From Devosia sp. 2618 (lineage in GTDB: Bacteria; Pseudomonadota; Alphaproteobacteria; Rhizobiales; Devosiaceae): 64,000 nt of DNA. This document shows positions 1 to 64,000 of this stretch, piece by piece. The stretch spans positions 3,844,001-3,908,000 of the forward strand of contig NZ_JBEPOO010000001.1 of assembly GCF_040546815.1 (NCBI RefSeq), written 5' to 3'. A program made the translations under genes and the position numbers. The notes under the pieces were generated by a model. It did not search any database and was not told the DNA's origin. It saw only the letters and a program-made list of their open reading frames with translations. Every line of letters begins with the position of its first letter. Position 1 is the stretch's first letter.

Positions 1-6
1 CCGCTT

Positions 7-130
7 CACCTCGCCCCTCAGGGGAGAGGTCGGCGCGCAGCGCCGGGTGAGGGGTGCGATGTTGGTACATCGCGTGATGCTTCAACATCGCACCCCTCAC
101 CCTAACCCTCTCCCCTGAGGGGCGAGGGGA
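7..130. repeat. REP/BIME-like palindromic element, family A copy 1
   Basis: Two inverted modules face each other. Each arm contains the self-complementary core CCCCTCAGGGG followed by AGAGG and a GGGTGAGGGGT box. The left module carries an extra GTCG..CGGG insert; the right one is the short form (CCCTAACCCT). The inner arms continue to pair through the ACATCGC sequences around 60-90. Same element as at 23545, 51037, 52493 and 61946. It lies directly upstream of hslV. Confidence 0.85.
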
Positions 131-214
131 CGCAGACTGATGGATCAGTTGCCACGCATTGCAATCGGGGCTGCGTGTCCTAAATATCACTCAACAGTTC
201 TGGAGTACCTCCCT

Positions 215-772
215 ATGAGTGATAGCAATTTCCCCGGGTGGCACGGGACGACGATCGTCTCCGTGCGCAAGGGCAACAAGGTTGTGGTGGCTGGCGATGG
301 CCAGGTGTCCATGGGCCCCACCGTGATGAAGCATACCGCCAAAAAGGTTCGGCGCCTGGCTGGTGGCAAGGTGATCGGCGGCTTTGCCGGTTCGACCGCC
401 GATGCGTTTACGCTGTTCGAGCGGCTCGAAGCCAAGCTTGAGCAATATCCCGACCAGCTGATGCGCGCTGCCGTCGAACTCGCCAAGGACTGGCGCACCG
501 ACCGCTATCTGCGCAAGCTCGAAGCCATGATGATCGTGGCCGACAAGACCGATACGCTGGTTCTGACCGGCACCGGCGACGTGCTGACCCCTGACCACGG
601 CGTCATCGCCATCGGCTCGGGCGGCAATTATGCGCACTCCGCGGCGCTGGCCCTGCATCAGGCGACCGAACTCGACGCCGAGGATATCGCGCGCCGCGCC
701 ATGAAGATCGCCGAAGAAATCTGCGTCTACACCAATGGCAATGTCACGCTCGAAACCATCGAGCTCGGCTAA
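215..772 (+). CDS. hslV: ATP-dependent protease proteolytic subunit HslV
   Basis: HslV is the threonine-type peptidase of the HslUV (ClpYQ) cytoplasmic protease; HslU is the unfoldase. The protein is 185 aa from the ATG at 215, which has a GGAG ribosome site at 202-205. The frame stays open upstream to 140, but those residues lack family character. The segment [14 protein letters not shown] places the catalytic Thr shortly after the start, followed by [10 protein letters not shown], typical of HslV. hslU follows 69 bp downstream on the same strand, so the two are probably co-transcribed. Confidence 0.97.
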
Positions 773-841
773 TTACTGGCGCTGGCCCGTCTGGGCGGCG
801 CGCATGGGTCGGCTCCTGAGCGGCCCGGAAAGTGACGAACA

Positions 842-2152
842 ATGACCGAAACCAATTTTTCCCCGCGCGAGATCGTTTCCGAACTCGACCGCAATATTGT
901 CGGCCAGCACGATGCCAAGCGCGCCGTCGCCGTGGCGCTGCGCAATCGCTGGCGCCGCCAGCAGCTTGGCCCCGAAATGCGTCGGGAAGTGACGCCCAAG
1001 AACATCTTGATGATCGGGCCCACCGGCGTCGGCAAGACCGAAATCGCCCGCCGTCTGGCGCGTCTGGCGCAGGCCCCGTTCATCAAGGTGGAAGCGACCA
1101 AGTTTACCGAAGTGGGCTATGTCGGCCGCGACGTCGAACAGATCATTCGTGACCTGGTTGAAGCCGGCATCGCCGTGCTGCGCGACAAGCGCCGCGCCGA
1201 TGTGCAGGCGCAGGCACATGCCAATGCCGAAAACCGCGTGCTCGACGCGCTGGTCGGCACCTCGGCGACGCCATCGACGCGTGACAGCTTCCGCAAAAAG
1301 CTGCGCAATAACGAGATCGATGACAACGAAATCGAGATCGAAATGACGCCGTCGACCAATACCGGCGGCTTTGAAATCCCCGGCATGCCCAATGGCGGCA
1401 TCGGCATGATCAACCTTTCCGACATGTTCAAGTCCGCGATGGGCGGCCGTGGCGTCAAGCGCAAGATCAAGGTCAAGGATGCCTATGAGCCGCTGATCGC
1501 CGAAGAGGCCGACAAGCTGCTCGATCAGGAGCAGCTCAAGACCGAAGCCATCGAGCTGGTGGAAAACCACGGCATCGTCTTCATCGACGAAATCGACAAG
1601 GTCGCCCATCGCGAAGGCGGGGCATCAGGCGGTCCATCACGCGAAGGCGTGCAGCGTGATTTGCTGCCACTGATCGAAGGCACCACGGTTTCGACCAAGT
1701 ATGGTCCGGTAAAAACCGACCACATCCTGTTCATCGCCTCGGGCGCCTTCCATGTCAGCAAGCCAAGCGACCTGCTGCCCGAACTCCAGGGCCGCCTGCC
1801 GATCCGCGTCGAGCTCAAGGCCCTGACGCGCGAGGATTTCATCCGCATCCTGAACGACACCGAGGCGAGCCTGATCAAGCAGTATGTGGCGCTGATGAGC
1901 ACGGAAGGGGTGACGCTCGACTTCACCCAGGACGCCATCGAGGCCATTGCCGACGCTGCGGTCAAGGTGAACAACTCGGTCGAAAATATCGGCGCGCGGC
2001 GCCTGCAGACGGTGATGGAGCGGCTGGTGGAAGATATCAGCTTCGAAGCCCCCGACAAGCAGGGCCAGACGATCGAAATCAACGCCGCGTTCGTCGCCGA
2101 AAAGGTCGGCGTGCTGGCGCAGGATACCGATCTCAGCAAGTTCGTGTTGTAG
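842..2152 (+). CDS. hslU: ATP-dependent protease ATPase subunit HslU
   Basis: AAA+ unfoldase that recognises substrates and threads them into HslV. The protein is 436 aa, normal family length. It shows Walker [18 protein letters not shown] near residue 60, Walker [10 protein letters not shown] near residue 247, the inserted I-domain between them, and a C-terminal sensor-2 region with [14 protein letters not shown]. The terminal segment TDLSKFVL matches the family tail that docks into HslV. It is the second gene of the hslVU unit. Confidence 0.97.
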
Positions 2153-2161
2153 AGAGCAAGA

Positions 2162-2278
2162 ATACCCCCACCTAACCTCCCCCTGAAAAGGGGGAGAAAT
2201 TCTATCGGGGCTTTCAACGATCTGGCCAGAAGCTGGATCAGTCCCTCCCCCTATCAGGGGGAGGCTAGGTGGGGGTAT
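2162..2278. repeat. Long imperfect palindrome between convergent hslU and XRE gene
   Basis: The outer arms ATACCCCCACCTA and TAGGTGGGGGTAT are exact inverted copies. Each arm also contains its own small palindrome (CCTCCCCCTGAAAAGGGGGAG and CCTCCCCCTATCAGGGGGAG). The architecture resembles the family A repeats but the sequence differs. It may double as a bidirectional terminator between the converging genes. Confidence 0.7.
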
Positions 2279-2290
2279 CCGGCAAGAACC

Positions 2291-2659
2291 CTACCGCCGC
2301 TTGCCCGACCGTCGCACCAGTTCATCGCGCAAGAACCGCAAATCCTCGGCATCGAGCTTGCCGATATCGACCGCCAGCCGGTTGGTCAGTTCGGTCGCCT
2401 CGGGCACCAGACCGCCGGTGTCGATCGTCACCTTGGGGTCGCTCATTTCGGCCAGGCGCTGCAGTTCTTCGGCTTCGTCCCAGATGACGTTAAAGAACGT
2501 GATCATGCGATGCAGCAGAAACCCCGTCGGTTTGCCGCGTTTTCCGTGTTCGAGCGCGGACAAGTAAGCGCTCGACACATTGAGCGCTGCGGCCATGTCC
2601 TTGAGGGAAATGCCCCGTTCCTCGCGCAACTGGCGAATTTTGGCGCCCAAGGGTGTCAT
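2291..2659 (-). CDS. XRE-family helix-turn-helix regulator
   Basis: 122 aa from the ATG at 2659; the frame is open to 2683. The N-terminal lambda-repressor-type HTH is clear: LGAKIRQLREERGISLKDMA, then LNVSSAYLSALEHGKRG. The C-terminal half is family-specific with no enzyme motif. The ATG overlaps the stop of the upstream Smr gene as ATGA, so the two are translationally coupled and presumably co-regulated. The target is unknown; small stand-alone XRE proteins of this form are widespread in Hyphomicrobiales. Confidence 0.85.
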   Translation of the reverse strand: MTPLGAKIRQLREERGISLKDMAAALNVSSAYLSALEHGKRGKPTGFLLHRMITFFNVIWDEAEELQRLAEMSDPKVTIDTGGLVPEATELTNRLAVDIGKLDAEDLRFLRDELVRRSGKRR

Positions 2660-3246
2660 GCGCGGCGCAGGCGCACGTACCACGCCCCCTCGCCACCATG
2701 GCCACGCGCCGCAACGCTCCAGCCAGACACCAGCATGGACAGCGATGGCTCATTGAGCCAGATCGGCAGCATGGTGCGCAGCACGCCGCGCTCGGTCATG
2801 GCCGCCACATAATCGTTGTCGGTCTTGATTCCCTTGCCGGTGATGACCAGCACGGTGCGGTCGCCCCGACTATAGCGAGAATGGATGAAGTGATGCAGGG
2901 CGCCGCGCGCTTCGGTCTGGGTCATGCCGTGCAAATCGATGCGGCCATCGATCTCGATGCGACCACGACCGACCTTTTTGCGAATCGCGGGATCGACCGC
3001 CTTTTCGGGCAGAGTGGCCGAGGGCAGGGGCGCCTGATAGGGCGGCAGGAAAGACGGGCGCGGTGGTTTGCGCTTGGGCGGTGGAGATTTGCTCACCGCC
3101 ACGGGCGCGGGGTCCTCGGCCGGCAGGGGCAGGGGGACACCCCCCATTTTCAGGAGGCCCTTGCGGCGGAGGGGATCGACCGTCGAGGCGACGGCCGTCC
3201 AAAGATGGAAGTCGTGCGGAAGGCGTCTGGGATCACGCTTGGACAT
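2656..3246 (-). CDS. Smr-domain protein (MutS2 C-terminal-like nuclease domain)
   Basis: 196 aa. The N-terminal ~100 residues are Pro-rich and low complexity. The Smr domain follows, with the characteristic IDLHGMTQTEARGALHHF and VLVITGKG motifs. Smr domains have nicking endonuclease activity in several proteins, but the role of stand-alone bacterial Smr proteins such as YdaL/SmrA is not settled. The gene lies between the Tim44-like gene (30 bp upstream) and the XRE gene (4-bp overlap), all on the minus strand. Confidence 0.88.
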   Translation of the reverse strand: MSKRDPRRLPHDFHLWTAVASTVDPLRRKGLLKMGGVPLPLPAEDPAPVAVSKSPPPKRKPPRPSFLPPYQAPLPSATLPEKAVDPAIRKKVGRGRIEIDGRIDLHGMTQTEARGALHHFIHSRYSRGDRTVLVITGKGIKTDNDYVAAMTERGVLRTMLPIWLNEPSLSMLVSGWSVAARGHGGEGAWYVRLRRA

Positions 3247-3276
3247 GGAATTGGACGCCGAACCGCCGGTTGTCGA

Positions 3277-3996
3277 TCAGTCGAGCTGGCTGGTCGTGAC
3301 AACCTTCCAGTTCGGATCGCGCGACTTGGGATTGCGGGCAAAAGTCCATTCGTCGGCAACGGTCTGCACCTGGTCGGCATTGCCTTCGACGAGATTTCCG
3401 TCCTTGTCGCGGGTGGCCGAAACCACTTCGGCATGGAAGCGGACGGTGACGAGCACGTTCTTCTTGTCGTATTCGGCGTCGGAATATTCGACCTTTGGCA
3501 GGCCGACAAAGGTGAAATCGACCGTCTGGCCGGCGGCTTCACGATCGGCAATGGCGCGCTGGAAGCCGTCGAACACGTCTTTTTCGAGCAGGTTCTTGAG
3601 CGTCGTCCGATCGCCGGCGGCATAGGCCGTCACGATCATCTCGTAAGCCTGCTTGGCGCCATCTAGGAAGGACTTTGGCGTAAAGGTCGGGTCGGCCTCG
3701 ACCACTGACTTGAAACCGGCTGCCAGTTCGGCATTGCCCTTGGCAAACTGTTCGATCTCGGCCTCGGTCTTGCGGCTGCGGCGCTCTTCATCGAGATCAG
3801 GCGCGGCGGTGCCACGCGGGCGCATCGGCACGACCGTATCATCGGCAACCGTTGTCGTATCGTTGGCAGGCTTGCTGCGGTCCACTGGCGGACGTTCCGT
3901 ACCGGTGCGGGTGCCGAGCACCGAGCGAAGACGGAACAGCACGAAGACTGCCACAGCAATCACGATGAGGGTGGGCAGATCGAAGAATTCATCCAT
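3277..3996 (-). CDS. Tim44/TimA-like domain membrane protein
   Basis: 239 aa. A single N-terminal transmembrane segment (LPTLIVIAVAVFVLFRLR) is followed by a polar linker rich in R, P and D, then a C-terminal Tim44-like domain (from about residue 85, ending ...EWTFARNPKSRDPNWKVVTT). The family is the bacterial relative of mitochondrial Tim44; in Alphaproteobacteria it is an inner-membrane-anchored protein of unclear function. It is divergent from fxsA; secB lies close by. Confidence 0.9.
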   Translation of the reverse strand: MDEFFDLPTLIVIAVAVFVLFRLRSVLGTRTGTERPPVDRSKPANDTTTVADDTVVPMRPRGTAAPDLDEERRSRKTEAEIEQFAKGNAELAAGFKSVVEADPTFTPKSFLDGAKQAYEMIVTAYAAGDRTTLKNLLEKDVFDGFQRAIADREAAGQTVDFTFVGLPKVEYSDAEYDKKNVLVTVRFHAEVVSATRDKDGNLVEGNADQVQTVADEWTFARNPKSRDPNWKVVTTSQLD

Positions 3997-4084
3997 GGGC
4001 TATGCACCTTACCTGAGCGCGTCACATAAAAATCGACGCGGCGACGCTCGTTGAGCGCGTCATTTGGCCTATATATAAGCAAAG

Positions 4085-4122
4085 CCTCACCCCAAAACCA
4101 GTTCACGATGGGGCGAGAGGCC
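4085..4122. other. Inverted repeat in the fxsA leader
   Basis: GCCTCACCCC and GGGGCGAGAGGC form an imperfect stem in the 164-bp gap between the divergent Tim44-like and fxsA genes. There is no U-tract, so it is not an obvious terminator. Role unknown. Confidence 0.35.
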
Positions 4123-4160
4123 GTTTTTGCCGCAGAGGCGTTAAGAAGGAAACCCAGACC

Positions 4161-4613
4161 ATGGCACGATTTTTCGCTGTTGGCCTGCTTGTTCTGACAA
4201 TTACCGAGATCGCGCTCTTTATAAAAGTGGGTCAGTGGATCGGTGTATTTCCCACGCTGGCGCTGATTATTCTGGCGGCAATCGCCGGAATGATGCTGCT
4301 GCGCCTGCAGGGTTTGGCCGTGCTCAGCCAGTTGCGCAACAATATGAGCAGCGGCCGCATGCCCGGGCGCACCATTGCCGACACGATGATGATCGGGCTG
4401 GCCGGCATGCTGCTGATCATTCCCGGATTCTTGAGCGATGCGGTGGCGCTGGCCCTGTTGCTGCCGCCGGTGCGCAACTGGATTTATGGCGGGCTGGCCC
4501 GTCGGGTGAAGGTTGTGGAAACCGCGACCTATCGCAACACGACGCGCGGCGATGATCCGCGGCTCAATGATGGCACGATCGACCTCGACGAGGACGACTA
4601 CCGCCCGCGCTAA
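4161..4613 (+). CDS. fxsA: FxsA family membrane protein
   Basis: 150 aa cytoplasmic-membrane protein. At least three hydrophobic spans are visible (residues ~1-20, ~25-45 and ~80-105), with the family glycine-rich segment GLAGMLLIIPGFLSDAVALALLLPPVR. The acidic C-terminal tail ends DLDEDDYRPR. In E. coli FxsA counteracts F-exclusion of phage T7; its chromosomal role elsewhere is unknown. The AAGAAGGA ribosome site at 4143-4150 fixes the ATG at 4161. Confidence 0.9.
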   Translation: MARFFAVGLLVLTITEIALFIKVGQWIGVFPTLALIILAAIAGMMLLRLQGLAVLSQLRNNMSSGRMPGRTIADTMMIGLAGMLLIIPGFLSDAVALALLLPPVRNWIYGGLARRVKVVETATYRNTTRGDDPRLNDGTIDLDEDDYRPR

Positions 4614-4680
4614 CCTTGTCGCTCAGGCCCAAAGATGGTAGCCACCCGGCAACAATATCTCCGCAAAGGACCATAAGCAT

Positions 4681-5190
4681 ATGGCTGATGAAACTCAGGG
4701 CGGCGCTGCCCCCCAGGCTGCAAACCCACCCTCGATGAACCTCGTGGGCCAGTATGTCCGCGATCTGAGCTTTGAGAATCCGGGCGCACCGGCTTCCATC
4801 ATGGCTGGCGGCGGCAATCCTGCGTTCAACGTCTCGATCTCGGTCGGCGTCAAGAAGCAGGCCGACGACCTTTATGCGGTCGAGCTGACCCTCAATGCCA
4901 AGGCTAATCGCGAAGACGCCGTGCTGTTCAATGTCGAGCTGGTTTATGGCGGCGTGTTCCGTCTCAAGAACATTCCAGAAGCCCAGCTCAGCCAGCTGCT
5001 AATGATCGAATGCCCGCGCCTGATTTTCCCATTCGCGCGTCAGGTTCTCGCCAGCGTCACCCAGCAGGGCGGCTTCCCGCCACTGATGATGGAGCCGGTG
5101 GATTTCTCGGCCATCTATCGCCAGAATCTGGCAGCGCTCGCCGCCAAGGGCCAGCCAGCACCAGCAGCCGATCCAGAGAAGCTGAACTGA
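4681..5190 (+). CDS. secB: Protein-export chaperone SecB
   Basis: 169 aa. SecB is a cytosolic tetrameric chaperone that keeps preproteins unfolded for SecA. Family signatures include YVRDLSFENPGAP, NVSISVGVKK, LNVEL-type strand VLFNVELVYGGVF and CPRLIFPFARQVLASVTQQGGFPPLMMEPVDF read in segments. The Ala/Pro tail is usual for alphaproteobacteria. It lies 67 bp behind fxsA and converges with dnaQ across a strong terminator. Confidence 0.96.
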   Translation: MADETQGGAAPQAANPPSMNLVGQYVRDLSFENPGAPASIMAGGGNPAFNVSISVGVKKQADDLYAVELTLNAKANREDAVLFNVELVYGGVFRLKNIPEAQLSQLLMIECPRLIFPFARQVLASVTQQGGFPPLMMEPVDFSAIYRQNLAALAAKGQPAPAADPEKLN

Positions 5191-5211
5191 TCGATTGGTC
5201 AGATGATTTTG

Positions 5212-5240
5212 AAAAACCCCGGCATTGTCCGGGGTTTTTT
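5212..5240. terminator. Bidirectional terminator between secB and dnaQ
   Basis: Stem AACCCCGG/CCGGGGTT with loop CATTGT, A-tract on the left and T6 on the right, so it can end both convergent genes. The T-run overlaps the dnaQ stop codon at 5239. Confidence 0.9.
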
Positions 5241-5955
5241 ATTGCGCAGCGACGCTGTCCGTTTCGGCATACTGCGCCCAGACCGATTCATTGCCCAGCG
5301 TCGCGACCAGCGCTTCGTGCGCAGCGAGTTCCTCGGCGGTGACGCGTGAGGGCAATGGGCTGGGGCGGAGCGCGACCTGGATGCGGGCGGCAATGGCGTC
5401 GGCGCCGGAAACGCGGGTTTCGGAGATTAGCGCCAGGCTCACCTGCTTGCCGCCGATCAGCTCGAGATAAACTTCGGCCAGGATCTCGCTATCGAGCAGC
5501 GCGCCGTGCAGCGTGCGGCGGGAATTGTCGATGCCATAGTGCTTGCAGAGCGCATCGAGGCTGACGCGGGCGCCGGGGTGTTTTTCGCGCGCCACCATGA
5601 CCGTATCGATCACACTATTGCTCAGCCGTGACTGGCCGGCCTTTTCGAGCTCGGCATTGAGAAAGCCCATATCGAATGGCGCGTTGTGGATGACCAGCGT
5701 CGCATCGCCGATAAACTCGCGGAATTCATTGGCGACGGCACCAAACAGCGGCTTGTCGGACAGGAATTCTTCGCTCAGCCCGTGCACGCGGAACGCTTCC
5801 TCGGGCATCGAGCGCTGCGGGTTGATATAGACGTGATAGTTGCGGCCCGACGGAATGTGATTGATCAGCTCGACGCAGCCGATTTCGACCAGTCGGTCAC
5901 CCTGGGACGGGGAGAGGCCGGTGGTTTCGGTATCGAGGACGATCTCACGGTTCAA
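5239..5955 (-). CDS. dnaQ: DNA polymerase III epsilon subunit (3'-5' proofreading exonuclease)
   Basis: 238 aa, DEDDh exonuclease. Motif Exo I is VLDTETTGLSP near the N-terminus, Exo II is VIHNAPFDMGFL, and Exo III with the catalytic His is the region HGALLDSEILAEVYLEL. It supplies replication proofreading in the Pol III core. It is the last gene of maf-aroE-coaE-dnaQ; its ATG overlaps the coaE stop by 4 bp (ATGA). The unit points away from the predicted origin. Confidence 0.96.
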   Translation of the reverse strand: MNREIVLDTETTGLSPSQGDRLVEIGCVELINHIPSGRNYHVYINPQRSMPEEAFRVHGLSEEFLSDKPLFGAVANEFREFIGDATLVIHNAPFDMGFLNAELEKAGQSRLSNSVIDTVMVAREKHPGARVSLDALCKHYGIDNSRRTLHGALLDSEILAEVYLELIGGKQVSLALISETRVSGADAIAARIQVALRPSPLPSRVTAEELAAHEALVATLGNESVWAQYAETDSVAAQ

Positions 5956-6554
5956 CTTTTTGGCCCTCTGGCTTTGATGCTGGCGACGAGCGCTGCGACC
6001 ATCGCGATGGTTTTCTCGACGGGCATGCCCGTATCGAACAGATAGGTGGCCCTAGTCTTCTTGTCGGCCTGCGGCATCTGGCGGGCAAGGATGGTGTCGA
6101 GCTTATCCCCGCTCATTGCGGGCCGGGCGAGGGCGCGCTGGCGCTGGATGGCCTCGTCGACCCAGGTCACGGCAATGGCGTCAAACCCATAGTCGTAGCC
6201 GCTTTCAAACAGCAGCGGCACTTCGACGACCGCCAAAGGCTGACCACTGGCTTCGGCATCATCAAGAAATCTGGCGATCTGGGCGCGAACCAGCGGATGT
6301 ACCACCGCTTCGAGGCGCTTAAAGCCGGATGGATCAGCCGCAAGTTTTTCAGACAGCAGGCCGCGGTCGATAACGCCATTGCGGGTGACGCCGGGAAACA
6401 GCGCTTCGACCGGCGCCGCGGCATCGGTGGAATAGAGATCGGCGACGGCCTGATCGGCGGAATAGACCGGGACGCCAAGGTCCGAAAAAGCCTTGAGGAC
6501 CGTAGATTTGCCGGTGGCGATGGAGCCGGTGACGCCAATCCGCCACATGCTCAA
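5952..6554 (-). CDS. coaE: Dephospho-CoA kinase
   Basis: 200 aa. Catalyses the last step of coenzyme A biosynthesis (phosphorylation of the ribose 3'-OH). The P-loop is GVTGSIATGKST at the N-terminus, with the CoA-binding region EAVVHPLVR and the lid RQMPQADK downstream. It overlaps aroE upstream and dnaQ downstream by 4 bp each, so it is translationally coupled within the maf operon. Confidence 0.96.
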   Translation of the reverse strand: MSMWRIGVTGSIATGKSTVLKAFSDLGVPVYSADQAVADLYSTDAAAPVEALFPGVTRNGVIDRGLLSEKLAADPSGFKRLEAVVHPLVRAQIARFLDDAEASGQPLAVVEVPLLFESGYDYGFDAIAVTWVDEAIQRQRALARPAMSGDKLDTILARQMPQADKKTRATYLFDTGMPVEKTIAMVAALVASIKARGPKS

Positions 6555-7381
6555 TGCCCCAGTGTCGCTTCGATGCGCGCCCGCAGTTCGGGCGTCACGG
6601 TTGGCCGCGTGCCAAACCAGGCTTCAAATCCGGGCACCGCCTGATGCAGCAACATGCCCAGACCGTCGACGGTTTTAAGGCCATGGGCCTCGGCGTCAGC
6701 CAGCAATGGCGTCAGAAGAGGGGTATAAACGATATCGGTCACCAGCGCCGTGGCAGGAAGGCGATTGAAATCGAGCCAGTCAAAGCGTGAGCCATGCATG
6801 CCGATGGCGCTGGTATTGACCACGAGGCTGGCCTGCGGCGCGAGCGTATCGAAAGCTGCAAAGTCATGCGCCTCGAACGGCCCCTCAATGCTATCGACCA
6901 GCGTCTTGGCATTGGCCAGTGTGCGATTGAGGACATGCACTTTGCCAAACTTGCGCGCCCGCAGCGCGACGAGGATGGCCCGCGCCGCACCGCCGGCGCC
7001 GATGACGATGGCATCGCCGGCATTGTCGGACCAGCCGGCCGCTGCTGCATCGAGATTGCCCAGAAAACCGAGATAGTCAGTATTGCTGCCCGCTATCTTG
7101 CCGTCGCGTAAGACCAGCGTATTGACCGCACCAATCGTTTTCGCCAGCGGATCGACGCTGTCGCAGAGCGCAAACACCGCTTCCTTGTGCGGAATGGTGA
7201 CATTGCCGCCGGCGAACTCGCCGCTGCGCAACCGCTCGAAAAACGCCGGTAGCTCACCCGGGGCGACGTCGATGGCTTCGTAGCTGCCGTCGATCTGGTG
7301 TTCGGCCAACCATTGGCCATGGATCAAAGGCGAGCGGGAGTGGTTGATCGGATGTCCGATCACAAAGGCTTTGGTGGTCAC
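6551..7381 (-). CDS. aroE: Shikimate dehydrogenase (NADP+)
   Basis: 276 aa. Reduces 3-dehydroshikimate in aromatic amino acid synthesis. The N-terminal substrate domain shows GHPINHSRSPLIHG and NVTIPHKEA with the catalytic Lys; the NADP Rossmann motif is VIGAGGAARAILVAL followed by NRT. The C-terminal DGLGMLLHQAVPGFEAWFG is typical. The start overlaps the maf stop by 4 bp. Confidence 0.97.
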   Translation of the reverse strand: MTTKAFVIGHPINHSRSPLIHGQWLAEHQIDGSYEAIDVAPGELPAFFERLRSGEFAGGNVTIPHKEAVFALCDSVDPLAKTIGAVNTLVLRDGKIAGSNTDYLGFLGNLDAAAAGWSDNAGDAIVIGAGGAARAILVALRARKFGKVHVLNRTLANAKTLVDSIEGPFEAHDFAAFDTLAPQASLVVNTSAIGMHGSRFDWLDFNRLPATALVTDIVYTPLLTPLLADAEAHGLKTVDGLGMLLHQAVPGFEAWFGTRPTVTPELRARIEATLGH

Positions 7382-7971
7382 GTCAGGGTCTCGGGCGCGA
7401 CAGTGCTCAGGGCGGCGAGCAAAGCCAGCAGCGGCAGGCCCAGAATGGAAAAGTAGTCGCCGCTCACGGTTTCAAACAGCCGGATCGACGGCCCTTCAAG
7501 GCGATAACCGCCCACGGAATCAAGGATCGCATCGCCTTCGCGGTTGAGTACATCGTCGCGCTCGGCCTCGGAAAACTCGCGCATGGTGAGTTCCGCCGTC
7601 TGGATATCGGACCACAGCAAGATGTCGTCGCGCACCAAAGCGACGGCAGCGTGCAGGCGGTGGGTCTTGCCGCGCAGATAGTCGAGCTGCTGGGCAGCGG
7701 CTGCCCGGTCGACCGGCTTGTGCAAAAGTTCGGCGCCCAGACTCAGCGTCTGGTCGGCGCCGATCACAATGGCGCCGGGATTGGCCGCAGCGACCGCCGC
7801 AGCCTTCTTTTGGGCGAGCAATAATGCGACGTCGCGACCATCGCCGCCGGCCTCGATTGCGGCCGTTTCGAGGGCCCTCTCATCGATGGCTGCAGGGGTG
7901 ACGGAAAACACCAGTCCGGCCTGCTCTAGCAGGGCTTTGCGGGTGTTACTCTGGCTGGCTAGGATCAACAT
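7378..7971 (-). CDS. maf: Maf-like nucleoside triphosphate pyrophosphatase
   Basis: 197 aa from the ATG at 7971; an in-frame GTG at 8001 would add ten residues that fall in the DnaA-box-rich gap and look non-family. The Maf signature LILASQSNTRKALLEQAG is at the N-terminus, and IGADQTLSL gives the catalytic Asp. Maf proteins hydrolyse non-canonical or excess NTPs (dTTP/UTP group). First gene of the leftward operon, immediately beside the predicted origin. Confidence 0.93.
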   Translation of the reverse strand: MLILASQSNTRKALLEQAGLVFSVTPAAIDERALETAAIEAGGDGRDVALLLAQKKAAAVAAANPGAIVIGADQTLSLGAELLHKPVDRAAAAQQLDYLRGKTHRLHAAVALVRDDILLWSDIQTAELTMREFSEAERDDVLNREGDAILDSVGGYRLEGPSIRLFETVSGDYFSILGLPLLALLAALSTVAPETLT

Positions 7972-8066
7972 GATGATGATGTTTTCCACACTGTCATCCA
8001 CAGCTCAAGCCCAAGCTGTGATAATGACTCATGACTTTGGGCTTAGGCTCGACTTGTTCGACTTGG

Positions 8067-8081
8067 TTATCAAAACGTTAA
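8067..8081. promoter_or_regulatory. CtrA-type site, one mismatch
   Basis: TTAT-N7-TTAA (TTAT 8067-8070, TTAA 8078-8081) against the CtrA consensus TTAA-N7-TTAA, inside the predicted origin. Confidence 0.45.
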
Positions 8082-8179
8082 CAGTTCAGCCCGGACCCCG
8101 AGCCGTTCAGGGCTATGGATAGCTCTGGGGATAACCTCCAAATGCGTCAATCTCGTTGCCAAGCGTTTTTGCACAGCAG

Positions 8180-8204
8180 GATTCGAATCGTTGACTCGGG
8201 AGTC
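8180..8204. promoter_or_regulatory. Cluster of four GANTC (CcrM methylation) sites in oriC
   Basis: GATTC 8180-8184, GAATC 8185-8189, GACTC 8193-8197 and GAGTC 8200-8204 occur within 25 bp. Two more, GACTC at 8026-8030 and 8381-8385, flank the cluster. GANTC is the target of the alphaproteobacterial cell-cycle methyltransferase CcrM. Confidence 0.7.
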
Positions 8205-8210
8205 GTCTGG

Positions 8211-8225
8211 TTAAGGCTTCGTTAA
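8211..8225. promoter_or_regulatory. Exact CtrA-type site in oriC
   Basis: TTAA 8211-8214, seven bases GGCTTCG, TTAA 8222-8225: an exact TTAA-N7-TTAA. In Caulobacter CtrA binds such sites in the origin and blocks initiation. It lies 7 bp after the GANTC cluster. Confidence 0.7.
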
Positions 8226-8267
8226 CCATTGTGGCGCGACACCGGAGCGAGGCGGGCCGATCGTTCG

Positions 8268-8282
8268 TTAACAGAGCATTTA
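8268..8282. promoter_or_regulatory. CtrA-type site, one mismatch
   Basis: TTAA 8268-8271, N7, TTTA 8279-8282. One base from the CtrA consensus and 57 bp from the exact site. Confidence 0.45.
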
Positions 8283-8413
8283 CCATTGTACTGCGCGCTT
8301 GTGCCGCCGCATGCCCAATTGTGGATGGCCGTGAATTGGCTCAAAACACCGCCATGATAATACTAATACGAAGTAAGAAAGACTCTTTAGGGGTTTTGGA
8401 AGGGAAGTAAGAC

Positions 8414-9439
8414 GTGACCCACAAGCCCTTGCTGGCAACCGTTCTTGGCCAACGCCAGGAGCGTCCTCCGATCTGGATTATGCGCCAGGCTGGACGCTAT
8501 CTGCCCGAGTATCGGGAAGTGCGCAGCCATACCAAAAACTTCCTCGAGCTTTGCTATACGCCAGACCTCGCCACGGAAGTCACGCTGCAGCCACTGCGTC
8601 GGTTCGATCTCGACGCAGCGATCCTGTTCTCCGACATTCTGGTCGTGCCAGATGCCTTGGGTCAGAACGTGCGCTTCGAGCAGGGCGAAGGTCCGGTCCT
8701 CGATCCCGTTTCAGCTCAAACCATCGCGGCGCTCAAGCCTGAGCGGGCTTTGGAGCATTTGGCACCAGTGCTGGAGACCGTCCGGCGGCTAGGAGCAGCC
8801 CTGGCGCCTGAAAAGACGCTGATCGGCTTCTGTGGCTCTCCCTGGACAGTGGCGACCTATATGATCGGTGGTCGTGGCTCGACTGATCAGGCGGCGGCGC
8901 GTTTGTTTGCTTTACGGCATCCCGAGGCCTTTGAAGCGCTGATCGATATTCTGGTCGCGACCAGCGTGGATTATCTGGTGGCGCAGTTTGAAGCGGGTGC
9001 CGATGTGGTGCAGCTGTTTGAAAGCTGGGCGCTCAATCTGGATGATGTCGCTTTTGAGGAAAGGGTGATCGGCCCCAATCGCCGGATTGTCGAGGGCGTG
9101 CGGGCCCGGGTACCCAATGCGCCGATCATCGGCTTCCCGCGTGGTGCCGCCGGTAATCTCGCGCGTTACGCCGCCCGGACCGGGGTCAATGCGCTAGGTC
9201 TTGATTATGCAACGCCGCTCGATTTTGCGGTCAAGCATTTGCCGAATACGCTGCCGGTGCAAGGCAATCTTGATCCGCTGCGGCTGGTGGCCGGTGGCGA
9301 TCAGCTCGATGCCCGCGTCGATAGCATCATCGAGGCGTTCTCGGACCGGCCGCATATCTTCAATCTGGGCCATGGCATTGTGCCGGAAACCCCGATCGAG
9401 CATGTGGCGCGGCTGGTTGATCGCGTCAAAAACGGCTAA
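8414..9439 (+). CDS. hemE: Uroporphyrinogen III decarboxylase
   Basis: 341 aa, GTG start with AAGGGAAG ribosome site just upstream. Converts uroporphyrinogen III to coproporphyrinogen III in haem synthesis. The two family signatures are visible: PPIWIMRQAGRYLPEYR near the N-terminus and GFCGSPWTVATYMI in the middle, with the catalytic Asp in ILFSDILVVPDALG. It is the first gene right of the predicted origin, transcribed away from it. Confidence 0.97.
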   Translation: MTHKPLLATVLGQRQERPPIWIMRQAGRYLPEYREVRSHTKNFLELCYTPDLATEVTLQPLRRFDLDAAILFSDILVVPDALGQNVRFEQGEGPVLDPVSAQTIAALKPERALEHLAPVLETVRRLGAALAPEKTLIGFCGSPWTVATYMIGGRGSTDQAAARLFALRHPEAFEALIDILVATSVDYLVAQFEAGADVVQLFESWALNLDDVAFEERVIGPNRRIVEGVRARVPNAPIIGFPRGAAGNLARYAARTGVNALGLDYATPLDFAVKHLPNTLPVQGNLDPLRLVAGGDQLDARVDSIIEAFSDRPHIFNLGHGIVPETPIEHVARLVDRVKNG

Positions 9440-9468
9440 GGCCGCATTGGACTGTTGAGGAGTTCAAA

Positions 9469-9897
9469 ATGTACGAATGGGTCAAGGCGTTTCACGTCAT
9501 TTCGGTGATCGCCTGGATGGCCGGCATGATGTATCTGCCGCGGCTGTTTGTGTATCACGCGCAGTCCGAGGTGGGTTCGGACAAGTCCGAGACCTTCAAG
9601 GTGATGGAGCGTCGGCTCTATCGCGGCATCATCACCCCGGCGATGATTGCCACCTGGATCTTTGGTCTGTGGCTGGCTTTCGGTTTCGGGATTGTCGATT
9701 TTTCGATGGGCTGGATGTGGCTTAAAGCTGTGATGGTTCTGGCGCTGACCGGTATTCACGGCTGGTATGGCGGCCTGTTGCGCGCTTTCCAGCAGGACCG
9801 AAACACCAAGCCGCACACGTTCTTTCGGGCGATCAACGAGATTCCTTTCGTGCTCGCCATCGTCATCGTCATCGCGGTGATCGTTAAGCCATTCTGA
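9469..9897 (+). CDS. hemJ: Protoporphyrinogen oxidase HemJ
   Basis: 142 aa, four predicted membrane spans. Oxidises protoporphyrinogen IX to protoporphyrin IX in bacteria lacking HemG/HemY. Characteristic N-terminus WVKAFHVISVIAWMAGMMYLPRLFVYH (given here as a region at residues 4-30) contains the conserved His, and ERRLYRGIITPAM carries the conserved Arg/Tyr. It follows hemE by 29 bp, which fits successive haem steps; no hemH lies here. Confidence 0.92.
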   Translation: MYEWVKAFHVISVIAWMAGMMYLPRLFVYHAQSEVGSDKSETFKVMERRLYRGIITPAMIATWIFGLWLAFGFGIVDFSMGWMWLKAVMVLALTGIHGWYGGLLRAFQQDRNTKPHTFFRAINEIPFVLAIVIVIAVIVKPF

Positions 9898-9917
9898 CCA
9901 AATCAATTATGACCTAG

Positions 9918-9941
9918 CAAATCGCGCTCCGGCGCGATTTG
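9918..9941 (+). terminator. Hairpin after hemJ
   Basis: Perfect 10-bp arms CAAATCGCGC/GCGCGATTTG with a TCCG loop, 20 bp after the hemJ stop. The following U-tract is poor (TGCTTTCC), so termination may be partial. Confidence 0.6.
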
Positions 9942-9959
9942 TGCTTTCCAACTGGTGGA

Positions 9960-9975
9960 CGTTTCACGTGAATCC
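9960..9975. other. parS-like site (13/16)
   Basis: CGTTTCACGTGAATCC against the parS consensus TGTTTCACGTGAAACA. The left half is good, the right half is degenerate. It lies in the rho leader, about 1.6 kb from the predicted origin. Confidence 0.55.
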
Positions 9976-10137
9976 GTTCGGGATCGGGCGTTTCTGGCTT
10001 GAAAATGCCCCCGGATCACGCTACATGGCATTCAACGCATCCCAAATATCAAGCCGACCTCCCCGGTCGCTGCGCGGTGCCTACCCCTCCCAAAATAGAC
10101 TAGCCGTCCAGATTTCCCTCAAGGGTTTATCCGCTAC

Positions 10138-11403
10138 ATGCAGAATATGAAGCTCAGCGAGCTCAAGGCCAAATCCCCGGCCGAATTGCTGGTGTTCGCC
10201 GAAGAACACGAGGTCGAGAATGCCTCGACCATGCGCAAACAGGAATTGATGTTTGCGATCCTCAAGGAACTGGCCGCCCAGGAAGTGGACATCACCGGCG
10301 AAGGCGTCGTTGAAGTTCTGCCGGACGGTTTTGGTTTCCTACGGTCCCCGGACGCAAACTACCTGCCCGGTCCCGATGACATTTATGTCAGCCCATCCCA
10401 GATTCGTCGCTTCGGTCTGCGGACCGGCGACACGGTCGAAGGCCAGATCCGGTCTCCCAAGGATGGCGAGCGCTACTTCGCGCTGCTCAAAGTAAACACG
10501 ATTAACTTCGAAGATCCCGAGGCGGTTCGCCACAAGGTCAACTTCGATAACCTGACCCCGCTTTATCCTGAAGAACGGCTCCGCATGGAGTTGCCCGACC
10601 CGACCCTCAAGGATCGTTCGGCCCGTCTGCTCGATCTGGTTGCCCCACTGGGCAAGGGTCAGCGCGCTCTGATTGTTGCGCCACCACGTACCGGTAAGAC
10701 GGTACTGTTGCAAAATATTGCACAATCGATCGCCACCAATCATCCCGAATGCTATCTGATCGTCCTGCTGATCGACGAGCGTCCGGAAGAAGTGACCGAC
10801 ATGCAGCGCTCGGTGCGTGGCGAAGTCATCTCCTCGACCTTTGACGAACCGGCATCGCGCCACGTTCAGGTCGCCGAAATGGTGATCGAAAAGGCCAAGC
10901 GCCTGGTCGAACACAAGCGCGACGTCGTGATTCTGCTCGATTCGATCACCCGCCTCGGCCGCGCGTACAACACTGTCGTGCCAAGCTCCGGCAAGGTTCT
11001 CACGGGTGGTGTGGATGCCAACGCGCTGCAGCGCCCGAAGCGTTTCTTCGGTGCTGCCCGTAACATCGAAGACGGCGGTTCGCTGACCATCATTTCGACG
11101 GCGCTGATCGATACCGGTTCGCGCATGGACGAAGTGATCTTTGAAGAGTTCAAGGGTACCGGTAACTCGGAAATCATCCTTGATCGCAAGGTCGCCGACA
11201 AGCGCATCTTCCCGGCGCTGGACATCACCAAGTCGGGTACCCGCAAGGAAGAGCTGCTGGTCGATCCCGATATTCTCAAGAAGATGTACGTGCTGCGCCG
11301 TATCCTCAATCCAATGGGGACGATCGACGCGATGGAGTTCCTGGTCGACAAGGTTCGTCAGACCAAGACAAATTCCGATTTCTTCGACTCGATGAACACC
11401 TAA
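10138..11403 (+). CDS. rho: Transcription termination factor Rho
   Basis: 421 aa hexameric RNA/DNA helicase. The N-terminal Rho-N domain ([15 protein letters not shown]) and the RNA-binding cold-shock-like domain ([29 protein letters not shown] read in parts) are present. Walker A is [15 protein letters not shown], Walker B is [16 protein letters not shown], and the Q/R-loop region follows. ATG at 10138 or 10147. The 240-bp leader holds a hairpin and a parS-like site; rho is often autoregulated through its leader. Confidence 0.97.
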
Positions 11404-11424
11404 CACTCGTCGTATGATGTATTA

Positions 11425-11463
11425 AAAGAGCGGCATGCTGAAAGGCGTGTCGCTCTTTGCTTT
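11425..11463 (+). terminator. Rho-independent terminator after rho
   Basis: AAAGAGCGGCA pairs with TGTCGCTCTTT (one G-U), followed by GCTTT. It sits between rho and mnmE. Confidence 0.7.
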
Positions 11464-11478
11464 ATCGGGGGCTCCTGA

Positions 11479-12765
11479 ATGACCGACACAATCGTAGCGC
11501 TGTCCTCCGGTGCACCGCCCTCCGGCGTCGCGGTCATCCGCCTCTCTGGCCCCAAAACGGCGGAACTGATCCGTGCTGTCAGCGGTCGCCTGCCGGAACC
11601 CCGCAAGCTGACACTACGCGCTATCGGCGCTGACAGTATGCTCGACCGCGGCCTCGTCGCCTGGTTCCCCGGTCCCCATAGTTTTACCGGTGAAGACTGT
11701 GCCGAATTACAGGTGCATGGCTCCCCCGCCGGCGTTCGCGCCATTCTCAAACTGCTGACGGAGCAGGGCGCCCGCCTGGCCGAAGCCGGCGAATTCACCC
11801 GCCGCGCCTTTGAGAACGGCAAGCTCGATCTGGTCGAAATCGAAGGCCTTGGTGATCTGCTCGATGCCGAAACCGAAAACCAGCGCCGCCAGGCTTTGGC
11901 CCGATTTGAGGGCGGGCTGTCGCAACGCATCGACGCCTGGCGAGATCAACTGCTCGACCTTCGCGCCGAGATCGAAGCGCGCCTCGACTTTTCTGATGAA
12001 GGCGACGTTGCTGACGAGTTGCCGCCAAGCTTTGGTACCAGCCTTCTATCCCTGAAGGCTGACATCACCGAAGCCCTGGCATCGGTGGAACACGGCCGCA
12101 TCGTCCGCGAAGGCATCCGCGTCGCGCTGGCGGGTCCACCCAATGCCGGAAAATCCAGCCTAATCAATGCCTTGGCAAAGTCCGATATCGCCATCGTCAC
12201 CGACGAAGCGGGAACCACGCGCGACGTGCGCGAAGTCCCGCTCGATATCGGTGGCCAGCTCTATATCCTGCTCGACCTCGCCGGCCTGCGCAGCACCGAC
12301 AGCAAGGCGGAAGCCGAAGGCATTCGCCGCGCGCGGCAAGCTATCGAGCAAGCTGACATTACGCTCTGGCTGTCAGCCCCAGACATTGCCGCCACTGGAG
12401 ACGAGGTTTCATCGGCCAACGCTATCCGTGTCGGCACCAAGGCCGACCTTTGTACCGTTGAAGGCGTCGACATCACCGTCTCTGCACAATCTGGCGCTGG
12501 ACTACACGTGCTATTCGAGCGACTTGAAACCATCGGTCAAACTCTCGTCACGGGCGAACCATCCCTGCTGAGCAGAGAGCGCGATCGGCTCGCACTGGAC
12601 GCAGCTATTTCCGCGCTCGATGCATCGCTCACACAGCTACCGACGCCGGAACTCGCCGCCGAAAGCCTCCGCATTGCATCGCAATCACTGGAGCGGCTGG
12701 TCGGGCGGCTGGATGCAGAGCGCGTGCTGGATCGGCTGTTCGCGAGTTTCTGCATCGGAAAATGA
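11479..12765 (+). CDS. mnmE: tRNA modification GTPase MnmE
   Basis: 428 aa. With MnmG it installs the (carboxymethyl)aminomethyl group at U34 of tRNAs. The N-terminal tetrahydrofolate-binding domain starts DTIVALSSGAPPSGVAVIRLSG. The inserted G domain has P-loop GPPNAGKSSLINAL, then DEAGTTRD and NTKAD-type GTKADL. The C-terminal catalytic motif FCIGK is intact. The stop codon lies within a parS site. mnmG follows, as in most alphaproteobacteria. Confidence 0.97.
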   Translation: MTDTIVALSSGAPPSGVAVIRLSGPKTAELIRAVSGRLPEPRKLTLRAIGADSMLDRGLVAWFPGPHSFTGEDCAELQVHGSPAGVRAILKLLTEQGARLAEAGEFTRRAFENGKLDLVEIEGLGDLLDAETENQRRQALARFEGGLSQRIDAWRDQLLDLRAEIEARLDFSDEGDVADELPPSFGTSLLSLKADITEALASVEHGRIVREGIRVALAGPPNAGKSSLINALAKSDIAIVTDEAGTTRDVREVPLDIGGQLYILLDLAGLRSTDSKAEAEGIRRARQAIEQADITLWLSAPDIAATGDEVSSANAIRVGTKADLCTVEGVDITVSAQSGAGLHVLFERLETIGQTLVTGEPSLLSRERDRLALDAAISALDASLTQLPTPELAAESLRIASQSLERLVGRLDAERVLDRLFASFCIGK

Positions 12766-12778
12766 TTCACGTGAAACA
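12763..12778. other. parS site (15/16) overlapping the mnmE stop
   Basis: TGATTCACGTGAAACA differs from TGTTTCACGTGAAACA only at position 3. The first three bases are the mnmE TGA. Confidence 0.88.
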
Positions 12779-12799
12779 CTCACGTGATGCCAGGTGAAT

Positions 12800-12815
12800 T
12801 GATTCACGTGAAACA
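12800..12815. other. parS site (15/16) in the mnmE-mnmG gap
   Basis: TGATTCACGTGAAACA, identical to the copy 37 bp upstream. A third, degenerate CACGTG lies between them at 12781-12786. Confidence 0.88.
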
Positions 12816-12848
12816 TTGGCCTATTGAGCGCGACTGGAGAAAATGACC

Positions 12849-14711
12849 ATGAGCGATTATGCCGTCATCGTTGTAGGAGGTGGCCACGCCGGCTGTGAAG
12901 CTGCGGCCGCCTCTGCGCGCCTGGGCGTTCCAACCGCTCTGATCACCCACAAGTTTGCCACCATCGGCGAGATGAGCTGCAACCCGGCTATCGGTGGTTT
13001 GGGCAAGGGCCATCTCGTTCGCGAGATCGATGCGCTTGATGGCCTGATGGGCCGCGTCGCCGATCAGGCCGGTATCCAGTTCCGCGTCCTCAACCGCCGC
13101 AAGGGTCCCGCAGTGCGCGGACCCCGTGCTCAGGCAGACCGCAAGTTCTATCGTAAGGCTATGCAAGCAGCGATTACATCGCAGGCCAATCTCGACGTCA
13201 TCGAGGGGGAAGTCGACGATATCGAAGTGACCAACGGTGTTGTCAGTGGCGTCGTCCTGCTCGACGGTCGTCGCTTCGGCACCAAGGCTGTGGTTCTGAC
13301 CACCGGTACATTTCTGCGTGGCCTCATCCATAGCGGCGATACAACGACGCCCGCCGGGCGCGTTGGCGAAAAGCCGGTACTTGGCCTATCGACGCGACTC
13401 GAAGCTCTGGGCCTTAGCCTGGGTCGCCTCAAGACAGGCACACCAGCCCGCCTCGACGCGGCCAGCATCGATTTCTCGGTTCTCGACGAGCAGCCCGGGG
13501 ATAATCCGCCCGAGGCTTTTTCGGCATTGACCAAGGCGATCACCACGCCGCAGGTCTCTTGCCATCTGACCCGGACCACGGCCGAAACGCACCGCATCAT
13601 CTCGGACAACCTGCATCGCTCGGCGATGTATTCCGGCCGTATCCAAAGCCGCGGCCCGCGCTATTGCCCGTCCATCGAGGACAAGGTCGTCCGTTTCGCC
13701 GACCGTGATAGTCACCAGATTTTCCTTGAGCCCGAAGGGCTTGATGATACGACGATCTATCCAAACGGCCTATCGACGTCCTTGCCAGCCGAGGTGCAGC
13801 AGGCGTTTCTCGAGTCCATGCCAGGTCTGGAAAATGTCCGCATTGTCCGGCCCGGCTATGCCATCGAGTATGACTATGTCGATCCCCGCGAACTGCGCCC
13901 AACGCTCGAAGTCAAGCGCCAGCCCGGTCTCTACCTGGCGGGGCAGATCAACGGGACGACCGGCTACGAGGAAGCGGGTGCCCAGGGTCTGCTCGCCGGT
14001 GCCAACGCTGCCCTGGCCGCCAATGGGGAGGACCCAATGGTTCTGTCTCGCACCGAGAGCTATCTCGGTGTGATGGTCGATGATCTGGTGACACGCGGCG
14101 TCTCAGAGCCCTATCGCATGTTTACATCGCGAGCAGAGTTCCGCCTGCACCTGCGCGCCGACAATGCCGATCAGCGCCTTACGGCGCTTGGCCAGAAGTT
14201 TGGTCTGGTCGGCGAAGAACGCGCCGACATGTTTGAGCAGAAGGCCGCGGCACTGGCGGCGGGCCGCACTCTGCTCACCAGCTTGAGTGCTTCGCCCAAC
14301 GCCGCGCGTAAGGTCGGCATTGCCGTTAACGAGGACGGGAAGTCGCGTTCAGCCTTCGATCTACTGTCCTATCCCGATGTAAACGCTGCTGACGTCACCA
14401 AGCTTTGGCCGGAAGTCGGGAACATCGAACCAGCGATCATCGAGCAGTTGATGGTTGATGCGCAGTACGCCGTCTATCTGGATCGTCAGAAGAACGACAT
14501 CGAGACCGTGCGTCGGGATGAGCAGAAGCCGATTCCGGACGCCATGGACTATGATTCCATTCCGGGTCTTTCCATGGAGCTACGGCAGAAGCTGCAGCAG
14601 TACCGCCCACAGACTATTGCCCAGGCGCAAGCCATGGACGGCATGACGCCTGCGGCAATCACCCTTCTCCTGGCGGTGATCCGTCGTGGCGAAATGCGCA
14701 AGGCCAGTTAA
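12849..14711 (+). CDS. mnmG: tRNA uridine-5-carboxymethylaminomethyl modification enzyme MnmG
   Basis: 620 aa FAD protein, partner of MnmE. The ATG at 12849 is preferred to 12843 because TGGAGA at 12835-12840 is then at proper distance. The FAD dinucleotide motif is [14 protein letters not shown], followed by [21 protein letters not shown] read in parts; the second signature is [20 protein letters not shown]. The stop TAA shares one base with the rsmG ATG. Confidence 0.97.
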
Positions 14712-15358
14712 TGAGCGAAACCGACATTATTGCCCGCTATGCGGAGCATTTTACCCGACCACTGGCCGACGTTGCTGCCGATCTGGAATCCTATGCTCAG
14801 CTGTTGCGCAAGTGGCAGGCGGTACAGAATCTTGTTTCACGTGAAACACTGGATGACGTCTGGACACGTCACTTTGCCGACAGCCTGCAGGTACTATCGC
14901 TCTTGAAGCAGGGCGATCATGCCTTTCTAGACTTCGGGAGTGGCGGGGGATTGCCGGCCTTGCCGCTGGCGATCGCGCTCAAAAGCCCGAATCACCATTT
15001 TACGCTGATTGAGCCAAACGGCCGAAAGGTCAGCTTCTTGCGGACGGTTGCCCGAGAACTCGGGCTGATTGTCACCGTGGAAGGTCGCCGCAGCGACCAG
15101 ATTGATTCACGTGAAACACCGGCGCCAGATGTCATTACCTCCCGTGCACTGGCCTCTTTGCCCCAGCTTTGCAGCTGGATGAAGCCGTTTTTCGCGCCCC
15201 AGACGCGTGCCATCCTGCATAAAGGCAGGGAACATGTTGAAGAACTCGCCGAAACGAGTACGCATTGGGACTACGACGTGCTAATAACTGAAAGTGACAC
15301 TGATCCTAGCGGTGTCCTGCTCACGCTCACAAATTTGAGTGCGAAAACAGTTAGTTAG
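14711..15358 (+). CDS. rsmG: 16S rRNA (guanine527-N7)-methyltransferase RsmG
   Basis: 215 aa SAM-dependent methyltransferase. The family segment LLRKWQAVQNLVSRETLDDVW is followed by motif I LDFGSGGGLPALPLAI and the post-I acidic loop EPNGRKVSFLRTVARELG. It is the distal partner of mnmG (1-bp overlap) and upstream of parA. Two parS sites lie inside its coding sequence, so the amino-acid sequence VSRET there is constrained by both codes. Confidence 0.95.
   Translation: MSETDIIARYAEHFTRPLADVAADLESYAQLLRKWQAVQNLVSRETLDDVWTRHFADSLQVLSLLKQGDHAFLDFGSGGGLPALPLAIALKSPNHHFTLIEPNGRKVSFLRTVARELGLIVTVEGRRSDQIDSRETPAPDVITSRALASLPQLCSWMKPFFAPQTRAILHKGREHVEELAETSTHWDYDVLITESDTDPSGVLLTLTNLSAKTVS
14833..14848. 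other. Perfect parS site inside rsmG
   Basis: TGTTTCACGTGAAACA, 16/16 to the ParB consensus, encoding part of LVSRET in RsmG. Confidence 0.95.
15103..15118. other. parS site (15/16) inside rsmG
   Basis: TGATTCACGTGAAACA, 270 bp from the perfect site; encodes part of DSRETP. Confidence 0.88.
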
Positions 15359-15382
15359 CGGCGAACGAGCTGGAGGCCTAAA

Positions 15383-16183
15383 TTGGCGCCCCGTATCCTG
15401 ACACTGGCCAATCAAAAAGGCGGCGTGGGTAAGACCACGACTGCAATCAATCTGGCAACGGCGCTGGCCGCTATTGGCGAGCGCGTGCTGATTGTCGACC
15501 TCGATCCGCAGGGCAATGCCTCGACGGGTCTCGGAATCTCGCGCACAGACCGCGAAGTCTCGTCCTATGACCTGCTGGTCGGCGAGGCGACGGTTGCGCA
15601 GGCCGCGATCATGACCAGCGTGCCCAATGTGGCTATTGTTCCATCGACCATGGATTTGCTGGGCGTTGAGCTGACTATTGCCGGGCATGCCGACCGCGCG
15701 TTCAAGCTGCGCGATGCCTTCAAAAAGCTCAATGATCTGACAATCAATGAGCGCCCGGTGAGTTATATTCTCATCGACTGCCCGCCGTCGCTCAACTTGC
15801 TGACCATCAACTCGCTGGTTGCCGCCGATGCGGTTCTGGTGCCGTTGCAGTGCGAGTTCTTTGCGCTGGAAGGCCTCAGCCAGCTGTTGCAGACCATCGA
15901 GCAGATCCGCTCGACGCTCAATCCGCGTCTGTCGATCCAGGGCGTGGTGATGACGATGTTCGACAAGCGCAACAATCTGAGCGAACAGGTTCTGCATGAT
16001 GTACGCAGCGAAATGGGAGATCTGGTCTATGACACGGTGATCCCGCGCAATGTGCGGCTCAGCGAGGCGCCATCCTATGGAAAGCCGGCGCTGCTTTATG
16101 ATTTGAAATGTGCCGGCAGCCAGGCCTATCTGCGGCTGGCTACCGAAGTGATCCGCCGCGAGCGGCAGCTCAACGCGGCATAG
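15383..16183 (+). CDS. parA: Chromosome-partitioning ATPase ParA (Soj)
   Basis: 266 aa from a TTG start with a well placed GGAGG (15372-15376). The deviant Walker A KGGVGKTTTAINLA is near the N-terminus, with LIVDLDPQGNASTGLG and IDCPPSLNLLTINSL downstream. ParA forms nucleoid gradients that move ParB-parS complexes. It lies 24 bp behind rsmG and 9 bp ahead of parB. Confidence 0.96.
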   Translation: MAPRILTLANQKGGVGKTTTAINLATALAAIGERVLIVDLDPQGNASTGLGISRTDREVSSYDLLVGEATVAQAAIMTSVPNVAIVPSTMDLLGVELTIAGHADRAFKLRDAFKKLNDLTINERPVSYILIDCPPSLNLLTINSLVAADAVLVPLQCEFFALEGLSQLLQTIEQIRSTLNPRLSIQGVVMTMFDKRNNLSEQVLHDVRSEMGDLVYDTVIPRNVRLSEAPSYGKPALLYDLKCAGSQAYLRLATEVIRRERQLNAA

Positions 16184-16192
16184 GAGCCCGAG

Positions 16193-17068
16193 ATGAACGA
16201 CAAGCCCACACGTCTAGGCCGCGGTCTGGCGGCGCTCATTGGGGATATGGCGACCGTTGAGGGCGCCCGCGTCACTGAATCGGGTGGCGTCAAAAAGCTG
16301 CCAGTTGAATTTATCATTGCCAACCGAGCCAACCCGCGCCGTACATTCGATCCGGATCAGCTCGAAGAGCTGACCAATTCGATCCGCGAGAAGGGCGTGA
16401 TGTCGCCGCTTCTGGTTCGTCCGAGCGAAGATCCTAATATTTTCGAGCTGATCGCTGGTGAACGCCGCTGGCGCGCGGCCCAGAAAGCTGGGCTGCATGA
16501 TGTGCCGGTTATCGTGCGCGATGTGGACGACAAGGAAGCGCTCGAGCTCGCCATTATCGAAAACGTGCAGCGCGCCGATCTTAATCCTCTTGAAGAAGCA
16601 ATGGGTTACGGCCAGCTGATCGAACAGTTTGACTATACCCAGCAGGACCTGGCGCAGGTCATCGGCAAGAGCCGTTCGCATGTCGCCAATACGCTGCGCC
16701 TGCTGCGTCTGCCTGAAGATGTACGCGGCATGGTGGCCAGCGGTACGCTGACGGCCGGTCACGCCCGTACGCTGATTACGGCTGAGGACCCAGCGACGTT
16801 GGCGCATCAGATTGTGGCCGGTGGCCTGTCCGTGCGTGAGGCTGAGGCTCTGAGCCAGCAGCGCGATATCGCCGGCACCAAGAAGCCAAGCGTGCCGCAT
16901 GCCGATCGCGATGCCGATACGGTGGCGCTGGAGCGCCGTTTGTCCGACGCTTTGGGGCTTTCGGTGTCATTGGCGCATGGCGATCGCGGCGGAAAGCTGG
17001 AAATTCGCTACAAAACGCTGGAACAGCTTGATGGCATCTGCCTCAAGCTGACGGGCTATGCGAACTAG
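16193..17068 (+). CDS. parB: Chromosome-partitioning CTPase ParB (Spo0J)
   Basis: 291 aa. The start RLGRGLAALIGD matches the ParA-activating N-terminus. The CTP-binding ParB/Srx box contains IRANPRRTFD-like NRANPRRTFDPDQLEEL and GERRWRAAQKAGL. The central HTH (YTQQDLAQVIGKSRSHVANTLRLL in parts) binds parS. The C-terminal dimer domain ends ISLKLTGYAN-like ICLKLTGYAN. Its targets are the CACGTG-centred sites mapped around this operon. Confidence 0.96.
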   Translation: MNDKPTRLGRGLAALIGDMATVEGARVTESGGVKKLPVEFIIANRANPRRTFDPDQLEELTNSIREKGVMSPLLVRPSEDPNIFELIAGERRWRAAQKAGLHDVPVIVRDVDDKEALELAIIENVQRADLNPLEEAMGYGQLIEQFDYTQQDLAQVIGKSRSHVANTLRLLRLPEDVRGMVASGTLTAGHARTLITAEDPATLAHQIVAGGLSVREAEALSQQRDIAGTKKPSVPHADRDADTVALERRLSDALGLSVSLAHGDRGGKLEIRYKTLEQLDGICLKLTGYAN

Positions 17069-17082
17069 CTAAAATCGCAAAT

Positions 17083-17098
17083 AGTTTCACGTGAAACT
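17083..17098. other. parS site, perfect 14-bp core, after parB
   Basis: AGTTTCACGTGAAACT is a perfect palindrome; only the outermost base pair differs from the 16-mer consensus. It lies 15 bp after the parB stop. Confidence 0.88.
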
Positions 17099-17110
17099 GC
17101 GACAGAATTG

Positions 17111-17146
17111 AAAAGGGCGCTCCATTGGGCGCCCTTTTTGTTTTTC
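17111..17146. terminator. Terminator between convergent parB and holA
   Basis: AAAAGGGCGC/GCGCCCTTTTT stem with loop TCCATTGG and a T-rich tail; the A-tract on the left makes it usable in both directions. Confidence 0.88.
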
Positions 17147-17153
17147 CGGATGC

Positions 17154-18176
17154 CTAGTGCGTCGCCGCCATCATGCAGATGGCGAGGAGGGCGCGCCGCA
17201 GCGTGGGTCCGGCCAGGCCAGGGCGGCGGCGGCTGTCAGCGGTTGCCTGCAGAATGCGTTCGCAAGCCATGGCCAGGCGGTCGTCGGACCAGATGCGCAA
17301 TTGCTGTTCGAGTGCCGAGGTGCGCGAAAAGTGTGGCTTGGGGCGTAGGCCGTCGAGGACCATGCGGGGGCTCTTGCCGGTATCGACTTCGGCACGCCAG
17401 CGGCGCAGATTGGCGAAATGGATGGTGCACATGGCAAGCAGGCGCTGCGGGTCGACGGCGGAGGACAGGGCGCGGTTGAGCGCCAGTTCCAGCTTTTCGG
17501 CGTGGCCACCGCCCGTCGCATCCAAAATGGCGTCGATAACCAGCATGCCATTGTCGGCACAGAGCAAAATGACGTCTTCGCGGGTCAGTTCCTTGCTCTT
17601 GGCGGCGTAGAGAGACAGCTTCTCCAGCTCGCGGCGCGTGATTTCGCGGTCATTACCGAGGATCTCACGCAGGGTGACGACGACATCGGCCTCGACGCGG
17701 ATGCCCTGCTGGTTGAACGTCTCGCGAATAAGAGCCTGTAGCGTCTCATCACTGTCCGGGTAGCAGGGCAGGGCCCGGCCGAGCTTTGCGGCCTCCACGA
17801 GGGCCCGCAGGGCATCCTTGGGGGTGAGATTGCCGGCCTCGAGCACGATGGTGGCCCCACCGGGGTTATCGCGCAGCTCGGTGAGCGTCATGACCAGTGA
17901 TTTGCCGGCGCCCCGCACGCGAACGATACGTTTGCCGCCAAACAGCGACATGGTGCGGGCCTCGACCGCGAGGATGGATGGGTCTGCGTCCACTTCGGAG
18001 CCATCCAGCACGACGATACTGGCCGATTCCGGGTCGTTGCCGCTCAGCTGGCGAATCAGGCGCTGGGCGGTTTCGCGGACCAGGCCAGCGTCTGGACCAT
18101 AGGCGAGGAAAATGCCTTCGGTGAGGTCGGGACGCGCCAAAAAGCGCGCCACTTCATGCGCTTTAAGGGCTGTCAT
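17154..18176 (-). CDS. holA: DNA polymerase III delta subunit
   Basis: 340 aa clamp-loader subunit that opens the beta clamp. The N-terminal domain begins ALKAHEVARFLARPDL and contains the GPDAGLVRETAQRL P-loop-like region and FGGKRIVRVRGAGKSL; the C-terminal helical collar domain ends in the LARR-type helices. It overlaps the lptE stop by one base (TGATG) and closes the leuS-lptE-holA operon, a standard bacterial arrangement. Confidence 0.94.
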   Translation of the reverse strand: MTALKAHEVARFLARPDLTEGIFLAYGPDAGLVRETAQRLIRQLSGNDPESASIVVLDGSEVDADPSILAVEARTMSLFGGKRIVRVRGAGKSLVMTLTELRDNPGGATIVLEAGNLTPKDALRALVEAAKLGRALPCYPDSDETLQALIRETFNQQGIRVEADVVVTLREILGNDREITRRELEKLSLYAAKSKELTREDVILLCADNGMLVIDAILDATGGGHAEKLELALNRALSSAVDPQRLLAMCTIHFANLRRWRAEVDTGKSPRMVLDGLRPKPHFSRTSALEQQLRIWSDDRLAMACERILQATADSRRRPGLAGPTLRRALLAICMMAATH

Positions 18177-18682
18177 CAGCGGCTGAGCGACGCCAGAATA
18201 GCCAGACGCAGGGATTCCGCGGCAGCTTTTGCGGCCCGCTCGGCGGCGTCGGTCCGGGCAACATTGTTGGCCAGGACCTGGCTACTGGTGGTGTACTGCG
18301 CCGTCGCAAAGTGGCTCAAACGCACTGGTTCCACAGTGCGGCCGTCGCGATAGGTGACCACCAAAGTGGCCGTCACCGTCAGCTCGGTCAGCTTGTTGGG
18401 ATTGTTCGTCCTGGACATGAGCGGCCGGTCGGTCGAAACGCTGACCGATACCCGCGCCAGCGGTGCGGTTTCGGAGTCGGACGAGCCGAACCTTAGGGCT
18501 AGTTCCTGATACACCACCTGTTCAAGCCGGCTATTGGGCTTTGCATAGGCGAAGTTCAGTAGGGGTTGCTCCGCCAGAGCGCCGCTATAGACCGGCGAAA
18601 AGCTGCAGGCGCCCAGCGCGAGGCTGGCCCCCAGCAGCATTGCGCCGAGTGCGGCGGGACGAGCGAGCCTAGACCACGACAT
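18176..18682 (-). CDS. lptE: LPS-assembly lipoprotein LptE
   Basis: 168 aa from the ATG at 18682; the open frame runs on upstream inside leuS but without family character. A signal sequence ([15 protein letters not shown]) ends in a lipobox LGAC, so it is a lipoprotein; LptE plugs the LptD barrel in the outer membrane. The body has the LptE pattern: YQEL region, [12 protein letters not shown] and a C-terminal Ala-rich helix. It overlaps leuS by 14 bp. Confidence 0.88.
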
Positions 18683-21287
18683 TGACGATCCTGTCTGGAA
18701 CAATAACGATCTTCTTGGGTGCCTTGCCGTCCAGAATGCGGGTGATCTCGTCCATTGACAAGACAAGTTTCTCGACCTCGGCGGCAGGCATGCCCTTTGC
18801 CACGGTGACTTCGCCGCGGCGCTTGCCGTTGATCTGGATCGGCAGGGTGACGGTATCGTCGACCAGCAGCGACGCATCGACTGCTGGCCATGGTGCGTCA
18901 GCCACGAGCCCGCTTCTGCCGAGCTCCACCCAGCAGGTTTCGGCCAGATGGGGCATCATCGGTGCCAAAAGCTGGATCAGGCGCTCCACGCCCTCTTCCA
19001 GCGCGCCCAGACGGGCGGCGGGAGCGGCGGCGGCGATGCCGGCAGAGCGAACCAGCGCGTTGGTCAGCTCATAGATCTGGGCCACGGCGCGGTTAAAGCG
19101 CAGGCCTTCGATATCGGCACCGACCGAATGGACGGCGCGATGCACGATCTTGCGTAGCGCAAGGCCTTCGGCGTCGTCGGAAGTGCGAACAATTCCAGAA
19201 GACTGTTTAATGATCTCGATGGTTTCGCCAAGCAGCCGCCAGACGCGCTGCTGGAAGCGGCTGGCGCCTTCGACACCGGCCTCGGTCCACTGGAAATCGC
19301 GTTCCGGTGGGGAGTCCGACAGCATGAACCAGCGCGCGGTATCGGCGCCATAGGTCGCGACGATCTCGTCGGGATCGACCACGTTCTTCTTGGATTTGCT
19401 CATCTTTTCGATCGAGCCGATGGTGATCGGCGCGCCCGAATTGATGTGCTTGCCGGTGCGCTCGTCGCCCGTGGTGTCAAACAGCACTTCGGTGGGGTTC
19501 ACCCACTCGCCGGCTTCCGACTTGTAGGTTTCGTGCGTCACCATGCCTTGGGTGAAGAGGCCCTTGAACGGCTCGTCGAGTCCGACATGGCCGGTCGCCT
19601 TCATGGCGCGGGTGAAATAGCGCGAATAGAGCAGGTGCAGGATCGCATGCTCGACGCCGCCGATATACTGATCCACCGGCAGCCAGCGATTGGCGACTTC
19701 GGGAATGGTCGGGGTGTCGGCCTGCGGCGCGGTAAAGCGGGCAAAATACCAGGACGAATCAACGAACGTGTCCATGGTGTCGGTTTCACGACGCGCTTCG
19801 CCGCCGCATTGCGGGCAGTTCACGTGCTTCCAGGTCGGATGGTGGTCCAGCGCATTGCCGGGCTTGTCGAAGGAAACGTCATCGGGCAGCACGACGGGCA
19901 AGTCCTTTTTGGGCACTGGAATGGTGCCGCAGACCTCGCAATGGATCACCGGGATCGGCGCGCCCCAATAGCGCTGGCGCGATACGCCCCAGTCGCGCAG
20001 GCGATAGTTGATTTCGACCTTGCCCTGGGGCTGGCCATCAACGCTGCGGGCGGCGAAATGCTCGCCAATGGCTTTCTTGGCGGCATCGACGGTCAGGCCA
20101 TCAAGGAACCCCGAATTGTAGATGGTGCCGGGCTCGGTGCCCGCTTCGGTGCCAACGGCATAGCTTGCCGCGTCGGCGCCGGTGGGCAGCACGACGGGAA
20201 TGACGGCCAGGTCATATTTGCGGGCAAAGTCCAGATCGCGCTGGTCATGCGCCGGGCACCCGAAAATGGCGCCGGTGCCGTAATCCATCAGCACGAAATT
20301 GGCGACATAGACGGGCAGGGTGGCGCCCTCGATCACCGGATGCTTCACGTGAAGCCCGGTGAACACGCCCTTTTTATCGGCCTTTTCCAGCGTTTCGGTC
20401 GCCGTGCCCTGACGATGGCATTCGGCGATGAACTCGGTCAGCTCGGGATTGCCGGCCGCCAGCTGAGTGGTCAGCGGATGGTCAGCCGACAGCGCCAGGA
20501 ACGACGCACCGAAAATGGTGTCGGGCCGGGTGGTGAAGACTTCAAGGCTGGTGGTGTTGGTCTTGTCAGACGCAATCACTTCAAACAGCAGCCGCAGGCC
20601 TTCGGACTTGCCGATCCAGTTGCGCTGCATGACGCGCACTTTTTCCGGCCATTCGGTCAGCCCGTCCAGACCGTCCAGCAGCTCTTCGGCCATGTCGGAA
20701 ATCTTGAAGAACCACTGCGTCAGCTCGCGCTGTTCCACAGGCGCGCCTGAGCGCCAGCCCTTGCCGTCGATGACCTGCTCATTGGCCAGAACGGTCATAT
20801 CGACCGGGTCCCAATTGACCTTGGACTGCTTGCGCGTGACGAGGCCCGCTTCCATCATGTCGATGAACATCGACTGCTGGTGCTTGTAGTATTCGGGCTC
20901 GCAGGTGGCGATTTCGCGCGTCCAGTCGATGGCAAGGCCCATGGATTTGAGCTGCGTCCGCATGGTGGCGATATTGGCGCGCGTCCAGGTGCCCGGATGG
21001 GTCTTGCGCTCGATGGCGGCGTTTTCAGCGGGCAGGCCGAAGGCGTCCCACCCCATGGGGTGGAGCACATTCTTGCCCTTGGCGCGATAATAGCGCGCCA
21101 CGACGTCGCCCATCGAGTAATTCCGCACATGGCCCATGTGGATACGGCCAGACGGATAGGGGAACATCTCTAGGACGTAGTAGGGCTCGCGCGGATCATC
21201 ATTGCTGCTGACAAAGCTCTGGCGTTCGTCCCAGACCTTCTGCCATTTCGGTTCCATTTCGCGCGGATTGTAGCGTTCGCCGCTCAC
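18669..21287 (-). CDS. leuS: Leucyl-tRNA synthetase
   Basis: 872 aa from a GTG at 21287 (AAGGGA ribosome site ~8 bp upstream), giving [18 protein letters not shown] at the start. The frame remains open to 22049 but that part is antisense to the YggS gene. Class I motifs HMGH (in [11 protein letters not shown]) and KMSKSKKN are intact, with a complete editing (CP1) domain between. It is the first gene of leuS-lptE-holA. A degenerate parS-like palindrome occurs inside it at 20341-20356. Confidence 0.96.
20341..20356. other. Degenerate parS-like palindrome in leuS (13/16)
   Basis: TGCTTCACGTGAAGCC; self-complementary over 14 bp (GCTTCACGTGAAGC) but with three differences from the consensus. It may be chance within coding DNA. 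Confidence 0.3.
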
Positions 21288-21419
21288 TGTATTCGTCCCT
21301 TGGATTGATTTGCCGCAGACCTGCGCAAAACTGGCGCGCTGCTTGCGTTTGTGGGGTTTTTTAGCTACCGGACCATCACCAGAAATCCCCCCCAAGGTCA
21401 ACAAGAACAGGGCGAAAGC

Positions 21420-22097
21420 ATGGACTCCGGCGCCATCAGCAGACTTGCCGCCATCCGCGAGCGCATTTTGAGCGCTCATGCCCGGTTTGGCGCGCCACCC
21501 GAAAGCGTTGAACTGGTGGCGGTCTCCAAGACCTTTGCCGCCGACGAAATCGTGCCGTTTCTCGAAGCAGGGCAACGCGTGTTTGGCGAGAACCGCGTGC
21601 AGGAAGCCAATGATAAGTGGCCGGGGCTGCGCGAGCGCTTCCCGGACGTCAAACTGCATCTGATCGGGCCGCTGCAGACCAACAAGGCGCGCGAAGCCGT
21701 GGCGCTGTTTGACGTGATCGAGACGGTCGATCGCGACAAGCTGGCGGGTGTGCTGGCGGCCGAGATGGCGCGGGCAGGGCGGCCTCTGCCGTGCTTTGTG
21801 CAGGTCAATATTGGCCTTGAGGACCAAAAGGCTGGGATTGCCCCGGCCGAGACCGTGGCCTTTGTTGAACGCTGCCGCACAGAGCATGGTCTGGAGATTG
21901 TCGGCCTGATGTGCATTCCGCCCGATGGCGTGCCGCCGGGGCCCTATTTTGCCCATCTGGCAACGCTTGGCCGGGCGGCGGGTGTGCAAAACCTTTCGAT
22001 GGGCATGAGCGGCGATTTTGAGACCGGCATTGCCATGGGGGCGACCCATGTGCGGGTTGGCTCGGCGCTATTTGGACATCGGCCAGCGCAGGTCTAA
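21420..22097 (+). CDS. YggS-family pyridoxal-phosphate homeostasis protein
   Basis: 225 aa from the ATG at 21420 (in-frame ATG at 21351 is within the leuS promoter gap). Alanine-racemase-like N-terminal-domain fold; the PLP lysine is in [39 protein letters not shown], and the C-terminal [27 protein letters not shown] (regions) are diagnostic. The family controls free PLP levels. Divergent from leuS. Confidence 0.94.
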
Positions 22098-22260
22098 TCA
22101 AACGCTGCGATAAATTGCCACTGATGGCCCGCTAGACTGCAACTTCTGGTGCCGTTTCTTCGTTCCTACACGAAATAACGCCGATGTGATTGGCTGGTCA
22201 AAAACAGGTCGCAATATTGTGACCGTTGGGCAGGTCGACGCAAAAAGACCGGAGAAAACA

Positions 22261-22944
22261 ATGAACAAGCGACGCATCCTGCTGGTGGACGACGACGCGG
22301 ACCTCCGCCAAACGCTGGTCGAACAGCTCGAAACGCATCGTGAGTTTGAGATTCTGCAGGCTGGTACGGCCAATGACGCCCTCAAGGCGACGCGGGAAAA
22401 CAATATCGATCTGATGATCCTTGATGTCGGCCTGCCGGATATGGATGGCCGCGAGGCGGTCAAAGTGTTGCGCACCGAGGGCTATAAAAGCCCGATCCTG
22501 ATGCTGACCGGCCATGACAGCGACGCGGACCAGATCCGCGGGCTTGATTCGGGCGCCAATGACTATCTCACCAAGCCGTTCCGCTTTCCGGTTCTGCTCG
22601 CGCGCATCAATGCGGCACTGCGCCAGCATGATCAGAGCGAGGACGTGGTCTTTACCATCGGCCAGTACAGCTTCCAGCCATCGGCCAAGGTCCTTGAGGC
22701 CAATGATGGCAACAAGGTTCGCTTGACCGACAAGGAGACCTCGATCCTCAAATACCTCTATCGCCAGGGTCCAAAGACCATCACGCGCGATGTGCTGCTC
22801 AAAGAGGTCTGGGGCTACAATAACCGGGTGACCACCCACACGCTCGAAACCCATATCTATCGCCTGCGCCAGAAGATCGAACGCGATCCCTCCAATGCGC
22901 GTCTGCTGGTGACGGAAGAGGGCGGCTATCGCCTCGTACCGTGA
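22261..22944 (+). CDS. OmpR/PhoB-family response regulator
   Basis: 227 aa. Receiver domain: acidic DDD near residue 10, phosphoacceptor Asp55 in MILDVGLPDMDGREA, and Lys in TKPFRF. The C-terminal winged helix contains LTDKETSILKYLYRQG and the recognition helix HTLETHIYRLRQKI. The LRQTLVEQLETHREFE pattern after the acidic pocket resembles CenR, the alphaproteobacterial envelope regulator. That name is an inference and no histidine kinase is adjacent. ATG at 22261 has ACCGGAG upstream. Confidence 0.88.
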   Translation: MNKRRILLVDDDADLRQTLVEQLETHREFEILQAGTANDALKATRENNIDLMILDVGLPDMDGREAVKVLRTEGYKSPILMLTGHDSDADQIRGLDSGANDYLTKPFRFPVLLARINAALRQHDQSEDVVFTIGQYSFQPSAKVLEANDGNKVRLTDKETSILKYLYRQGPKTITRDVLLKEVWGYNNRVTTHTLETHIYRLRQKIERDPSNARLLVTEEGGYRLVP

Positions 22945-23069
22945 AAGCGGTGGATGGCGGCCGCGCTCGCCCCATTCCATACAAAATCGAGTACAATTGC
23001 TTTTGAAATGCCCTATAGGATGATGTGGCTCCGCTTCGGCGGGGCCAATGCGCATCCGGATTGGGGTAT

Positions 23070-23528
23070 ATGATCAGGGACGATGCGGCCGAGGCGCTGG
23101 CGCAGGCCGAATTCTTCGATATCTGCGACGACGAGCAAAAGCGCATGTTGGCTTTTGCCGGCGATTTGCGCCGTTTCGAGCCCGACGACGTGGTCTATCA
23201 GGCCGGCGACGTCCCGCTGGGCGCATTTGTCTTGACCGAAGGCACGCTCAAGGCCCGCCCGGAAGGCGCCGGGGGCGGCAAGCCCTATGCGGTGTCGGAA
23301 CCCGGTAGCGTGGTGTCAGCCATGGCGCTGATCCTGGCCAAACCCCGCCCAATCACCATTACCGCCGTCACCCAATGCACCGCGCTGTTCGTGCCGCGCA
23401 GCGCGTTCCTCAAGCTGGTGCAGCAATCGCCCGAATTGGCGCAGCGCGCCGTGTCGCGGATCGAGCAGCAGCTCGGCAACTATCTCGGCGCCCTCGAACC
23501 CTCGCGCCGCCGGATGAAATCTGACTGA
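23070..23528 (+). CDS. Cyclic-nucleotide-binding-like (cupin/CAP) domain protein
   Basis: 152 aa from the ATG at 23070. It is a single CAP-type effector fold: AQAEFFDICDDEQKRMLA, then RFEPDDVVYQAGDVPLGAFVLTEG and a second half ending in helices. No HTH is present, so it is not itself a CRP-type regulator. The phosphate-binding cassette is weak (EPGSVVSAMALI), so ligand binding is uncertain. It is 125 bp downstream of the response regulator on the same strand. Confidence 0.8.
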   Translation: MIRDDAAEALAQAEFFDICDDEQKRMLAFAGDLRRFEPDDVVYQAGDVPLGAFVLTEGTLKARPEGAGGGKPYAVSEPGSVVSAMALILAKPRPITITAVTQCTALFVPRSAFLKLVQQSPELAQRAVSRIEQQLGNYLGALEPSRRRMKSD

Positions 23529-23544
23529 TTTTCGGCACCCTCTT

Positions 23545-23669
23545 CACCTCTCCCTCTGGGGGAGAGGTCGACCCCCTTGGGTCGGGTGAGGGGGCCTTTT
23601 CTAGATGCGGTGCTGGGCAAGGCCCCCTCACCCGTCGCTGCGCTCCGACCTCTCCCCAAGGGAGAGGTA
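23545..23669. repeat. REP/BIME-like palindromic element, family A copy 2
   Basis: Inverted modules CACCTCTCCCTCTGGGGGAGAGG... and ...CCTCTCCCCAAGGGAGAGGT, both of the long type (each with an inserted GTCGA/TCCGAC stem), joined by GAGGGGGCC and GGCCCCCTC arms. It lies between the convergent CAP-domain and exonuclease III genes. Confidence 0.85.
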
Positions 23670-23676
23670 AGCAAGA

Positions 23677-24489
23677 TCAAACCCCAGCAAACCGTGCAAT
23701 CACCGGGACGTGGTCGCTCGGCTTTTCGGCCCAGCCGCGATAGGGCTTGAGGATCTCGGCGCCGATGCAATGCTCGGCGATGTCGGCCGTGGACCAGATA
23801 TGGTCCAGTCGGCGGCCCTTATTGGCATTTTCCCAGTCCGCGCTGCGATAGCTCCACCAGGAATAGAGCTTCTGGTCATAGGGCACGTGCTTGCGCACCA
23901 GATCGGTCCAGCCATGGCCGCCATTGAGGATGGCGTCGAGCGCTTCGGTTTCGACGGGGGTATGGCTGACGATCTTGAGCAGCTGCTTGTGGCTCCAGAC
24001 GTCGTTTTCATGCGGCGCGATGTTGAAATCGCCGGCAATCAGATGCCCGCGCTGAAAGATGGGGTCGTTGAACCAGGTGGTCAGCTCGGACAGGAACCCC
24101 AGCTTGTGCTTGAATTTGGGGTTGATCGCCGGATCGGGCTCATCGCCACCAGCAGGGATATAGAAATCGTGCAGCGTCACCGGGCCGTGGCCGAAATCGG
24201 TCAGCGCCGAGACGTGGCGCGATTCCGGGATCTCGCAGAACACCCGGCTCGACACATCGGTCAGCGGGAATTTCGAAACGATGGCGACGCCATGATAGCC
24301 CTTCTGGCCATGCACCGCCTGATGGGGATAACCGGCCTCGGTAAAGGCGTTGCGCGGGAACTGGTCGTCCGTGCACTTGATCTCCTGAAACATGATCACG
24401 TCTGGCGTGTGCTGGGCGATGAAGTCGAGCACCATCGGCAGGCGCAGGCGGATCGAATTGATGTTCCAGGTGACGATCGAAACGGACAT
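23677..24489 (-). CDS. xthA: Exonuclease III (AP endonuclease)
   Basis: 270 aa EEP-fold nuclease that cuts abasic sites and removes 3' blocks. Family signatures: WNINSIRLRLPMVLDF at the N-terminus, FQEIKCTDDQFP with the metal-binding Glu, HENDVWSHKQLL with the GDFN motif just before (LIAGDFNIAPHE), and the C-terminal SDHVPVIARF with the catalytic Asp-His. It is flanked by palindromic repeats on both sides. Confidence 0.95.
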   Translation of the reverse strand: MSVSIVTWNINSIRLRLPMVLDFIAQHTPDVIMFQEIKCTDDQFPRNAFTEAGYPHQAVHGQKGYHGVAIVSKFPLTDVSSRVFCEIPESRHVSALTDFGHGPVTLHDFYIPAGGDEPDPAINPKFKHKLGFLSELTTWFNDPIFQRGHLIAGDFNIAPHENDVWSHKQLLKIVSHTPVETEALDAILNGGHGWTDLVRKHVPYDQKLYSWWSYRSADWENANKGRRLDHIWSTADIAEHCIGAEILKPYRGWAEKPSDHVPVIARFAGV

Positions 24490-24610
24490 GTGGGACTCGG
24501 CTAGCGGGCAGGGGCTTTCTTATCGCGGAGCCGGCCGAACACGTAAAGCCGGAAATGGCACGCTCAATGCTAACAATGTGCTGACCAATTGAGGGGGATT
24601 GCGGTGCCGC

Positions 24611-24733
24611 GCCCTCGTGGTTCGAGGGTCGCGGCGCTCCCACCTCACCATGAGGGCTGCTCTTGGCGCGGTGTTCCAGTAGGCCCTCATGGTGAGGTGC
24701 TTTGCCCTTCGCAAAGCCTCGAACCACGAGGGC
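24611..24733. repeat. Nested long palindrome upstream of xthA
   Basis: The outer arms GCCCTCGTGGTTCGAGG and CCTCGAACCACGAGGGC are exact inverted copies. The inner arms CCTCACCATGAGGGC and GCCCTCATGGTGAGG are also exact. Parts of it (CTCACCATGAGG, CCTCGTGGTTCGA) recur at 40854-40944. With the adjacent parS-like site and rplS terminator it fills the 316-bp gap between xthA and rplS; no gene is seen there. Confidence 0.8.
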
Positions 24734-24748
24734 GTTTCACGTGAATCA
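24733..24748. other. parS-like site (14/16)
   Basis: CGTTTCACGTGAATCA against TGTTTCACGTGAAACA; mismatches at positions 1 and 14. It is intergenic, about 16.5 kb from the predicted origin and abuts the nested palindrome. Confidence 0.6.
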
Positions 24749-24753
24749 GCCAA

Positions 24754-24783
24754 CAAAAAACCCGGCCTTGCGACCGGGTTTTT
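24754..24783. terminator. rplS terminator
   Basis: AAAAAACCCGGTC-type stem: AACCCGG/CCGGGTTTTT with loop CCTTGCGA. On the minus strand it ends in a T-run after rplS. Confidence 0.88.
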
Positions 24784-24805
24784 CAAATTCAAATTGGACC
24801 AGGGC

Positions 24806-25357
24806 TTATTCAGCCTTGGGTGCCTCTTCGGCAGCGCTGGCCTGGGCAGCGGCGGCAGCAGCTGCTGCGGCTTCCGCGTCCTTGGCTGCCTGCTCGATGG
24901 CGAATGCCTCGGCTGCTGCAACCTTCTCGGCTTCGCGGGCTTCCTTGGCAGCGATTGCTGCGGAGCGTTCGCCAGCTTCGATCTTCTTGGTGCGCGAGTT
25001 GGTCGATTCGAAAATACGAGCCGATTTACCGCGACGATCGCGCAGGTAGTACAGCTTGGCGCGACGAACCTTACCGCGCTTGAGAACTTCGACCGATGCC
25101 ACGTTTGGCGAGTAAAGGGGGAACACGCGTTCCACGCCTTCGCCATACGAGATCTTGCGGACGGTGAAGCTGGTGGTGATGCCGCCGCCATTGATGGCGA
25201 TAACAACGCCTTCATAAGCCTGCAGACGTTCCTTGGCGCCTTCAGTGATCTTTACCCAGACCTTGATGGTGTCGCCGTGGGTGAATTCTGGCAGTTCGCG
25301 CTTGGCGGTGATCGCTGCGACCTGTTCGGCGCCGATCTGTTCGATGATGTTGGTCAT
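24806..25357 (-). CDS. rplS: 50S ribosomal protein L19 with long Ala/Glu-rich tail
   Basis: 183 aa; the conserved L19 core is about the first 120 residues ([55 protein letters not shown] in segments). Many L19 proteins stop near 115 aa. Here a ~60-residue extension rich in Ala, Glu and Lys follows ([12 protein letters not shown]...EEAPKAE), probably helical or disordered. It is last in the rimM-trmD-rplS order, 190 bp behind trmD, with a hairpin in the leader. Confidence 0.96.
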
Positions 25358-25395
25358 GTCGATTCCGTTCTGAATCTTTTCAAAGGAGCGTTTAT

Positions 25396-25413
25396 TCGAC
25401 CCGTGAGGGTCGA
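25396..25413 (-). other. Hairpin in the rplS leader
   Basis: Perfect 7-bp arms TCGACCC/GGGTCGA with a 4-base loop, about 40 bp before the rplS ATG and next to its AAAGGAG-containing region. It could be part of an r-protein leader or a minor structure; no family match can be made by eye. Confidence 0.3.
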
Positions 25414-25546
25414 TCGCCCGGTCTTGGTTGGTAACGGAGGTTGGTCGTCTTTTTATTGGTGCGAGCCGGGTCCGATTAGCCCAACGTCGCGATAGTGGCG
25501 CGGCTATAGGCGAAAACGGCCCAAGAGTCTAGCGTTTCGGACACTT

Positions 25547-26239
25547 TTATGACTTTGGCGGCCCAAGTAGATCCGGGCGTCGTGTCCTGGTCAGCCCCAA
25601 ACTCTGTTCGACGCGCCATTTGCCGATCTTGCCATGGTCGCCCGAGGTCAGCACTGCGGGGATGTCGACACCCTCAAAACTCTGCGGGCGGGTATATTGG
25701 GGGTATTCCAGCAACCCGTTCTCAAAGCTTTCGTCGGCATGGCTGTCGGCGCCGCCGAGCACGCCTGGGATCAGCCGTACAATGGCTTCCAGCAGCACCA
25801 TGGCGGCAACTTCGCCACCGGCTAGCACATAGTCGCCAATCGAGATTTCCTCGAGCCCACGGCCGTCTATGACGCGCTGGTCGATGCCTTCAAAGCGACC
25901 GCATACGATCACCGCGCCGGGGCCGAGTGCGAGCTCGCGGGCCCGGGCCTGCGTTAGTGGCTTGCCGCGCGGCGACATCAGGATGCGGGGGCGGGGATCG
26001 CCATCGGGCGAAACCGTGTCGATAGCCTTGGCCAAAATGTCGGGCTTGAGCACCATGCCGGCGCCGCCACCCGATGGGGTATCGTCTACCGTGCGATGGC
26101 GGTCGGTCGCAAAATCGCGCAACTGCGTCGTTTCAAGCGACCAAAGGCCGTCGGCAAGTCCCCGGCCCAGCACCGAAGCCCCAAGAGGCCCGGGAAACAG
26201 GTCGGGAAACAGCGTGATGATGGATGCCGAAAAACTCAA
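25547..26239 (-). CDS. trmD: tRNA (guanine37-N1)-methyltransferase TrmD
   Basis: 230 aa SPOUT methyltransferase that prevents +1 frameshifting. The start is a TTG whose bases overlap the rimM TGA (TTGA). Trefoil-knot SAM motifs [15 protein letters not shown] and [17 protein letters not shown] are intact, with the N-terminal [19 protein letters not shown] and the mobile loop [15 protein letters not shown]. Confidence 0.96.
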
Positions 26240-26772
26240 TTGGGCTCTTCTTCATCTTCGGGCGCATCGAGTGGCACCACGATGATGAGATAGCCTTCGT
26301 CGATCTTGATGGTCGGCACGACGGCCTTGGAGAATGGATAGAGGAACGTGTCGCCGCTTTGCGGATCACGGATTTCGATCAGGTCGCCGGCGCCAAAGTT
26401 TGGAATGGCCGACACCTTGCCGATTGTGATGCCGTTTTCCAGCCGCGCATCGAGCCCGATCAGGTCGGTGTGATAGAAATCGTCCTCGTCGTCGATCTCT
26501 GGCAACTTGCTGCGATCGACGAACAGGCTGACGCCGTTGAGCTGCTCGGCAGCGGAACGATCGTTGATGCCCTCGATGTGAGCAACGACTACATTTTTCT
26601 GCAATCGCGGCTTGATCAGCTTGATGGTCAGGCCCGGACGATCGGTTGCCAATGGACCATAGGTGCCAATCGCCAGCGGGTCCTGGGTGTGTGTGGTGAT
26701 CCGGACACCGCCCTTGATGCCATGGGCGGCCCCGATCTGGCCGACAAAAATAGAATTGGTCTTGTTGTTCAT
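26236..26772 (-). CDS. rimM: 16S rRNA-processing protein RimM
   Basis: 178 aa from the ATG at 26772; the longer open frame to 27114 is antisense to the next gene. RimM assists 30S head assembly. The N-terminal domain shows [18 protein letters not shown], and the C-terminal PRC-barrel domain has [18 protein letters not shown] and [11 protein letters not shown]. It has an acidic tail. It leads the rimM-trmD-rplS set on the minus strand. Confidence 0.95.
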
Positions 26773-26887
26773 GCTTGCTCCGGCGCTGGCAGCGGTTCTT
26801 AGCAGGCCGTTGCGCCGTTGGGAATTGCGACGGAACCAAGTGTGCGCTGGCGCGCTTGTTCTGCCACAGCAATTTGGAGCGTTACAG

Positions 26888-27187
26888 ATGGCCAAGACTC
26901 TTACCGACCGCGAAGACATCCGCCAGTGGGCCGAAGCGCGTGGGGGCAATCCCATGTTGATGGATACCCCGGACGGCACCGGCTCGCGGACGCTGTTGCA
27001 GCTGACCTTTGGCCAGCACGCGATCAATACCGATGGCAATGAAGGCCCGGATCGGCTTGGCGGTTTCCAGCTGGTGAGCTGGGACGAATGGTTCGCGGCG
27101 CTTGATGAAAACAAGCTGGCGGTCGTCGTATCGGACGATCCGGCCGGCGGTAGTGAAGCAGAATTTGAATTTGTGGCGCGCGATTAG
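26888..27187 (+). CDS. Conserved small protein of unknown function
   Basis: 99 aa from the ATG at 26888 (TTGGAG about 10 bp upstream); the frame opens earlier but overlaps the rimM promoter. The sequence begins AKTLTDREDIRQWAEARGGNP and ends SEAEFEFVARD. Small proteins of this type are common in Hyphomicrobiales, where I recall them sometimes carrying a misleading 'alpha-glucan branching enzyme' label. No enzyme motif is visible. Divergent from rimM. Confidence 0.8.
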   Translation: MAKTLTDREDIRQWAEARGGNPMLMDTPDGTGSRTLLQLTFGQHAINTDGNEGPDRLGGFQLVSWDEWFAALDENKLAVVVSDDPAGGSEAEFEFVARD

Positions 27188-27224
27188 CGCGCTCTGCCAC
27201 TACCAACCGGCCCCGGAACGACGA

Positions 27225-27548
27225 TCACTGTGGAGTGGCCAGAGAATTCAGCCCATTTTCATAGAGACGCATGGTGGTTTCGATGTCTTCGATATGCATG
27301 GTCAGGCCCTGCTCGACAGCTTCATACTGACGGCGAAGCAGGTCACGGCGCGATAGCAGGTCGAAGCGTTCGCTTTCCAGTTCCTTGACGGCAAGGTCGA
27401 TCCGGTCGCGATGCGAAGCCAGGCGCTGCACCATGGGCGCCGCCTGCTTTGCGGCGTCCTGCATCACGGCTTCCATCTGTTCGAGTTCTGGCTGCACGAT
27501 CTTGAGGGCAGTCTTTGACCGCATGTTGGTCATTTCAACGAGCTCCAT
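27225..27548 (-). CDS. Small predicted coiled-coil protein, function unknown
   Basis: 107 aa, acidic, almost entirely helical with heptad-like hydrophobic spacing (LKIVQPELEQMEAVMQ, LESERFDLLSRRDLLRRQYEAV). A second ATG at 27530 has GGAG upstream at a fair distance, so the first six residues may not be translated. It converges with the small gene on the plus strand. No known family is recognised by eye. Confidence 0.65.
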   Translation of the reverse strand: MELVEMTNMRSKTALKIVQPELEQMEAVMQDAAKQAAPMVQRLASHRDRIDLAVKELESERFDLLSRRDLLRRQYEAVEQGLTMHIEDIETTMRLYENGLNSLATPQ

Positions 27549-27689
27549 ATCTTTACTTGTTGCTGTTCAACGCTCGGAGGGCTGAGAAGTTGAGCAAGGA
27601 TATGAAGATTTAGCGTATTAAGGGGAAATCCCAAGATTTACCCAATGTTTACCTTAACATTTCAAATGCTAGGCACCTCGGGAACCATA

Positions 27690-28148
27690 TCAATTCTGGG
27701 GCTTTTGCGGGTCCTGCCGACTATTAGCGTCAGCGGCGCGCTCGATCTCTTCCATGTCGTCGTCGGAAAAGCCGAAGTGATGGCCCAGTTCATGGATGAG
27801 CACATGGGTCACAACTTCGCCCAGCGTATTGTCATCATGCTCGGCCCAATAGTCTAAAATCGCGCGGCGATAAAGAAAGACTGTATTGGGCAATTGGCCG
27901 GTATGGGGCACGGCGCCGTCTTCGGTCAGGCCAATGCCGGTGAATAGCCCCATCAACTCGAAGGGGCTCTCCATGCCGAAATGGGCGAGGATGTCGTCCT
28001 CGGCAAATTCGGCGACCGAGCAGGTCACGTCAGCCGCCAGCGATTTGAATGGTTCAGGCAGCTCGCTCAGCGCCTGGCTGGCCAGCGCTTCAAGATCGTC
28101 GAGGGTGGGCGCGAACCGCGCCCCCCAATCTGGCTGGCTTACTGCCAC
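27690..28148 (-). CDS. Minimal metallopeptidase family protein (zincin, DUF1025-like)
   Basis: 152 aa, GTG start overlapping the leuC stop by 10 bp. The zinc motif HELGHHFGF (HExxH) is near residue 124, preceded by the [11 protein letters not shown] segment that is typical of this short bacterial zincin family. There is no signal peptide, so it is cytoplasmic. Substrate unknown. Probably co-transcribed with leuC. Confidence 0.9.
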
Positions 28149-29545
28149 TCGCGGATGTCGACGAAGTGGCCGGCAATTGCGGCGGCTGCGGCCATGGCAG
28201 GGGACACCAGATGGGTGCGGCCCTTAAAGCCCTGGCGGCCTTCGAAATTGCGGTTGGAGGTGGAAGCGCAGCGTTCCTGCGGCTTGAGCTTGTCCGGGTT
28301 CATGGCCAGGCACATCGAGCAACCGGGCTCGCGCCATTCAAAACCGGCATCGAGGAAAATCTTGTGCAGGCCTTCGGCTTCCGCCTGATCCTTGACCAGA
28401 CCCGAGCCGGGCACGACCATGGCGTCAACGCCCGCAGCAACCTTGCGATCCCCGATCACCGCAGCGGCAGCGCGCAGATCTTCGATACGACCATTGGTGC
28501 ACGAGCCGATGAACACGCGTTCCACCGTGATGTCGGTGATGTTGGTGCCGGGCTTGAGGCCCATATAGTCGAGCGCCCGCCACTTGGAAGCACGCTTGTT
28601 TTCGTCCTGGATGTCGTCTGGGTTCGGCACGACGCCGGTGACCGAGATGACGTCTTCAGGCGAAGAACCCCAGCTGACGATTGGCGGGAGCTTGGCTGCA
28701 TCGAGGATGACGACCTTGTCGTAGACCGCGCCTTCGTCGGTATAGAGGGTCTTCCAGTAATCGACGGCCATATCCCAGGCCTGGCCCTTTGGCGCGCGAT
28801 TGCGGCCTTCGACATAGTCGAACGTGGTCTGGTCGGGGGCGATCAGGCCGGCGCGGGCGCCGCCTTCAATGGTCATGTTGCAGACCGTCATGCGGCCTTC
28901 CATCGACAGCGAGCGGATCGCTTCGCCAGCAAATTCGATGACGTGGCCATTGCCGCCGGCAGTGCCGATTTCGCCGATGATGGCGAGGATGATGTCCTTG
29001 GCGGTGACGTGCGGTGGCAGCTGGCCGTCAACACGCACCAGCATGTTCTTGGCCTTCTGCTGGATCAGCGTCTGGGTGGCCAGAACGTGTTCCACTTCCG
29101 AGGTGCCGATACCATGCGCCAGCGCGCCGAAGGCGCCATGGGTCGAGGTGTGGCTATCGCCGCAAACGATAGTCATGCCTGGCAGGGTAAAGCCCTGCTC
29201 GGGGCCAACGATGTGCACGATGCCCTGACGCTTGTCGAAGGGGTCGAAATATTCGATGCCGAATTCGCTGGTATTCTCGGCCAGTGCAGCGATCTGGATC
29301 GCGCTTTCTGGGTCGGGATTGGGCAGCGAACGGTCGGTGGTGGGTACGTTATGATCGACAACGGCCAGCGTGCGCTCAGGATGGCGCACCTTGCGGTTGT
29401 TCATGCGAAGACCTTCAAAGGCCTGCGGGCTCGTCACTTCATGGACCAGATGACGGTCGATATAGAGCAGCGAGGTACCATCCTCGTTGTTCTGTACCAG
29501 ATGGTCATCCCAGATCTTGTCGTAGAGCGTGCGGGCCTTGGTCAT
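28139..29545 (-). CDS. leuC: 3-isopropylmalate dehydratase large subunit
   Basis: 468 aa [4Fe-4S] aconitase-family enzyme of leucine biosynthesis. The ATG at 29545 gives [16 protein letters not shown]. Cluster-binding cysteines are in [10 protein letters not shown] and [10 protein letters not shown]; substrate motifs [12 protein letters not shown] and [12 protein letters not shown] are intact. leuD is not in the window, so the small subunit is encoded elsewhere. An inverted repeat lies in its upstream gap. Confidence 0.97.
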
Positions 29546-29611
29546 AGCGGTATTCCGGCAGGGGAAGTTTGGAGTGGTTCTAAGCCGCAAATGGGCTGAG
29601 GGTCAAGTATT

Positions 29612-29631
29612 ACCGTACTCGCCGGTACGGT
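29612..29631. promoter_or_regulatory. Perfect dyad upstream of leuC and the flippase gene
   Basis: ACCGTAC-TCGCCG-GTACGGT, perfect 7-bp arms. A partial second copy, TACCGTCCTAGGGTA, lies at about 29651-29665. The pair is positioned in the divergent gap between leuC and the flippase gene, suitable for an operator. Confidence 0.45.
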
Positions 29632-29757
29632 TGAACTGAAATCGTCTTGTACCGTCCTAGGGTAATCCGGGCGGGCGCACTTAAACAAATTCTAACTGCT
29701 CGCCGCGCAGGATCGTTTCGATCCGCCATCGGGACTGCGGACGCGTTTTTTCCGGAG

Positions 29758-31077
29758 ATGGGTGTGGCTTCCTTAGGTCGGATGATCGCGCCGCTGATTG
29801 GCCTGATGGGGGCACGACTGGCGGGCGCGGGCTTTGGCTTTTTGAGCCAGCTGGTGCTGGCGCGCGCCTTTCCGCCCGATCAGGTGGGCGTGGCATTTCT
29901 CGCCATCAGCGTCACCACCTTCATGAGTCTGGTCATCACCGGCGGCTATCACACCATCGGGTTGACCTATCTGGCGCGGTTTCAGGCTTTTGGCCGTCCG
30001 GGGCTGATCGCCTCGTTTCTGGCGGCAGCGCGCAAGGACATGATCATTCTCGCTATGATTGCGGTGATCGTCGCCAGTGGCTTGTGGTTCATTCCGGCCG
30101 ATCCGGGGCTGGTGGCGGCCGGGTTCTGGGGCACGATTGCTGCGGTGCCGCTGGCAGCGATCCGTCTCAACAATAGTGCGGCCAATGCACAGCGCCGCTT
30201 TGCACTCTCTTACGCGCCCGACTTTGTGTTCCGCTCGGCGCTGCTGCTGGCGCTGGTGGGGCTTTTGGTGCTGTTCGGGCTGACGCAATCGACCTGGCCG
30301 GTGCTGGTGGCGCTGCCCGTGATCGCTTTGATCGTGGCCATCGGGCAGGCCATGCTGCTGGGTGCCGACAATGCCTGGCCGCTGCAGCCGCAACCGGTCA
30401 ATCGCGATATGCGCGTATTCTATCGCCGCCGCGCCATTGCCATGCTGGCGGTGACCATTGCCGGCGGGGCAACGGCCGATCTCGTCGTGATGATCGGCGG
30501 GCTGTTCCTTGAGGCGGGTGACCTCGCCGTGCTGGGCGTCGCCATCCGCATCGCGGCCCTGGTGGGCTTTTTCGCCATGGCCTCACAACAATTCGTGCTG
30601 CGCGATCTGGTGACAGCGCGCAGCTCGCAGGAGCAAGGCGCGGTGGACATTCTGCTGTGGCGCACCAATCTGGCCGGGGCGGGTACCATGCTGGTGGCGA
30701 TCATCGGTACGGCGGTGCTGGGGCCTTGGATCCTGTCGCTGTTCGGGCCGCACTATGCCGCTGCCTATTGGCCGATGCTGGTGTTCTTGCTCAGCCAGGC
30801 GGTGCGGGTTTTGGGCGGCATGAACGCGCAATTGCTGGCGCTGAGCGGTCATCAGGTGCGCAGCGCCGTGCTGTGCATTCTGGCCATCGCTGCTCTGGTG
30901 GTTGGCGCGCTGCTGCTGGCGCCGTTCTGGGGCATTATGGGCATTGCCTGGGCAACGCTCGCCGCCGAACTGTTCTGGGCTGTGGGACTGGGCGTACTGA
31001 CCCAGCGATTGGAGGGGCGCAGGGGCGACTTTCTCGCGGGGTTGTTCACACATCAACTATTAATCCCAAGGCGCTAG
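29758..31077 (+). CDS. Polysaccharide/oligosaccharide flippase family protein
   Basis: 439 aa with about 12 hydrophobic segments, consistent with a MATE/MVF-type Wzx-like flippase. Residues ~10-60 show the typical first helices (GARLAGAGFGFLSQLVLARAF), and the centre has LGVAIRIAALVGFFAMASQQFVLRDL, a pattern of polysaccharide exporters. The ATG at 29758 or 29782 is possible. The ATP-grasp gene follows 119 bp downstream, suggesting a joint role in a surface polymer; substrate unknown. Confidence 0.8.
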   Translation: MGVASLGRMIAPLIGLMGARLAGAGFGFLSQLVLARAFPPDQVGVAFLAISVTTFMSLVITGGYHTIGLTYLARFQAFGRPGLIASFLAAARKDMIILAMIAVIVASGLWFIPADPGLVAAGFWGTIAAVPLAAIRLNNSAANAQRRFALSYAPDFVFRSALLLALVGLLVLFGLTQSTWPVLVALPVIALIVAIGQAMLLGADNAWPLQPQPVNRDMRVFYRRRAIAMLAVTIAGGATADLVVMIGGLFLEAGDLAVLGVAIRIAALVGFFAMASQQFVLRDLVTARSSQEQGAVDILLWRTNLAGAGTMLVAIIGTAVLGPWILSLFGPHYAAAYWPMLVFLLSQAVRVLGGMNAQLLALSGHQVRSAVLCILAIAALVVGALLLAPFWGIMGIAWATLAAELFWAVGLGVLTQRLEGRRGDFLAGLFTHQLLIPRR

Positions 31078-31196
31078 TGTTTCGCTGGGCGCCGACTATG
31101 AGCGCGATATGGGTGGCGTAGCGTGGTTGAAGCTGGTCGGCAGCATGGCGTTTTGGCAGGCGGGATTGCTCTCGTTGGCAAGGGTCAGGCTTAGCC

Positions 31197-32363
31197 ATGG
31201 CGACCGACCATTCCATCGCCGGCGTCATCGTGCTGGGCGGCAATTATGGCAGCCTCGCCGTCATACGCAGCCTCGGCCGGCAGGGTGTGTCGGTGGCCTT
31301 TCTGGGCGACAAGCTCACGGTCGCCGCCAATTCGCGTTACATCACCCATTTCTCGCCATGGGCGGGCGTGCAGGAAGCCGATCCGGTCAGCGCGCTGCTC
31401 AGCTTTGCGCAGAGCCATGGCCTCAAAAACTGGCTGATCTGCCCCTGCGCCGATTTTGAAGTGCAGTTGGTCGCCGAAAACGCCGAAGTACTCGGCAAGC
31501 AATTCATCCTCCAGACCATGGATTGGCCATCGCTGCGGGCGCTCAATGACAAGGGCGAGCTTTACGAGCTGGCCGAACGGCTGGGGCTCGATTATCCGCG
31601 CGTCTATGCCTCCGATGCGGCGCCCGATGGGCTGACCTATCCGGTAGTGCTCAAACCCAGTTCGACCCAGACCATCAACGCGCTGACCCGCGACAAGGCG
31701 TGGCGCGCCAATACTGCCGAAGAGTTTGCCCATAAGCAGGCCGAGGCGACCCGCCTGATGGGCAGCCATGGCTTTGTGGTGCAGCAGCTCATTCCGGGCG
31801 ATGGCACGACGCAGCTGTCATACGCCGGGTTGTGGGATCATGGCCGCGAAATCTGCCAGATGACGGCGCTGCGCCTGCGCCAGTTGCCGATCCAGTTCGG
31901 CACCGCGCCCTATGTGCAAAGCAAAGAACTGCCGCGCGCCACGAGCGAAGCGCGGCGACTGCTCTCGGCGGTGGGCTACCACGGGCTGGTCGAGGTCGAG
32001 TTCAAGCACGACCATCGCGACGACAAGCTCAAGCTGCTCGACGTCAATACCCGGGTCTGGGCATGGATCGGGTTGGGCGAAGCCACGGGTGTGGATTTTC
32101 CATATCTGGCGGCGCGGCTGGCGGTGGGCGATGCAGTCCCCTCAGACATCACCCCGCATTACGGCGCGTCCTGGAGACGGGCTGTGCCCAATATCCTCTC
32201 GAGCGTGCAGGGCTTGCTGCAGCAGGGACAACCGGGTCTCTCGGCGGGCCGGTCGATCTTTGGTACGGCGCATCCGGCGGTCTTTGCGACCGACGACATG
32301 ATGCCGGCGATCAGCGAAGTGCCAATGCAGGCAGTGCGCCGGTTCAAGGGTCACAGTCACTAG
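31197..32363 (+). CDS. ATP-grasp family ligase-like protein
   Basis: 388 aa. The N-terminal pre-ATP-grasp domain starts GVIVLGGNYGSLAVIRSLGRQGV. The ATP-grasp core has YPVVLKPSSTQT with the ATP-binding Lys, VVQQLIPGDGTTQLSYAG and the metal-binding VEVEFKHD...LLDVNTRVWAW. The family forms amide, peptide or ester bonds from a carboxylate via acyl phosphate. Similar proteins occur in cell-surface gene sets beside flippases; the substrate cannot be read from sequence. Confidence 0.85.
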   Translation: MATDHSIAGVIVLGGNYGSLAVIRSLGRQGVSVAFLGDKLTVAANSRYITHFSPWAGVQEADPVSALLSFAQSHGLKNWLICPCADFEVQLVAENAEVLGKQFILQTMDWPSLRALNDKGELYELAERLGLDYPRVYASDAAPDGLTYPVVLKPSSTQTINALTRDKAWRANTAEEFAHKQAEATRLMGSHGFVVQQLIPGDGTTQLSYAGLWDHGREICQMTALRLRQLPIQFGTAPYVQSKELPRATSEARRLLSAVGYHGLVEVEFKHDHRDDKLKLLDVNTRVWAWIGLGEATGVDFPYLAARLAVGDAVPSDITPHYGASWRRAVPNILSSVQGLLQQGQPGLSAGRSIFGTAHPAVFATDDMMPAISEVPMQAVRRFKGHSH

Positions 32364-32404
32364 AAAAAAGCCCTCATGGTGCCGCGCACCACAAGGGCTT
32401 TTGT
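32364..32404. terminator. Terminator between ATP-grasp gene and purH
   Basis: AAAAAGCCCT...AGGGCTTTT stem enclosing CATGGTGCCGCGCACCACA, which itself pairs (TGGTG/CACCA). It is symmetrical with A- and T-tracts, fitting two convergent genes. Confidence 0.85.
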
Positions 32405-32423
32405 GTCTCGAGTGATCGTAGAT

Positions 32424-34010
32424 TTAGTGGCGGAAGTGCCGCATGCCGGTCATCACCATGGCAATTCCGGCCGCGTCGGCTGCCGCAATCACTTCGTCAT
32501 CGCGCATCGAACCACCGGGCTGAATAACGGCGGTGGCACCCGCTGCGACGAGGGCTTCAAGACCATCGGCGAAGGGGAAAAACGCGTCGGAGGCGGCGAC
32601 CGAGCCCTGCGTCAGTGCGCCTTCAATGCCAGCAGCCTTGGCCGCGTCGATCGACTTGCGGTGGGCGGTGAGGGCTGAATCAACGCGGCTCATCTGGCCA
32701 GCACCGATGCCGACCGTCGCGCCGGCCTTTACATAGACGATGGCGTTGGATTTGACGTGCTTGGCGACCTTGGCCGCGAGGCGCAGGTCGGCCATTTCGG
32801 CGTCGGTCGGCTGGCGCTTGGTCACGACCTTAAGCTCGCAATCGTCGACATTGCGGTTGTCGCGGCTCTGCACGAGCAGGCCACCAGCCACCGACTTGAC
32901 CACAAGGCCATCTGCCTTGGCATCGGCCAGACCACCGGTCAGCAACAGGCGCAGGTTTTTCTTCGCCGCAATAATGTCCTGGGCTTCCTGCGTCGCCGAA
33001 GGCGCCACGATCACTTCGGTGAACACCTTGACGATTTCGGTCGCGGTGGCCGCGTCGATTTCACGATTGGTGGCGACGATGCCGCCAAAGGCCGAGACCG
33101 GATCGGTGCGCAGCGCGTGCTGATAGGCGGTCAGAAGATCGCCACCAACGGCAACGCCGCAAGGGTTGGCGTGCTTGATGATGGCAACGGCCGCGACTTC
33201 ATTGGCATCGAATTCCGAGACCAGCTCGAAGGCCGCGTCGGTGTCGTTGATGTTGTTGTAGCTCAGGGTCTTGCCCTGCACCTGGGTGGCGGTGGCGACG
33301 CCACGGCGGTCGTCGCCATTGGCGTAAAAGCCCGCCCATTGATGCGGGTTTTCGCCATAGCGCATGACTTCGCGCAGGGTGCCGGCAAAGCTGCGATAGG
33401 GGATTTCGGGATAGTCGATGGCCTTGGCAAACCAGGTCGAGATGGCGCTGTCATAGGCTGCCGTGCGGGCATAGGCCTTGGCCGCAAGCTTCTGGCGCAG
33501 CTCGAACGGCACGCCGCCGGTGGTAGCGATGGCTTCAAGGATTGCCGGATAATCGGCAGGATCGACGACGACCGTCACATAGGCGTGGTTCTTGGCGGCG
33601 GAGCGCACCATGGCCGGGCCACCGATGTCGATGTTTTCGATGATCTCGTCATAGGACGCGCCCGAGGCGACGGTCTTTTCAAACGGGTAGAGGTTGACGG
33701 CGACCAGATCGATGGCGCCGATCTGGTGCTCATCCATGGACGCGGCGTGGTCGGCCTTGTCGCGCACGGCCAACAGGCCGCCATGCACCTTGGGGTGGAG
33801 CGTCTTGACCCGACCGTCCATCATTTCAGGGAACCCGGTCAGGTCGGCGATGTCGCGCACGGGCAGGCCGGCATCGCTGATCAGCCTATGCGTGCCGCCG
33901 GTGGACACCAGCTCGACGCCCGCCGCGCTCAGTCCCTTGGCAAACTCGGCCATGCCGGATTTGTCGAATACCGAAAGCAGCGCCCGCCCGACCTTGACTG
34001 TCTTGCTCAT
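32424..34010 (-). CDS. purH: Bifunctional AICAR transformylase / IMP cyclohydrolase
   Basis: 528 aa; performs the last two steps of purine synthesis. The N-terminal IMP cyclohydrolase domain shows [18 protein letters not shown] and [18 protein letters not shown]; the C-terminal transformylase domain has [24 protein letters not shown] and the terminal [13 protein letters not shown] and [11 protein letters not shown]. Full length. Confidence 0.97.
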
Positions 34011-34113
34011 GAGATATGTCGCCCTGTGATGAGATTTCCGCGCTCGCTAGCACGAAGCGGGGGTGGAGCCAACCGGATATGTCGGTATGAGCACCATGCT
34101 TGTTTTGCCGCTG

Positions 34114-34198
34114 GCGCTTCCCTCGGACTTGATCCGAGGGCCTGTCGCCGCTTGTGCCGTGCTGACAGTGACCCTCGGGTCAAGCCCGAGGGAAGCGC
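34114..34198. repeat. Palindromic element between heparinase and purH genes
   Basis: GCGCTTCCCTCGGACTTGATCCGAGGG on the left and CCCTCGGGTCAAGCCCGAGGGAAGCGC on the right are inverted copies with two to three differences. Each arm holds its own hairpin (CCTCGG..CCGAGG and CCTCGGG..CCCGAGG). BIME-like; sequence differs from the other repeats here. Confidence 0.7.
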
Positions 34199-34224
34199 AG
34201 GGGCATATATAGGCAGGTGGTGAG

Positions 34225-35823
34225 CTAAGCCTGCTCCAGCGTAAAGATCCACGCCACTTCAGCATCCGCCACAGCATCAGTCTCCAGCACCAGCTGGCGG
34301 GTTTTCTGCAGGCCGACATAGGCGGACTGGCGCACGCTTTCTTCATCGCGCAGGCTCGCGCCTTCCCAAAGGAAGCTCCACACCGCGCCATTGGGCAGCA
34401 CCAGCCGCACGATGCCGTCACCCCTATTGCGGCGCACCATGATGCCGGGCGCCAGATGGAAGCGGATCGACAGCAGACCGGAGGGCGTGCCCTTGCCGAC
34501 CACGCGGTCCTGTCCGACCAGCGTCGTGCCGCCCGACAGCAGGGTAATGTGGCGATCAAGTTCGACGCCGTGGCGCTTGGCATAGCCATCGGTGGCCATG
34601 GTCAGGTGATTGTCGGTGGGGTCCAGCGTCATATTCGACACTTTGGCACCCTTGGCGTCTTCGGCGTCGATGGTTGGCGCCGAGTGGGCCACGCCCTGGC
34701 GGAACAGGGCTTTGCTATCGGGCAGGTCGGACGGAGCCGGACCGCAATTGCCGACGATCAGTTCGCTGCCATGCGAAAATTCAAAGGCCAGTGCGCCAGC
34801 GTGGATGTCGCCGGCAAATTCGGGTTCGGGCAACAGCCCCGAATCAGCGATCACCACGCCATCGCCTTCGCGCAAAATGCCGTAGCCGCCGAGCAGGCGC
34901 GAGCGGCGTTTGCGGTTGGGACCATTGGACTGAATGGCGATCAACACGTCATGCGGCAGCTGGCCGCCGCCATTAAAGTAGCCCGGCTCGCCGCTCGAAA
35001 GGGTAAGCGCATCGAGGCTTTCATGCATGCGGTCGATCTGGGCGGCCAGTTCATTGGCGGCTTCCGATTTCACCGTTCCTGCCACACGGCGGACGCTGAT
35101 CAGATCAACGATCAGCTGCAGCTGCAGCTTTGGATTGCGCGACAGGTGAAGACCATCGCGGTCGATCTGGGTGGCCAACAGCTTGTTGAGCTGTTCGACG
35201 CGCAGCGGCACATCGGCGCGCTCGTCCTGATCGCAATATTCGGCACCGAGCAGCGCGATGGAGGCAAACAGCGCGTCGGCGGGATCGCGCGCCAAACGGC
35301 CGCGCACCTTCAAACTCTGGATTTGTGCGCCGAGCACACGCTGGATGGTGCGGCCTTCCTGAACGCTGGCGCCATCGAGCAGCAGCGGCAGATGGCGCAG
35401 CCAGTTCAGCACGCGTTGCGCGCAGAGGCCCGGCGCCCAGCTTTCATGGTCGAACTGGCCTTCGCGGCCAATCCAGTCGAGCACCAGCATGCGGGCGAAC
35501 TGGCGTTCACCGGCGTCGCGCACGTCGCGGAAATGACGCAGCCAGGAAAAGCCATGCAGGTTCAGCCACCAGTCGAGATGATCGACATCGAGGCTGAAGG
35601 GCGAAGCGCCGCCGGTTTCGACCAGCTTTGAGGCCAGCAGGTAGCGGCCCGACATCATGTCGCGCACCGCTTCGCGGTCGGCGGGGCGGAATTCGGGGAG
35701 TTCACCGGCAAAGGCATTGTCCGCCAGACTACGCCAGCTCCAGCGCAGAATGGGCAGGGTCACCATGGCATCGGCAAAGCCCAAGGCGGCACGACGCAGG
35801 GCACTGGGCAAACGGGGCGCCAT
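34225..35823 (-). CDS. Heparinase II/III family protein
   Basis: 532 aa from the ATG at 35823 (a GTG at 35829 is two codons earlier). The helical N-terminal region has WWLNLHGFSWLRHFR and ESWAPGLCAQRVLNWLRHLPLLLDG, typical of the alpha-barrel toroid. The C-terminal beta-sandwich has HAGALAFEFSHGSELIVGNCG and HGVELDRHITLLSGG. The family are polysaccharide lyases. No signal peptide is evident. Substrate unknown; a role in envelope polysaccharide handling is possible. Confidence 0.9.
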   Translation of the reverse strand: MAPRLPSALRRAALGFADAMVTLPILRWSWRSLADNAFAGELPEFRPADREAVRDMMSGRYLLASKLVETGGASPFSLDVDHLDWWLNLHGFSWLRHFRDVRDAGERQFARMLVLDWIGREGQFDHESWAPGLCAQRVLNWLRHLPLLLDGASVQEGRTIQRVLGAQIQSLKVRGRLARDPADALFASIALLGAEYCDQDERADVPLRVEQLNKLLATQIDRDGLHLSRNPKLQLQLIVDLISVRRVAGTVKSEAANELAAQIDRMHESLDALTLSSGEPGYFNGGGQLPHDVLIAIQSNGPNRKRRSRLLGGYGILREGDGVVIADSGLLPEPEFAGDIHAGALAFEFSHGSELIVGNCGPAPSDLPDSKALFRQGVAHSAPTIDAEDAKGAKVSNMTLDPTDNHLTMATDGYAKRHGVELDRHITLLSGGTTLVGQDRVVGKGTPSGLLSIRFHLAPGIMVRRNRGDGIVRLVLPNGAVWSFLWEGASLRDEESVRQSAYVGLQKTRQLVLETDAVADAEVAWIFTLEQA

Positions 35824-35981
35824 CAGCACTCCCGCACCTGCTGCGCGCTAAACGCCAGCTTCACATCGTTCGTGCCCGTCAACGACCCATACCTCGTTCG
35901 GCGCTGTCCCCCGATAGCGCTCGATCTTACACTTAAAATTGAAGTCCGTCAGAAGACTTCGGTGACTGCAAAAAGCCTTAC

Positions 35982-36000
35982 GTGATTTGGGTCATCCAAA
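35982..36000. other. Inverted repeat downstream of rsmB
   Basis: GATTTGG-GTCAT-CCAAATC, perfect 7-bp arms, in the 240-bp gap between rsmB and the heparinase start on the same strand. It could be a weak terminator for rsmB or an operator for the heparinase gene. Confidence 0.35.
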
Positions 36001-36067
36001 TCGCGGAATTTAGGCTTCTTGTCACAAGGACTTGGGGATAAGCCGGGCGCTGGCCTTTGCGCGAGTC

Positions 36068-37369
36068 TTAGCGGCGACGGAAACGCGCCACGAAGAACCC
36101 ATCCATGCCGCCGTCCCGACCGCCTGGCGCCATGCCCGGATGGGTGCGCACCAGACCGCGATCGGTCACGGCAATCTCAAGACCGGGCAATTCGTCCTTG
36201 CTGACGGGCCAGAGTTCGAGCCCCGGCAGGGTGTCGAGTGCCCACTGCACCTGCTGCTCGCCTTCGGCTGGCTCGAGCGAGCAGACGCAATAAACCAGCG
36301 CGCCACCCACTTCGAGGCAACGGAAGGCATTGGTGATCAGCGCCCGCTGCAGCCGCACGCGGCCGGCGACGTCGCCCACCGAGCGATGCCAGATGACCTC
36401 TGGATGGCGGCGGAAGGTGCCGGTGGCCGAGCAGGGCGCATCAAGCAGCACGCCGTCATAGGGCGAATTGGGCGCGAAAGTGCCAGCGTCAGCGACGATG
36501 GTTTCGGCCTGATAGTTGAGCCGGGTCAGGTTCTCTTTGAGCCGGGTCATGCGGTTGGCGTCGCTATCGAGCGCCGTCACCAGATAGCCGGCCTTGACCA
36601 GCTGGGCGGTCTTGCCGCCGGGTGCGGCACACAGATCGAGCACGCGGCCACCAGCCTTGGCGCCGAGCAGGCGTGCCGGAATAGCCGACGCTGCGTCCTG
36701 CACCCACCACTGGCCTTCGGCAAAGCCGGGCAGGGCGTCGACCGGCCGGTCGCGCTGTTCGATGCGCACGGTGTCGGCAATCACGGTTTCGGCGCCCAGC
36801 GCGTCCTTGAGGTCGGCATCGTCGGCCTTGAGCGTCAAATCGAGCGGCGCGCCGTCCAACAAAGCGGTGGAAAAGCCGTTGATGGCGTCCTCGCCATAGG
36901 CCTCAAGCCAGGTGTCGCCAAAGGTGTCGGGAATCAGCAGGTCATCGCTGAGCATGCCGAACTTGGCCGAATTGGCCTGCGCGCTGCGCAGCACGGCGTT
37001 GACCAGACCCGACAGATGCCGTGCCTTGGGATCGCGTTTGACGGCTTCCACCGCGAGGAACAGCGCCGAATGGGCACCGATCTCAGGCATGAAGACCAGC
37101 TGCGCCAGCGACAAGCGCAGCACGGCTTCAAAGGTACCGGATTTGCCCGGCATACCCTTTTCGAGCAGCGCGTGAATGATGAAATTGAGCTGGCCCTGGC
37201 GGCGCAGAGCGGTGGTGATCAGCCGGTTGGCCAGCGCACGGTCGCGCCCATCCGCCAGATCGGCAGCGGTCAAAGGAACGAAGTTATCGCCGGCCAGGAC
37301 GGCCTTGAGCCGTTGAGCCGCAACGAGGCGGAGCTTGAGCCCCGCCGGATCAGGTTTGTTATGCGCCAC
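36068..37369 (-). CDS. rsmB: 16S rRNA (cytosine967-C5)-methyltransferase RsmB
   Basis: 433 aa. The N-terminal NusB-like RNA-binding domain (RLVAAQRLKAVLAGDNF, ALANRLITTALRRQGQL) is followed by the Rossmann methyltransferase: motif I VLDLCAAPGGKTAQL, catalytic regions DAPCSATGTFRRHPEVIW and VYCVCSLEPAEGEQQV with both cysteines. Length fits the Sun/RsmB family. It precedes htpX by 9 bp in reverse orientation order (htpX is upstream), as in many Hyphomicrobiales. Confidence 0.94.
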   Translation of the reverse strand: MAHNKPDPAGLKLRLVAAQRLKAVLAGDNFVPLTAADLADGRDRALANRLITTALRRQGQLNFIIHALLEKGMPGKSGTFEAVLRLSLAQLVFMPEIGAHSALFLAVEAVKRDPKARHLSGLVNAVLRSAQANSAKFGMLSDDLLIPDTFGDTWLEAYGEDAINGFSTALLDGAPLDLTLKADDADLKDALGAETVIADTVRIEQRDRPVDALPGFAEGQWWVQDAASAIPARLLGAKAGGRVLDLCAAPGGKTAQLVKAGYLVTALDSDANRMTRLKENLTRLNYQAETIVADAGTFAPNSPYDGVLLDAPCSATGTFRRHPEVIWHRSVGDVAGRVRLQRALITNAFRCLEVGGALVYCVCSLEPAEGEQQVQWALDTLPGLELWPVSKDELPGLEIAVTDRGLVRTHPGMAPGGRDGGMDGFFVARFRRR

Positions 37370-37378
37370 GCTTGTTCT

Positions 37379-38362
37379 TTATCCCCAGGGACCGCGTTGT
37401 CCGCCGTCATCGTCGGTCCGTCCGACGGTCGGCACGCGCCAGCCGCCGCCATTGGCGCGACCGGTATTGGTCGGCGCAGGGCGAGGCTGAGGCCTGCGGC
37501 CCTTATCGTCCACCTGCATTAAAGCTGCAAGCTTGCGCAGCGCTTCGATGCGATTGCCGGTGTCGGGATGGGTGGAAAAGAGGTTGTCCATCCGCGCGCC
37601 CGACAGCGGATTGATGATGTACATATGCGCCATGGCCGGGTTGCGCTCGGCGCCGACATTGACGGTGCGGCCTGCAATACCGGCGATTTTCTGCAAAGCC
37701 GAGGCCAAGGCCAGCGGATCGCCGGAGATTTCGGCGCCGCCCTTGTCGGCTTCGTATTCACGCGTACGGCTGACCGCCATCTGCACCACCATGGCAGCGA
37801 CCGGGGCGAGAAAAACCATCAGCAGCGAACCAATGCCGCCCAGCGGATTGTCGCGATTATTGCCGCCGCCAAAGAACAGGCCGAACTGCGCCAGCGCCGA
37901 AATGGCACCGGCAAAGGTCGCCGTGATGGTCATGGTCAGCGTGTCGTGATTGCGGATATGGGCCAGCTCGTGCGCCACTACCGCCGCGACTTCGCGGGTT
38001 TCGAGCTGCTGCAACAGGCCGGTCGATACCGCAACAGCAGCGTTTTGCGGATTGCGGCCGGTGGCAAAGGCATTGGGCTGGTCGGACTGGATCACATAGA
38101 CGGCGGGGGTCGGCAGGCCAGCCTTGCGCGACAGGATATCGACCATTTCATAGAGTTCGGGAAAGCGGCTGCGCTCGACGGGCACGGCATTTTGCATGCG
38201 CAGCACCATCTTGTCGGAATTCCAGTAGCTGAAGGCGTTGGTGCCCAGCGCAAAGATGAAGGCGATCATCATGCCGCCCGTGCCGCCGATGAAATAGCCG
38301 ACCGCCATGAACAGCGCCGTGAGCGCTGCGAGCAGGACAGTGGTCCGAACAGTATTGAACAT
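37379..38362 (-). CDS. htpX: Membrane zinc metalloprotease HtpX
   Basis: 327 aa from the ATG at 38362 with AAGGGC upstream. Inner-membrane M48 protease in membrane-protein quality control. The two N-terminal spans, the HELAH zinc motif ([13 protein letters not shown]), the two following spans and the third ligand Glu in YEADKGGAE are visible. The 40-residue tail rich in Arg, Pro and Gly (RRPQPRPAP...GQRGPWG) is longer than in E. coli. It is co-directional with rsmB, 9 bp apart. Confidence 0.96.
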
Positions 38363-38459
38363 CTTGAGCCCTTGGGTTCGCGTTCCTAAGCAATTATGTT
38401 GTGTGCCCAAGGGTTCCATGCAAGCGGCATGGGCAAATCGTCATTTCGGATTTCTTGCA

Positions 38460-38660
38460 ATGAGCGACGACATTCCACAAGAGGCGCCAAAGCCGCCTCT
38501 CACCGAAGCTGCCAAGCGCGCCCTCGCCGAGGCCGAAGCGCGCCGCCGCGAGATCGACGCCAAGGGCGCTTTCGCGCCGAAGGAACAGGGCGGCCGCGGT
38601 GGGCTGGAGCCCGGCCGCTACGGCGACTGGGAAATCAAAGGGCTGACCAGCGATTTCTAG
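38460..38660 (+). CDS. DUF1674 protein (SdhAF4-like)
   Basis: 66 aa. The C-terminal signature GLEPGRYGDWEIKGLTSDF is the DUF1674 hallmark; the N-terminus is a charged helix (LTEAAKRALAEAEARRREI). The eukaryotic relative SDHAF4 helps assemble flavinylated succinate dehydrogenase; a similar role in bacteria is inference. The ATG at 38460 was chosen because the longer frame overlaps the htpX promoter. Divergent from htpX. Confidence 0.9.
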   Translation: MSDDIPQEAPKPPLTEAAKRALAEAEARRREIDAKGAFAPKEQGGRGGLEPGRYGDWEIKGLTSDF

Positions 38661-38674
38661 GGGGGGGCCCCAAT

Positions 38675-39136
38675 CTATCGCGCGGCTAACCGCGCTAAGT
38701 TTTCCAGAGATGCGGTCATGCCATCGGCGTGATCCTTGGCGCTGATACCTTCGGGCACATTCTCCGCAATGATCTCGACCACTGTGCCGCCTACGGCGGG
38801 CGTCAGTACCCAGTGCATGGTCATCGTGCCGGCAAAATCCGGATCATCCGATTCGAAATCGACCGCCTGTGTCACGCGTTGATTAGGCACCAGATCAATT
38901 AACTGTGCCTCCACGATATCCTGATTGTCGCCGCTCTTGCCCGTAATCGCGGTGTCGTCATAGCGCAGCGACATGCGGTAGTGGCCGCCGGGGCGTGCGT
39001 CGAAGCTGAGCATTTCGCCGGTCATGCCGGTGGGCGGAAGCCACTTTATCAGCGCGTCGGCAGACACCATCGCGCGATAGATCAGTTCGGGAGAAGCCTC
39101 GATGAGGCGGCTGGCTCTGTCGGTGCGACGGGACAT
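38675..39136 (-). CDS. SRPBCC-fold (AHSA1-like) protein
   Basis: 153 aa. START-like fold: ASRLIEASPELIYRAMVSADALIKWLPPTGMTG gives the first strand and helix, followed by GGHYRMSLRY and, at the end, DGMTASLENLARLA. These proteins bind hydrophobic ligands or act as stress-related Aha1 homologues. Ligand unknown. It converges with the DUF1674 gene. Confidence 0.88.
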   Translation of the reverse strand: MSRRTDRASRLIEASPELIYRAMVSADALIKWLPPTGMTGEMLSFDARPGGHYRMSLRYDDTAITGKSGDNQDIVEAQLIDLVPNQRVTQAVDFESDDPDFAGTMTMHWVLTPAVGGTVVEIIAENVPEGISAKDHADGMTASLENLARLAAR

Positions 39137-39174
39137 GCTGCAAGTGTCCCTGACGGTCAGGCCCGAGTCAAAGC

Positions 39175-39321
39175 CTAAAACCCCACCACATCGCCGAGGC
39201 TATAGCCGGCGGCGGAGACGGCGACCGTCATGGCGACGGTGAGGATGGCGGCGATCAGGCCGTATTCAACCGGGGTAACACCAGCTTCGTCAGAACAAAA
39301 ACGCAGTACAAGATTGAGCAT
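39175..39321 (-). CDS. Flp/Fap-type pilin subunit (48 aa)
   Basis: Too short for usual ORF cut-offs. From the ATG at 39321 the product begins MLNLVLRFCSDEAGVTPVEY, followed by a hydrophobic stretch GLIAAILTVAMTVAVSAAG. The prepilin-peptidase site G-(x4)-EY (Gly14 / VTPVEY) and the DEAG-type leader are typical of Flp pilins of the Tad system. No tad/cpa gene lies nearby. Ends VVGF and TAG at 39175. Neighbours are the SRPBCC gene and ccmG. Confidence 0.88.
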   Translation of the reverse strand: MLNLVLRFCSDEAGVTPVEYGLIAAILTVAMTVAVSAAGYSLGDVVGF

Positions 39322-39389
39322 GGAGACTTCCGGCACTTGATAACGGAAGCGACACTGCCTGACCGTAGCTGAACGAAATCTGAACAGTG

Positions 39390-39923
39390 TCAGCGACGTG
39401 CGGCCGCAATGGCGGGCAGCAGTTCGGCCTCAAGCGATTTGGCGTCGAGCGGGCCGACATGCTTGAAGGTGATGATGCCTTGCGCGTTCACCACGAAGGT
39501 TTCCGGCACGCCATAGACGCCCCAGTCGATCGACACGCGACGGTCGCGATCCATGCCGACGGCGTCATAGGGATTGCCCAGTTCGGCCAGGAAAGCCCGC
39601 GCATTTTCGGGCGCATCAGCCTGATTGATGCCAAACAGCCGCACGCCGGTGACGTCCTTGAGAGCGGTCAGCAGCGGGTGTTCGGCACGGCAGGGAATGC
39701 ACCAGCTGGCAAACACATTGACCACAGTGACTTCGCCACTCAGGGTTGCCGTATCAAAGCCCGGCACGCCCAGTTCCGGCACCGGCGCCATGGCAAAGCT
39801 TGGCGCGGGTTTATCGATCAGCACCGAGCGCACCAGACCCGGATCGCGGTCGAGCGACATGGCAAACACGGCCACGAGGCCCACGAGCAGAATCAGCGGC
39901 AGGGCAAACAGCAGATAGCGCAT
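39390..39923 (-). CDS. ccmG: Thiol:disulfide interchange protein CcmG/DsbE
   Basis: 177 aa, membrane-anchored periplasmic thioredoxin fold. One N-terminal span (YLLFALPLILLVGLVAVFAM), then the CcmG-type segment DKPAPSFAMAPVPELG, active site ASWCIPCRAEHP and GVYGVPETFVVNAQG with the cis-Pro. It reduces apocytochrome c for haem attachment. Last of ccmC-ccmD-ccmG; its ATG overlaps the ccmD TGA. Confidence 0.94.
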   Translation of the reverse strand: MRYLLFALPLILLVGLVAVFAMSLDRDPGLVRSVLIDKPAPSFAMAPVPELGVPGFDTATLSGEVTVVNVFASWCIPCRAEHPLLTALKDVTGVRLFGINQADAPENARAFLAELGNPYDAVGMDRDRRVSIDWGVYGVPETFVVNAQGIITFKHVGPLDAKSLEAELLPAIAAARR

Positions 39924-40084
39924 CAGCTGGCGGACCGGCGCGGATCGCGCGCTTCGAGTTCACTAAGCTTCTTGCCCGTGTTGCGGGCATCGAGCAGCGT
40001 CCAGGCGATCAGGCCACCAACGGCAATAGCAACGCCGAGATAGGCCCAGATGATGAAAACGGCATGCGGCCCGAGGTCGATCAT
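39923..40084 (-). CDS. ccmD: Haem exporter small protein CcmD
   Basis: 53 aa, missed by length cut-offs. One transmembrane helix (GPHAVFIIWAYLGVAIAVGG) then a charged cytoplasmic tail (LLDARNTGKKLSELEARDPR), exactly the CcmD pattern. CcmD helps release holo-CcmE from CcmABC. ATGA overlap with ccmC upstream and TGATG overlap with ccmG downstream. Confidence 0.93.
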   Translation of the reverse strand: MIDLGPHAVFIIWAYLGVAIAVGGLIAWTLLDARNTGKKLSELEARDPRRSAS

Positions 40085-40842
40085 GCTGACGCTCCCTGTG
40101 CCAGACGGCGCTGCATGGTCATGACGCGACGGCGCTTGATCTCGGTATGCATGGCCTTGAGCTGCAGCGTGACGAACAGGACTGTAAACGCGAAAAACAT
40201 CACGAAAAGTGGCGTCAGGATCGAGCCTGGCATGGTCGGGCCATCAGCGCGGAAGACGCTGGCGGGCTGGTGCAGGGTGCTCCACCAATCTACCGAGAAC
40301 TTGATGATCGGAATATTGACCGCGCCGACAAGCGTGAACACCGCGATGACGCGGGCGGCGCGCAGCTGGTCGTCAAAGGCGCGCCATAGCGCGATAATGC
40401 CGAGATAGATGAACAGCAGGACCAGGGTCGAGGTCATGCGGCCGTCCCATTCCCAGAACGTGCCCCAGGTCGGGCGACCCCAGAGTGAACCGGTGAACAG
40501 GGCCAGCGCGGTGAACAGCGCGCCCAGGGGAGCAGCCGCCTTCATCGAGACGTCGGCCAGCGGATGGCGCCAGACCAGTGTGCCAATCGCCGAGATCGAC
40601 ATGGTGACGTAAACGAACTGGCTCAGCCAGGCATTGGGCACGTGGACATACATGATGCGCACGGTGTCGCCCATCTGGTAGTCCTGCGGCGAATTGAAAA
40701 AGGCAAACCACAGCCCGACCGCAAACAGCACGGCTGTCAGGATGGTCAGGGGCCATAACAGGGGTTTGGTCCAGGCAACGAACTGCCCCGGATGCGCGAT
40801 CCGGTTCCACCAGCTCTGTTTGGGTGCGGTGTCTATGCTCAT
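40081..40842 (-). CDS. ccmC: Haem exporter protein CcmC
   Basis: 253 aa, six predicted spans. It presents haem to CcmE. The tryptophan-rich WWD-type region is GRPTWGTFWEWDGRMTSTLVLL; the first conserved His is in IMYVHVPNAWLSQF and the second in WWSTLHQPASV. A palindromic repeat separates it from ccmB. Confidence 0.95.
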   Translation of the reverse strand: MSIDTAPKQSWWNRIAHPGQFVAWTKPLLWPLTILTAVLFAVGLWFAFFNSPQDYQMGDTVRIMYVHVPNAWLSQFVYVTMSISAIGTLVWRHPLADVSMKAAAPLGALFTALALFTGSLWGRPTWGTFWEWDGRMTSTLVLLFIYLGIIALWRAFDDQLRAARVIAVFTLVGAVNIPIIKFSVDWWSTLHQPASVFRADGPTMPGSILTPLFVMFFAFTVLFVTLQLKAMHTEIKRRRVMTMQRRLAQGASA

Positions 40843-40853
40843 ATGTTTAGGTA

Positions 40854-40944
40854 GACCTCATCCTGAGCCTGTCGAAGGACGAGGTCGTGGCACGCAGGCC
40901 TCCACTCGCCCGACCTCGTGGTTCGACAAGCTCACCATGAGGTC
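40854..40944. repeat. Palindromic repeat inside the ccm cluster
   Basis: GACCTCATCCTGAGCCTGTCGAA and TTCGACAAGCTCACCATGAGGTC are near-perfect inverted arms with inner GGACGAGGTCG/CGACCTCGTGG arms. It falls between ccmB and ccmC on a 118-bp gap and shares sub-sequences with the nested palindrome at 24611-24733. Confidence 0.75.
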
Positions 40945-40960
40945 TCGGGGCAGTCATGCT

Positions 40961-41614
40961 CTAATCTTCAGCCGAGCTTATCGCAAGGGCGGCGGCGAAG
41001 GGAGCCAGTGCGACCGACATGAGGCTCAATGCCGCAAGAAACAGCAAAGCGGCGTTCGATTGGGTCGCGGTGATGCTGCCCACGCCAAAGATCAGCACCG
41101 GAATCGAGAGCGGCGCGATCAGGATTGGGGCGATCAGTCCGCCCCGGCGAATGGCCACGGTCACTGCCGCGCCCACGGCGCCAAAGGCCGCCAAAGCGGG
41201 GGTCCCCAACAGCAGCGACAGCAGGGTGCGCCAGAAGGTTGCCATATCCATCGCCAGCAGCACGGCGAGCAGGGGGCTGGCGACAATGAGCGGCAAAGCG
41301 GCGATCAGCCAATGGGCGATCAATTTTGCGGCAACCACGGCGCTGAGCGGCAGATCGGCATGGCGCAGCAGCACCAGCGAGCCATCCTCGTGGTCGGGGC
41401 GGAACAGGCGGTCGAGCCCGAGCAGCATGGCGAGAAACGCCGCGATCCAGACAATGCCCGGCGCAATGCGGGCCAATAGCGCCTGATCGGGCCCCACGGC
41501 AAAGGGGACGATGGCGCCGACGATGACAAAGAACAGCACCAGCGTCAGCACGTCGCCGCCGCCGCGCAGCGTCAGTTGCAGTTCGCGCATCAGCATGGCC
41601 CGGAACGCGGTCAT
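40961..41614 (-). CDS. ccmB: Haem exporter ABC permease CcmB
   Basis: 217 aa, six predicted membrane helices. RELQLTLRGGGDVLTLVLFFVIV and LDRLFRPDHEDGSLVLLRHADLPL are typical of CcmB. Works with CcmA and CcmC in the release of holo-CcmE. It is coupled to ccmA by a 4-bp ATGA overlap. Confidence 0.94.
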   Translation of the reverse strand: MTAFRAMLMRELQLTLRGGGDVLTLVLFFVIVGAIVPFAVGPDQALLARIAPGIVWIAAFLAMLLGLDRLFRPDHEDGSLVLLRHADLPLSAVVAAKLIAHWLIAALPLIVASPLLAVLLAMDMATFWRTLLSLLLGTPALAAFGAVGAAVTVAIRRGGLIAPILIAPLSIPVLIFGVGSITATQSNAALLFLAALSLMSVALAPFAAALAISSAED

Positions 41615-42246
41615 GACCTTTCCCCCAGAACAAGGGTCTTGATGCGGTTCGGGTCGGGTAAGGTGATCGGGTCATGCGTCGCCGCCAGCACCAGCCCGCC
41701 CATATCGAGATGCCGGTCGATCAGCCGCGTGACCAGTTCATGACCCTCCACATCTAGCGCTGCGGTGGGTTCATCGAGCAGCCAGAGGGGGCGATAGCTG
41801 ACCAAGAGCCGCGCCAGAGCGAGGCGACGGGATTGGCCCGCCGACAGATAGCCCGCATCAAGCGTTGCCAAGGGGCCAAGACCCACTTCGGCCAGCGCTT
41901 CAGCCACCGACATGCCGGTCGAACCGTTGACCTCGGCCCAGAAGGCCAGGTTTTCCGACACGCTCAGGCGCGGCTTGATGGCGTTGCGGTGGCCGCAAAA
42001 ATGCAGTTGTGGTCCAGCATCGTCCTCGACGCCTTCGAGCGCAAACGATCCGGTCAGCGGGGCGACGATGCCCGCCAGCGTCAGCAGGAGCGTCGTCTTG
42101 CCGGTTCCATTGGGTCCGCGCAGCAAAAGGCATTGCCCTGAGGCCACCGAAAAGCTCAGATCAAGGCCCAAATCCATACCACCACGCCCATGGCTCAGGC
42201 CTTGGGCGCGCAGGAGAAGCGGTGGAAAGACTTGCCTATGCGTCAT
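41611..42246 (-). CDS. ccmA: Cytochrome c biogenesis ABC ATPase CcmA
   Basis: 211 aa ATP-binding subunit. Walker A LRGPNGTGKTTLLLTLAG, signature LSAGQSRRLALARLL, Walker B LWLLDEPTAALD, and the switch His in LAATHDP are complete. First gene of ccmABCDG; the rest (ccmE, F, H) are not in the window. Confidence 0.95.
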   Translation of the reverse strand: MTHRQVFPPLLLRAQGLSHGRGGMDLGLDLSFSVASGQCLLLRGPNGTGKTTLLLTLAGIVAPLTGSFALEGVEDDAGPQLHFCGHRNAIKPRLSVSENLAFWAEVNGSTGMSVAEALAEVGLGPLATLDAGYLSAGQSRRLALARLLVSYRPLWLLDEPTAALDVEGHELVTRLIDRHLDMGGLVLAATHDPITLPDPNRIKTLVLGERS

Positions 42247-42415
42247 GGCCCCATCTCGTAGTGAACCAGTGGTCGGGCTGGCAAGCCCAATCGCAACCTT
42301 CTATATGTCCTTGTAGTTTGGAGTCATTCCAGCAAAGGCGGCGCTGTTGAGCGGTGAGTGGGACTTTGTCCCGGGCCGGCGCGCCTGCCGCAACCGACAC
42401 AAAAGGGCGGAACCT

Positions 42416-45088
<2,673 letters not shown>

Positions 45089-45104
45089 GTCCAAAGATGA
45101 TTTG

Positions 45105-45137
45105 AAATGGCGGCCTGCGGGTCGCCATTTTCGTTTC
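45105..45137 (+). terminator. acnA terminator
   Basis: AAATGGCG/CGCCATTT stem with a 10-base loop, followed by TCGTTTC. It starts 16 bp after the acnA stop. Confidence 0.75.
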
Positions 45138-45150
45138 GGCCACGGCTCCT

Positions 45151-45168
45151 GACACGCTTTGGCGTGTC
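45151..45168. other. Perfect hairpin in the leader of the VOC gene
   Basis: GACACGC-TTTG-GCGTGTC, perfect 7-bp arms, 39 bp before the VOC start. There is no T-tract; operator or mRNA leader structure are both possible. Confidence 0.35.
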
Positions 45169-45206
45169 CGGATGCGACCAAGGCCGCTCAATGCGAAAGG
45201 CTTTCC

Positions 45207-45587
45207 ATGCTCGATCATATCGTTCTGACCGTTTCTGATCTTGAGCGGTCCAAGAAGTTTTACGAACTGACGCTCGCGCCGCTGGGCATTGCGCATGGCG
45301 TCGATTATTCGGGTCCACATGGCCATGCCGATATGGTGGGCTTTGGCAGCCAGCGCCGGATGTATTTCTGGCTCAAGCAAGGCGAGGCCAAGTCGAGCGC
45401 CGTGCATTTCGCCTTTGTCGCCGAAACAGCCAAAGCATTGCAGGCTTTTTACGATGCGGGGCTTGCCGCAGGCGGTCGCGACAATGGCGCGCCGGGGCCG
45501 CGCGACAAGTATGATCCGCGCTATCACGCCGCCTATGTGCTTGATCCTGATGGCTATAATCTTGAGGCGGTGTTTCGCGACTATTGA
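45207..45587 (+). CDS. VOC-superfamily (glyoxalase-like) protein
   Basis: 126 aa from the ATG at 45207. Begins LDHIVLTVSDLERSKKFYELTL, with the paired beta-alpha-beta modules and YHAAYVLDPDGYNLEAVFRDY at the end carrying the usual C-terminal metal Glu. The family includes glyoxalases, dioxygenases and resistance proteins. Substrate not predictable. Confidence 0.9.
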   Translation: MLDHIVLTVSDLERSKKFYELTLAPLGIAHGVDYSGPHGHADMVGFGSQRRMYFWLKQGEAKSSAVHFAFVAETAKALQAFYDAGLAAGGRDNGAPGPRDKYDPRYHAAYVLDPDGYNLEAVFRDY

Positions 45588-45684
45588 GGCCTTGTCGCCG
45601 CGATAGGACATTGTGCCCATAATTTGGGCCTCTCACCCTCTTTTGACTGGCGAGTGTCTGTGATCGCGGCTTACAACCTTGGCC

Positions 45685-46422
45685 ATGACGATCAGACCTC
45701 TCCTCGGCCCGGTTCTGGGCATTGTCACGCTCGCGCTGCTGGCCCTGCCGGCTGGGGCCGACACGTCGCAAACCCGTCCCAAGGCGGTGGTGGAACTGTT
45801 CACCAGCCAGGGCTGCGCCTCATGCCCACCGGCCGACGCCCTGCTGACTAGCCTTGCTTCGAAGGGTGATATCGTCGCACTGGCCTATCACGTCGACTAT
45901 TGGGACTATGTGGGCTGGGAAGACACCTTTGGTGACCCGACCTATTCGGATCGCCAGCGCGCCTATGCCAAGGGCTGGGGCTCGACCCGCATCTATACGC
46001 CGCAAATGGTGGTCAATGGCGCCGAAGGCGTCGTCGGCTCGCGGCGCGACGAGGTGCATGACGCGCTTGATGGCGTCAGCCTGCCGCTCGACGTGACGAT
46101 CACCCAAAGTGGGGACATGCTCAAGATCGACGTGCCGGCCAACCGGGCGCTCGGCAATGCGGTGATCTGGATGGTCAGCTATCTCGACCGCGCCGATGTC
46201 GCCGTCGAGAAGGGCGAAAATGCCGGCAAATCCATGGTCTATACGCAGGTCGTGACCGGCCGTCAGGCGCTGGGCATGTGGGAAGCCTCCACCGGCGCCA
46301 ATCTCAAATTGCCCCTGCCTGCCGTGCTCAATGACGGCAGCACCGGTATTGCCATTCTCGTGCAAAAAGAGCGCAACGGCCTGCCGGGTCCAATCCTGGG
46401 CGCTGCCACCTTCGAGCGATAG
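45685..46422 (+). CDS. DUF1223 secreted thioredoxin-like protein
   Basis: 245 aa from the ATG at 45685; a TTG two codons earlier is possible. It has a signal peptide (PLLGPVLGIVTLALLALPAGA) so it is periplasmic. Hallmarks are AVVELFTSQGCASCPPADALL with a CxxC-type motif, AYHVDYWDYVGWEDTFGDP and YTPQMVVNGAEGVVGS. Function of the family is not established; a redox role is inferred from the CxxC. Confidence 0.9.
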   Translation: MTIRPLLGPVLGIVTLALLALPAGADTSQTRPKAVVELFTSQGCASCPPADALLTSLASKGDIVALAYHVDYWDYVGWEDTFGDPTYSDRQRAYAKGWGSTRIYTPQMVVNGAEGVVGSRRDEVHDALDGVSLPLDVTITQSGDMLKIDVPANRALGNAVIWMVSYLDRADVAVEKGENAGKSMVYTQVVTGRQALGMWEASTGANLKLPLPAVLNDGSTGIAILVQKERNGLPGPILGAATFER

Positions 46423-46438
46423 GCCAAAAAAATCCCGT

Positions 46439-46466
46439 CCTTGGGGGCAAGAACGGGAGTGACTGA
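46439..46466 (+). terminator. Weak hairpin after the DUF1223 gene
   Basis: CCCGTCCTT/AAGAACGGG enclosing GGGGGC, just after an A-run at 46427-46434. No T-tract follows on the plus strand, so assignment is weak. The rest of the 260-bp gap to the next gene shows nothing clear. Confidence 0.4.
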
Positions 46467-46682
46467 CTGGTCAACTAGATAGGGTTGGCTGGCACCCGGA
46501 CGTCTGGGTTTGGGGGCTCGGTCGGCCCGGATGCCAGCCCTGGAGGCAATGGTTGTAGGGTGACCCTGCATTCGGGCGGGCTCAGGGAAAAACTGTGACC
46601 AAATTGGGGTATTTGCATTTCCCCGAACCGGCCTTGCATAAGCCGCCAATTCCCGCAATCATGACAGTCGTTTGACACCACG

Positions 46683-47093
46683 TTGTCCTGGAGTGACCCC
46701 AAGTTGCAGGGCCGCACGCCGAATGACCGGACGGTAAGTCTCTCGCTGGTGCAAGCCAGTGACGCTTCAGCGAGCCCGGCGCAGAGCAAAGTTCCCGCCA
46801 TTGTCGCCTTCGATCGCAAGGAACTGGCGCTGATTCTCAATGTCTATGGTCGCAAGGTCGGGCTGGGCGAGTGGCGCGATTACGCCATGGATTTTTTGCG
46901 CGAACGGGCGGTGTTTTCCATCTATGCGCGCGTCTCCGAACGCCCGCTCTATATCGTTGAAAAGACCCCCAAGCTGCGCAACAAGCAGGGGCAATATGCG
47001 GTGACCAACCAGCAGGGCCGTATCCTTAAACGCGGGCATGACCTCGCTCTGGTGCTGCGCGTGCTCGATCCGCAACTGGCAATCGTTGGGTGA
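46683..47093 (+). CDS. DUF2794 family protein
   Basis: 136 aa if started at the TTG 46683; a TTG at 46704 has GGAG at a better distance, so the first seven residues are uncertain. The core ELALILNVYGRKVGLGEWRDY, FLRERAVFSIYARVSERPLYI and EKTPKLRNKQGQYAV is typical of this Hyphomicrobiales family. No function is known and there is no signal peptide. Confidence 0.85.
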   Translation: MSWSDPKLQGRTPNDRTVSLSLVQASDASASPAQSKVPAIVAFDRKELALILNVYGRKVGLGEWRDYAMDFLRERAVFSIYARVSERPLYIVEKTPKLRNKQGQYAVTNQQGRILKRGHDLALVLRVLDPQLAIVG

Positions 47094-47108
47094 TGCTTGG
47101 CTGATACG

Positions 47109-47570
47109 ATGCTAGTCCGTCCCGCCAGGCGCGATGACGTCGCGGCCATGAGCCGGGTGCTCAGTGCGTCCATTACGCAATTGTGTGCCGCCGACCATCA
47201 CGATGATCCCGACGCCTTGGCCGCCTGGACCCGCAACAAGAGCGTCGAGGGCGTCACCGCGATGCTCGACAATCCAAACCTTGAAATGCAGGTGGTCGAG
47301 CGCGACGGCGCTGTCATCGCAGTAGGCGCAGTCACCCATGATGGCAGCGTGGCGCTCAACTACGTATCGCCACAAGCGCGCTTTACGGGCGCCAGCACGC
47401 TGCTGCTGACCCAGCTTGAAGCCTCGCTCAAGGCACTGGGTCATGCCGAAGGGCGCCTTGAAGGCACCCAGACGGCGATGGACTTTTACCTCCGCCGCGG
47501 CTGGCTGCCCGATGGCCCACAAGCCGTCGGCCGCAAGGTCAACGGCTACCCGATGCGTAAGGTGCTCTAA
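47109..47570 (+). CDS. GNAT-family N-acetyltransferase
   Basis: 153 aa from the ATG at 47109 (TTG at 47097 also possible). GNAT fold: VRPARRDDVAAMSRVLSAS at the start, central strands with VAVGAVTHDGSVALNYVSP, and the C-terminal FYLRRGWLPDG. The acetyl-CoA loop (RFTGASTLLLTQLE) is present but weak in the usual Q/RxxGxG/A. It converges with the second GNAT gene, overlapping its end by 4 bp. Confidence 0.88.
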   Translation: MLVRPARRDDVAAMSRVLSASITQLCAADHHDDPDALAAWTRNKSVEGVTAMLDNPNLEMQVVERDGAVIAVGAVTHDGSVALNYVSPQARFTGASTLLLTQLEASLKALGHAEGRLEGTQTAMDFYLRRGWLPDGPQAVGRKVNGYPMRKVL

Positions 47571-48067
47571 AGCGTCAGCTGCATGTGGACGATATCGAGC
47601 CAGCGGTCGAACTTGAGGCCGAGTGCGTTGTAATAGCCGACCTTGTGGAAGCCGAGGCGTTCGTGCAGCACGACCGAATTGGCGTTCTCGGCGGTGATGA
47701 CGCCGATCATCTGCTTAAAGCCCTTGGCGCGGGCCTGGGTGATGATTTCGCCCAGCAGCACCTTGCCCAGGCCTTTGCCGACCGCGTCCTTGTGGAGATA
47801 CAGCGTTTCCTCGCAGGTGAAACGATAGGCCGGGCGCGGGCGGAACACCGAGGCATAGCCATAGCCCAGCACGCTGCCATCAGCGCCTTCCACCACGATT
47901 GTGGGGTGGTCCAGATCGAGCATGGTGCCGAACTTTTCCGCCAGCTTGTGTTCGCTGGCCAGTTCGGTGTCGAAGGTGGCCGTCGAGTGCAGCACGTAGT
48001 GATTGTAGATGGCGGTGATGGCGGGGACGTCGGCCCAGCGGAAGGGGCGCATTTGATAGTCGGTCAC
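47567..48067 (-). CDS. GNAT-family N-acetyltransferase (phosphinothricin acetyltransferase-like)
   Basis: 166 aa from the GTG at 48067 (TGGAT upstream); ATG at 48052 is the alternative. Begins with RPFRWADVPAITAIYNHYVLHST, then acetyl-CoA loop VGKGLGKVLLGEIITQ and HERLGFHKVGYYNALGLKFDRWLD, the pattern of the Pat/Bar and methionine-sulfoximine acetyltransferases. Substrate cannot be assigned. It begins downstream of the terminator of the BI-1 gene. Confidence 0.88.
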   Translation of the reverse strand: MTDYQMRPFRWADVPAITAIYNHYVLHSTATFDTELASEHKLAEKFGTMLDLDHPTIVVEGADGSVLGYGYASVFRPRPAYRFTCEETLYLHKDAVGKGLGKVLLGEIITQARAKGFKQMIGVITAENANSVVLHERLGFHKVGYYNALGLKFDRWLDIVHMQLTL

Positions 48068-48091
48068 GGCAGCAATCCAGGCAAAAGAAAA

Positions 48092-48117
48092 GACCGCAGC
48101 CTTTGTAGGCTGCGGTC
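48092..48117 (-). terminator. Terminator of the BI-1 family gene
   Basis: Perfect 10-bp arms GACCGCAGCC/GGCTGCGGTC with loop TTTGTA; on the minus strand a TTTTCTTTT tract follows. Confidence 0.92.
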
Positions 48118-48168
48118 CGAATATTCGTCCAACCAAATTGCTTGATCCTGCGATCAAGCGAACATGGC

Positions 48169-48939
48169 TTACTCGCGGTTGCCGAACAGGCGGAGCAGCA
48201 TCATGAACAGGTTGATGAAGTCGAGGTAGAGGCTCAGTGCGCCCATGATGGCGCCCTTGGCGAGCACGTCAGCGCCGTGCGACTCCGAGTAGCCTTCCTT
48301 GATCTTCTGGGTGTCGTAGGCGGTCAGGCCCACAAAGATCAGCACGCCAACAGCCGAGATGATCCATTCCATCATCGAGGACTGCAGGAAGATGTTGACC
48401 ACCGAAGCGATGATCAGGCCGATCAGGCCCATGAACAGAAAGCTGCCGATCTGGGTCAGGTCACGCTTGGTGGTGTAGCCGTAAAGGCTCATGGCACCAA
48501 AGGTCGCGGCGGTGATGAAGAACACCTTGGCGATCGACGCGTCGGTATAAACCAGGAAGATCGAGCTCAGCGACAGGCCCATGATGGCTGCGAAGGCCCA
48601 GAAGGTGGCCTGTGCGGCTGGCACGGAAAGCTTGTTGATGCCAAAGCTCAGCACCAGCACGAAGGCCAGCGGAGCAAGCATGACAACCCACTGCAGCGGG
48701 CTTGCGAACAGCAGGTAACCCCACTGGGTGACATACTGGCCATTGGCCAGCTGGCCCACGGCGGCGGCAGGATCGGTGGTGATGGCGGCAGCAGCGGCAA
48801 AGTATGCCGCAACGCCGGTCACGATCAGACCGATGCCCATGTAATTGTAAACGCGCAGCATGTAGCTGCGAAGGCCCTCGTCGATGGCCAAGGCCGAGCC
48901 GGCCCGCGCACCGAGGGTCTGACGGTCATATTCAGCCAT
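48169..48939 (-). CDS. BAX-inhibitor-1 (YbhL/YccA) family membrane protein
   Basis: 256 aa from the ATG at 48939. Seven predicted membrane helices; N-terminal RSYMLRVYNYMGIGLIVTGV and the C-terminal helices ending LSLYLDFINLFMMLLRLFGNRE, the BI-1 signature. Bacterial members are proton/calcium leak channels or modulate FtsH (YccA). Own transcription unit ended by a strong terminator. Confidence 0.93.
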   Translation of the reverse strand: MAEYDRQTLGARAGSALAIDEGLRSYMLRVYNYMGIGLIVTGVAAYFAAAAAITTDPAAAVGQLANGQYVTQWGYLLFASPLQWVVMLAPLAFVLVLSFGINKLSVPAAQATFWAFAAIMGLSLSSIFLVYTDASIAKVFFITAATFGAMSLYGYTTKRDLTQIGSFLFMGLIGLIIASVVNIFLQSSMMEWIISAVGVLIFVGLTAYDTQKIKEGYSESHGADVLAKGAIMGALSLYLDFINLFMMLLRLFGNRE

Positions 48940-49143
48940 AGTCGGTTTCCTTTCCCAATTGGAATGCGGCTCTAGCACCGCCGGTGGGCATTGGTTTGCC
49001 ACTTGCCGGTCAATATGGATGCGAGCACAAGTGTTTACAAGACTTCATGCCGCACTGCGACGAATCGACTGGCCGGCCAAGGCCACTGTGCTAGGCTCAA
49101 AGGCGAATCGCGTCACTGAATCCTTGCAGAAGAGGAGGGCCTC

Positions 49144-49683
49144 ATGCCCCGGCTCTTTACCGGCCTCGAAATTCCGGCCGATGTTGGATTTGCGCTTTCC
49201 CTCAAGCGCGGTGGGTTGACTGGGGCGCGCTGGATCGACCCCGAAAACTATCACATTACATTGAGATTTATCGGCGATGTGGACCACCATGTGGCCGACG
49301 ATGTGGCCGATAGCCTTGACCGCTTGTCGAGTTCGCTGCGCTTTTCGGTGCGGCTGACTGGCCTCGGCAGCTTTGGCGGCGACAAGCCGCGTTCGCTCTA
49401 TGCCGGGGTCGAGCCGAGCGAGGCTTTGACGCGGTTACAGGCCGCGCAGGAGCGCGTGCTGCAACGGGCGGGCCTGCCAGCCGAGGGGCGCAAATTTGTG
49501 CCCCATGTCACCCTGGCGCGGCTGCGCGGGGCAGGGCCGGAAGAGGTGGCGCGGTTCCTCTCGGAAGCGGGGCGATTCGAGCCTTTGGCCTTCCAGGTCG
49601 GGCGGTTCGTGCTGTTCTCGAGCAAGGATTCGGTGGGGGGCGGTCCCTATGTGGTGGAACAGAGTTATCCGTTGGTTGCCTGA
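49144..49683 (+). CDS. thpR: RNA 2',3'-cyclic phosphodiesterase (LigT/ThpR)
   Basis: 179 aa 2H phosphoesterase. Both catalytic HxTx motifs are present: HITL in ENYHITLRFIGDV and HVTL in FVPHVTLARLRG. The start PRLFTGLEIPADV is typical. It opens 2',3'-cyclic phosphates, historically a tRNA ligase activity. GAGGAGGG upstream of the ATG at 49144 supports the start. Confidence 0.93.
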   Translation: MPRLFTGLEIPADVGFALSLKRGGLTGARWIDPENYHITLRFIGDVDHHVADDVADSLDRLSSSLRFSVRLTGLGSFGGDKPRSLYAGVEPSEALTRLQAAQERVLQRAGLPAEGRKFVPHVTLARLRGAGPEEVARFLSEAGRFEPLAFQVGRFVLFSSKDSVGGGPYVVEQSYPLVA

Positions 49684-49700
49684 TCACAGTCACGCAAGTG

Positions 49701-49715
49701 TTAGCTGATTGTTAA
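49701..49715. promoter_or_regulatory. CtrA-type site, one mismatch
   Basis: TTAG 49701-49704, N7, TTAA 49712-49715. It lies about 170 bp ahead of the first IalB-like gene. Distance is on the long side. Confidence 0.35.
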
Positions 49716-49883
49716 CCCCAACGGCGCAAACCGGAGGTAACGGGGCTGCGTTCGCCAAATTCCCGCCGCGATTGCCTCGCTATTGATGCAAATACGGTTG
49801 GATGTGGCGGCATTTGACATCTTGGTAACCATGTTCGGGGCAGACTTCGCGGGCAGCCTCCTCCAAACCCGGGACCTTCAAGA

Positions 49884-50423
49884 ATGGGGAAGACTTTGGC
49901 AATGACGACGAAAACCGGTGGCCTTGCAGTTGGGCTCGCGGTCGGCGCGATCATGATTATGGCACCCGTTGCGCAAGCGCAGCAGGCGACAGAACTCGGC
50001 ACTTTCAATGCATGGACAGCCTGGCGGGCCACCGACGCCTCGGGCGTGATCTGCTATGTGTCGGCCACGCCGCAGAAAAGCGAGCCAGCTGGCGCCAATC
50101 GCGATCCGATCCACTTCATGATCATCCACCGCAAGGGGATGGGTACCAAGAATGAAGTGCAGACCATTATCGGTTATCCCTATAACACCACCAATGCAGG
50201 CGCGAGCGCGTCTGTCGATGGTCGATCCTATCCCATGGTCACCGAAGGGTCGGCTGCATGGCTGGCGTCGACCGGCGATGAGAGCGGGTTCGTGACGGCA
50301 TTCAAGGCCGGCAGCAGCCTTGTGATCAAGGGCACCAGCCAACGCGGCACCAATACGACTGACACTTATTCGCTCTCGGGCGCCACTGCGGCGGTCAACG
50401 CCATCGACGCGGCCTGCAAGTGA
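49884..50423 (+). CDS. Invasion-associated locus B (IalB) family protein, paralogue 1
   Basis: 179 aa with a signal peptide (GLAVGLAVGAIMIMAPVAQA); start ATG at 49884 or 49902. The mature part resembles IalB: ATELGTFNAWTAWRATD, ICYVSATPQ and the C-terminal YSLSGATAAVNAIDAACK with two Cys overall. IalB was named for Bartonella red-cell invasion, but the family is widespread in non-pathogenic Hyphomicrobiales, where its role is unknown. Followed by a second paralogue. Confidence 0.85.
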   Translation: MGKTLAMTTKTGGLAVGLAVGAIMIMAPVAQAQQATELGTFNAWTAWRATDASGVICYVSATPQKSEPAGANRDPIHFMIIHRKGMGTKNEVQTIIGYPYNTTNAGASASVDGRSYPMVTEGSAAWLASTGDESGFVTAFKAGSSLVIKGTSQRGTNTTDTYSLSGATAAVNAIDAACK

Positions 50424-50511
50424 TTTTTGGGTTGCCCCAATCGGGCGATCAGCCATATCTGGGTGGAGGGTCCGCGCGGCCCTTCGCCCTTTGCCGTTTC
50501 GAGAGGCCCTG

Positions 50512-51015
50512 ATGTTCAAGTCCGCCGTGGCGCTTTCCCTTGTCGCCAGCCTGAGCTTTACCGCCGTCGCCCACGCGCAGCAGGTGCGGCTATTGGGTGA
50601 GCATCGTGCCTGGTCCAGCTATGCGGCCAACGACGCGAACGGCGCCGTTTGCTTTGCCATGGTCAAGCCCGATACCGTGACGCCACGGCCCGATGGCTAT
50701 ACCCAGGCCTATATCTACATCACCAACCGCCCGGCCGAGCGCGTGACCACCGAGTTCAACCTCGTCGCCGGTTTCACCTTCCAGCCCGACAGCATGGCGA
50801 CGATCAATGTCAGCGGAAAAGTGTTCAACCTGTTCACCCAGAACGACGCCGCATGGCTCGACGACACCAGCCAGGCCTCAGCGCTGGCCAGCGCCATCCG
50901 CGCTGGCTCGTCCATGGTCGTCGAAGGCACCACCTCGGCCGGCATCAAGGTGACGCAGAATTACTCGCTCTCGGGCGCCACTGCCGCCCAGCAGTCGGCT
51001 GGTTCGGGCTGTTAA
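50512..51015 (+). CDS. Invasion-associated locus B (IalB) family protein, paralogue 2
   Basis: 167 aa from the ATG at 50512, signal peptide SAVALSLVASLSFTAVAHA. The mature protein shares with its neighbour the LGEHRAWSSYAANDANGAVCFAM segment, the FxxDDxSQAS region and the identical motif YSLSGATAA near the C-terminus. Likely a tandem duplicate, 88 bp apart and in the same direction. Confidence 0.85.
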   Translation: MFKSAVALSLVASLSFTAVAHAQQVRLLGEHRAWSSYAANDANGAVCFAMVKPDTVTPRPDGYTQAYIYITNRPAERVTTEFNLVAGFTFQPDSMATINVSGKVFNLFTQNDAAWLDDTSQASALASAIRAGSSMVVEGTTSAGIKVTQNYSLSGATAAQQSAGSGC

Positions 51016-51036
51016 GCGTTTCGCATCCGCGATCGG

Positions 51037-51155
51037 TCCCCTCGCCCCTCAGGGGAGAGGGCTAGGGTGAGGGGTGAAGGCCCCTCGGCTTAAGCACCAC
51101 GTCTGAACCCCTCACCCGGCGCTGACGCGCCGACCTCTCCCCTCAGGGCGAGGTG
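51037..51155. repeat. REP/BIME-like palindromic element, family A copy 3
   Basis: Opens with a short module (CCCCTCAGGGGAGAGGGCTAGG) and closes with a long one (CGGCGCTGACGCGCCGACC). Inner arms GAGGGGT...ACCCCTC pair. Between the second IalB-like gene and rlmN, same direction. Confidence 0.85.
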
Positions 51156-51270
51156 AAGGGCGCTCCGCACCTGGCGCACATCGGCCTCCCGCTAGCGTGA
51201 CTTTGCCTAAACTCTCCCCATATGCTATTGGCCGCGCCACTCCCGCAGTTTCCGGACCTTTCGCCACGCC

Positions 51271-52476
51271 ATGAGCATTGCGCTGAACCTTGACCATTCG
51301 ACCGCCCTTCGCCCTGCTGCGACCAGCCGGCCGTCGCTGATCGGCCTCAGCAAGCCACAGCTGGCCGAGGCGCTGACCACAGCCGGTATCGCTTCCGACA
51401 AAGAGGCGCGCATGCGCGCCAACCAGTTGTGGAACTGGCTCTATGTCAATGGCACCACCGATTTCGAGCGCATGACCAATGTGGCCAAGCCCGTGCGTCA
51501 GCGGCTCAGCGATACGTTCAATCTCGACCGCCCGGAAATCGTCACCGAACAGGTGTCGACCGATGGCACGCGCAAATGGCTGTTCCGCTTCCGCGATCCG
51601 GCAAATCCGAACTACCCGCCGGTTGAAGTCGAAACCGTCTATATTCCCGAGCAGGATCGCGGCACGCTCTGCGTCTCTTCCCAGGTTGGTTGCACGCTGA
51701 CCTGCTCGTTCTGCCATACCGGCACGCAAAAGCTGGTCCGCAACCTGACGGCTGGCGAAATTCTTGGCCAGATCCTGATGGCGCGCGAGCGTCTCGGTGA
51801 TTTCCCCGGCGGTTCGCGTCCCGACGATGGCGGCCTTGTGCCGGCCGAGGGCACCCGCGCCATCACCAATATCGTGATGATGGGCATGGGCGAGCCGCTC
51901 TATAACTATGACAACGTCAAGCAGGCGCTGCTGATCGCTTCGGCTGGCGACGGCATGAGCCTGTCCAAGCGCCGCATCACGCTCTCGACTTCGGGCGTCG
52001 TGCCCTTCATCGAGCCGACTGGTCGCGAGATCGACGTCATGCTGGCCATTTCGCTGCATGCCACCAACAATGATCTGCGCGACGTGCTGGTGCCGATCAA
52101 CAAGAAGTGGCCGCTCGAGGAATTGCTCGAAGCCTGCCGCACCTATCCGGGCGTGTCGAACGCCCGCCGCATCACTTTTGAATATGTGATGCTCGACGGC
52201 ATCAATGACAGCGATGCCGAAGCGCGCGAACTGGTGCGGTTGCTGGCTGGCATTCCGGCCAAGATCAACCTCATCCCGTTCAACCCCTGGCCCGGCGCCA
52301 ACTATGGCACCTCGCCGTCGTCGCGCATCGAACGCTTTGCCGACATCGTCAACAAGGCCGGCTATGCCAGCCCCGTCCGCACCCCCCGCGGCCGCGATAT
52401 CTTCGCCGCCTGCGGCCAGCTCAAGAGCGAAAGCGAACGCCTGAGCAAGAAAGACCGCGAAGCACTGGCTGGGTAG
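51271..52476 (+). CDS. rlmN: 23S rRNA (adenine2503-C2)/tRNA methyltransferase RlmN
   Basis: 401 aa radical-SAM enzyme. The cluster motif CxxxCxxC is CTLTCSFC, followed by [31 protein letters not shown] and the catalytic Cys355-type region [22 protein letters not shown] (region) are present. Full length, starting with [14 protein letters not shown]. It modifies A2503 and some tRNAs. Confidence 0.96.
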
Positions 52477-52492
52477 GATTGTTCCCTCTTTT

Positions 52493-52650
52493 CACCTCGC
52501 CCCTCAGGGGAGAGGTCGACGCGTCAGCGTCGGGTGAGGGGTGCAGTGCTTCAGCATCCACCCCCCATCAGCATGGCAATGATGCCAAGCTGAGAGATAT
52601 CGCGCCTTGTGACCCCTCACCCTAGCCCTCTCCTCTGAGGGGCGAGGGGA
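52493..52650. repeat. REP/BIME-like palindromic element, family A copy 4
   Basis: Left long module (CACCTCGCCCCTCAGGGGAG then GTCGACGCGTCAGCGTCGGGTG) and right short module (CCCTAGCCCTCTCC...GAGGGGCGAGG). The central part has extra AGCATGGCAATGATGCCAAGCT inverted sequence. It lies between rlmN and the Pmp3 gene. Confidence 0.85.
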
Positions 52651-52666
52651 CCTGTTCGGTGGCATC

Positions 52667-52825
52667 CTACTTCCGCGTGATCACCCAGACAGCGTGGATC
52701 AGGCCCGGAAAATACCCCAGCAGGGTCAGCAGGATATTGAGCCAGAATTGCAGGCCCAGGCCGACCTGCAGGAAAACGCCAACTGGCGGGATGATCACCG
52801 ACAAGATGATGCGAACGACGTCCAT
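52667..52825 (-). CDS. YqaE/Pmp3-family membrane peptide
   Basis: 52 aa, below usual ORF cut-offs. Two hydrophobic helices: IILSVIIPPVGVFLQVGLGL and LNILLTLLGYFPGLIHAVWV. The IIPPVGVFLQ and LGYFPGLIHA motifs are the Pmp3/YqaE signature. Members are linked to membrane potential and salt stress in yeast and plants; the bacterial function is unclear. Confidence 0.93.
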   Translation of the reverse strand: MDVVRIILSVIIPPVGVFLQVGLGLQFWLNILLTLLGYFPGLIHAVWVITRK

Positions 52826-52877
52826 GGATTGCCCCTTGTTTTAGAGCGAGGCAAACGAATGGATCGGCGAAACGTTC

Positions 52878-53522
52878 CTACTTGCGACCTTCGGCCAGCA
52901 GAATAGTTGCCGCGAACGCCAAGAACACCGCAGCAAAGCTCCAGTTGAGCGCTTTGGCCACCCATTTGTTTGTCTGCAGCGTTTTGGTCAGCCATTCGGC
53001 GAAGAGCACGATGCCGATGACAATCGGCAGCGAGATCAGCACGAATTCAAAGCCGAGGAAGACCAGCTTGCTGGCGGCGGCCGGATCGTCGGCCGAAACG
53101 AACTGGGGCAGGAAGGTCACGAAAAACAGCGCGACCTTGGGATTGGTCAGGTTGATGCCCAGCCCGGTCATGTAGCTTTGCGCAAAGCTGGGCTGTTTGC
53201 CGCCGGCCTTGGGCACCAGCATGCTGCCGCTATCGCGGATCGCCTGAATGGCCAGCCAGATCAGGTAGAGCGCGCCAACGATCTTGAGGGCCCAGAAGGC
53301 AGCAGGGGCGGCAACGATCAGCACCGAAATACCAAAGGCCACCAGCATCGTGTGGACCGCAATGCCGGTCAGCGCGCCCAGCACCGTCGCAAAGCCATGG
53401 CTGCGCCCCCAGTTGATGGTGCGCGAGATAAACAGCGCCATATCGGGGCCCGGGGTGATCGCCAGCACCAGCGCGGCGACGGCAAAGGTCAGCATAACCG
53501 ACAGATCGGGAAGAAAGGCCAT
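52878..53522 (-). CDS. LysE/RhtB-family amino-acid exporter
   Basis: 214 aa, six predicted helices. N-terminal ALVLAITPGPDMALFISRT is the family signature, and GINLTNPKVALFFVTFLPQF is the second. Exports amino acids such as threonine, lysine or homoserine lactone; substrate not predictable. It is just downstream of the Lrp-type gene on the same strand? No: that gene is upstream (53548-54012), also minus, 25 bp away, so Lrp may control this exporter. Confidence 0.92.
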   Translation of the reverse strand: MAFLPDLSVMLTFAVAALVLAITPGPDMALFISRTINWGRSHGFATVLGALTGIAVHTMLVAFGISVLIVAAPAAFWALKIVGALYLIWLAIQAIRDSGSMLVPKAGGKQPSFAQSYMTGLGINLTNPKVALFFVTFLPQFVSADDPAAASKLVFLGFEFVLISLPIVIGIVLFAEWLTKTLQTNKWVAKALNWSFAAVFLAFAATILLAEGRK

Positions 53523-53547
53523 AGTCTACTCCAGCGCGATCGTCCGC

Positions 53548-54012
53548 CTAAATCGGCAGCTCGTTGCTTTTCTTGATGGTTTCCATCGGCACATCCGTCT
53601 TGACGCTTTGCACGCTGGGAATGCGGGTCAGGTGGTCGGACTGGAAGCGCCAATAGGCATGCAGATCTGCTGTAACAACTCGCATGATCGCGTCGCATTC
53701 GCCAGTGGTCAGATAGCACTCGACCACCTCGGGGAATTTGCGCACGGTTTCGGCAAATTGCTGGGTAATGGCGGCGTCCTGCGTCTTGAACCAGACGCGC
53801 ACGAACACCGTCAGCCCCAGCCCGACAAGCGGGCCGTTGAGCACGGCGACATATTGGCCAATGACGCCGCTTTCTTCGAGCAGCTTTACCCGACGCAGGC
53901 AGGGGGAGGGGGAGAGCCCCACTTCATTGGCCAGCTCAACGTTGGAGATGCGGCCATTGCGCTGCAGGGAGCGCAAGATACGGCGGTCAATGGCATCCAG
54001 TGTTTCTGGCAT
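53548..54012 (-). CDS. Lrp/AsnC-family transcriptional regulator
   Basis: 154 aa. N-terminal [33 protein letters not shown], then the RAM ligand domain with [21 protein letters not shown]. LysE-type exporters are commonly controlled by adjacent Lrp or LysG regulators; the 25-bp spacing to the exporter fits such a unit. Ligand unknown. Divergent from argG. Confidence 0.92.
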
Positions 54013-54142
54013 GAAGTGCGGCCTATCAATAAACTATTGGCATATTCTGCCAGAAAGTTCCGCCAATGTGAAGGAATCGCAAGATTGTTGCGTGGCGTCT
54101 GGCTTATCCTGTCGGCATACTAGTTCTGGGGACTTAAATCTC

Positions 54143-55366
54143 GTGGCAAAAGACATCAAGAAGGTCGTGCTGGCCTATTCGGGCGGGCTCGACACCTCGA
54201 TCATTCTCAAGTGGTTGCAGGAAACCTACAATTGCGAAGTGGTGACCTTCACCGCCGATCTGGGGCAGGGCGAAGAGCTCGAGCCCGCGCGCAAGAAGGC
54301 CGAAATGTTCGGCATCAAGGATATCCGCATCGAGGACCTGCGCGAAGAGTTCGTGCGCGACTTCGTGTTCCCGATGTTCCGCGCCAATACGGTATATGAA
54401 GGCCAGTACCTGCTCGGCACCTCGATTGCCCGTCCACTGATCGCCAAGCGTCTGGTCGAAATCGCCCAGGAAACCGGCGCCGATGCCATTTCCCATGGCG
54501 CGACCGGCAAGGGCAATGACCAGGTTCGGTTCGAACTGACCGCCAATGCGCTCGATCCCTCGATCAAGGTCATCGCGCCATGGCGCGAATGGGACCTGCG
54601 CAGCCGCACCCAGCTGCTCGACTATGCCGAGCGCAACCAGATCCCGATTGCCAAGGACAAGCGCGGCGAAGCCCCGTTCTCGGTCGACGCAAACCTGCTG
54701 CACACCTCGTCGGAGGGCATGGTGCTGGAAGATCCAGCCGTGCCGGCGCCAGACTATGTCGCGCAGCGCACGGTCAATCCGGAAGACGCACCAAACGAAG
54801 CCGAAATCATCGTCATCGGTTTTGAAAAGGGTGACCCGGTCTCGATCAATGGCGAAAAGCTGTCGCCCGCCGAATTGCTGACCAAGCTCAACGAGCTGGG
54901 CGGCAAGCATGGCGTCGGCCGTCTCGATCTGGTTGAAAACCGGTTCGTCGGCATGAAGTCGCGCGGTCTTTACGAGACCCCCGGTGGCTCGATCATTCTG
55001 GTCGCCCATCGCGGCATCGAATCGATCACGCTCGACCGTGGTGAAGCTCACCTCAAGGATGAGCTGATGCCAAAGTATGCCGAGCTGATCTATAATGGCT
55101 TCTGGTTCTCGCCAGAGCGCGAAATGCTGCAGGCCCTGATCGACAAGAGCCAGGAATATGTGACCGGCGACGTGACGGTGAAGCTCTATAAGGGCAGCGC
55201 CAATGTCATCGCCCGTAGCTCGCCATACTCGCTCTATTCGATGGATCTGGTGACCTTCGAAGAAGGCGCAGTCGCCTACGACCATAAGGACGCCGAGGGC
55301 TTCATCCGCCTCAATGGTCTGCGTCTCAAGACCTGGGCGGCCCGTAACGCCAAGGCACGCGGCTAA
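54143..55366 (+). CDS. argG: Argininosuccinate synthase
   Basis: 407 aa from the GTG at 54143. It condenses citrulline and aspartate using ATP. The N-terminal P-loop-like [32 protein letters not shown] and [11 protein letters not shown] are intact; the C-terminal segments [14 protein letters not shown] and [21 protein letters not shown] fit. Full length. A lone gene with no arginine neighbours. Confidence 0.97.
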
Positions 55367-55420
55367 ATCTGGCGAATTCGTGGTGGGCGGCAGTCACTTG
55401 TTGCCCATCACCCATCCCGC

Positions 55421-55435
55421 TTAAATACTCGTTAA
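55421..55435. promoter_or_regulatory. Exact CtrA-type site upstream of the GGDEF-EAL gene
   Basis: TTAA 55421-55424, ATACTCG, TTAA 55432-55435, i.e. TTAA-N7-TTAA. It is 61 bp before the GTG start of the gene, compatible with a promoter-proximal operator. Confidence 0.6.
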
Positions 55436-55496
55436 CGGGTAACGTCTAGCGTTCGCTCCAGCGTCGTGCCCAAGCATTGGTACTGGAGAAGAACGA

Positions 55497-57626
55497 GTGC
55501 GCGCAGAAGACGCCGTTAGCGTTGGAGAGTTGGCCGAGGCCGTGCTGCTCGATGCTGCGCTCGAAAACATCCCTTATGGCTTTTGTGTTTGGTCCCCCCA
55601 GTTCCGACTGGTGATGTGGAACAAAAACTGGCGCGACATCTATGGCTTCACCCTCGAAGACGTACGCCGGGGCATGACGCTCGAAGACGTGGTGCAGCTG
55701 TCCCACAAGCTGGGCAACCACGCGTCGCAGGATGCCAGCGCCTTTTACGAGAGCTATACCAGCGAGCTGCTGGCCAATCGCGATGGCGAGCGGGCGCGCA
55801 GCCGCGAAGTGGTGCATGGCGGGCGGACCATTGAAACCGCCAATATCTATTCCGACAGCCTTGGCTGGGTGGTCACCCACGAGGACATTACCGACGAGAT
55901 CAAGCGCACCGAGGTCGTTCAGAAGCGCAAGCTGGAGCTGGAACGGCAAAACATCCGGCTCGACGCCGCCGTCAATAATATCAGCCAGGGCCTGTGCATG
56001 ATGGACGCCAAGGGGCGGTTGGTCATCTGCAACGAGCCCTATGCGCGGATTTACAATCTTCCGCTCAACCTGCTCAAGCCCGGCACCCAGCTCGAACGCA
56101 TCCTTGGCCATCTGTTTGATGAGGGTATGAGCGCTGGCGGCACACGCGAGGAGTATATCGCCTGGCGTCGCGACGTGATCTCACGCCGCGAATATGGCAA
56201 GACCGTCCATGAGTTGGGCAATCGTACCATCATGATGCAGCACCATCCCATGAAGGATGGCGGCTGGGTCTCGACCCATGAAGACATTACCGAGCAGCGC
56301 CAGAACGAAGCGCGCATCCGCCACCTGGCGCGGCACGATGCGCTGACCGACCTGCCCAACCGTATCGAATTTCTGGAGCAGATGGCCAAAACCGAAGCTG
56401 GGCTCAGCCGCGGCGAAAAGGCGGCCGTGCTCTATATCGACCTCGACCACTTCAAGGCGGTCAACGATACGCTGGGCCATGCGGTGGGTGACGAGGTCAT
56501 CAAGCAGGCCTCGGCCCGCCTATGGGGCACGACGCGCGAGACTGATGTTCTGGCGCGGTTGGGTGGTGACGAATTTGCGCTCCTGATGCGGCCTATTGAA
56601 TCGGCCAGCGATGCCGCCAAGATTGCCGATCGCATCATCAAGTCGATCGGTACACCAATGGTGATTGGTGGCCAGCAGATCGAAATCGGCGCCAGCGTCG
56701 GCATCGCGGTGGGGCCGGGCGACGGGGTCAAGACCGATACCCTGGTCAAAAATGCCGATCTGGCGCTCTACAAGGCCAAGAGCGAAGGCCGCTCAACCTA
56801 CCATTTCTTTGAATCGGGCATGGATGCAGAACTCCAGCAACGCCGCTCGATTGAAGCTGGCTTGCGGCTGGCGCTGCAGCGCAATGAACTGCGCCTGATG
56901 TATCAGCCGCTGCTGGGACTGGACGAAAACCGCGTCACCTGTGTCGAGGCGCTGCTGCGCTGGGATCACGAGGGGCGCACCATTTCGCCCACCGAATTTA
57001 TCCCCATCGCCGAAGAAACCGGGCTGATCGTTGCCATCGGCGAATGGGTGCTGCACGAAGCGATCCGCACCGCCGCGACCTGGCCGGGCGATGTCCGCGT
57101 GGCGGTCAACCTCTCCTCGTTGCAGTTCAAGAGCCGCGAACTGCTCAGCGCCGTCAAAACCGCGCTCGCCGATGCCCGCCTGCCGGCAACGCGGCTGGAA
57201 CTGGAAATCACCGAGTCGCTGCTGCTGGCCGAAAACGACGCCAATCTGCAGGTGCTGCACGAATTGCGCGCCATTGGCGTACGCATCTCGCTCGATGACT
57301 TCGGCACCGGCTATTCATCGCTGAGCTATCTGCGAAGCTTCCCCTTCGACAAGATCAAGATTGACCGCTCCTTCATGCGCGATCTGACCAGCCGGGTGGA
57401 TAGCCAGGCTATCATCAAGGCCGTCATTGGTCTGGGTCAGTCGCTGGGCATGTCGACGACCGCCGAGGGCGTCGAAACCCAAGAACAGCTCGATATGGTG
57501 CGGGCGCAGGGCGCTTCGGAAGTGCAGGGGTTCCTGTTCTCGCCGCCGCTGCCACCAGCGGCTCTGGCGCATCTGCTGCATTCCGATGCCGTCAAATCGC
57601 ACCTCAACCAGAAAAAAGCCTCCTGA
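55497..57626 (+). CDS. PAS-PAS-GGDEF-EAL c-di-GMP signalling protein
   Basis: 709 aa, GTG start with TGGAG upstream. Two PAS-type segments are at about residues 10-130 and 145-270 (each ends in THEDIT). The GGDEF domain has RLGGDEFALLMRP near residue 355, so the diguanylate cyclase site is intact. The EAL domain starts CVEALLRWDHEGRTISP near 483 and includes DDFGTGYSSLSYL and FDKIKIDRSF, complete. Whether it makes or degrades c-di-GMP cannot be told. No membrane segment. Confidence 0.94.
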   Translation: MRAEDAVSVGELAEAVLLDAALENIPYGFCVWSPQFRLVMWNKNWRDIYGFTLEDVRRGMTLEDVVQLSHKLGNHASQDASAFYESYTSELLANRDGERARSREVVHGGRTIETANIYSDSLGWVVTHEDITDEIKRTEVVQKRKLELERQNIRLDAAVNNISQGLCMMDAKGRLVICNEPYARIYNLPLNLLKPGTQLERILGHLFDEGMSAGGTREEYIAWRRDVISRREYGKTVHELGNRTIMMQHHPMKDGGWVSTHEDITEQRQNEARIRHLARHDALTDLPNRIEFLEQMAKTEAGLSRGEKAAVLYIDLDHFKAVNDTLGHAVGDEVIKQASARLWGTTRETDVLARLGGDEFALLMRPIESASDAAKIADRIIKSIGTPMVIGGQQIEIGASVGIAVGPGDGVKTDTLVKNADLALYKAKSEGRSTYHFFESGMDAELQQRRSIEAGLRLALQRNELRLMYQPLLGLDENRVTCVEALLRWDHEGRTISPTEFIPIAEETGLIVAIGEWVLHEAIRTAATWPGDVRVAVNLSSLQFKSRELLSAVKTALADARLPATRLELEITESLLLAENDANLQVLHELRAIGVRISLDDFGTGYSSLSYLRSFPFDKIKIDRSFMRDLTSRVDSQAIIKAVIGLGQSLGMSTTAEGVETQEQLDMVRAQGASEVQGFLFSPPLPPAALAHLLHSDAVKSHLNQKKAS

Positions 57627-57758
57627 CGCGGGCGTACGGTTCTGGCGCGGGTTTAGTTTCGCGCACATTGTCACATAAGCCTCTGTTCTGACCGAAACCT
57701 GCCGGCGGGCGATCCCGTAGCTTTGCTTAGTTGCACAGCTCCACGGGAGAATTCGACC

Positions 57759-58415
57759 ATGACCAGCACGTTCAGCCTATCCCGGCGTCACCTGCTAAAA
57801 TGGACTGGCGCTGGCGCCACCATTGCCGTTGCAGGCTCGCTTCTGCCCAATTTCGGTATTTCGGCGGCGCTTGGTGCCGAACTCGGCGACGGCGATATCG
57901 GCGTTCTCAATTACGCCTATGCGCTCGAGCAGCTGGAGGCGGCTTTCTACACGCAGGTGCTGAAAACCCCCTTCAACCGCATGGAGCCCAATGATCAGGT
58001 CATCCTGACGCAAATCCGCGACCACGAGATCGCCCATCGCGACTTCCTCAAGAAGGCCCTTGGCCGCAATGCCATCCCCGGCCTTGAAGTCGATTTCTCG
58101 GCCGTCAACTTCTCCAGCCGCAGCAGCGTGCTGGGCACGGCCGATGTGTTCGAAAACCTTGGCGTCGCCGCCTATAATGGCGCCGGCCAGCTGATTTCCA
58201 ACCCCGCCTATCTGGTTGCCGCCGGCTCGATTGTGTCAATCGAAGCGCGCCATGCTGCCGCCATTGCCGATCTGATCCGGCCTTACAGCGCCGAGTCCGT
58301 CGGTCGCGGCAATGTCGATGCCAAGGGCCTCGATGGCGCTTTGCTGCCGTCCAAGGTGCTCAAGGCCGCCGCGCCGTTCATCGTGACGCCCGTCACCGCT
58401 GCAACCCTGCCGTAA
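57759..58415 (+). CDS. Tat-exported ferritin-like protein 1
   Basis: 218 aa from the ATG at 57759. The twin-arginine signal is SRRHLLKWTGAGATIAVAGS. The mature part has a ferritin-like (DUF4439/Dps-like) four-helix pattern: LEQLEAAFYTQVLK, QIRDHEIAHRDFLKKAL and SIVSIEARHAAAIADLI supply Glu/His pairs for a di-iron site. Similar proteins are called desiccation-related or ferritin-like domain proteins; enzymatic role unproven. Eleven bp before the second paralogue. Confidence 0.88.
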   Translation: MTSTFSLSRRHLLKWTGAGATIAVAGSLLPNFGISAALGAELGDGDIGVLNYAYALEQLEAAFYTQVLKTPFNRMEPNDQVILTQIRDHEIAHRDFLKKALGRNAIPGLEVDFSAVNFSSRSSVLGTADVFENLGVAAYNGAGQLISNPAYLVAAGSIVSIEARHAAAIADLIRPYSAESVGRGNVDAKGLDGALLPSKVLKAAAPFIVTPVTAATLP

Positions 58416-58426
58416 GGATCGTCATC

Positions 58427-59086
58427 ATGACCAACCAGAACCCCATTCTGCACGATATCGAACCCGAACTGGCCGATACCATCGTGGCCAGCCGTCGCGA
58501 CATCTTCACCAAATACGCCAAGGCCGCCGGTATTCTGACCAGCGCGCCGCTGGTGCTGGCGCTGGCCTCCAACCAGGCCTTTGGCCAGTCGCTGCCCAAA
58601 AAGATCGAGGATGTGCTCAATTTCGCGCTGACCCTCGAATATCTTGAAGCCGCGTTCTATGCGCAGGGCAACAAGGCGCGTGGCCTGATCCCGTCGAAAT
58701 ATCGCACTGTGTTCAAGACCATCGGCCAGCACGAAGACGCCCATGTCAAACTGCTCAAGGGCGTGCTCGGTTCGGCAGCGGTCGCGGCGCCTGCCGTCGA
58801 TTTTACCGCCGGTGGCAAATATGCCGACGTGTTCTCCAACTTCGACACGTTCCTGGCCCTCAGCCAGACGTTCGAAGATCTGGGTGTGGCTGCTTACAAG
58901 GGCCAGGCCGGCAATCTGATCGGCTCGGGCGAAATCCTCACCGTGGCGCTGCAGATCCATTCGGTCGAAGCCCGCCACGCTGCCGAAGTCCGCCGCATCG
59001 GCCTCAAGATCGGCTGGGACAGTGCCTTTGACAAGCCACTGAGCAAGAGCGCCGTGCTCGCTGCCGCGACGCCGTTCCTCGCCTGA
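58427..59086 (+). CDS. Tat-exported ferritin-like protein 2
   Basis: 219 aa. Starts TNQNPILHDIEPELADTIVA, then a twin-arginine segment SRRDIFTKYAKAAGILTSAP. Mature motifs LEYLEAAFYAQGNK, TIGQHEDAHVKLLKG and HSVEARHAAEVRRIG match the neighbour. The N-terminus before the RR is longer than usual for Tat signals. Probably a heteromeric partner or a duplicate of protein 1. Confidence 0.88.
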   Translation: MTNQNPILHDIEPELADTIVASRRDIFTKYAKAAGILTSAPLVLALASNQAFGQSLPKKIEDVLNFALTLEYLEAAFYAQGNKARGLIPSKYRTVFKTIGQHEDAHVKLLKGVLGSAAVAAPAVDFTAGGKYADVFSNFDTFLALSQTFEDLGVAAYKGQAGNLIGSGEILTVALQIHSVEARHAAEVRRIGLKIGWDSAFDKPLSKSAVLAAATPFLA

Positions 59087-59124
59087 TCCCTCTAATCGAC
59101 CTGTGGTTCGCCTCCCAGGTTGTG

Positions 59125-59170
59125 TGTGTGATCGCCGCGTTCTCTCCGGGGACGCGGCGATTGCGTTTTT
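59125..59170 (+). terminator. Terminator after the ferritin-like pair
   Basis: ATCGCCGCG/CGCGGCGAT stem with loop TTCTCTCCGGGGA, then TGCGTTTTTTT. The rest of the 331-bp gap to typA holds a second stem GCCAGCC/GGCTGGC (about 59299-59325) in the typA leader and no gene. Confidence 0.9.
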
Positions 59171-59417
59171 TTGCTAATCGTGGGTATTTCGGCGCGCCAG
59201 CGAGTAACCAAACGCGACACAATCGTGGCTTTGCAACCCACCTCTGCGTCTCGGGCGCTTGTCGATTTGGCTTTGATGCTGTAATAGCCGCGCAAATGCG
59301 CCAGCCTGCCCCTATTGCGGCTGGCGTTCATGTTTCCGCATGATTTCAGCCAAGCCGCGCTCCGAACCACTTCCGGGGCCTTTTTTTGGGATCATGCCAC
59401 CAGAGGCACTATCCCTT

Positions 59418-61232
59418 ATGTCCTTGCGCAATATCGCCATTATCGCCCACGTTGACCACGGCAAGACCACGCTGATCGACGTGCTGCTCAAGCAGTCCGG
59501 CTCCTTCCGTGAAAATGAACGCGTTGAAGAACGCGCCATGGACAGCAACGATATCGAGCGCGAGCGCGGCATCACCATTCTGGCCAAGGTCACGTCGCTG
59601 CTTTGGAAAGACACCCGCATCAATATCGTCGACACCCCCGGCCACGCCGACTTCGGCGGTGAAGTCGAGCGCATCCTGTCGATGGTTGACGGTGTGGTTC
59701 TGCTGGTCGACGCGGCCGAAGGCCCGATGCCTCAGACCAAGTTCGTGCTTGGTAAGGCTTTGGCCCAGGGCCTTCGTCCCATCGTTGCGATTAACAAGAT
59801 CGACAAGTCCGACGAGCGTCACCTCGAAGTTCTCGAAGAAATCTTTGACCTGTTCATCGCGCTCGACGCGACCCCGGAACAGCTCGACTTCCCAGTGCTG
59901 TACGGCGCTGCCAAGCTCGGCTGGATGGCCAATGAGCCCGATGGCGCGCGCGAAAGCCTGGCACCACTGCTGGACAAGGTCATCGAGCACGTTCCAGAGC
60001 CAAAGGTCGAAACCGGCCCGTTCCGCATGCTGGTCACCACCATCGAGCGCAATCCTTTCCTCGGTCGTATTCTGACCGGCCGCATTTTCTCCGGTTCGGT
60101 CAAGGCCGGCGAAGCGATCCACACGCTCAACCGTGATGGCAAGATCGTCGAAAAGGGCCGCGTCTCCAAGGTTCTGGCCTTCCGTGGCCTTGAGCGTACC
60201 CCGATTGACGAAGGCGTGGCGGGCGACATCGTCGCTATTGCAGGTCTTGAAACCACCACTGTGGCCGACACCATTTCGGTGCCACAGAACATGACCCCAA
60301 TCCCATCCAAGCCGATTGATCCGCCAACCCTGTCGGTGACCTTCCGCATCAATGACGGCCCGCTGGCCGGTCGCGAAGGCGACAAGGTGCAGTCGCGCGT
60401 TATCCGTGAACGCCTGATGCGCGAAGCCGAAGGCAACGTCGCCATCAAGGTGACGCCAGGCGACGACAACGACTCCTATGACGTGGCTGGCCGTGGCGAA
60501 TTGCAGCTCGCGGTTCTGATCGAAAACATGCGCCGCGAAGGCTTTGAGCTCACCATCGGTCGTCCGAAGGTGCTGTTCAAGGAAGAGAACGGCGTCAAGC
60601 TCGAGCCAATCGAAGAAGTCATCATCGACGTTGATGACGAGCACACCGGCGCGGTCGTGCAGAAGCTGACCGAGCGCAAGGGTGAACTCACCGACATGCG
60701 CCCGTCCGGCGTTGGCCGTACCCGTATCCGCCTGCTCGTGCCAACCCGTTCGCTAATCGGCTACCAGGCTGAACTGCTGAGCGATACGCGCGGCACCGCC
60801 ATCTTCAACCGTCTGTTCCACGACTTTGCCCCGTTCAAGGGTGAGCTGGCCAGCCGTCGTACCGGCGTTCTGATCTCGAACGGCACCGGCCAGTCCGTTG
60901 CTTTCGCGCTGTGGAACCTGGAAGATCGCGGCCCGATCATGATCGACGCTGGCGTCGACATCTATGAAGGCATGATCATCGGCGAGCACAGCCGCGAAAA
61001 CGACCTTGAAGTGAACGCGCTCAAGGGCAAGCAGCTGACCAACATCCGCACCACGTCCAAGGACGAAGCGGTTCGCCTGACCACGCCAAAGAAGCTGACC
61101 CTCGAGCAGTCGATCGGCTACATCGCCGATGACGAGTATGTGGAAGTGACCCCCAAGTCGATCCGCCTGCGCAAGATGTGGCTCGATCCAAATGATCGCA
61201 AGCGCATGAGCCGCGCCTCGAAGTCCGCATAA
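59418..61232 (+). CDS. typA: Translational GTPase TypA/BipA
   Basis: 604 aa from the ATG at 59418; the earlier ATG at 59340 lies in the leader. Ribosome-associated EF-G-like GTPase used in stress and 50S assembly. G1 is [14 protein letters not shown]2 [12 protein letters not shown]3 [15 protein letters not shown]4 NKIDKSD. The C-terminal domain [19 protein letters not shown] is typical. Confidence 0.97.
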
Positions 61233-61238
61233 TATCAA

Positions 61239-61275
61239 AGGGCCCCACGGAAACGTCGGGGCCCTTACTCTTTGT
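61239..61275 (+). terminator. typA terminator
   Basis: Perfect 9-bp arms AAGGGCCCC/GGGGCCCTT enclosing ACGGAAACGTC, followed by ACTCTTTGTT. Confidence 0.88.
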
Positions 61276-61324
61276 TGGGGTTTGATCGCCATGTTGCCGA
61301 CAAACGCACAAGGAGAATGACCGC

Positions 61325-61933
61325 ATGACTGATTGGATTATCCAGACCATTTCCGAACTCGGCTATCTGGGTATCTTTCTCGTCATGCTGGCGGAATCGA
61401 TTTTCCCCCCGATCCCGTCCGAGCTGATCATCCCGTTTGCCGGCTATGCCGCCGCCAATGGTGATCTCAACCTCTTCGGCGTGCTGGCTGCCGCCACCAT
61501 CGGCGCCGTAGTGGGCATGTTGCCTTGGTATTATGCCGGTCGCCTGTTCGGGCTCGACCGTGTCCGCTACCTCGCCGACCGCTTTGGTCGCGTCATGGCT
61601 TTCAATGCCGACGAAATCGACCTGGCCGTCGGCTGGTTCACCCGTTTCGGGCCCATCATCGTGCTGTTCGGCCGCCTGATCCCGCTGATCCGCACGCTGA
61701 TTTCCATTCCGGCAGGCCTGTCGCGCATGAGCCTGCCCGTGTTCCTCGCCGCCTCGACCACCGGCGCCCTGATCTGGAACATCTTCCTCACCATGGCCGG
61801 CTATATCCTTCACGAACACTACGAGATGATCGAAGTCGTGCTCGACCCGCTGAGCTATATCGTTCTGGGCTTGGTCATCGTGCTCTACCTGCTCAAGGTC
61901 GCGTTCTGGAAGCCGAGCAAGGCCAAGGTTTGA
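61325..61933 (+). CDS. DedA-family membrane protein
   Basis: 202 aa polytopic protein (SNARE-associated / VTT domain). ESIFPPIPSELIIPFAGYAA has the conserved PPxP and Glu, and RFGPIIVLFGRLIPLIRTLISIPAGLSRM the conserved FxRFxP-type stretch. DedA/UPF0043 proteins recycle undecaprenyl phosphate or phosphatidylethanolamine; substrate not determined here. AAGGAGAATGACCGC precedes the ATG at 61325. Confidence 0.93.
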   Translation: MTDWIIQTISELGYLGIFLVMLAESIFPPIPSELIIPFAGYAAANGDLNLFGVLAAATIGAVVGMLPWYYAGRLFGLDRVRYLADRFGRVMAFNADEIDLAVGWFTRFGPIIVLFGRLIPLIRTLISIPAGLSRMSLPVFLAASTTGALIWNIFLTMAGYILHEHYEMIEVVLDPLSYIVLGLVIVLYLLKVAFWKPSKAKV

Positions 61934-61945
61934 TCGCCTCTTTTT

Positions 61946-62073
61946 CACCTCGCCCCTGAGGGGAGAGGTCGACGCGAAGCGGCGGGTGAGGGGTTCAATG
62001 CTGGTGGCGACACCGAGACTCCCACAAGCTCTGAACCCCTCACCCTGACCCTCTCCCCTCAGGGGAGAGGGGA
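61946..62073. repeat. REP/BIME-like palindromic element, family A copy 5
   Basis: Left long module CACCTCGCCCCTGAGGGGAG then GTCGACGCGAAGCGGCGGGTG; right short module CCCTGACCCTCTCCCCTCAG. Inner GAGGGGTTCA/TGAACCCCTC arms pair exactly. It directly precedes the dyad cluster and sigma-54 promoter. Confidence 0.88.
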
Positions 62074-62093
62074 CGACGGAGCCGATGCTCGTC

Positions 62094-62150
62094 TCGCAAA
62101 ATGCAACGCCCCTCGCATTCTGCGATGCAGCCCAGCCTCGCAAAACGCGA
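62094..62150. promoter_or_regulatory. Three copies of a 13-bp dyad (candidate enhancer-binding-protein sites)
   Basis: TCGCAAAATGCAA 62094-62106, TCGCATTCTGCGA 62113-62125, TCGCAAAACGCGA 62138-62150. All fit TCGC(A)-N-(T)GCGA with at most one arm error. Centres are 19 and 25 bp apart and the nearest is about 60 bp above the -24 element, the usual place for sigma-54 activator sites. The binding protein is not identified. Confidence 0.6.
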
Positions 62151-62201
62151 AAATTCACGACACCTTAATCTCTGCCGCCCGATTTCCGGCACACCCCCAC
62201 T

Positions 62202-62217
62202 TGGCACGGCAGTTGCA
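62202..62217 (+). promoter_or_regulatory. Sigma-54 promoter
   Basis: TGGCACG-GCAG-TTGCA: -24 GG at 62203-62204 and -12 GC at 62215-62216 with the exact N10 spacing, all consensus bases present (TTGGCACG-N4-TTGCA). Transcription would start near 62228, 144 bp before yggT. The only gene within reach downstream is yggT. Confidence 0.8.
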
Positions 62218-62227
62218 ATGATGTCGG

Positions 62228-62371
62228 TGTCCGGAGTTTGTATTGCGTCCCGGATGTCAGTCATTGGGGCCTCGTTCCGTGCGACCGGAGCGGGGCCCTC
62301 ATGTCTATAGGCCGCCCTTGCCGCCGGGCGCGTCAGCCATTAGATAAATCAGCGCAAATAGGGAGACTGCA
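62228..62371 (+). other. Structured yggT leader or small RNA
   Basis: Predicted transcript start to the yggT ATG. A 14-bp stem (GGGGCCTCGTTCCG 62266-62279 with CGGAGCGGGGCCCT 62286-62299, three G-U) is preceded by a smaller TCCGG/CCGGA stem (62230-62254). No U-tract follows the large stem. Whether a stable RNA is processed here cannot be decided from sequence. Confidence 0.4.
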
Positions 62372-62662
62372 ATGAAGGCCGTACTCGACGTGATCATGGT
62401 CATCCTCCAGCTCTATTGGTGGGTTCTGCTGATCATGATCATCATGAGCTGGCTGATCTCGTTCAATGTGATTAACACGCGCAACCAGTTCGTTGCCGCC
62501 GTGTGGCGCATCGTCAATCAGTTGACCGAGCCGCTGCTCAATCCGATCCGCCGGGTCATGCCGAATTTCTCGGGGCTCGATATTTCGCCGATCATCCTGT
62601 TCCTGGGAATCTTCTTTATCCAGCAGCTCATCGTGCGCTATGGCTATGCCTACATGCCTTAA
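62372..62662 (+). CDS. yggT: YggT-family membrane protein
   Basis: 96 aa with two hydrophobic segments (QLYWWVLLIMIIMSWLISFN and ISPIILFLGIFFIQQLIVRY) around the signature LTEPLLNPIRRVMPNFSGLDISP. Members affect osmotic or cell-division-related processes (YlmG in cyanobacteria and chloroplasts) but the biochemical role is unknown. AGGGAGA precedes the ATG. Followed 12 bp later by the DUF167 gene. Confidence 0.93.
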   Translation: MKAVLDVIMVILQLYWWVLLIMIIMSWLISFNVINTRNQFVAAVWRIVNQLTEPLLNPIRRVMPNFSGLDISPIILFLGIFFIQQLIVRYGYAYMP

Positions 62663-62674
62663 GGTATTGGCAGC

Positions 62675-62968
62675 ATGAGCGCCTGCTATGGGCTCAGCCC
62701 CACGGGGCTGAGCCTTTTTGTTCGGGTCACCCCCAATGCGGGCCGCGATGTCATCGAGGGCGTTGAAACCCGCGACGATGGCACTGCCGTGCTGCGGCTG
62801 CGCGTCAAGGCGGTGCCCGACAAGGGGAAGGCCAATGCGGCGGTGGTGGCGCTGCTGGCCAAGGCGCTGGGCGTGCCCAAATCGGCGGTCAGCGTCGTCA
62901 GCGGCGAAACCGCCCGGCTCAAAACCATCGCCATTGTCGGCGAACCGGATCTGACGATCTTACAGTGA
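62675..62968 (+). CDS. DUF167 (YggU) family protein
   Basis: 97 aa. The core SLFVRVTPNAGRDVIEGVE, LRLRVKAVPDKGKANAAVV and KSAVSVVSGETARLKTIAI is DUF167. Function unknown; commonly beside yggT as here. Codons 6-14 form a strong terminator-like hairpin (next entry). No in-frame alternative start is seen past it, so the start is kept at 62675. Confidence 0.9.
   Translation: MSACYGLSPTGLSLFVRVTPNAGRDVIEGVETRDDGTAVLRLRVKAVPDKGKANAAVVALLAKALGVPKSAVSVVSGETARLKTIAIVGEPDLTILQ
62691..62719 (+). terminator. Terminator-like hairpin inside the DUF167 start region
   Basis: GGCTCAGCCC-CACG-GGGCTGAGCC: 10-bp perfect stem, tetraloop, followed by TTTTT. It has every feature of an intrinsic terminator yet lies inside coding codons 6-15. 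Confidence 0.7.
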
Positions 62969-63016
62969 CGGCCGGGATCTCTTATATGATGGGTAGCATC
63001 ATTGAGGAGCCTTGCC

Positions 63017-63589
63017 ATGAAAGTGTCCCGCGAACAGGCCAGCAAGAACCGCGCCCATGTCGTTGACGTGGCCGGCGAGCAGTTCCGCGCGCATGGCTTT
63101 GACGGCATTGGCGTTGCCGATCTGATGAAGGCGGCCGGCCTCACCCATGGCGGGTTCTACGCCAATTTCGGCTCCAAGGATGATCTGGCGGCAGAGGCGG
63201 CGACCCATGCGCTGCTCCAGACCACCGAACGCCTCAAGGCGCGGGTGACCGACGCGCCGCAACCGCTCGATGATCTCGTCGATGTCTATCTGTCGGCCAC
63301 CCATCGCGATGACCTTGCCGATGGCTGCGTGCTGGCGGCGCTGGCCAGCGATGCAGCGCGCGGCAGCGACAAGCTCAAGGCCAGCTTTGAGGGCGGGGTG
63401 GAAGGCTATCTCGACCTGCTGCTGCCAATGATGTCGGGCACAACCGAGGCCGACCGCCGCGAACAGGCCATGGGCGCGCTGTCGACGCTGATCGGTGGGC
63501 TGATCCTGTCGCGCACGGTGGTCACCCCGGAACTCTCAAAAGACCTGCTTGCAGCAGCTGGAAAAGCCGCCCGAACAAATTCGCGCTGA
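63017..63589 (+). CDS. TetR/AcrR-family regulator
   Basis: 190 aa from the ATG at 63017 with GAGGAGCC upstream. HTH: NRAHVVDVAGEQFRAHGFDGIGVADLMKAAGLTHGGFYANFGSK (region 11-54), the usual TetR head. The C-terminal ligand domain ends LSTLIGGLILSRTVV. It lies 73 bp before the SDR gene in the same direction and may regulate it. Confidence 0.92.
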   Translation: MKVSREQASKNRAHVVDVAGEQFRAHGFDGIGVADLMKAAGLTHGGFYANFGSKDDLAAEAATHALLQTTERLKARVTDAPQPLDDLVDVYLSATHRDDLADGCVLAALASDAARGSDKLKASFEGGVEGYLDLLLPMMSGTTEADRREQAMGALSTLIGGLILSRTVVTPELSKDLLAAAGKAARTNSR

Positions 63590-63662
63590 GACCTTGCCGT
63601 TATAAATTACGATCATCATATAAACAAAGCGGGACGCGAGCCCGCTCTGATTTATGGAGTGT

Positions 63663-64000
63663 ATGATGACGTCCCCCCTTCTCCCCGGCACAGCATTGGT
63701 CACCGGCGCATCGTCCGGCATTGGCGCGGTCTATGCCGAAAAGCTGGCCCAGCGCGGCTATGATCTGGTGCTGGTTGGCCGCAACGCCGCCAACCTGACG
63801 CTGCTGGCCGAAAGCCTCACCGCCCAGACCGACCGTCGCGTCGATGTGCTGGTGGCCGATCTGGCCGATAGCGCCGGCATTGCTGCCGTCGAAGCGCGGT
63901 TGCGCGACGATGCGAGCCTGACGCTGTTGGTCAACAATGCCGGCCTTGCCGCCAACGGTCCGCTGACTGAAGTTGCTGCCGACGCCCTCACCGATATGCT
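63663..64000 (+). CDS. Short-chain dehydrogenase/reductase, incomplete (cut by window end)
   Basis: The first 112 residues are visible. The NAD(P) motif TGASSGIG is in ALVTGASSGIGAVYAEKLA and the stabilising NNAG in LLVNNAGLAANG. Frame is open to the window edge. Substrate and cofactor cannot be fixed. Co-directional with the TetR gene; TATGGAGTGT precedes the ATG at 63663 (or 63666). Confidence 0.9.
   Translation, partial: MMTSPLLPGTALVTGASSGIGAVYAEKLAQRGYDLVLVGRNAANLTLLAESLTAQTDRRVDVLVADLADSAGIAAVEARLRDDASLTLLVNNAGLAANGPLTEVAADALTDM

Follow-up and report, generated by a model that had tools for sequence, protein, structure and literature searches.

Whether the 442-bp gap between maf and hemE (positions 7972-8413) in the soil bacterium Devosia sp. 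2618 is the chromosomal replication origin is the question raised by this locus. The window analyzed here is a 64,000-nucleotide stretch of the 4,253,964-bp chromosome, on which the gap lies at 3,852,200. An earlier note had assigned the origin role from synteny. That assignment is supported by gene order, by the excess of motifs over chance and their conserved arrangement, by parS sites within 7 kb, and by a position opposite dif, and we place the probability that the gap is oriC at about 0.86. The predicted origin itself is of a known kind, the hemE-linked alphaproteobacterial oriC. The new details are a conserved predicted CtrA footprint in the origin of one Hyphomicrobiales family, Devosiaceae, and an octamer polarity that is uncoupled from the predicted oriC. 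Counted against an origin at the gap are octamer polarity, the right-arm-like GC3 skew of the adjacent segment, arm balance, and the small number of alignment rows with multiple DnaA boxes.

Gene neighborhood and motifs of the maf-hemE gap

The gap is flanked by maf on the minus strand (7378-7971) and hemE on the plus strand (8414-9439, GTG start at 8414). The gene families of both flanks were checked, and the genes are transcribed away from each other, as the earlier note had described. The order on the hemE side is hemE-hemJ-rho-mnmE-mnmG-rsmG-parA-parB, in which rho (10138-11403), mnmG (12843-14711), parA (15383-16183), and parB (16193-17068) are plus-strand open reading frames with family checks. 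The order rho-mnmE-mnmG-rsmG-parAB given in the earlier note is present, but hemJ, between hemE and rho, had been omitted. The hemE-rho-mnmE-mnmG-parAB and dnaQ-coaE-aroE orders are preserved in most of 80 loci. The longest maf reading frame begins at GTG 8001, and ATG 7971 corresponds to its residue 11. The predicted start at ATG 7971 fits better because a DnaA box at 7982-7990 and almost all surrounding bases are conserved as DNA in 37 aligned Devosia rows.

By its HemE relatives and by a tree built from HemE, Rho, and MnmG, the window belongs to Devosia and is closest to D. psychrophila. The chromosome has a single dnaA match, 449 kb from the gap, and encodes a CtrA ortholog (NF045991, 426.7 bits against a cut-off of 350, which 1/14 controls exceeded). 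A RAMA-domain match, as in Caulobacter CcrM, is also present in the genome; the one match among 14 controls was Caulobacter.

The gap contains three 9-mers that each differ by one base from the DnaA box: TTTTCCACA at 7982-7990 (plus strand, 99% conserved), TCATCCACA at 7994-8002 (plus strand, 90% conserved, with the two-mismatch form TCATCCCCA commonest among the rows), and TTATCCCCA at 8126-8134 (minus strand, 92% conserved). The remainder of the window predicts 0.05 such boxes where three are seen, and 0/2000 dinucleotide shuffles reach three. Two weaker minus-strand 9-mers with two mismatches each lie at 8114-8122 (CTATCCATA) and 8320-8328 (CCATCCACA, commonest row form CCGTCCACA). The latter adjoins an AT-rich block at 8340-8400, a candidate unwinding element that is 85% conserved in Devosia rows; 40-bp windows near 8360-8380 contain up to 65-68% AT, as compared to about 39% in the sampled genome. 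One perfect CtrA site, TTAA-N7-TTAA, occupies 8211-8225, and 16/2000 shuffles contain a perfect site. One-mismatch versions lie at 8268-8282, a second site that is perfect in 14/37 rows, and at 8067-8081, a degenerate TTAT-N7-TTAA whose right half, TTAACA, is conserved. Counted on both strands, TTAAC half sites number seven, a figure reached in 1/2000 shuffles. GANTC sites number six, as compared to 0.5 expected from the window (13/2000 shuffles); four are clustered at 8180-8204 (8180, 8185, 8193, and 8200), and the others are at 8026 and 8381. The three near-perfect DnaA boxes, three CtrA-type motifs, six GANTC sites, and AT-rich end before hemE listed in the earlier note are thus all confirmed, the boxes and GANTC sites at frequencies beyond chance. 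A perfect match to the IHF consensus, at 8068-8080, is not conserved, since base 8070 is T in just 4/37 Devosia rows.

Conservation in Devosia and the distribution of CtrA sites

Sixty-one genomes were searched for hemE, and 60 matched. The alignment comprises 37 Devosia rows, 36 of them distinct, from 30 of these 60 genomes (this genome included) and seven named loci. L023 was omitted as apparently the same locus as L143, and six outlying Devosiaceae rows (L030, L031, and L033-L036, of which L035 and L036 bear the Devosia name) were set apart. The order of the motif blocks is kept across the 37 rows although mean pairwise identity is 64%. Conservation falls to 50% at 8226-8265, below that of the boxes and the AT-rich block. 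At least one one-mismatch DnaA box is found in 37/37 rows, two in 29/37, and three in 11/37. In 358 contiguous kb, the gap is the sole cluster of three such boxes within 700 bp. A 156-kb stretch holds 61 intergenic segments, of which the gap is also the longest to align over its full length in three relatives (G048, G029, and G053). In the same survey, two of four relatives align with a 581-bp segment, and some short segments with higher scores are probably overlooked coding sequence.

The CtrA site is nearly invariant in this family. It is perfect in 36/37 Devosia rows, as compared to 0.17 expected by shuffling, with its halves 99.7% conserved and its spacer 64%. The outlying rows carry a full site in 6/6 cases, at varying distances from hemE, so that 42/43 Devosiaceae rows have one upstream of this gene. 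Other loci were counted over 450 bp upstream of hemE, except L057, which has too little upstream sequence. Full sites occur in 10 of these 65 loci, with 1.07 expected: all four Cohaesibacter, L037, Bartonella apis, the Rhizobiaceae MAG L065, Aurantimonas marina, Chelatococcus, and L094. Over the same 450 bp, none was found in Ensifer, Mesorhizobium, Agrobacterium, Brucella/Ochrobactrum, or Rhizobium-named loci, nor in any of 5 Sphingomonadales loci. On a quick tree, on which gain and loss are indistinguishable, 14/14 rows in the clade holding Devosia and Pelagibacterium carry the site, and its presence requires 8 changes as compared to about 20.6 with shuffled labels.

Sibley is said to have located, in 2006, the oriC of Sinorhizobium meliloti at hemE. 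That origin and the Devosia gap share the same gene order, adjacency to hemE, and DnaA boxes. They differ in that the S. meliloti origin is described (PMC4433202) as having no CtrA motifs and being unbound by CtrA, whereas the CtrA halves in Devosia are almost invariant. Brucella abortus CtrA is described as shown not to bind its own origin (PMC2877005), and CtrA sites in origins are stated not to be seen outside Caulobacter and possibly Rickettsia (PMC4468827). Other reports describe predicted CtrA sites at the origin of Wolbachia and its relatives (PMC1914354) and binding of Hyphomonas CtrA near its origin (PMC7200025). Among the matches listed, titles and abstract openings yielded no published treatment of a CtrA site in a Devosia origin. 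A near-invariant predicted footprint in a Hyphomicrobiales family makes the gain or loss of CtrA control over origins directly testable.

Origins at the same location are known in Caulobacter by experiment (PMC1914354) and in Sphingopyxis by prediction (PMC4741004). The Caulobacter crescentus Cori resembles the Devosia gap in its adjacency to hemE, its DnaA boxes (weak in Cori), its TTAA-N7-TTAA CtrA sites, and its AT-rich stretch (PMC1914354 and PMC4468827). It has five CtrA sites, whereas the Devosia gap has one perfect site and no conserved IHF site, and it is bordered by COG1806 rather than by maf. The predicted oriC of Sphingopyxis granuli near hemE likewise rests on boxes, an unwinding element, and synteny (PMC4741004), but the organism belongs to a different taxonomic order, the one in which the Sphingomonadales loci above lack a full CtrA site. 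Where a maf match is present in Devosia-type loci, about 0.40-0.49 kb separate maf from hemE, as compared to 1.2-1.5 kb in most other loci (L038-L102). The shorter distance fits the loss in Devosia of one intervening gene, perhaps COG1806.

Chromosomal position and strand signals

Five parS-like sites were found on the chromosome, and four of them lie 4-7 kb (within 7.1 kb) from the gap. One is a perfect parS, TGTTTCACGTGAAACA, at 14833-14848; the other three, at 12763-12778, 12800-12815, and 15103-15118, have one mismatch each. An E. coli-type dif gave no match as a 28-mer with up to three mismatches. A looser scan of sampled stretches yielded a dif-like site, GTTTCGCATAATATATATTATGGAACCG, at 1530361-1530388 of the chromosome, and its 24-base core occurs once per genome (up to three mismatches) in 15/15 Devosia genomes searched. 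These are this genome (G000) and 14 of 15 single-contig relatives; G026 was omitted because its HemE match is partial. The point opposite dif lies, relative to hemE, at a mean of -19 kb and a median of -15 kb, on the maf side in 10/15 genomes. This offset is compatible with 0 (Wilcoxon p=0.17) and differs from -85 kb (p=0.007), a value chosen from the mapped octamer flips described below. In G000 (-195 kb), G048 (-95 kb), and G029 (-49 kb), the point is nearer the octamer flip than hemE, and in G044 (-41 kb) and G019 (-49 kb) it falls where the flip must lie.

GC skew was sampled over 1.278 Mb of the 4.254 Mb (58/85 bins of 50 kb with data). The detrended cumulative curve is lowest over a wide, flat stretch at 3.675-3.975 Mb, a trough that contains both the gap (3.852) and the octamer flip. 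The check that the earlier note had proposed, a GC-skew minimum at the gap, thus points both ways: the trough, in a 30% sample of the chromosome, includes the gap, but the lowest bin is at 3.925, and there is no sign change at the gap within the window. Sampled GC skew is weakly positive in both arms, and because it is weak and inconsistent, it cannot place the origin. Strand-corrected GC3 skew is positive in 18/20 bins of the sampled chromosome, and over most of the left arm it is close to zero, not reversed; the segment from the flip to the gap is right-arm-like in this genome. Gene strand use beside maf is left-arm-like here: 46/74 predicted genes are on the minus strand, as compared to 214/358 in the left arm and 134/271 in the right arm. 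A codon-based classifier of leading and lagging genes was set aside at a cross-validated AUC of just 0.59. An rRNA operon direction test was void, as the 16S family matched 0/16 genomes and 9/14 controls, Caulobacter not among them.

Displaced octamer polarity and the competing explanations

The KOPS-like octamer GGGCAGGG is strongly polarized: of the sampled sequence, the right arm has +63/-1 and the left arm +9/-90, regardless of gene strand. The polarity flip on the terminus side, at 1,529,830, coincides with the dif-like site at 1,530,361. The origin-side flip of GGGNAGGG, the KOPS motif, falls at 3,720,488-3,724,685, about 130 kb from the gap; moving it from 3.7205-3.7247 Mb to the gap lowers the log-likelihood by 22 units. 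A flip at the maf-hemE gap, the usual correlate of an origin and not its definition, is absent in this genome and in four relatives. The best flips in these relatives lie at -81 to -76 kb from hemE (G029), -95 to -82 (G048), -89 to -78 (G053), and about -144 (G058), thus 76-145 kb off on the maf side, and placing the flip at the gap instead costs 3 to 12 units. For GGGNAGGG in G058, a position of -30 kb is almost as good.

Between the flip and the gap, GGGCAGGG counts are +12/-1 when a genomic island is excluded. Within about the first 20 kb beside maf, GGGCAGGG is plus only, pointing toward the gap, in 15/15 genomes (+37/-0 in ten, plus only in the other five). For GGGNAGGG, plus sites outnumber minus sites in the same 20 kb, yet minus sites occur. 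At -60 kb, two of the ten genomes (G044 and G019) already read minus. Some loci depart from this pattern: the seven named loci L023-L029 give +12/-3 for GGGCAGGG in up to 10 kb beside maf. Few aligned plus sites are retained (4/12 in G048, 2/13 in G029, 2/9 in G053, and 6/13 in G058). Most are unshared between genomes, which indicates that polarity is maintained while sites turn over. The outlying Devosiaceae loci L033-L036 are minus for GGGCAGGG on both sides of hemE (+0/-7 on the maf side, +4/-10 on the hemE side), the opposite of the sampled Devosia. Beyond the family, the flip in Ensifer and Rhizobium rosettiformans contigs seems, on few sites, to lie tens of kb away from hemE on the opposite side, and octamers in Mesorhizobium AR07 are hardly polarized. 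No flip at hemE was seen in 61 other loci pooled over 10 kb on each side, whose counts are non-independent because the genes are homologous. We regard the displaced polarity as real.

One explanation is that initiation truly occurs at the polarity switch, among genes whose translations we read as miaB-phoH-ybeY-tlyC / nfuA-trpS-murJ-glnD-mutS, and that the gap is an old origin now serving only DnaA/CtrA-dependent transcription. The flip in five genomes favors it, as does its roughly equivalent orthologous position in the three collinear genomes (G000, G048, and G029) and the persistence of polarity through site turnover. GC3 skew agrees with the flip in G000 and G058, and arm balance with an origin at the flip is better in G000, G048, and G029 and equal in G058. 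However, arm balance is worse in G053, GC3 skew gives no signal in G048 and G029 and runs in the opposite direction in G053, and the flip falls among different genes in G053 and G058. Over the 15 genomes, the test against the chosen -85 kb puts the point opposite dif closer to hemE. An origin at the flip would predict a conserved element there; no cluster of three DnaA boxes was found near it in the 358 kb scanned, and each of the nine intergenic segments there is less well conserved along its length than the gap, so the gap is kept as oriC. Because the place of the flip varies and these features are missing from it, and because the flip also misses hemE in the Rhizobium and Ensifer contigs (few sites), octamer displacement is not taken as a refutation, and initiation at the switch appears improbable.

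It is less probable still that the gap is only a shared divergent promoter region under DnaA and CtrA control. Its flanking genes are divergent, and both proteins regulate promoters in Caulobacter (PMC4468827), but 412-442 bp align end to end with several conserved blocks, which in our judgment is long for two housekeeping promoters, and the site is that of known origins with parS close by. A further explanation addresses only the polarity: the oriented KOPS beside maf may date from an inversion that the left arm underwent long ago. In G053 and G058, the switch coincides with rearrangement breakpoints, and other Hyphomicrobiales share the gene order over only about 4-8 kb next to maf, which would allow most of the segment to have been inverted. 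We consider this unlikely, given that most sites have turned over though polarity stayed and that polarity is alike in 15 genomes.

With the gap as oriC, its motifs allow a mechanism to be proposed, in which we infer protein binding, unwinding, initiation, and a CtrA brake. DnaA would assemble on the box pair at the maf end (7982 and 7994), together with the reverse box at 8126 and the weak one at 8320, and would open the AT-rich block at 8340-8400 ahead of hemE. Bound at 8211 (and 8268), CtrA would exclude DnaA, as it does in Caulobacter. The GANTC sites could report replication through CcrM methylation, and ParB on parS, 4-7 kb downstream, would capture newly copied DNA. We lean slightly toward the view that the replication axis and the FtsK-guiding axis differ in Devosia, with oriC at hemE under a CtrA brake and the GGGCAGGG switch 20-145 kb toward maf. 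If so, the motifs of a whole segment point toward the origin, selection on octamer orientation follows something besides fork direction, and origin callers that rely on such skews would be misled. The displaced KOPS polarity is a caution against placing origins by strand asymmetry alone.

Two observations concern the maf side of the chromosome. The switch at 3.7205-3.7247 Mb (L107) adjoins a CBS-domain, TlyC-like gene, its identity read from the translation. A CBS-domain COG1253 gene forms one boundary of the predicted Wolbachia origin (PMC1914354), a resemblance that is possibly a coincidence. About 50 kb at roughly 3.754-3.804 Mb (L108, L109, and L021) has lower G+C (0.56-0.58) in two stretches and, one gene excepted, no tblastn match in the sampled stretches of four Devosia relatives; it resembles a genomic island, situated 50-100 kb from the predicted origin.
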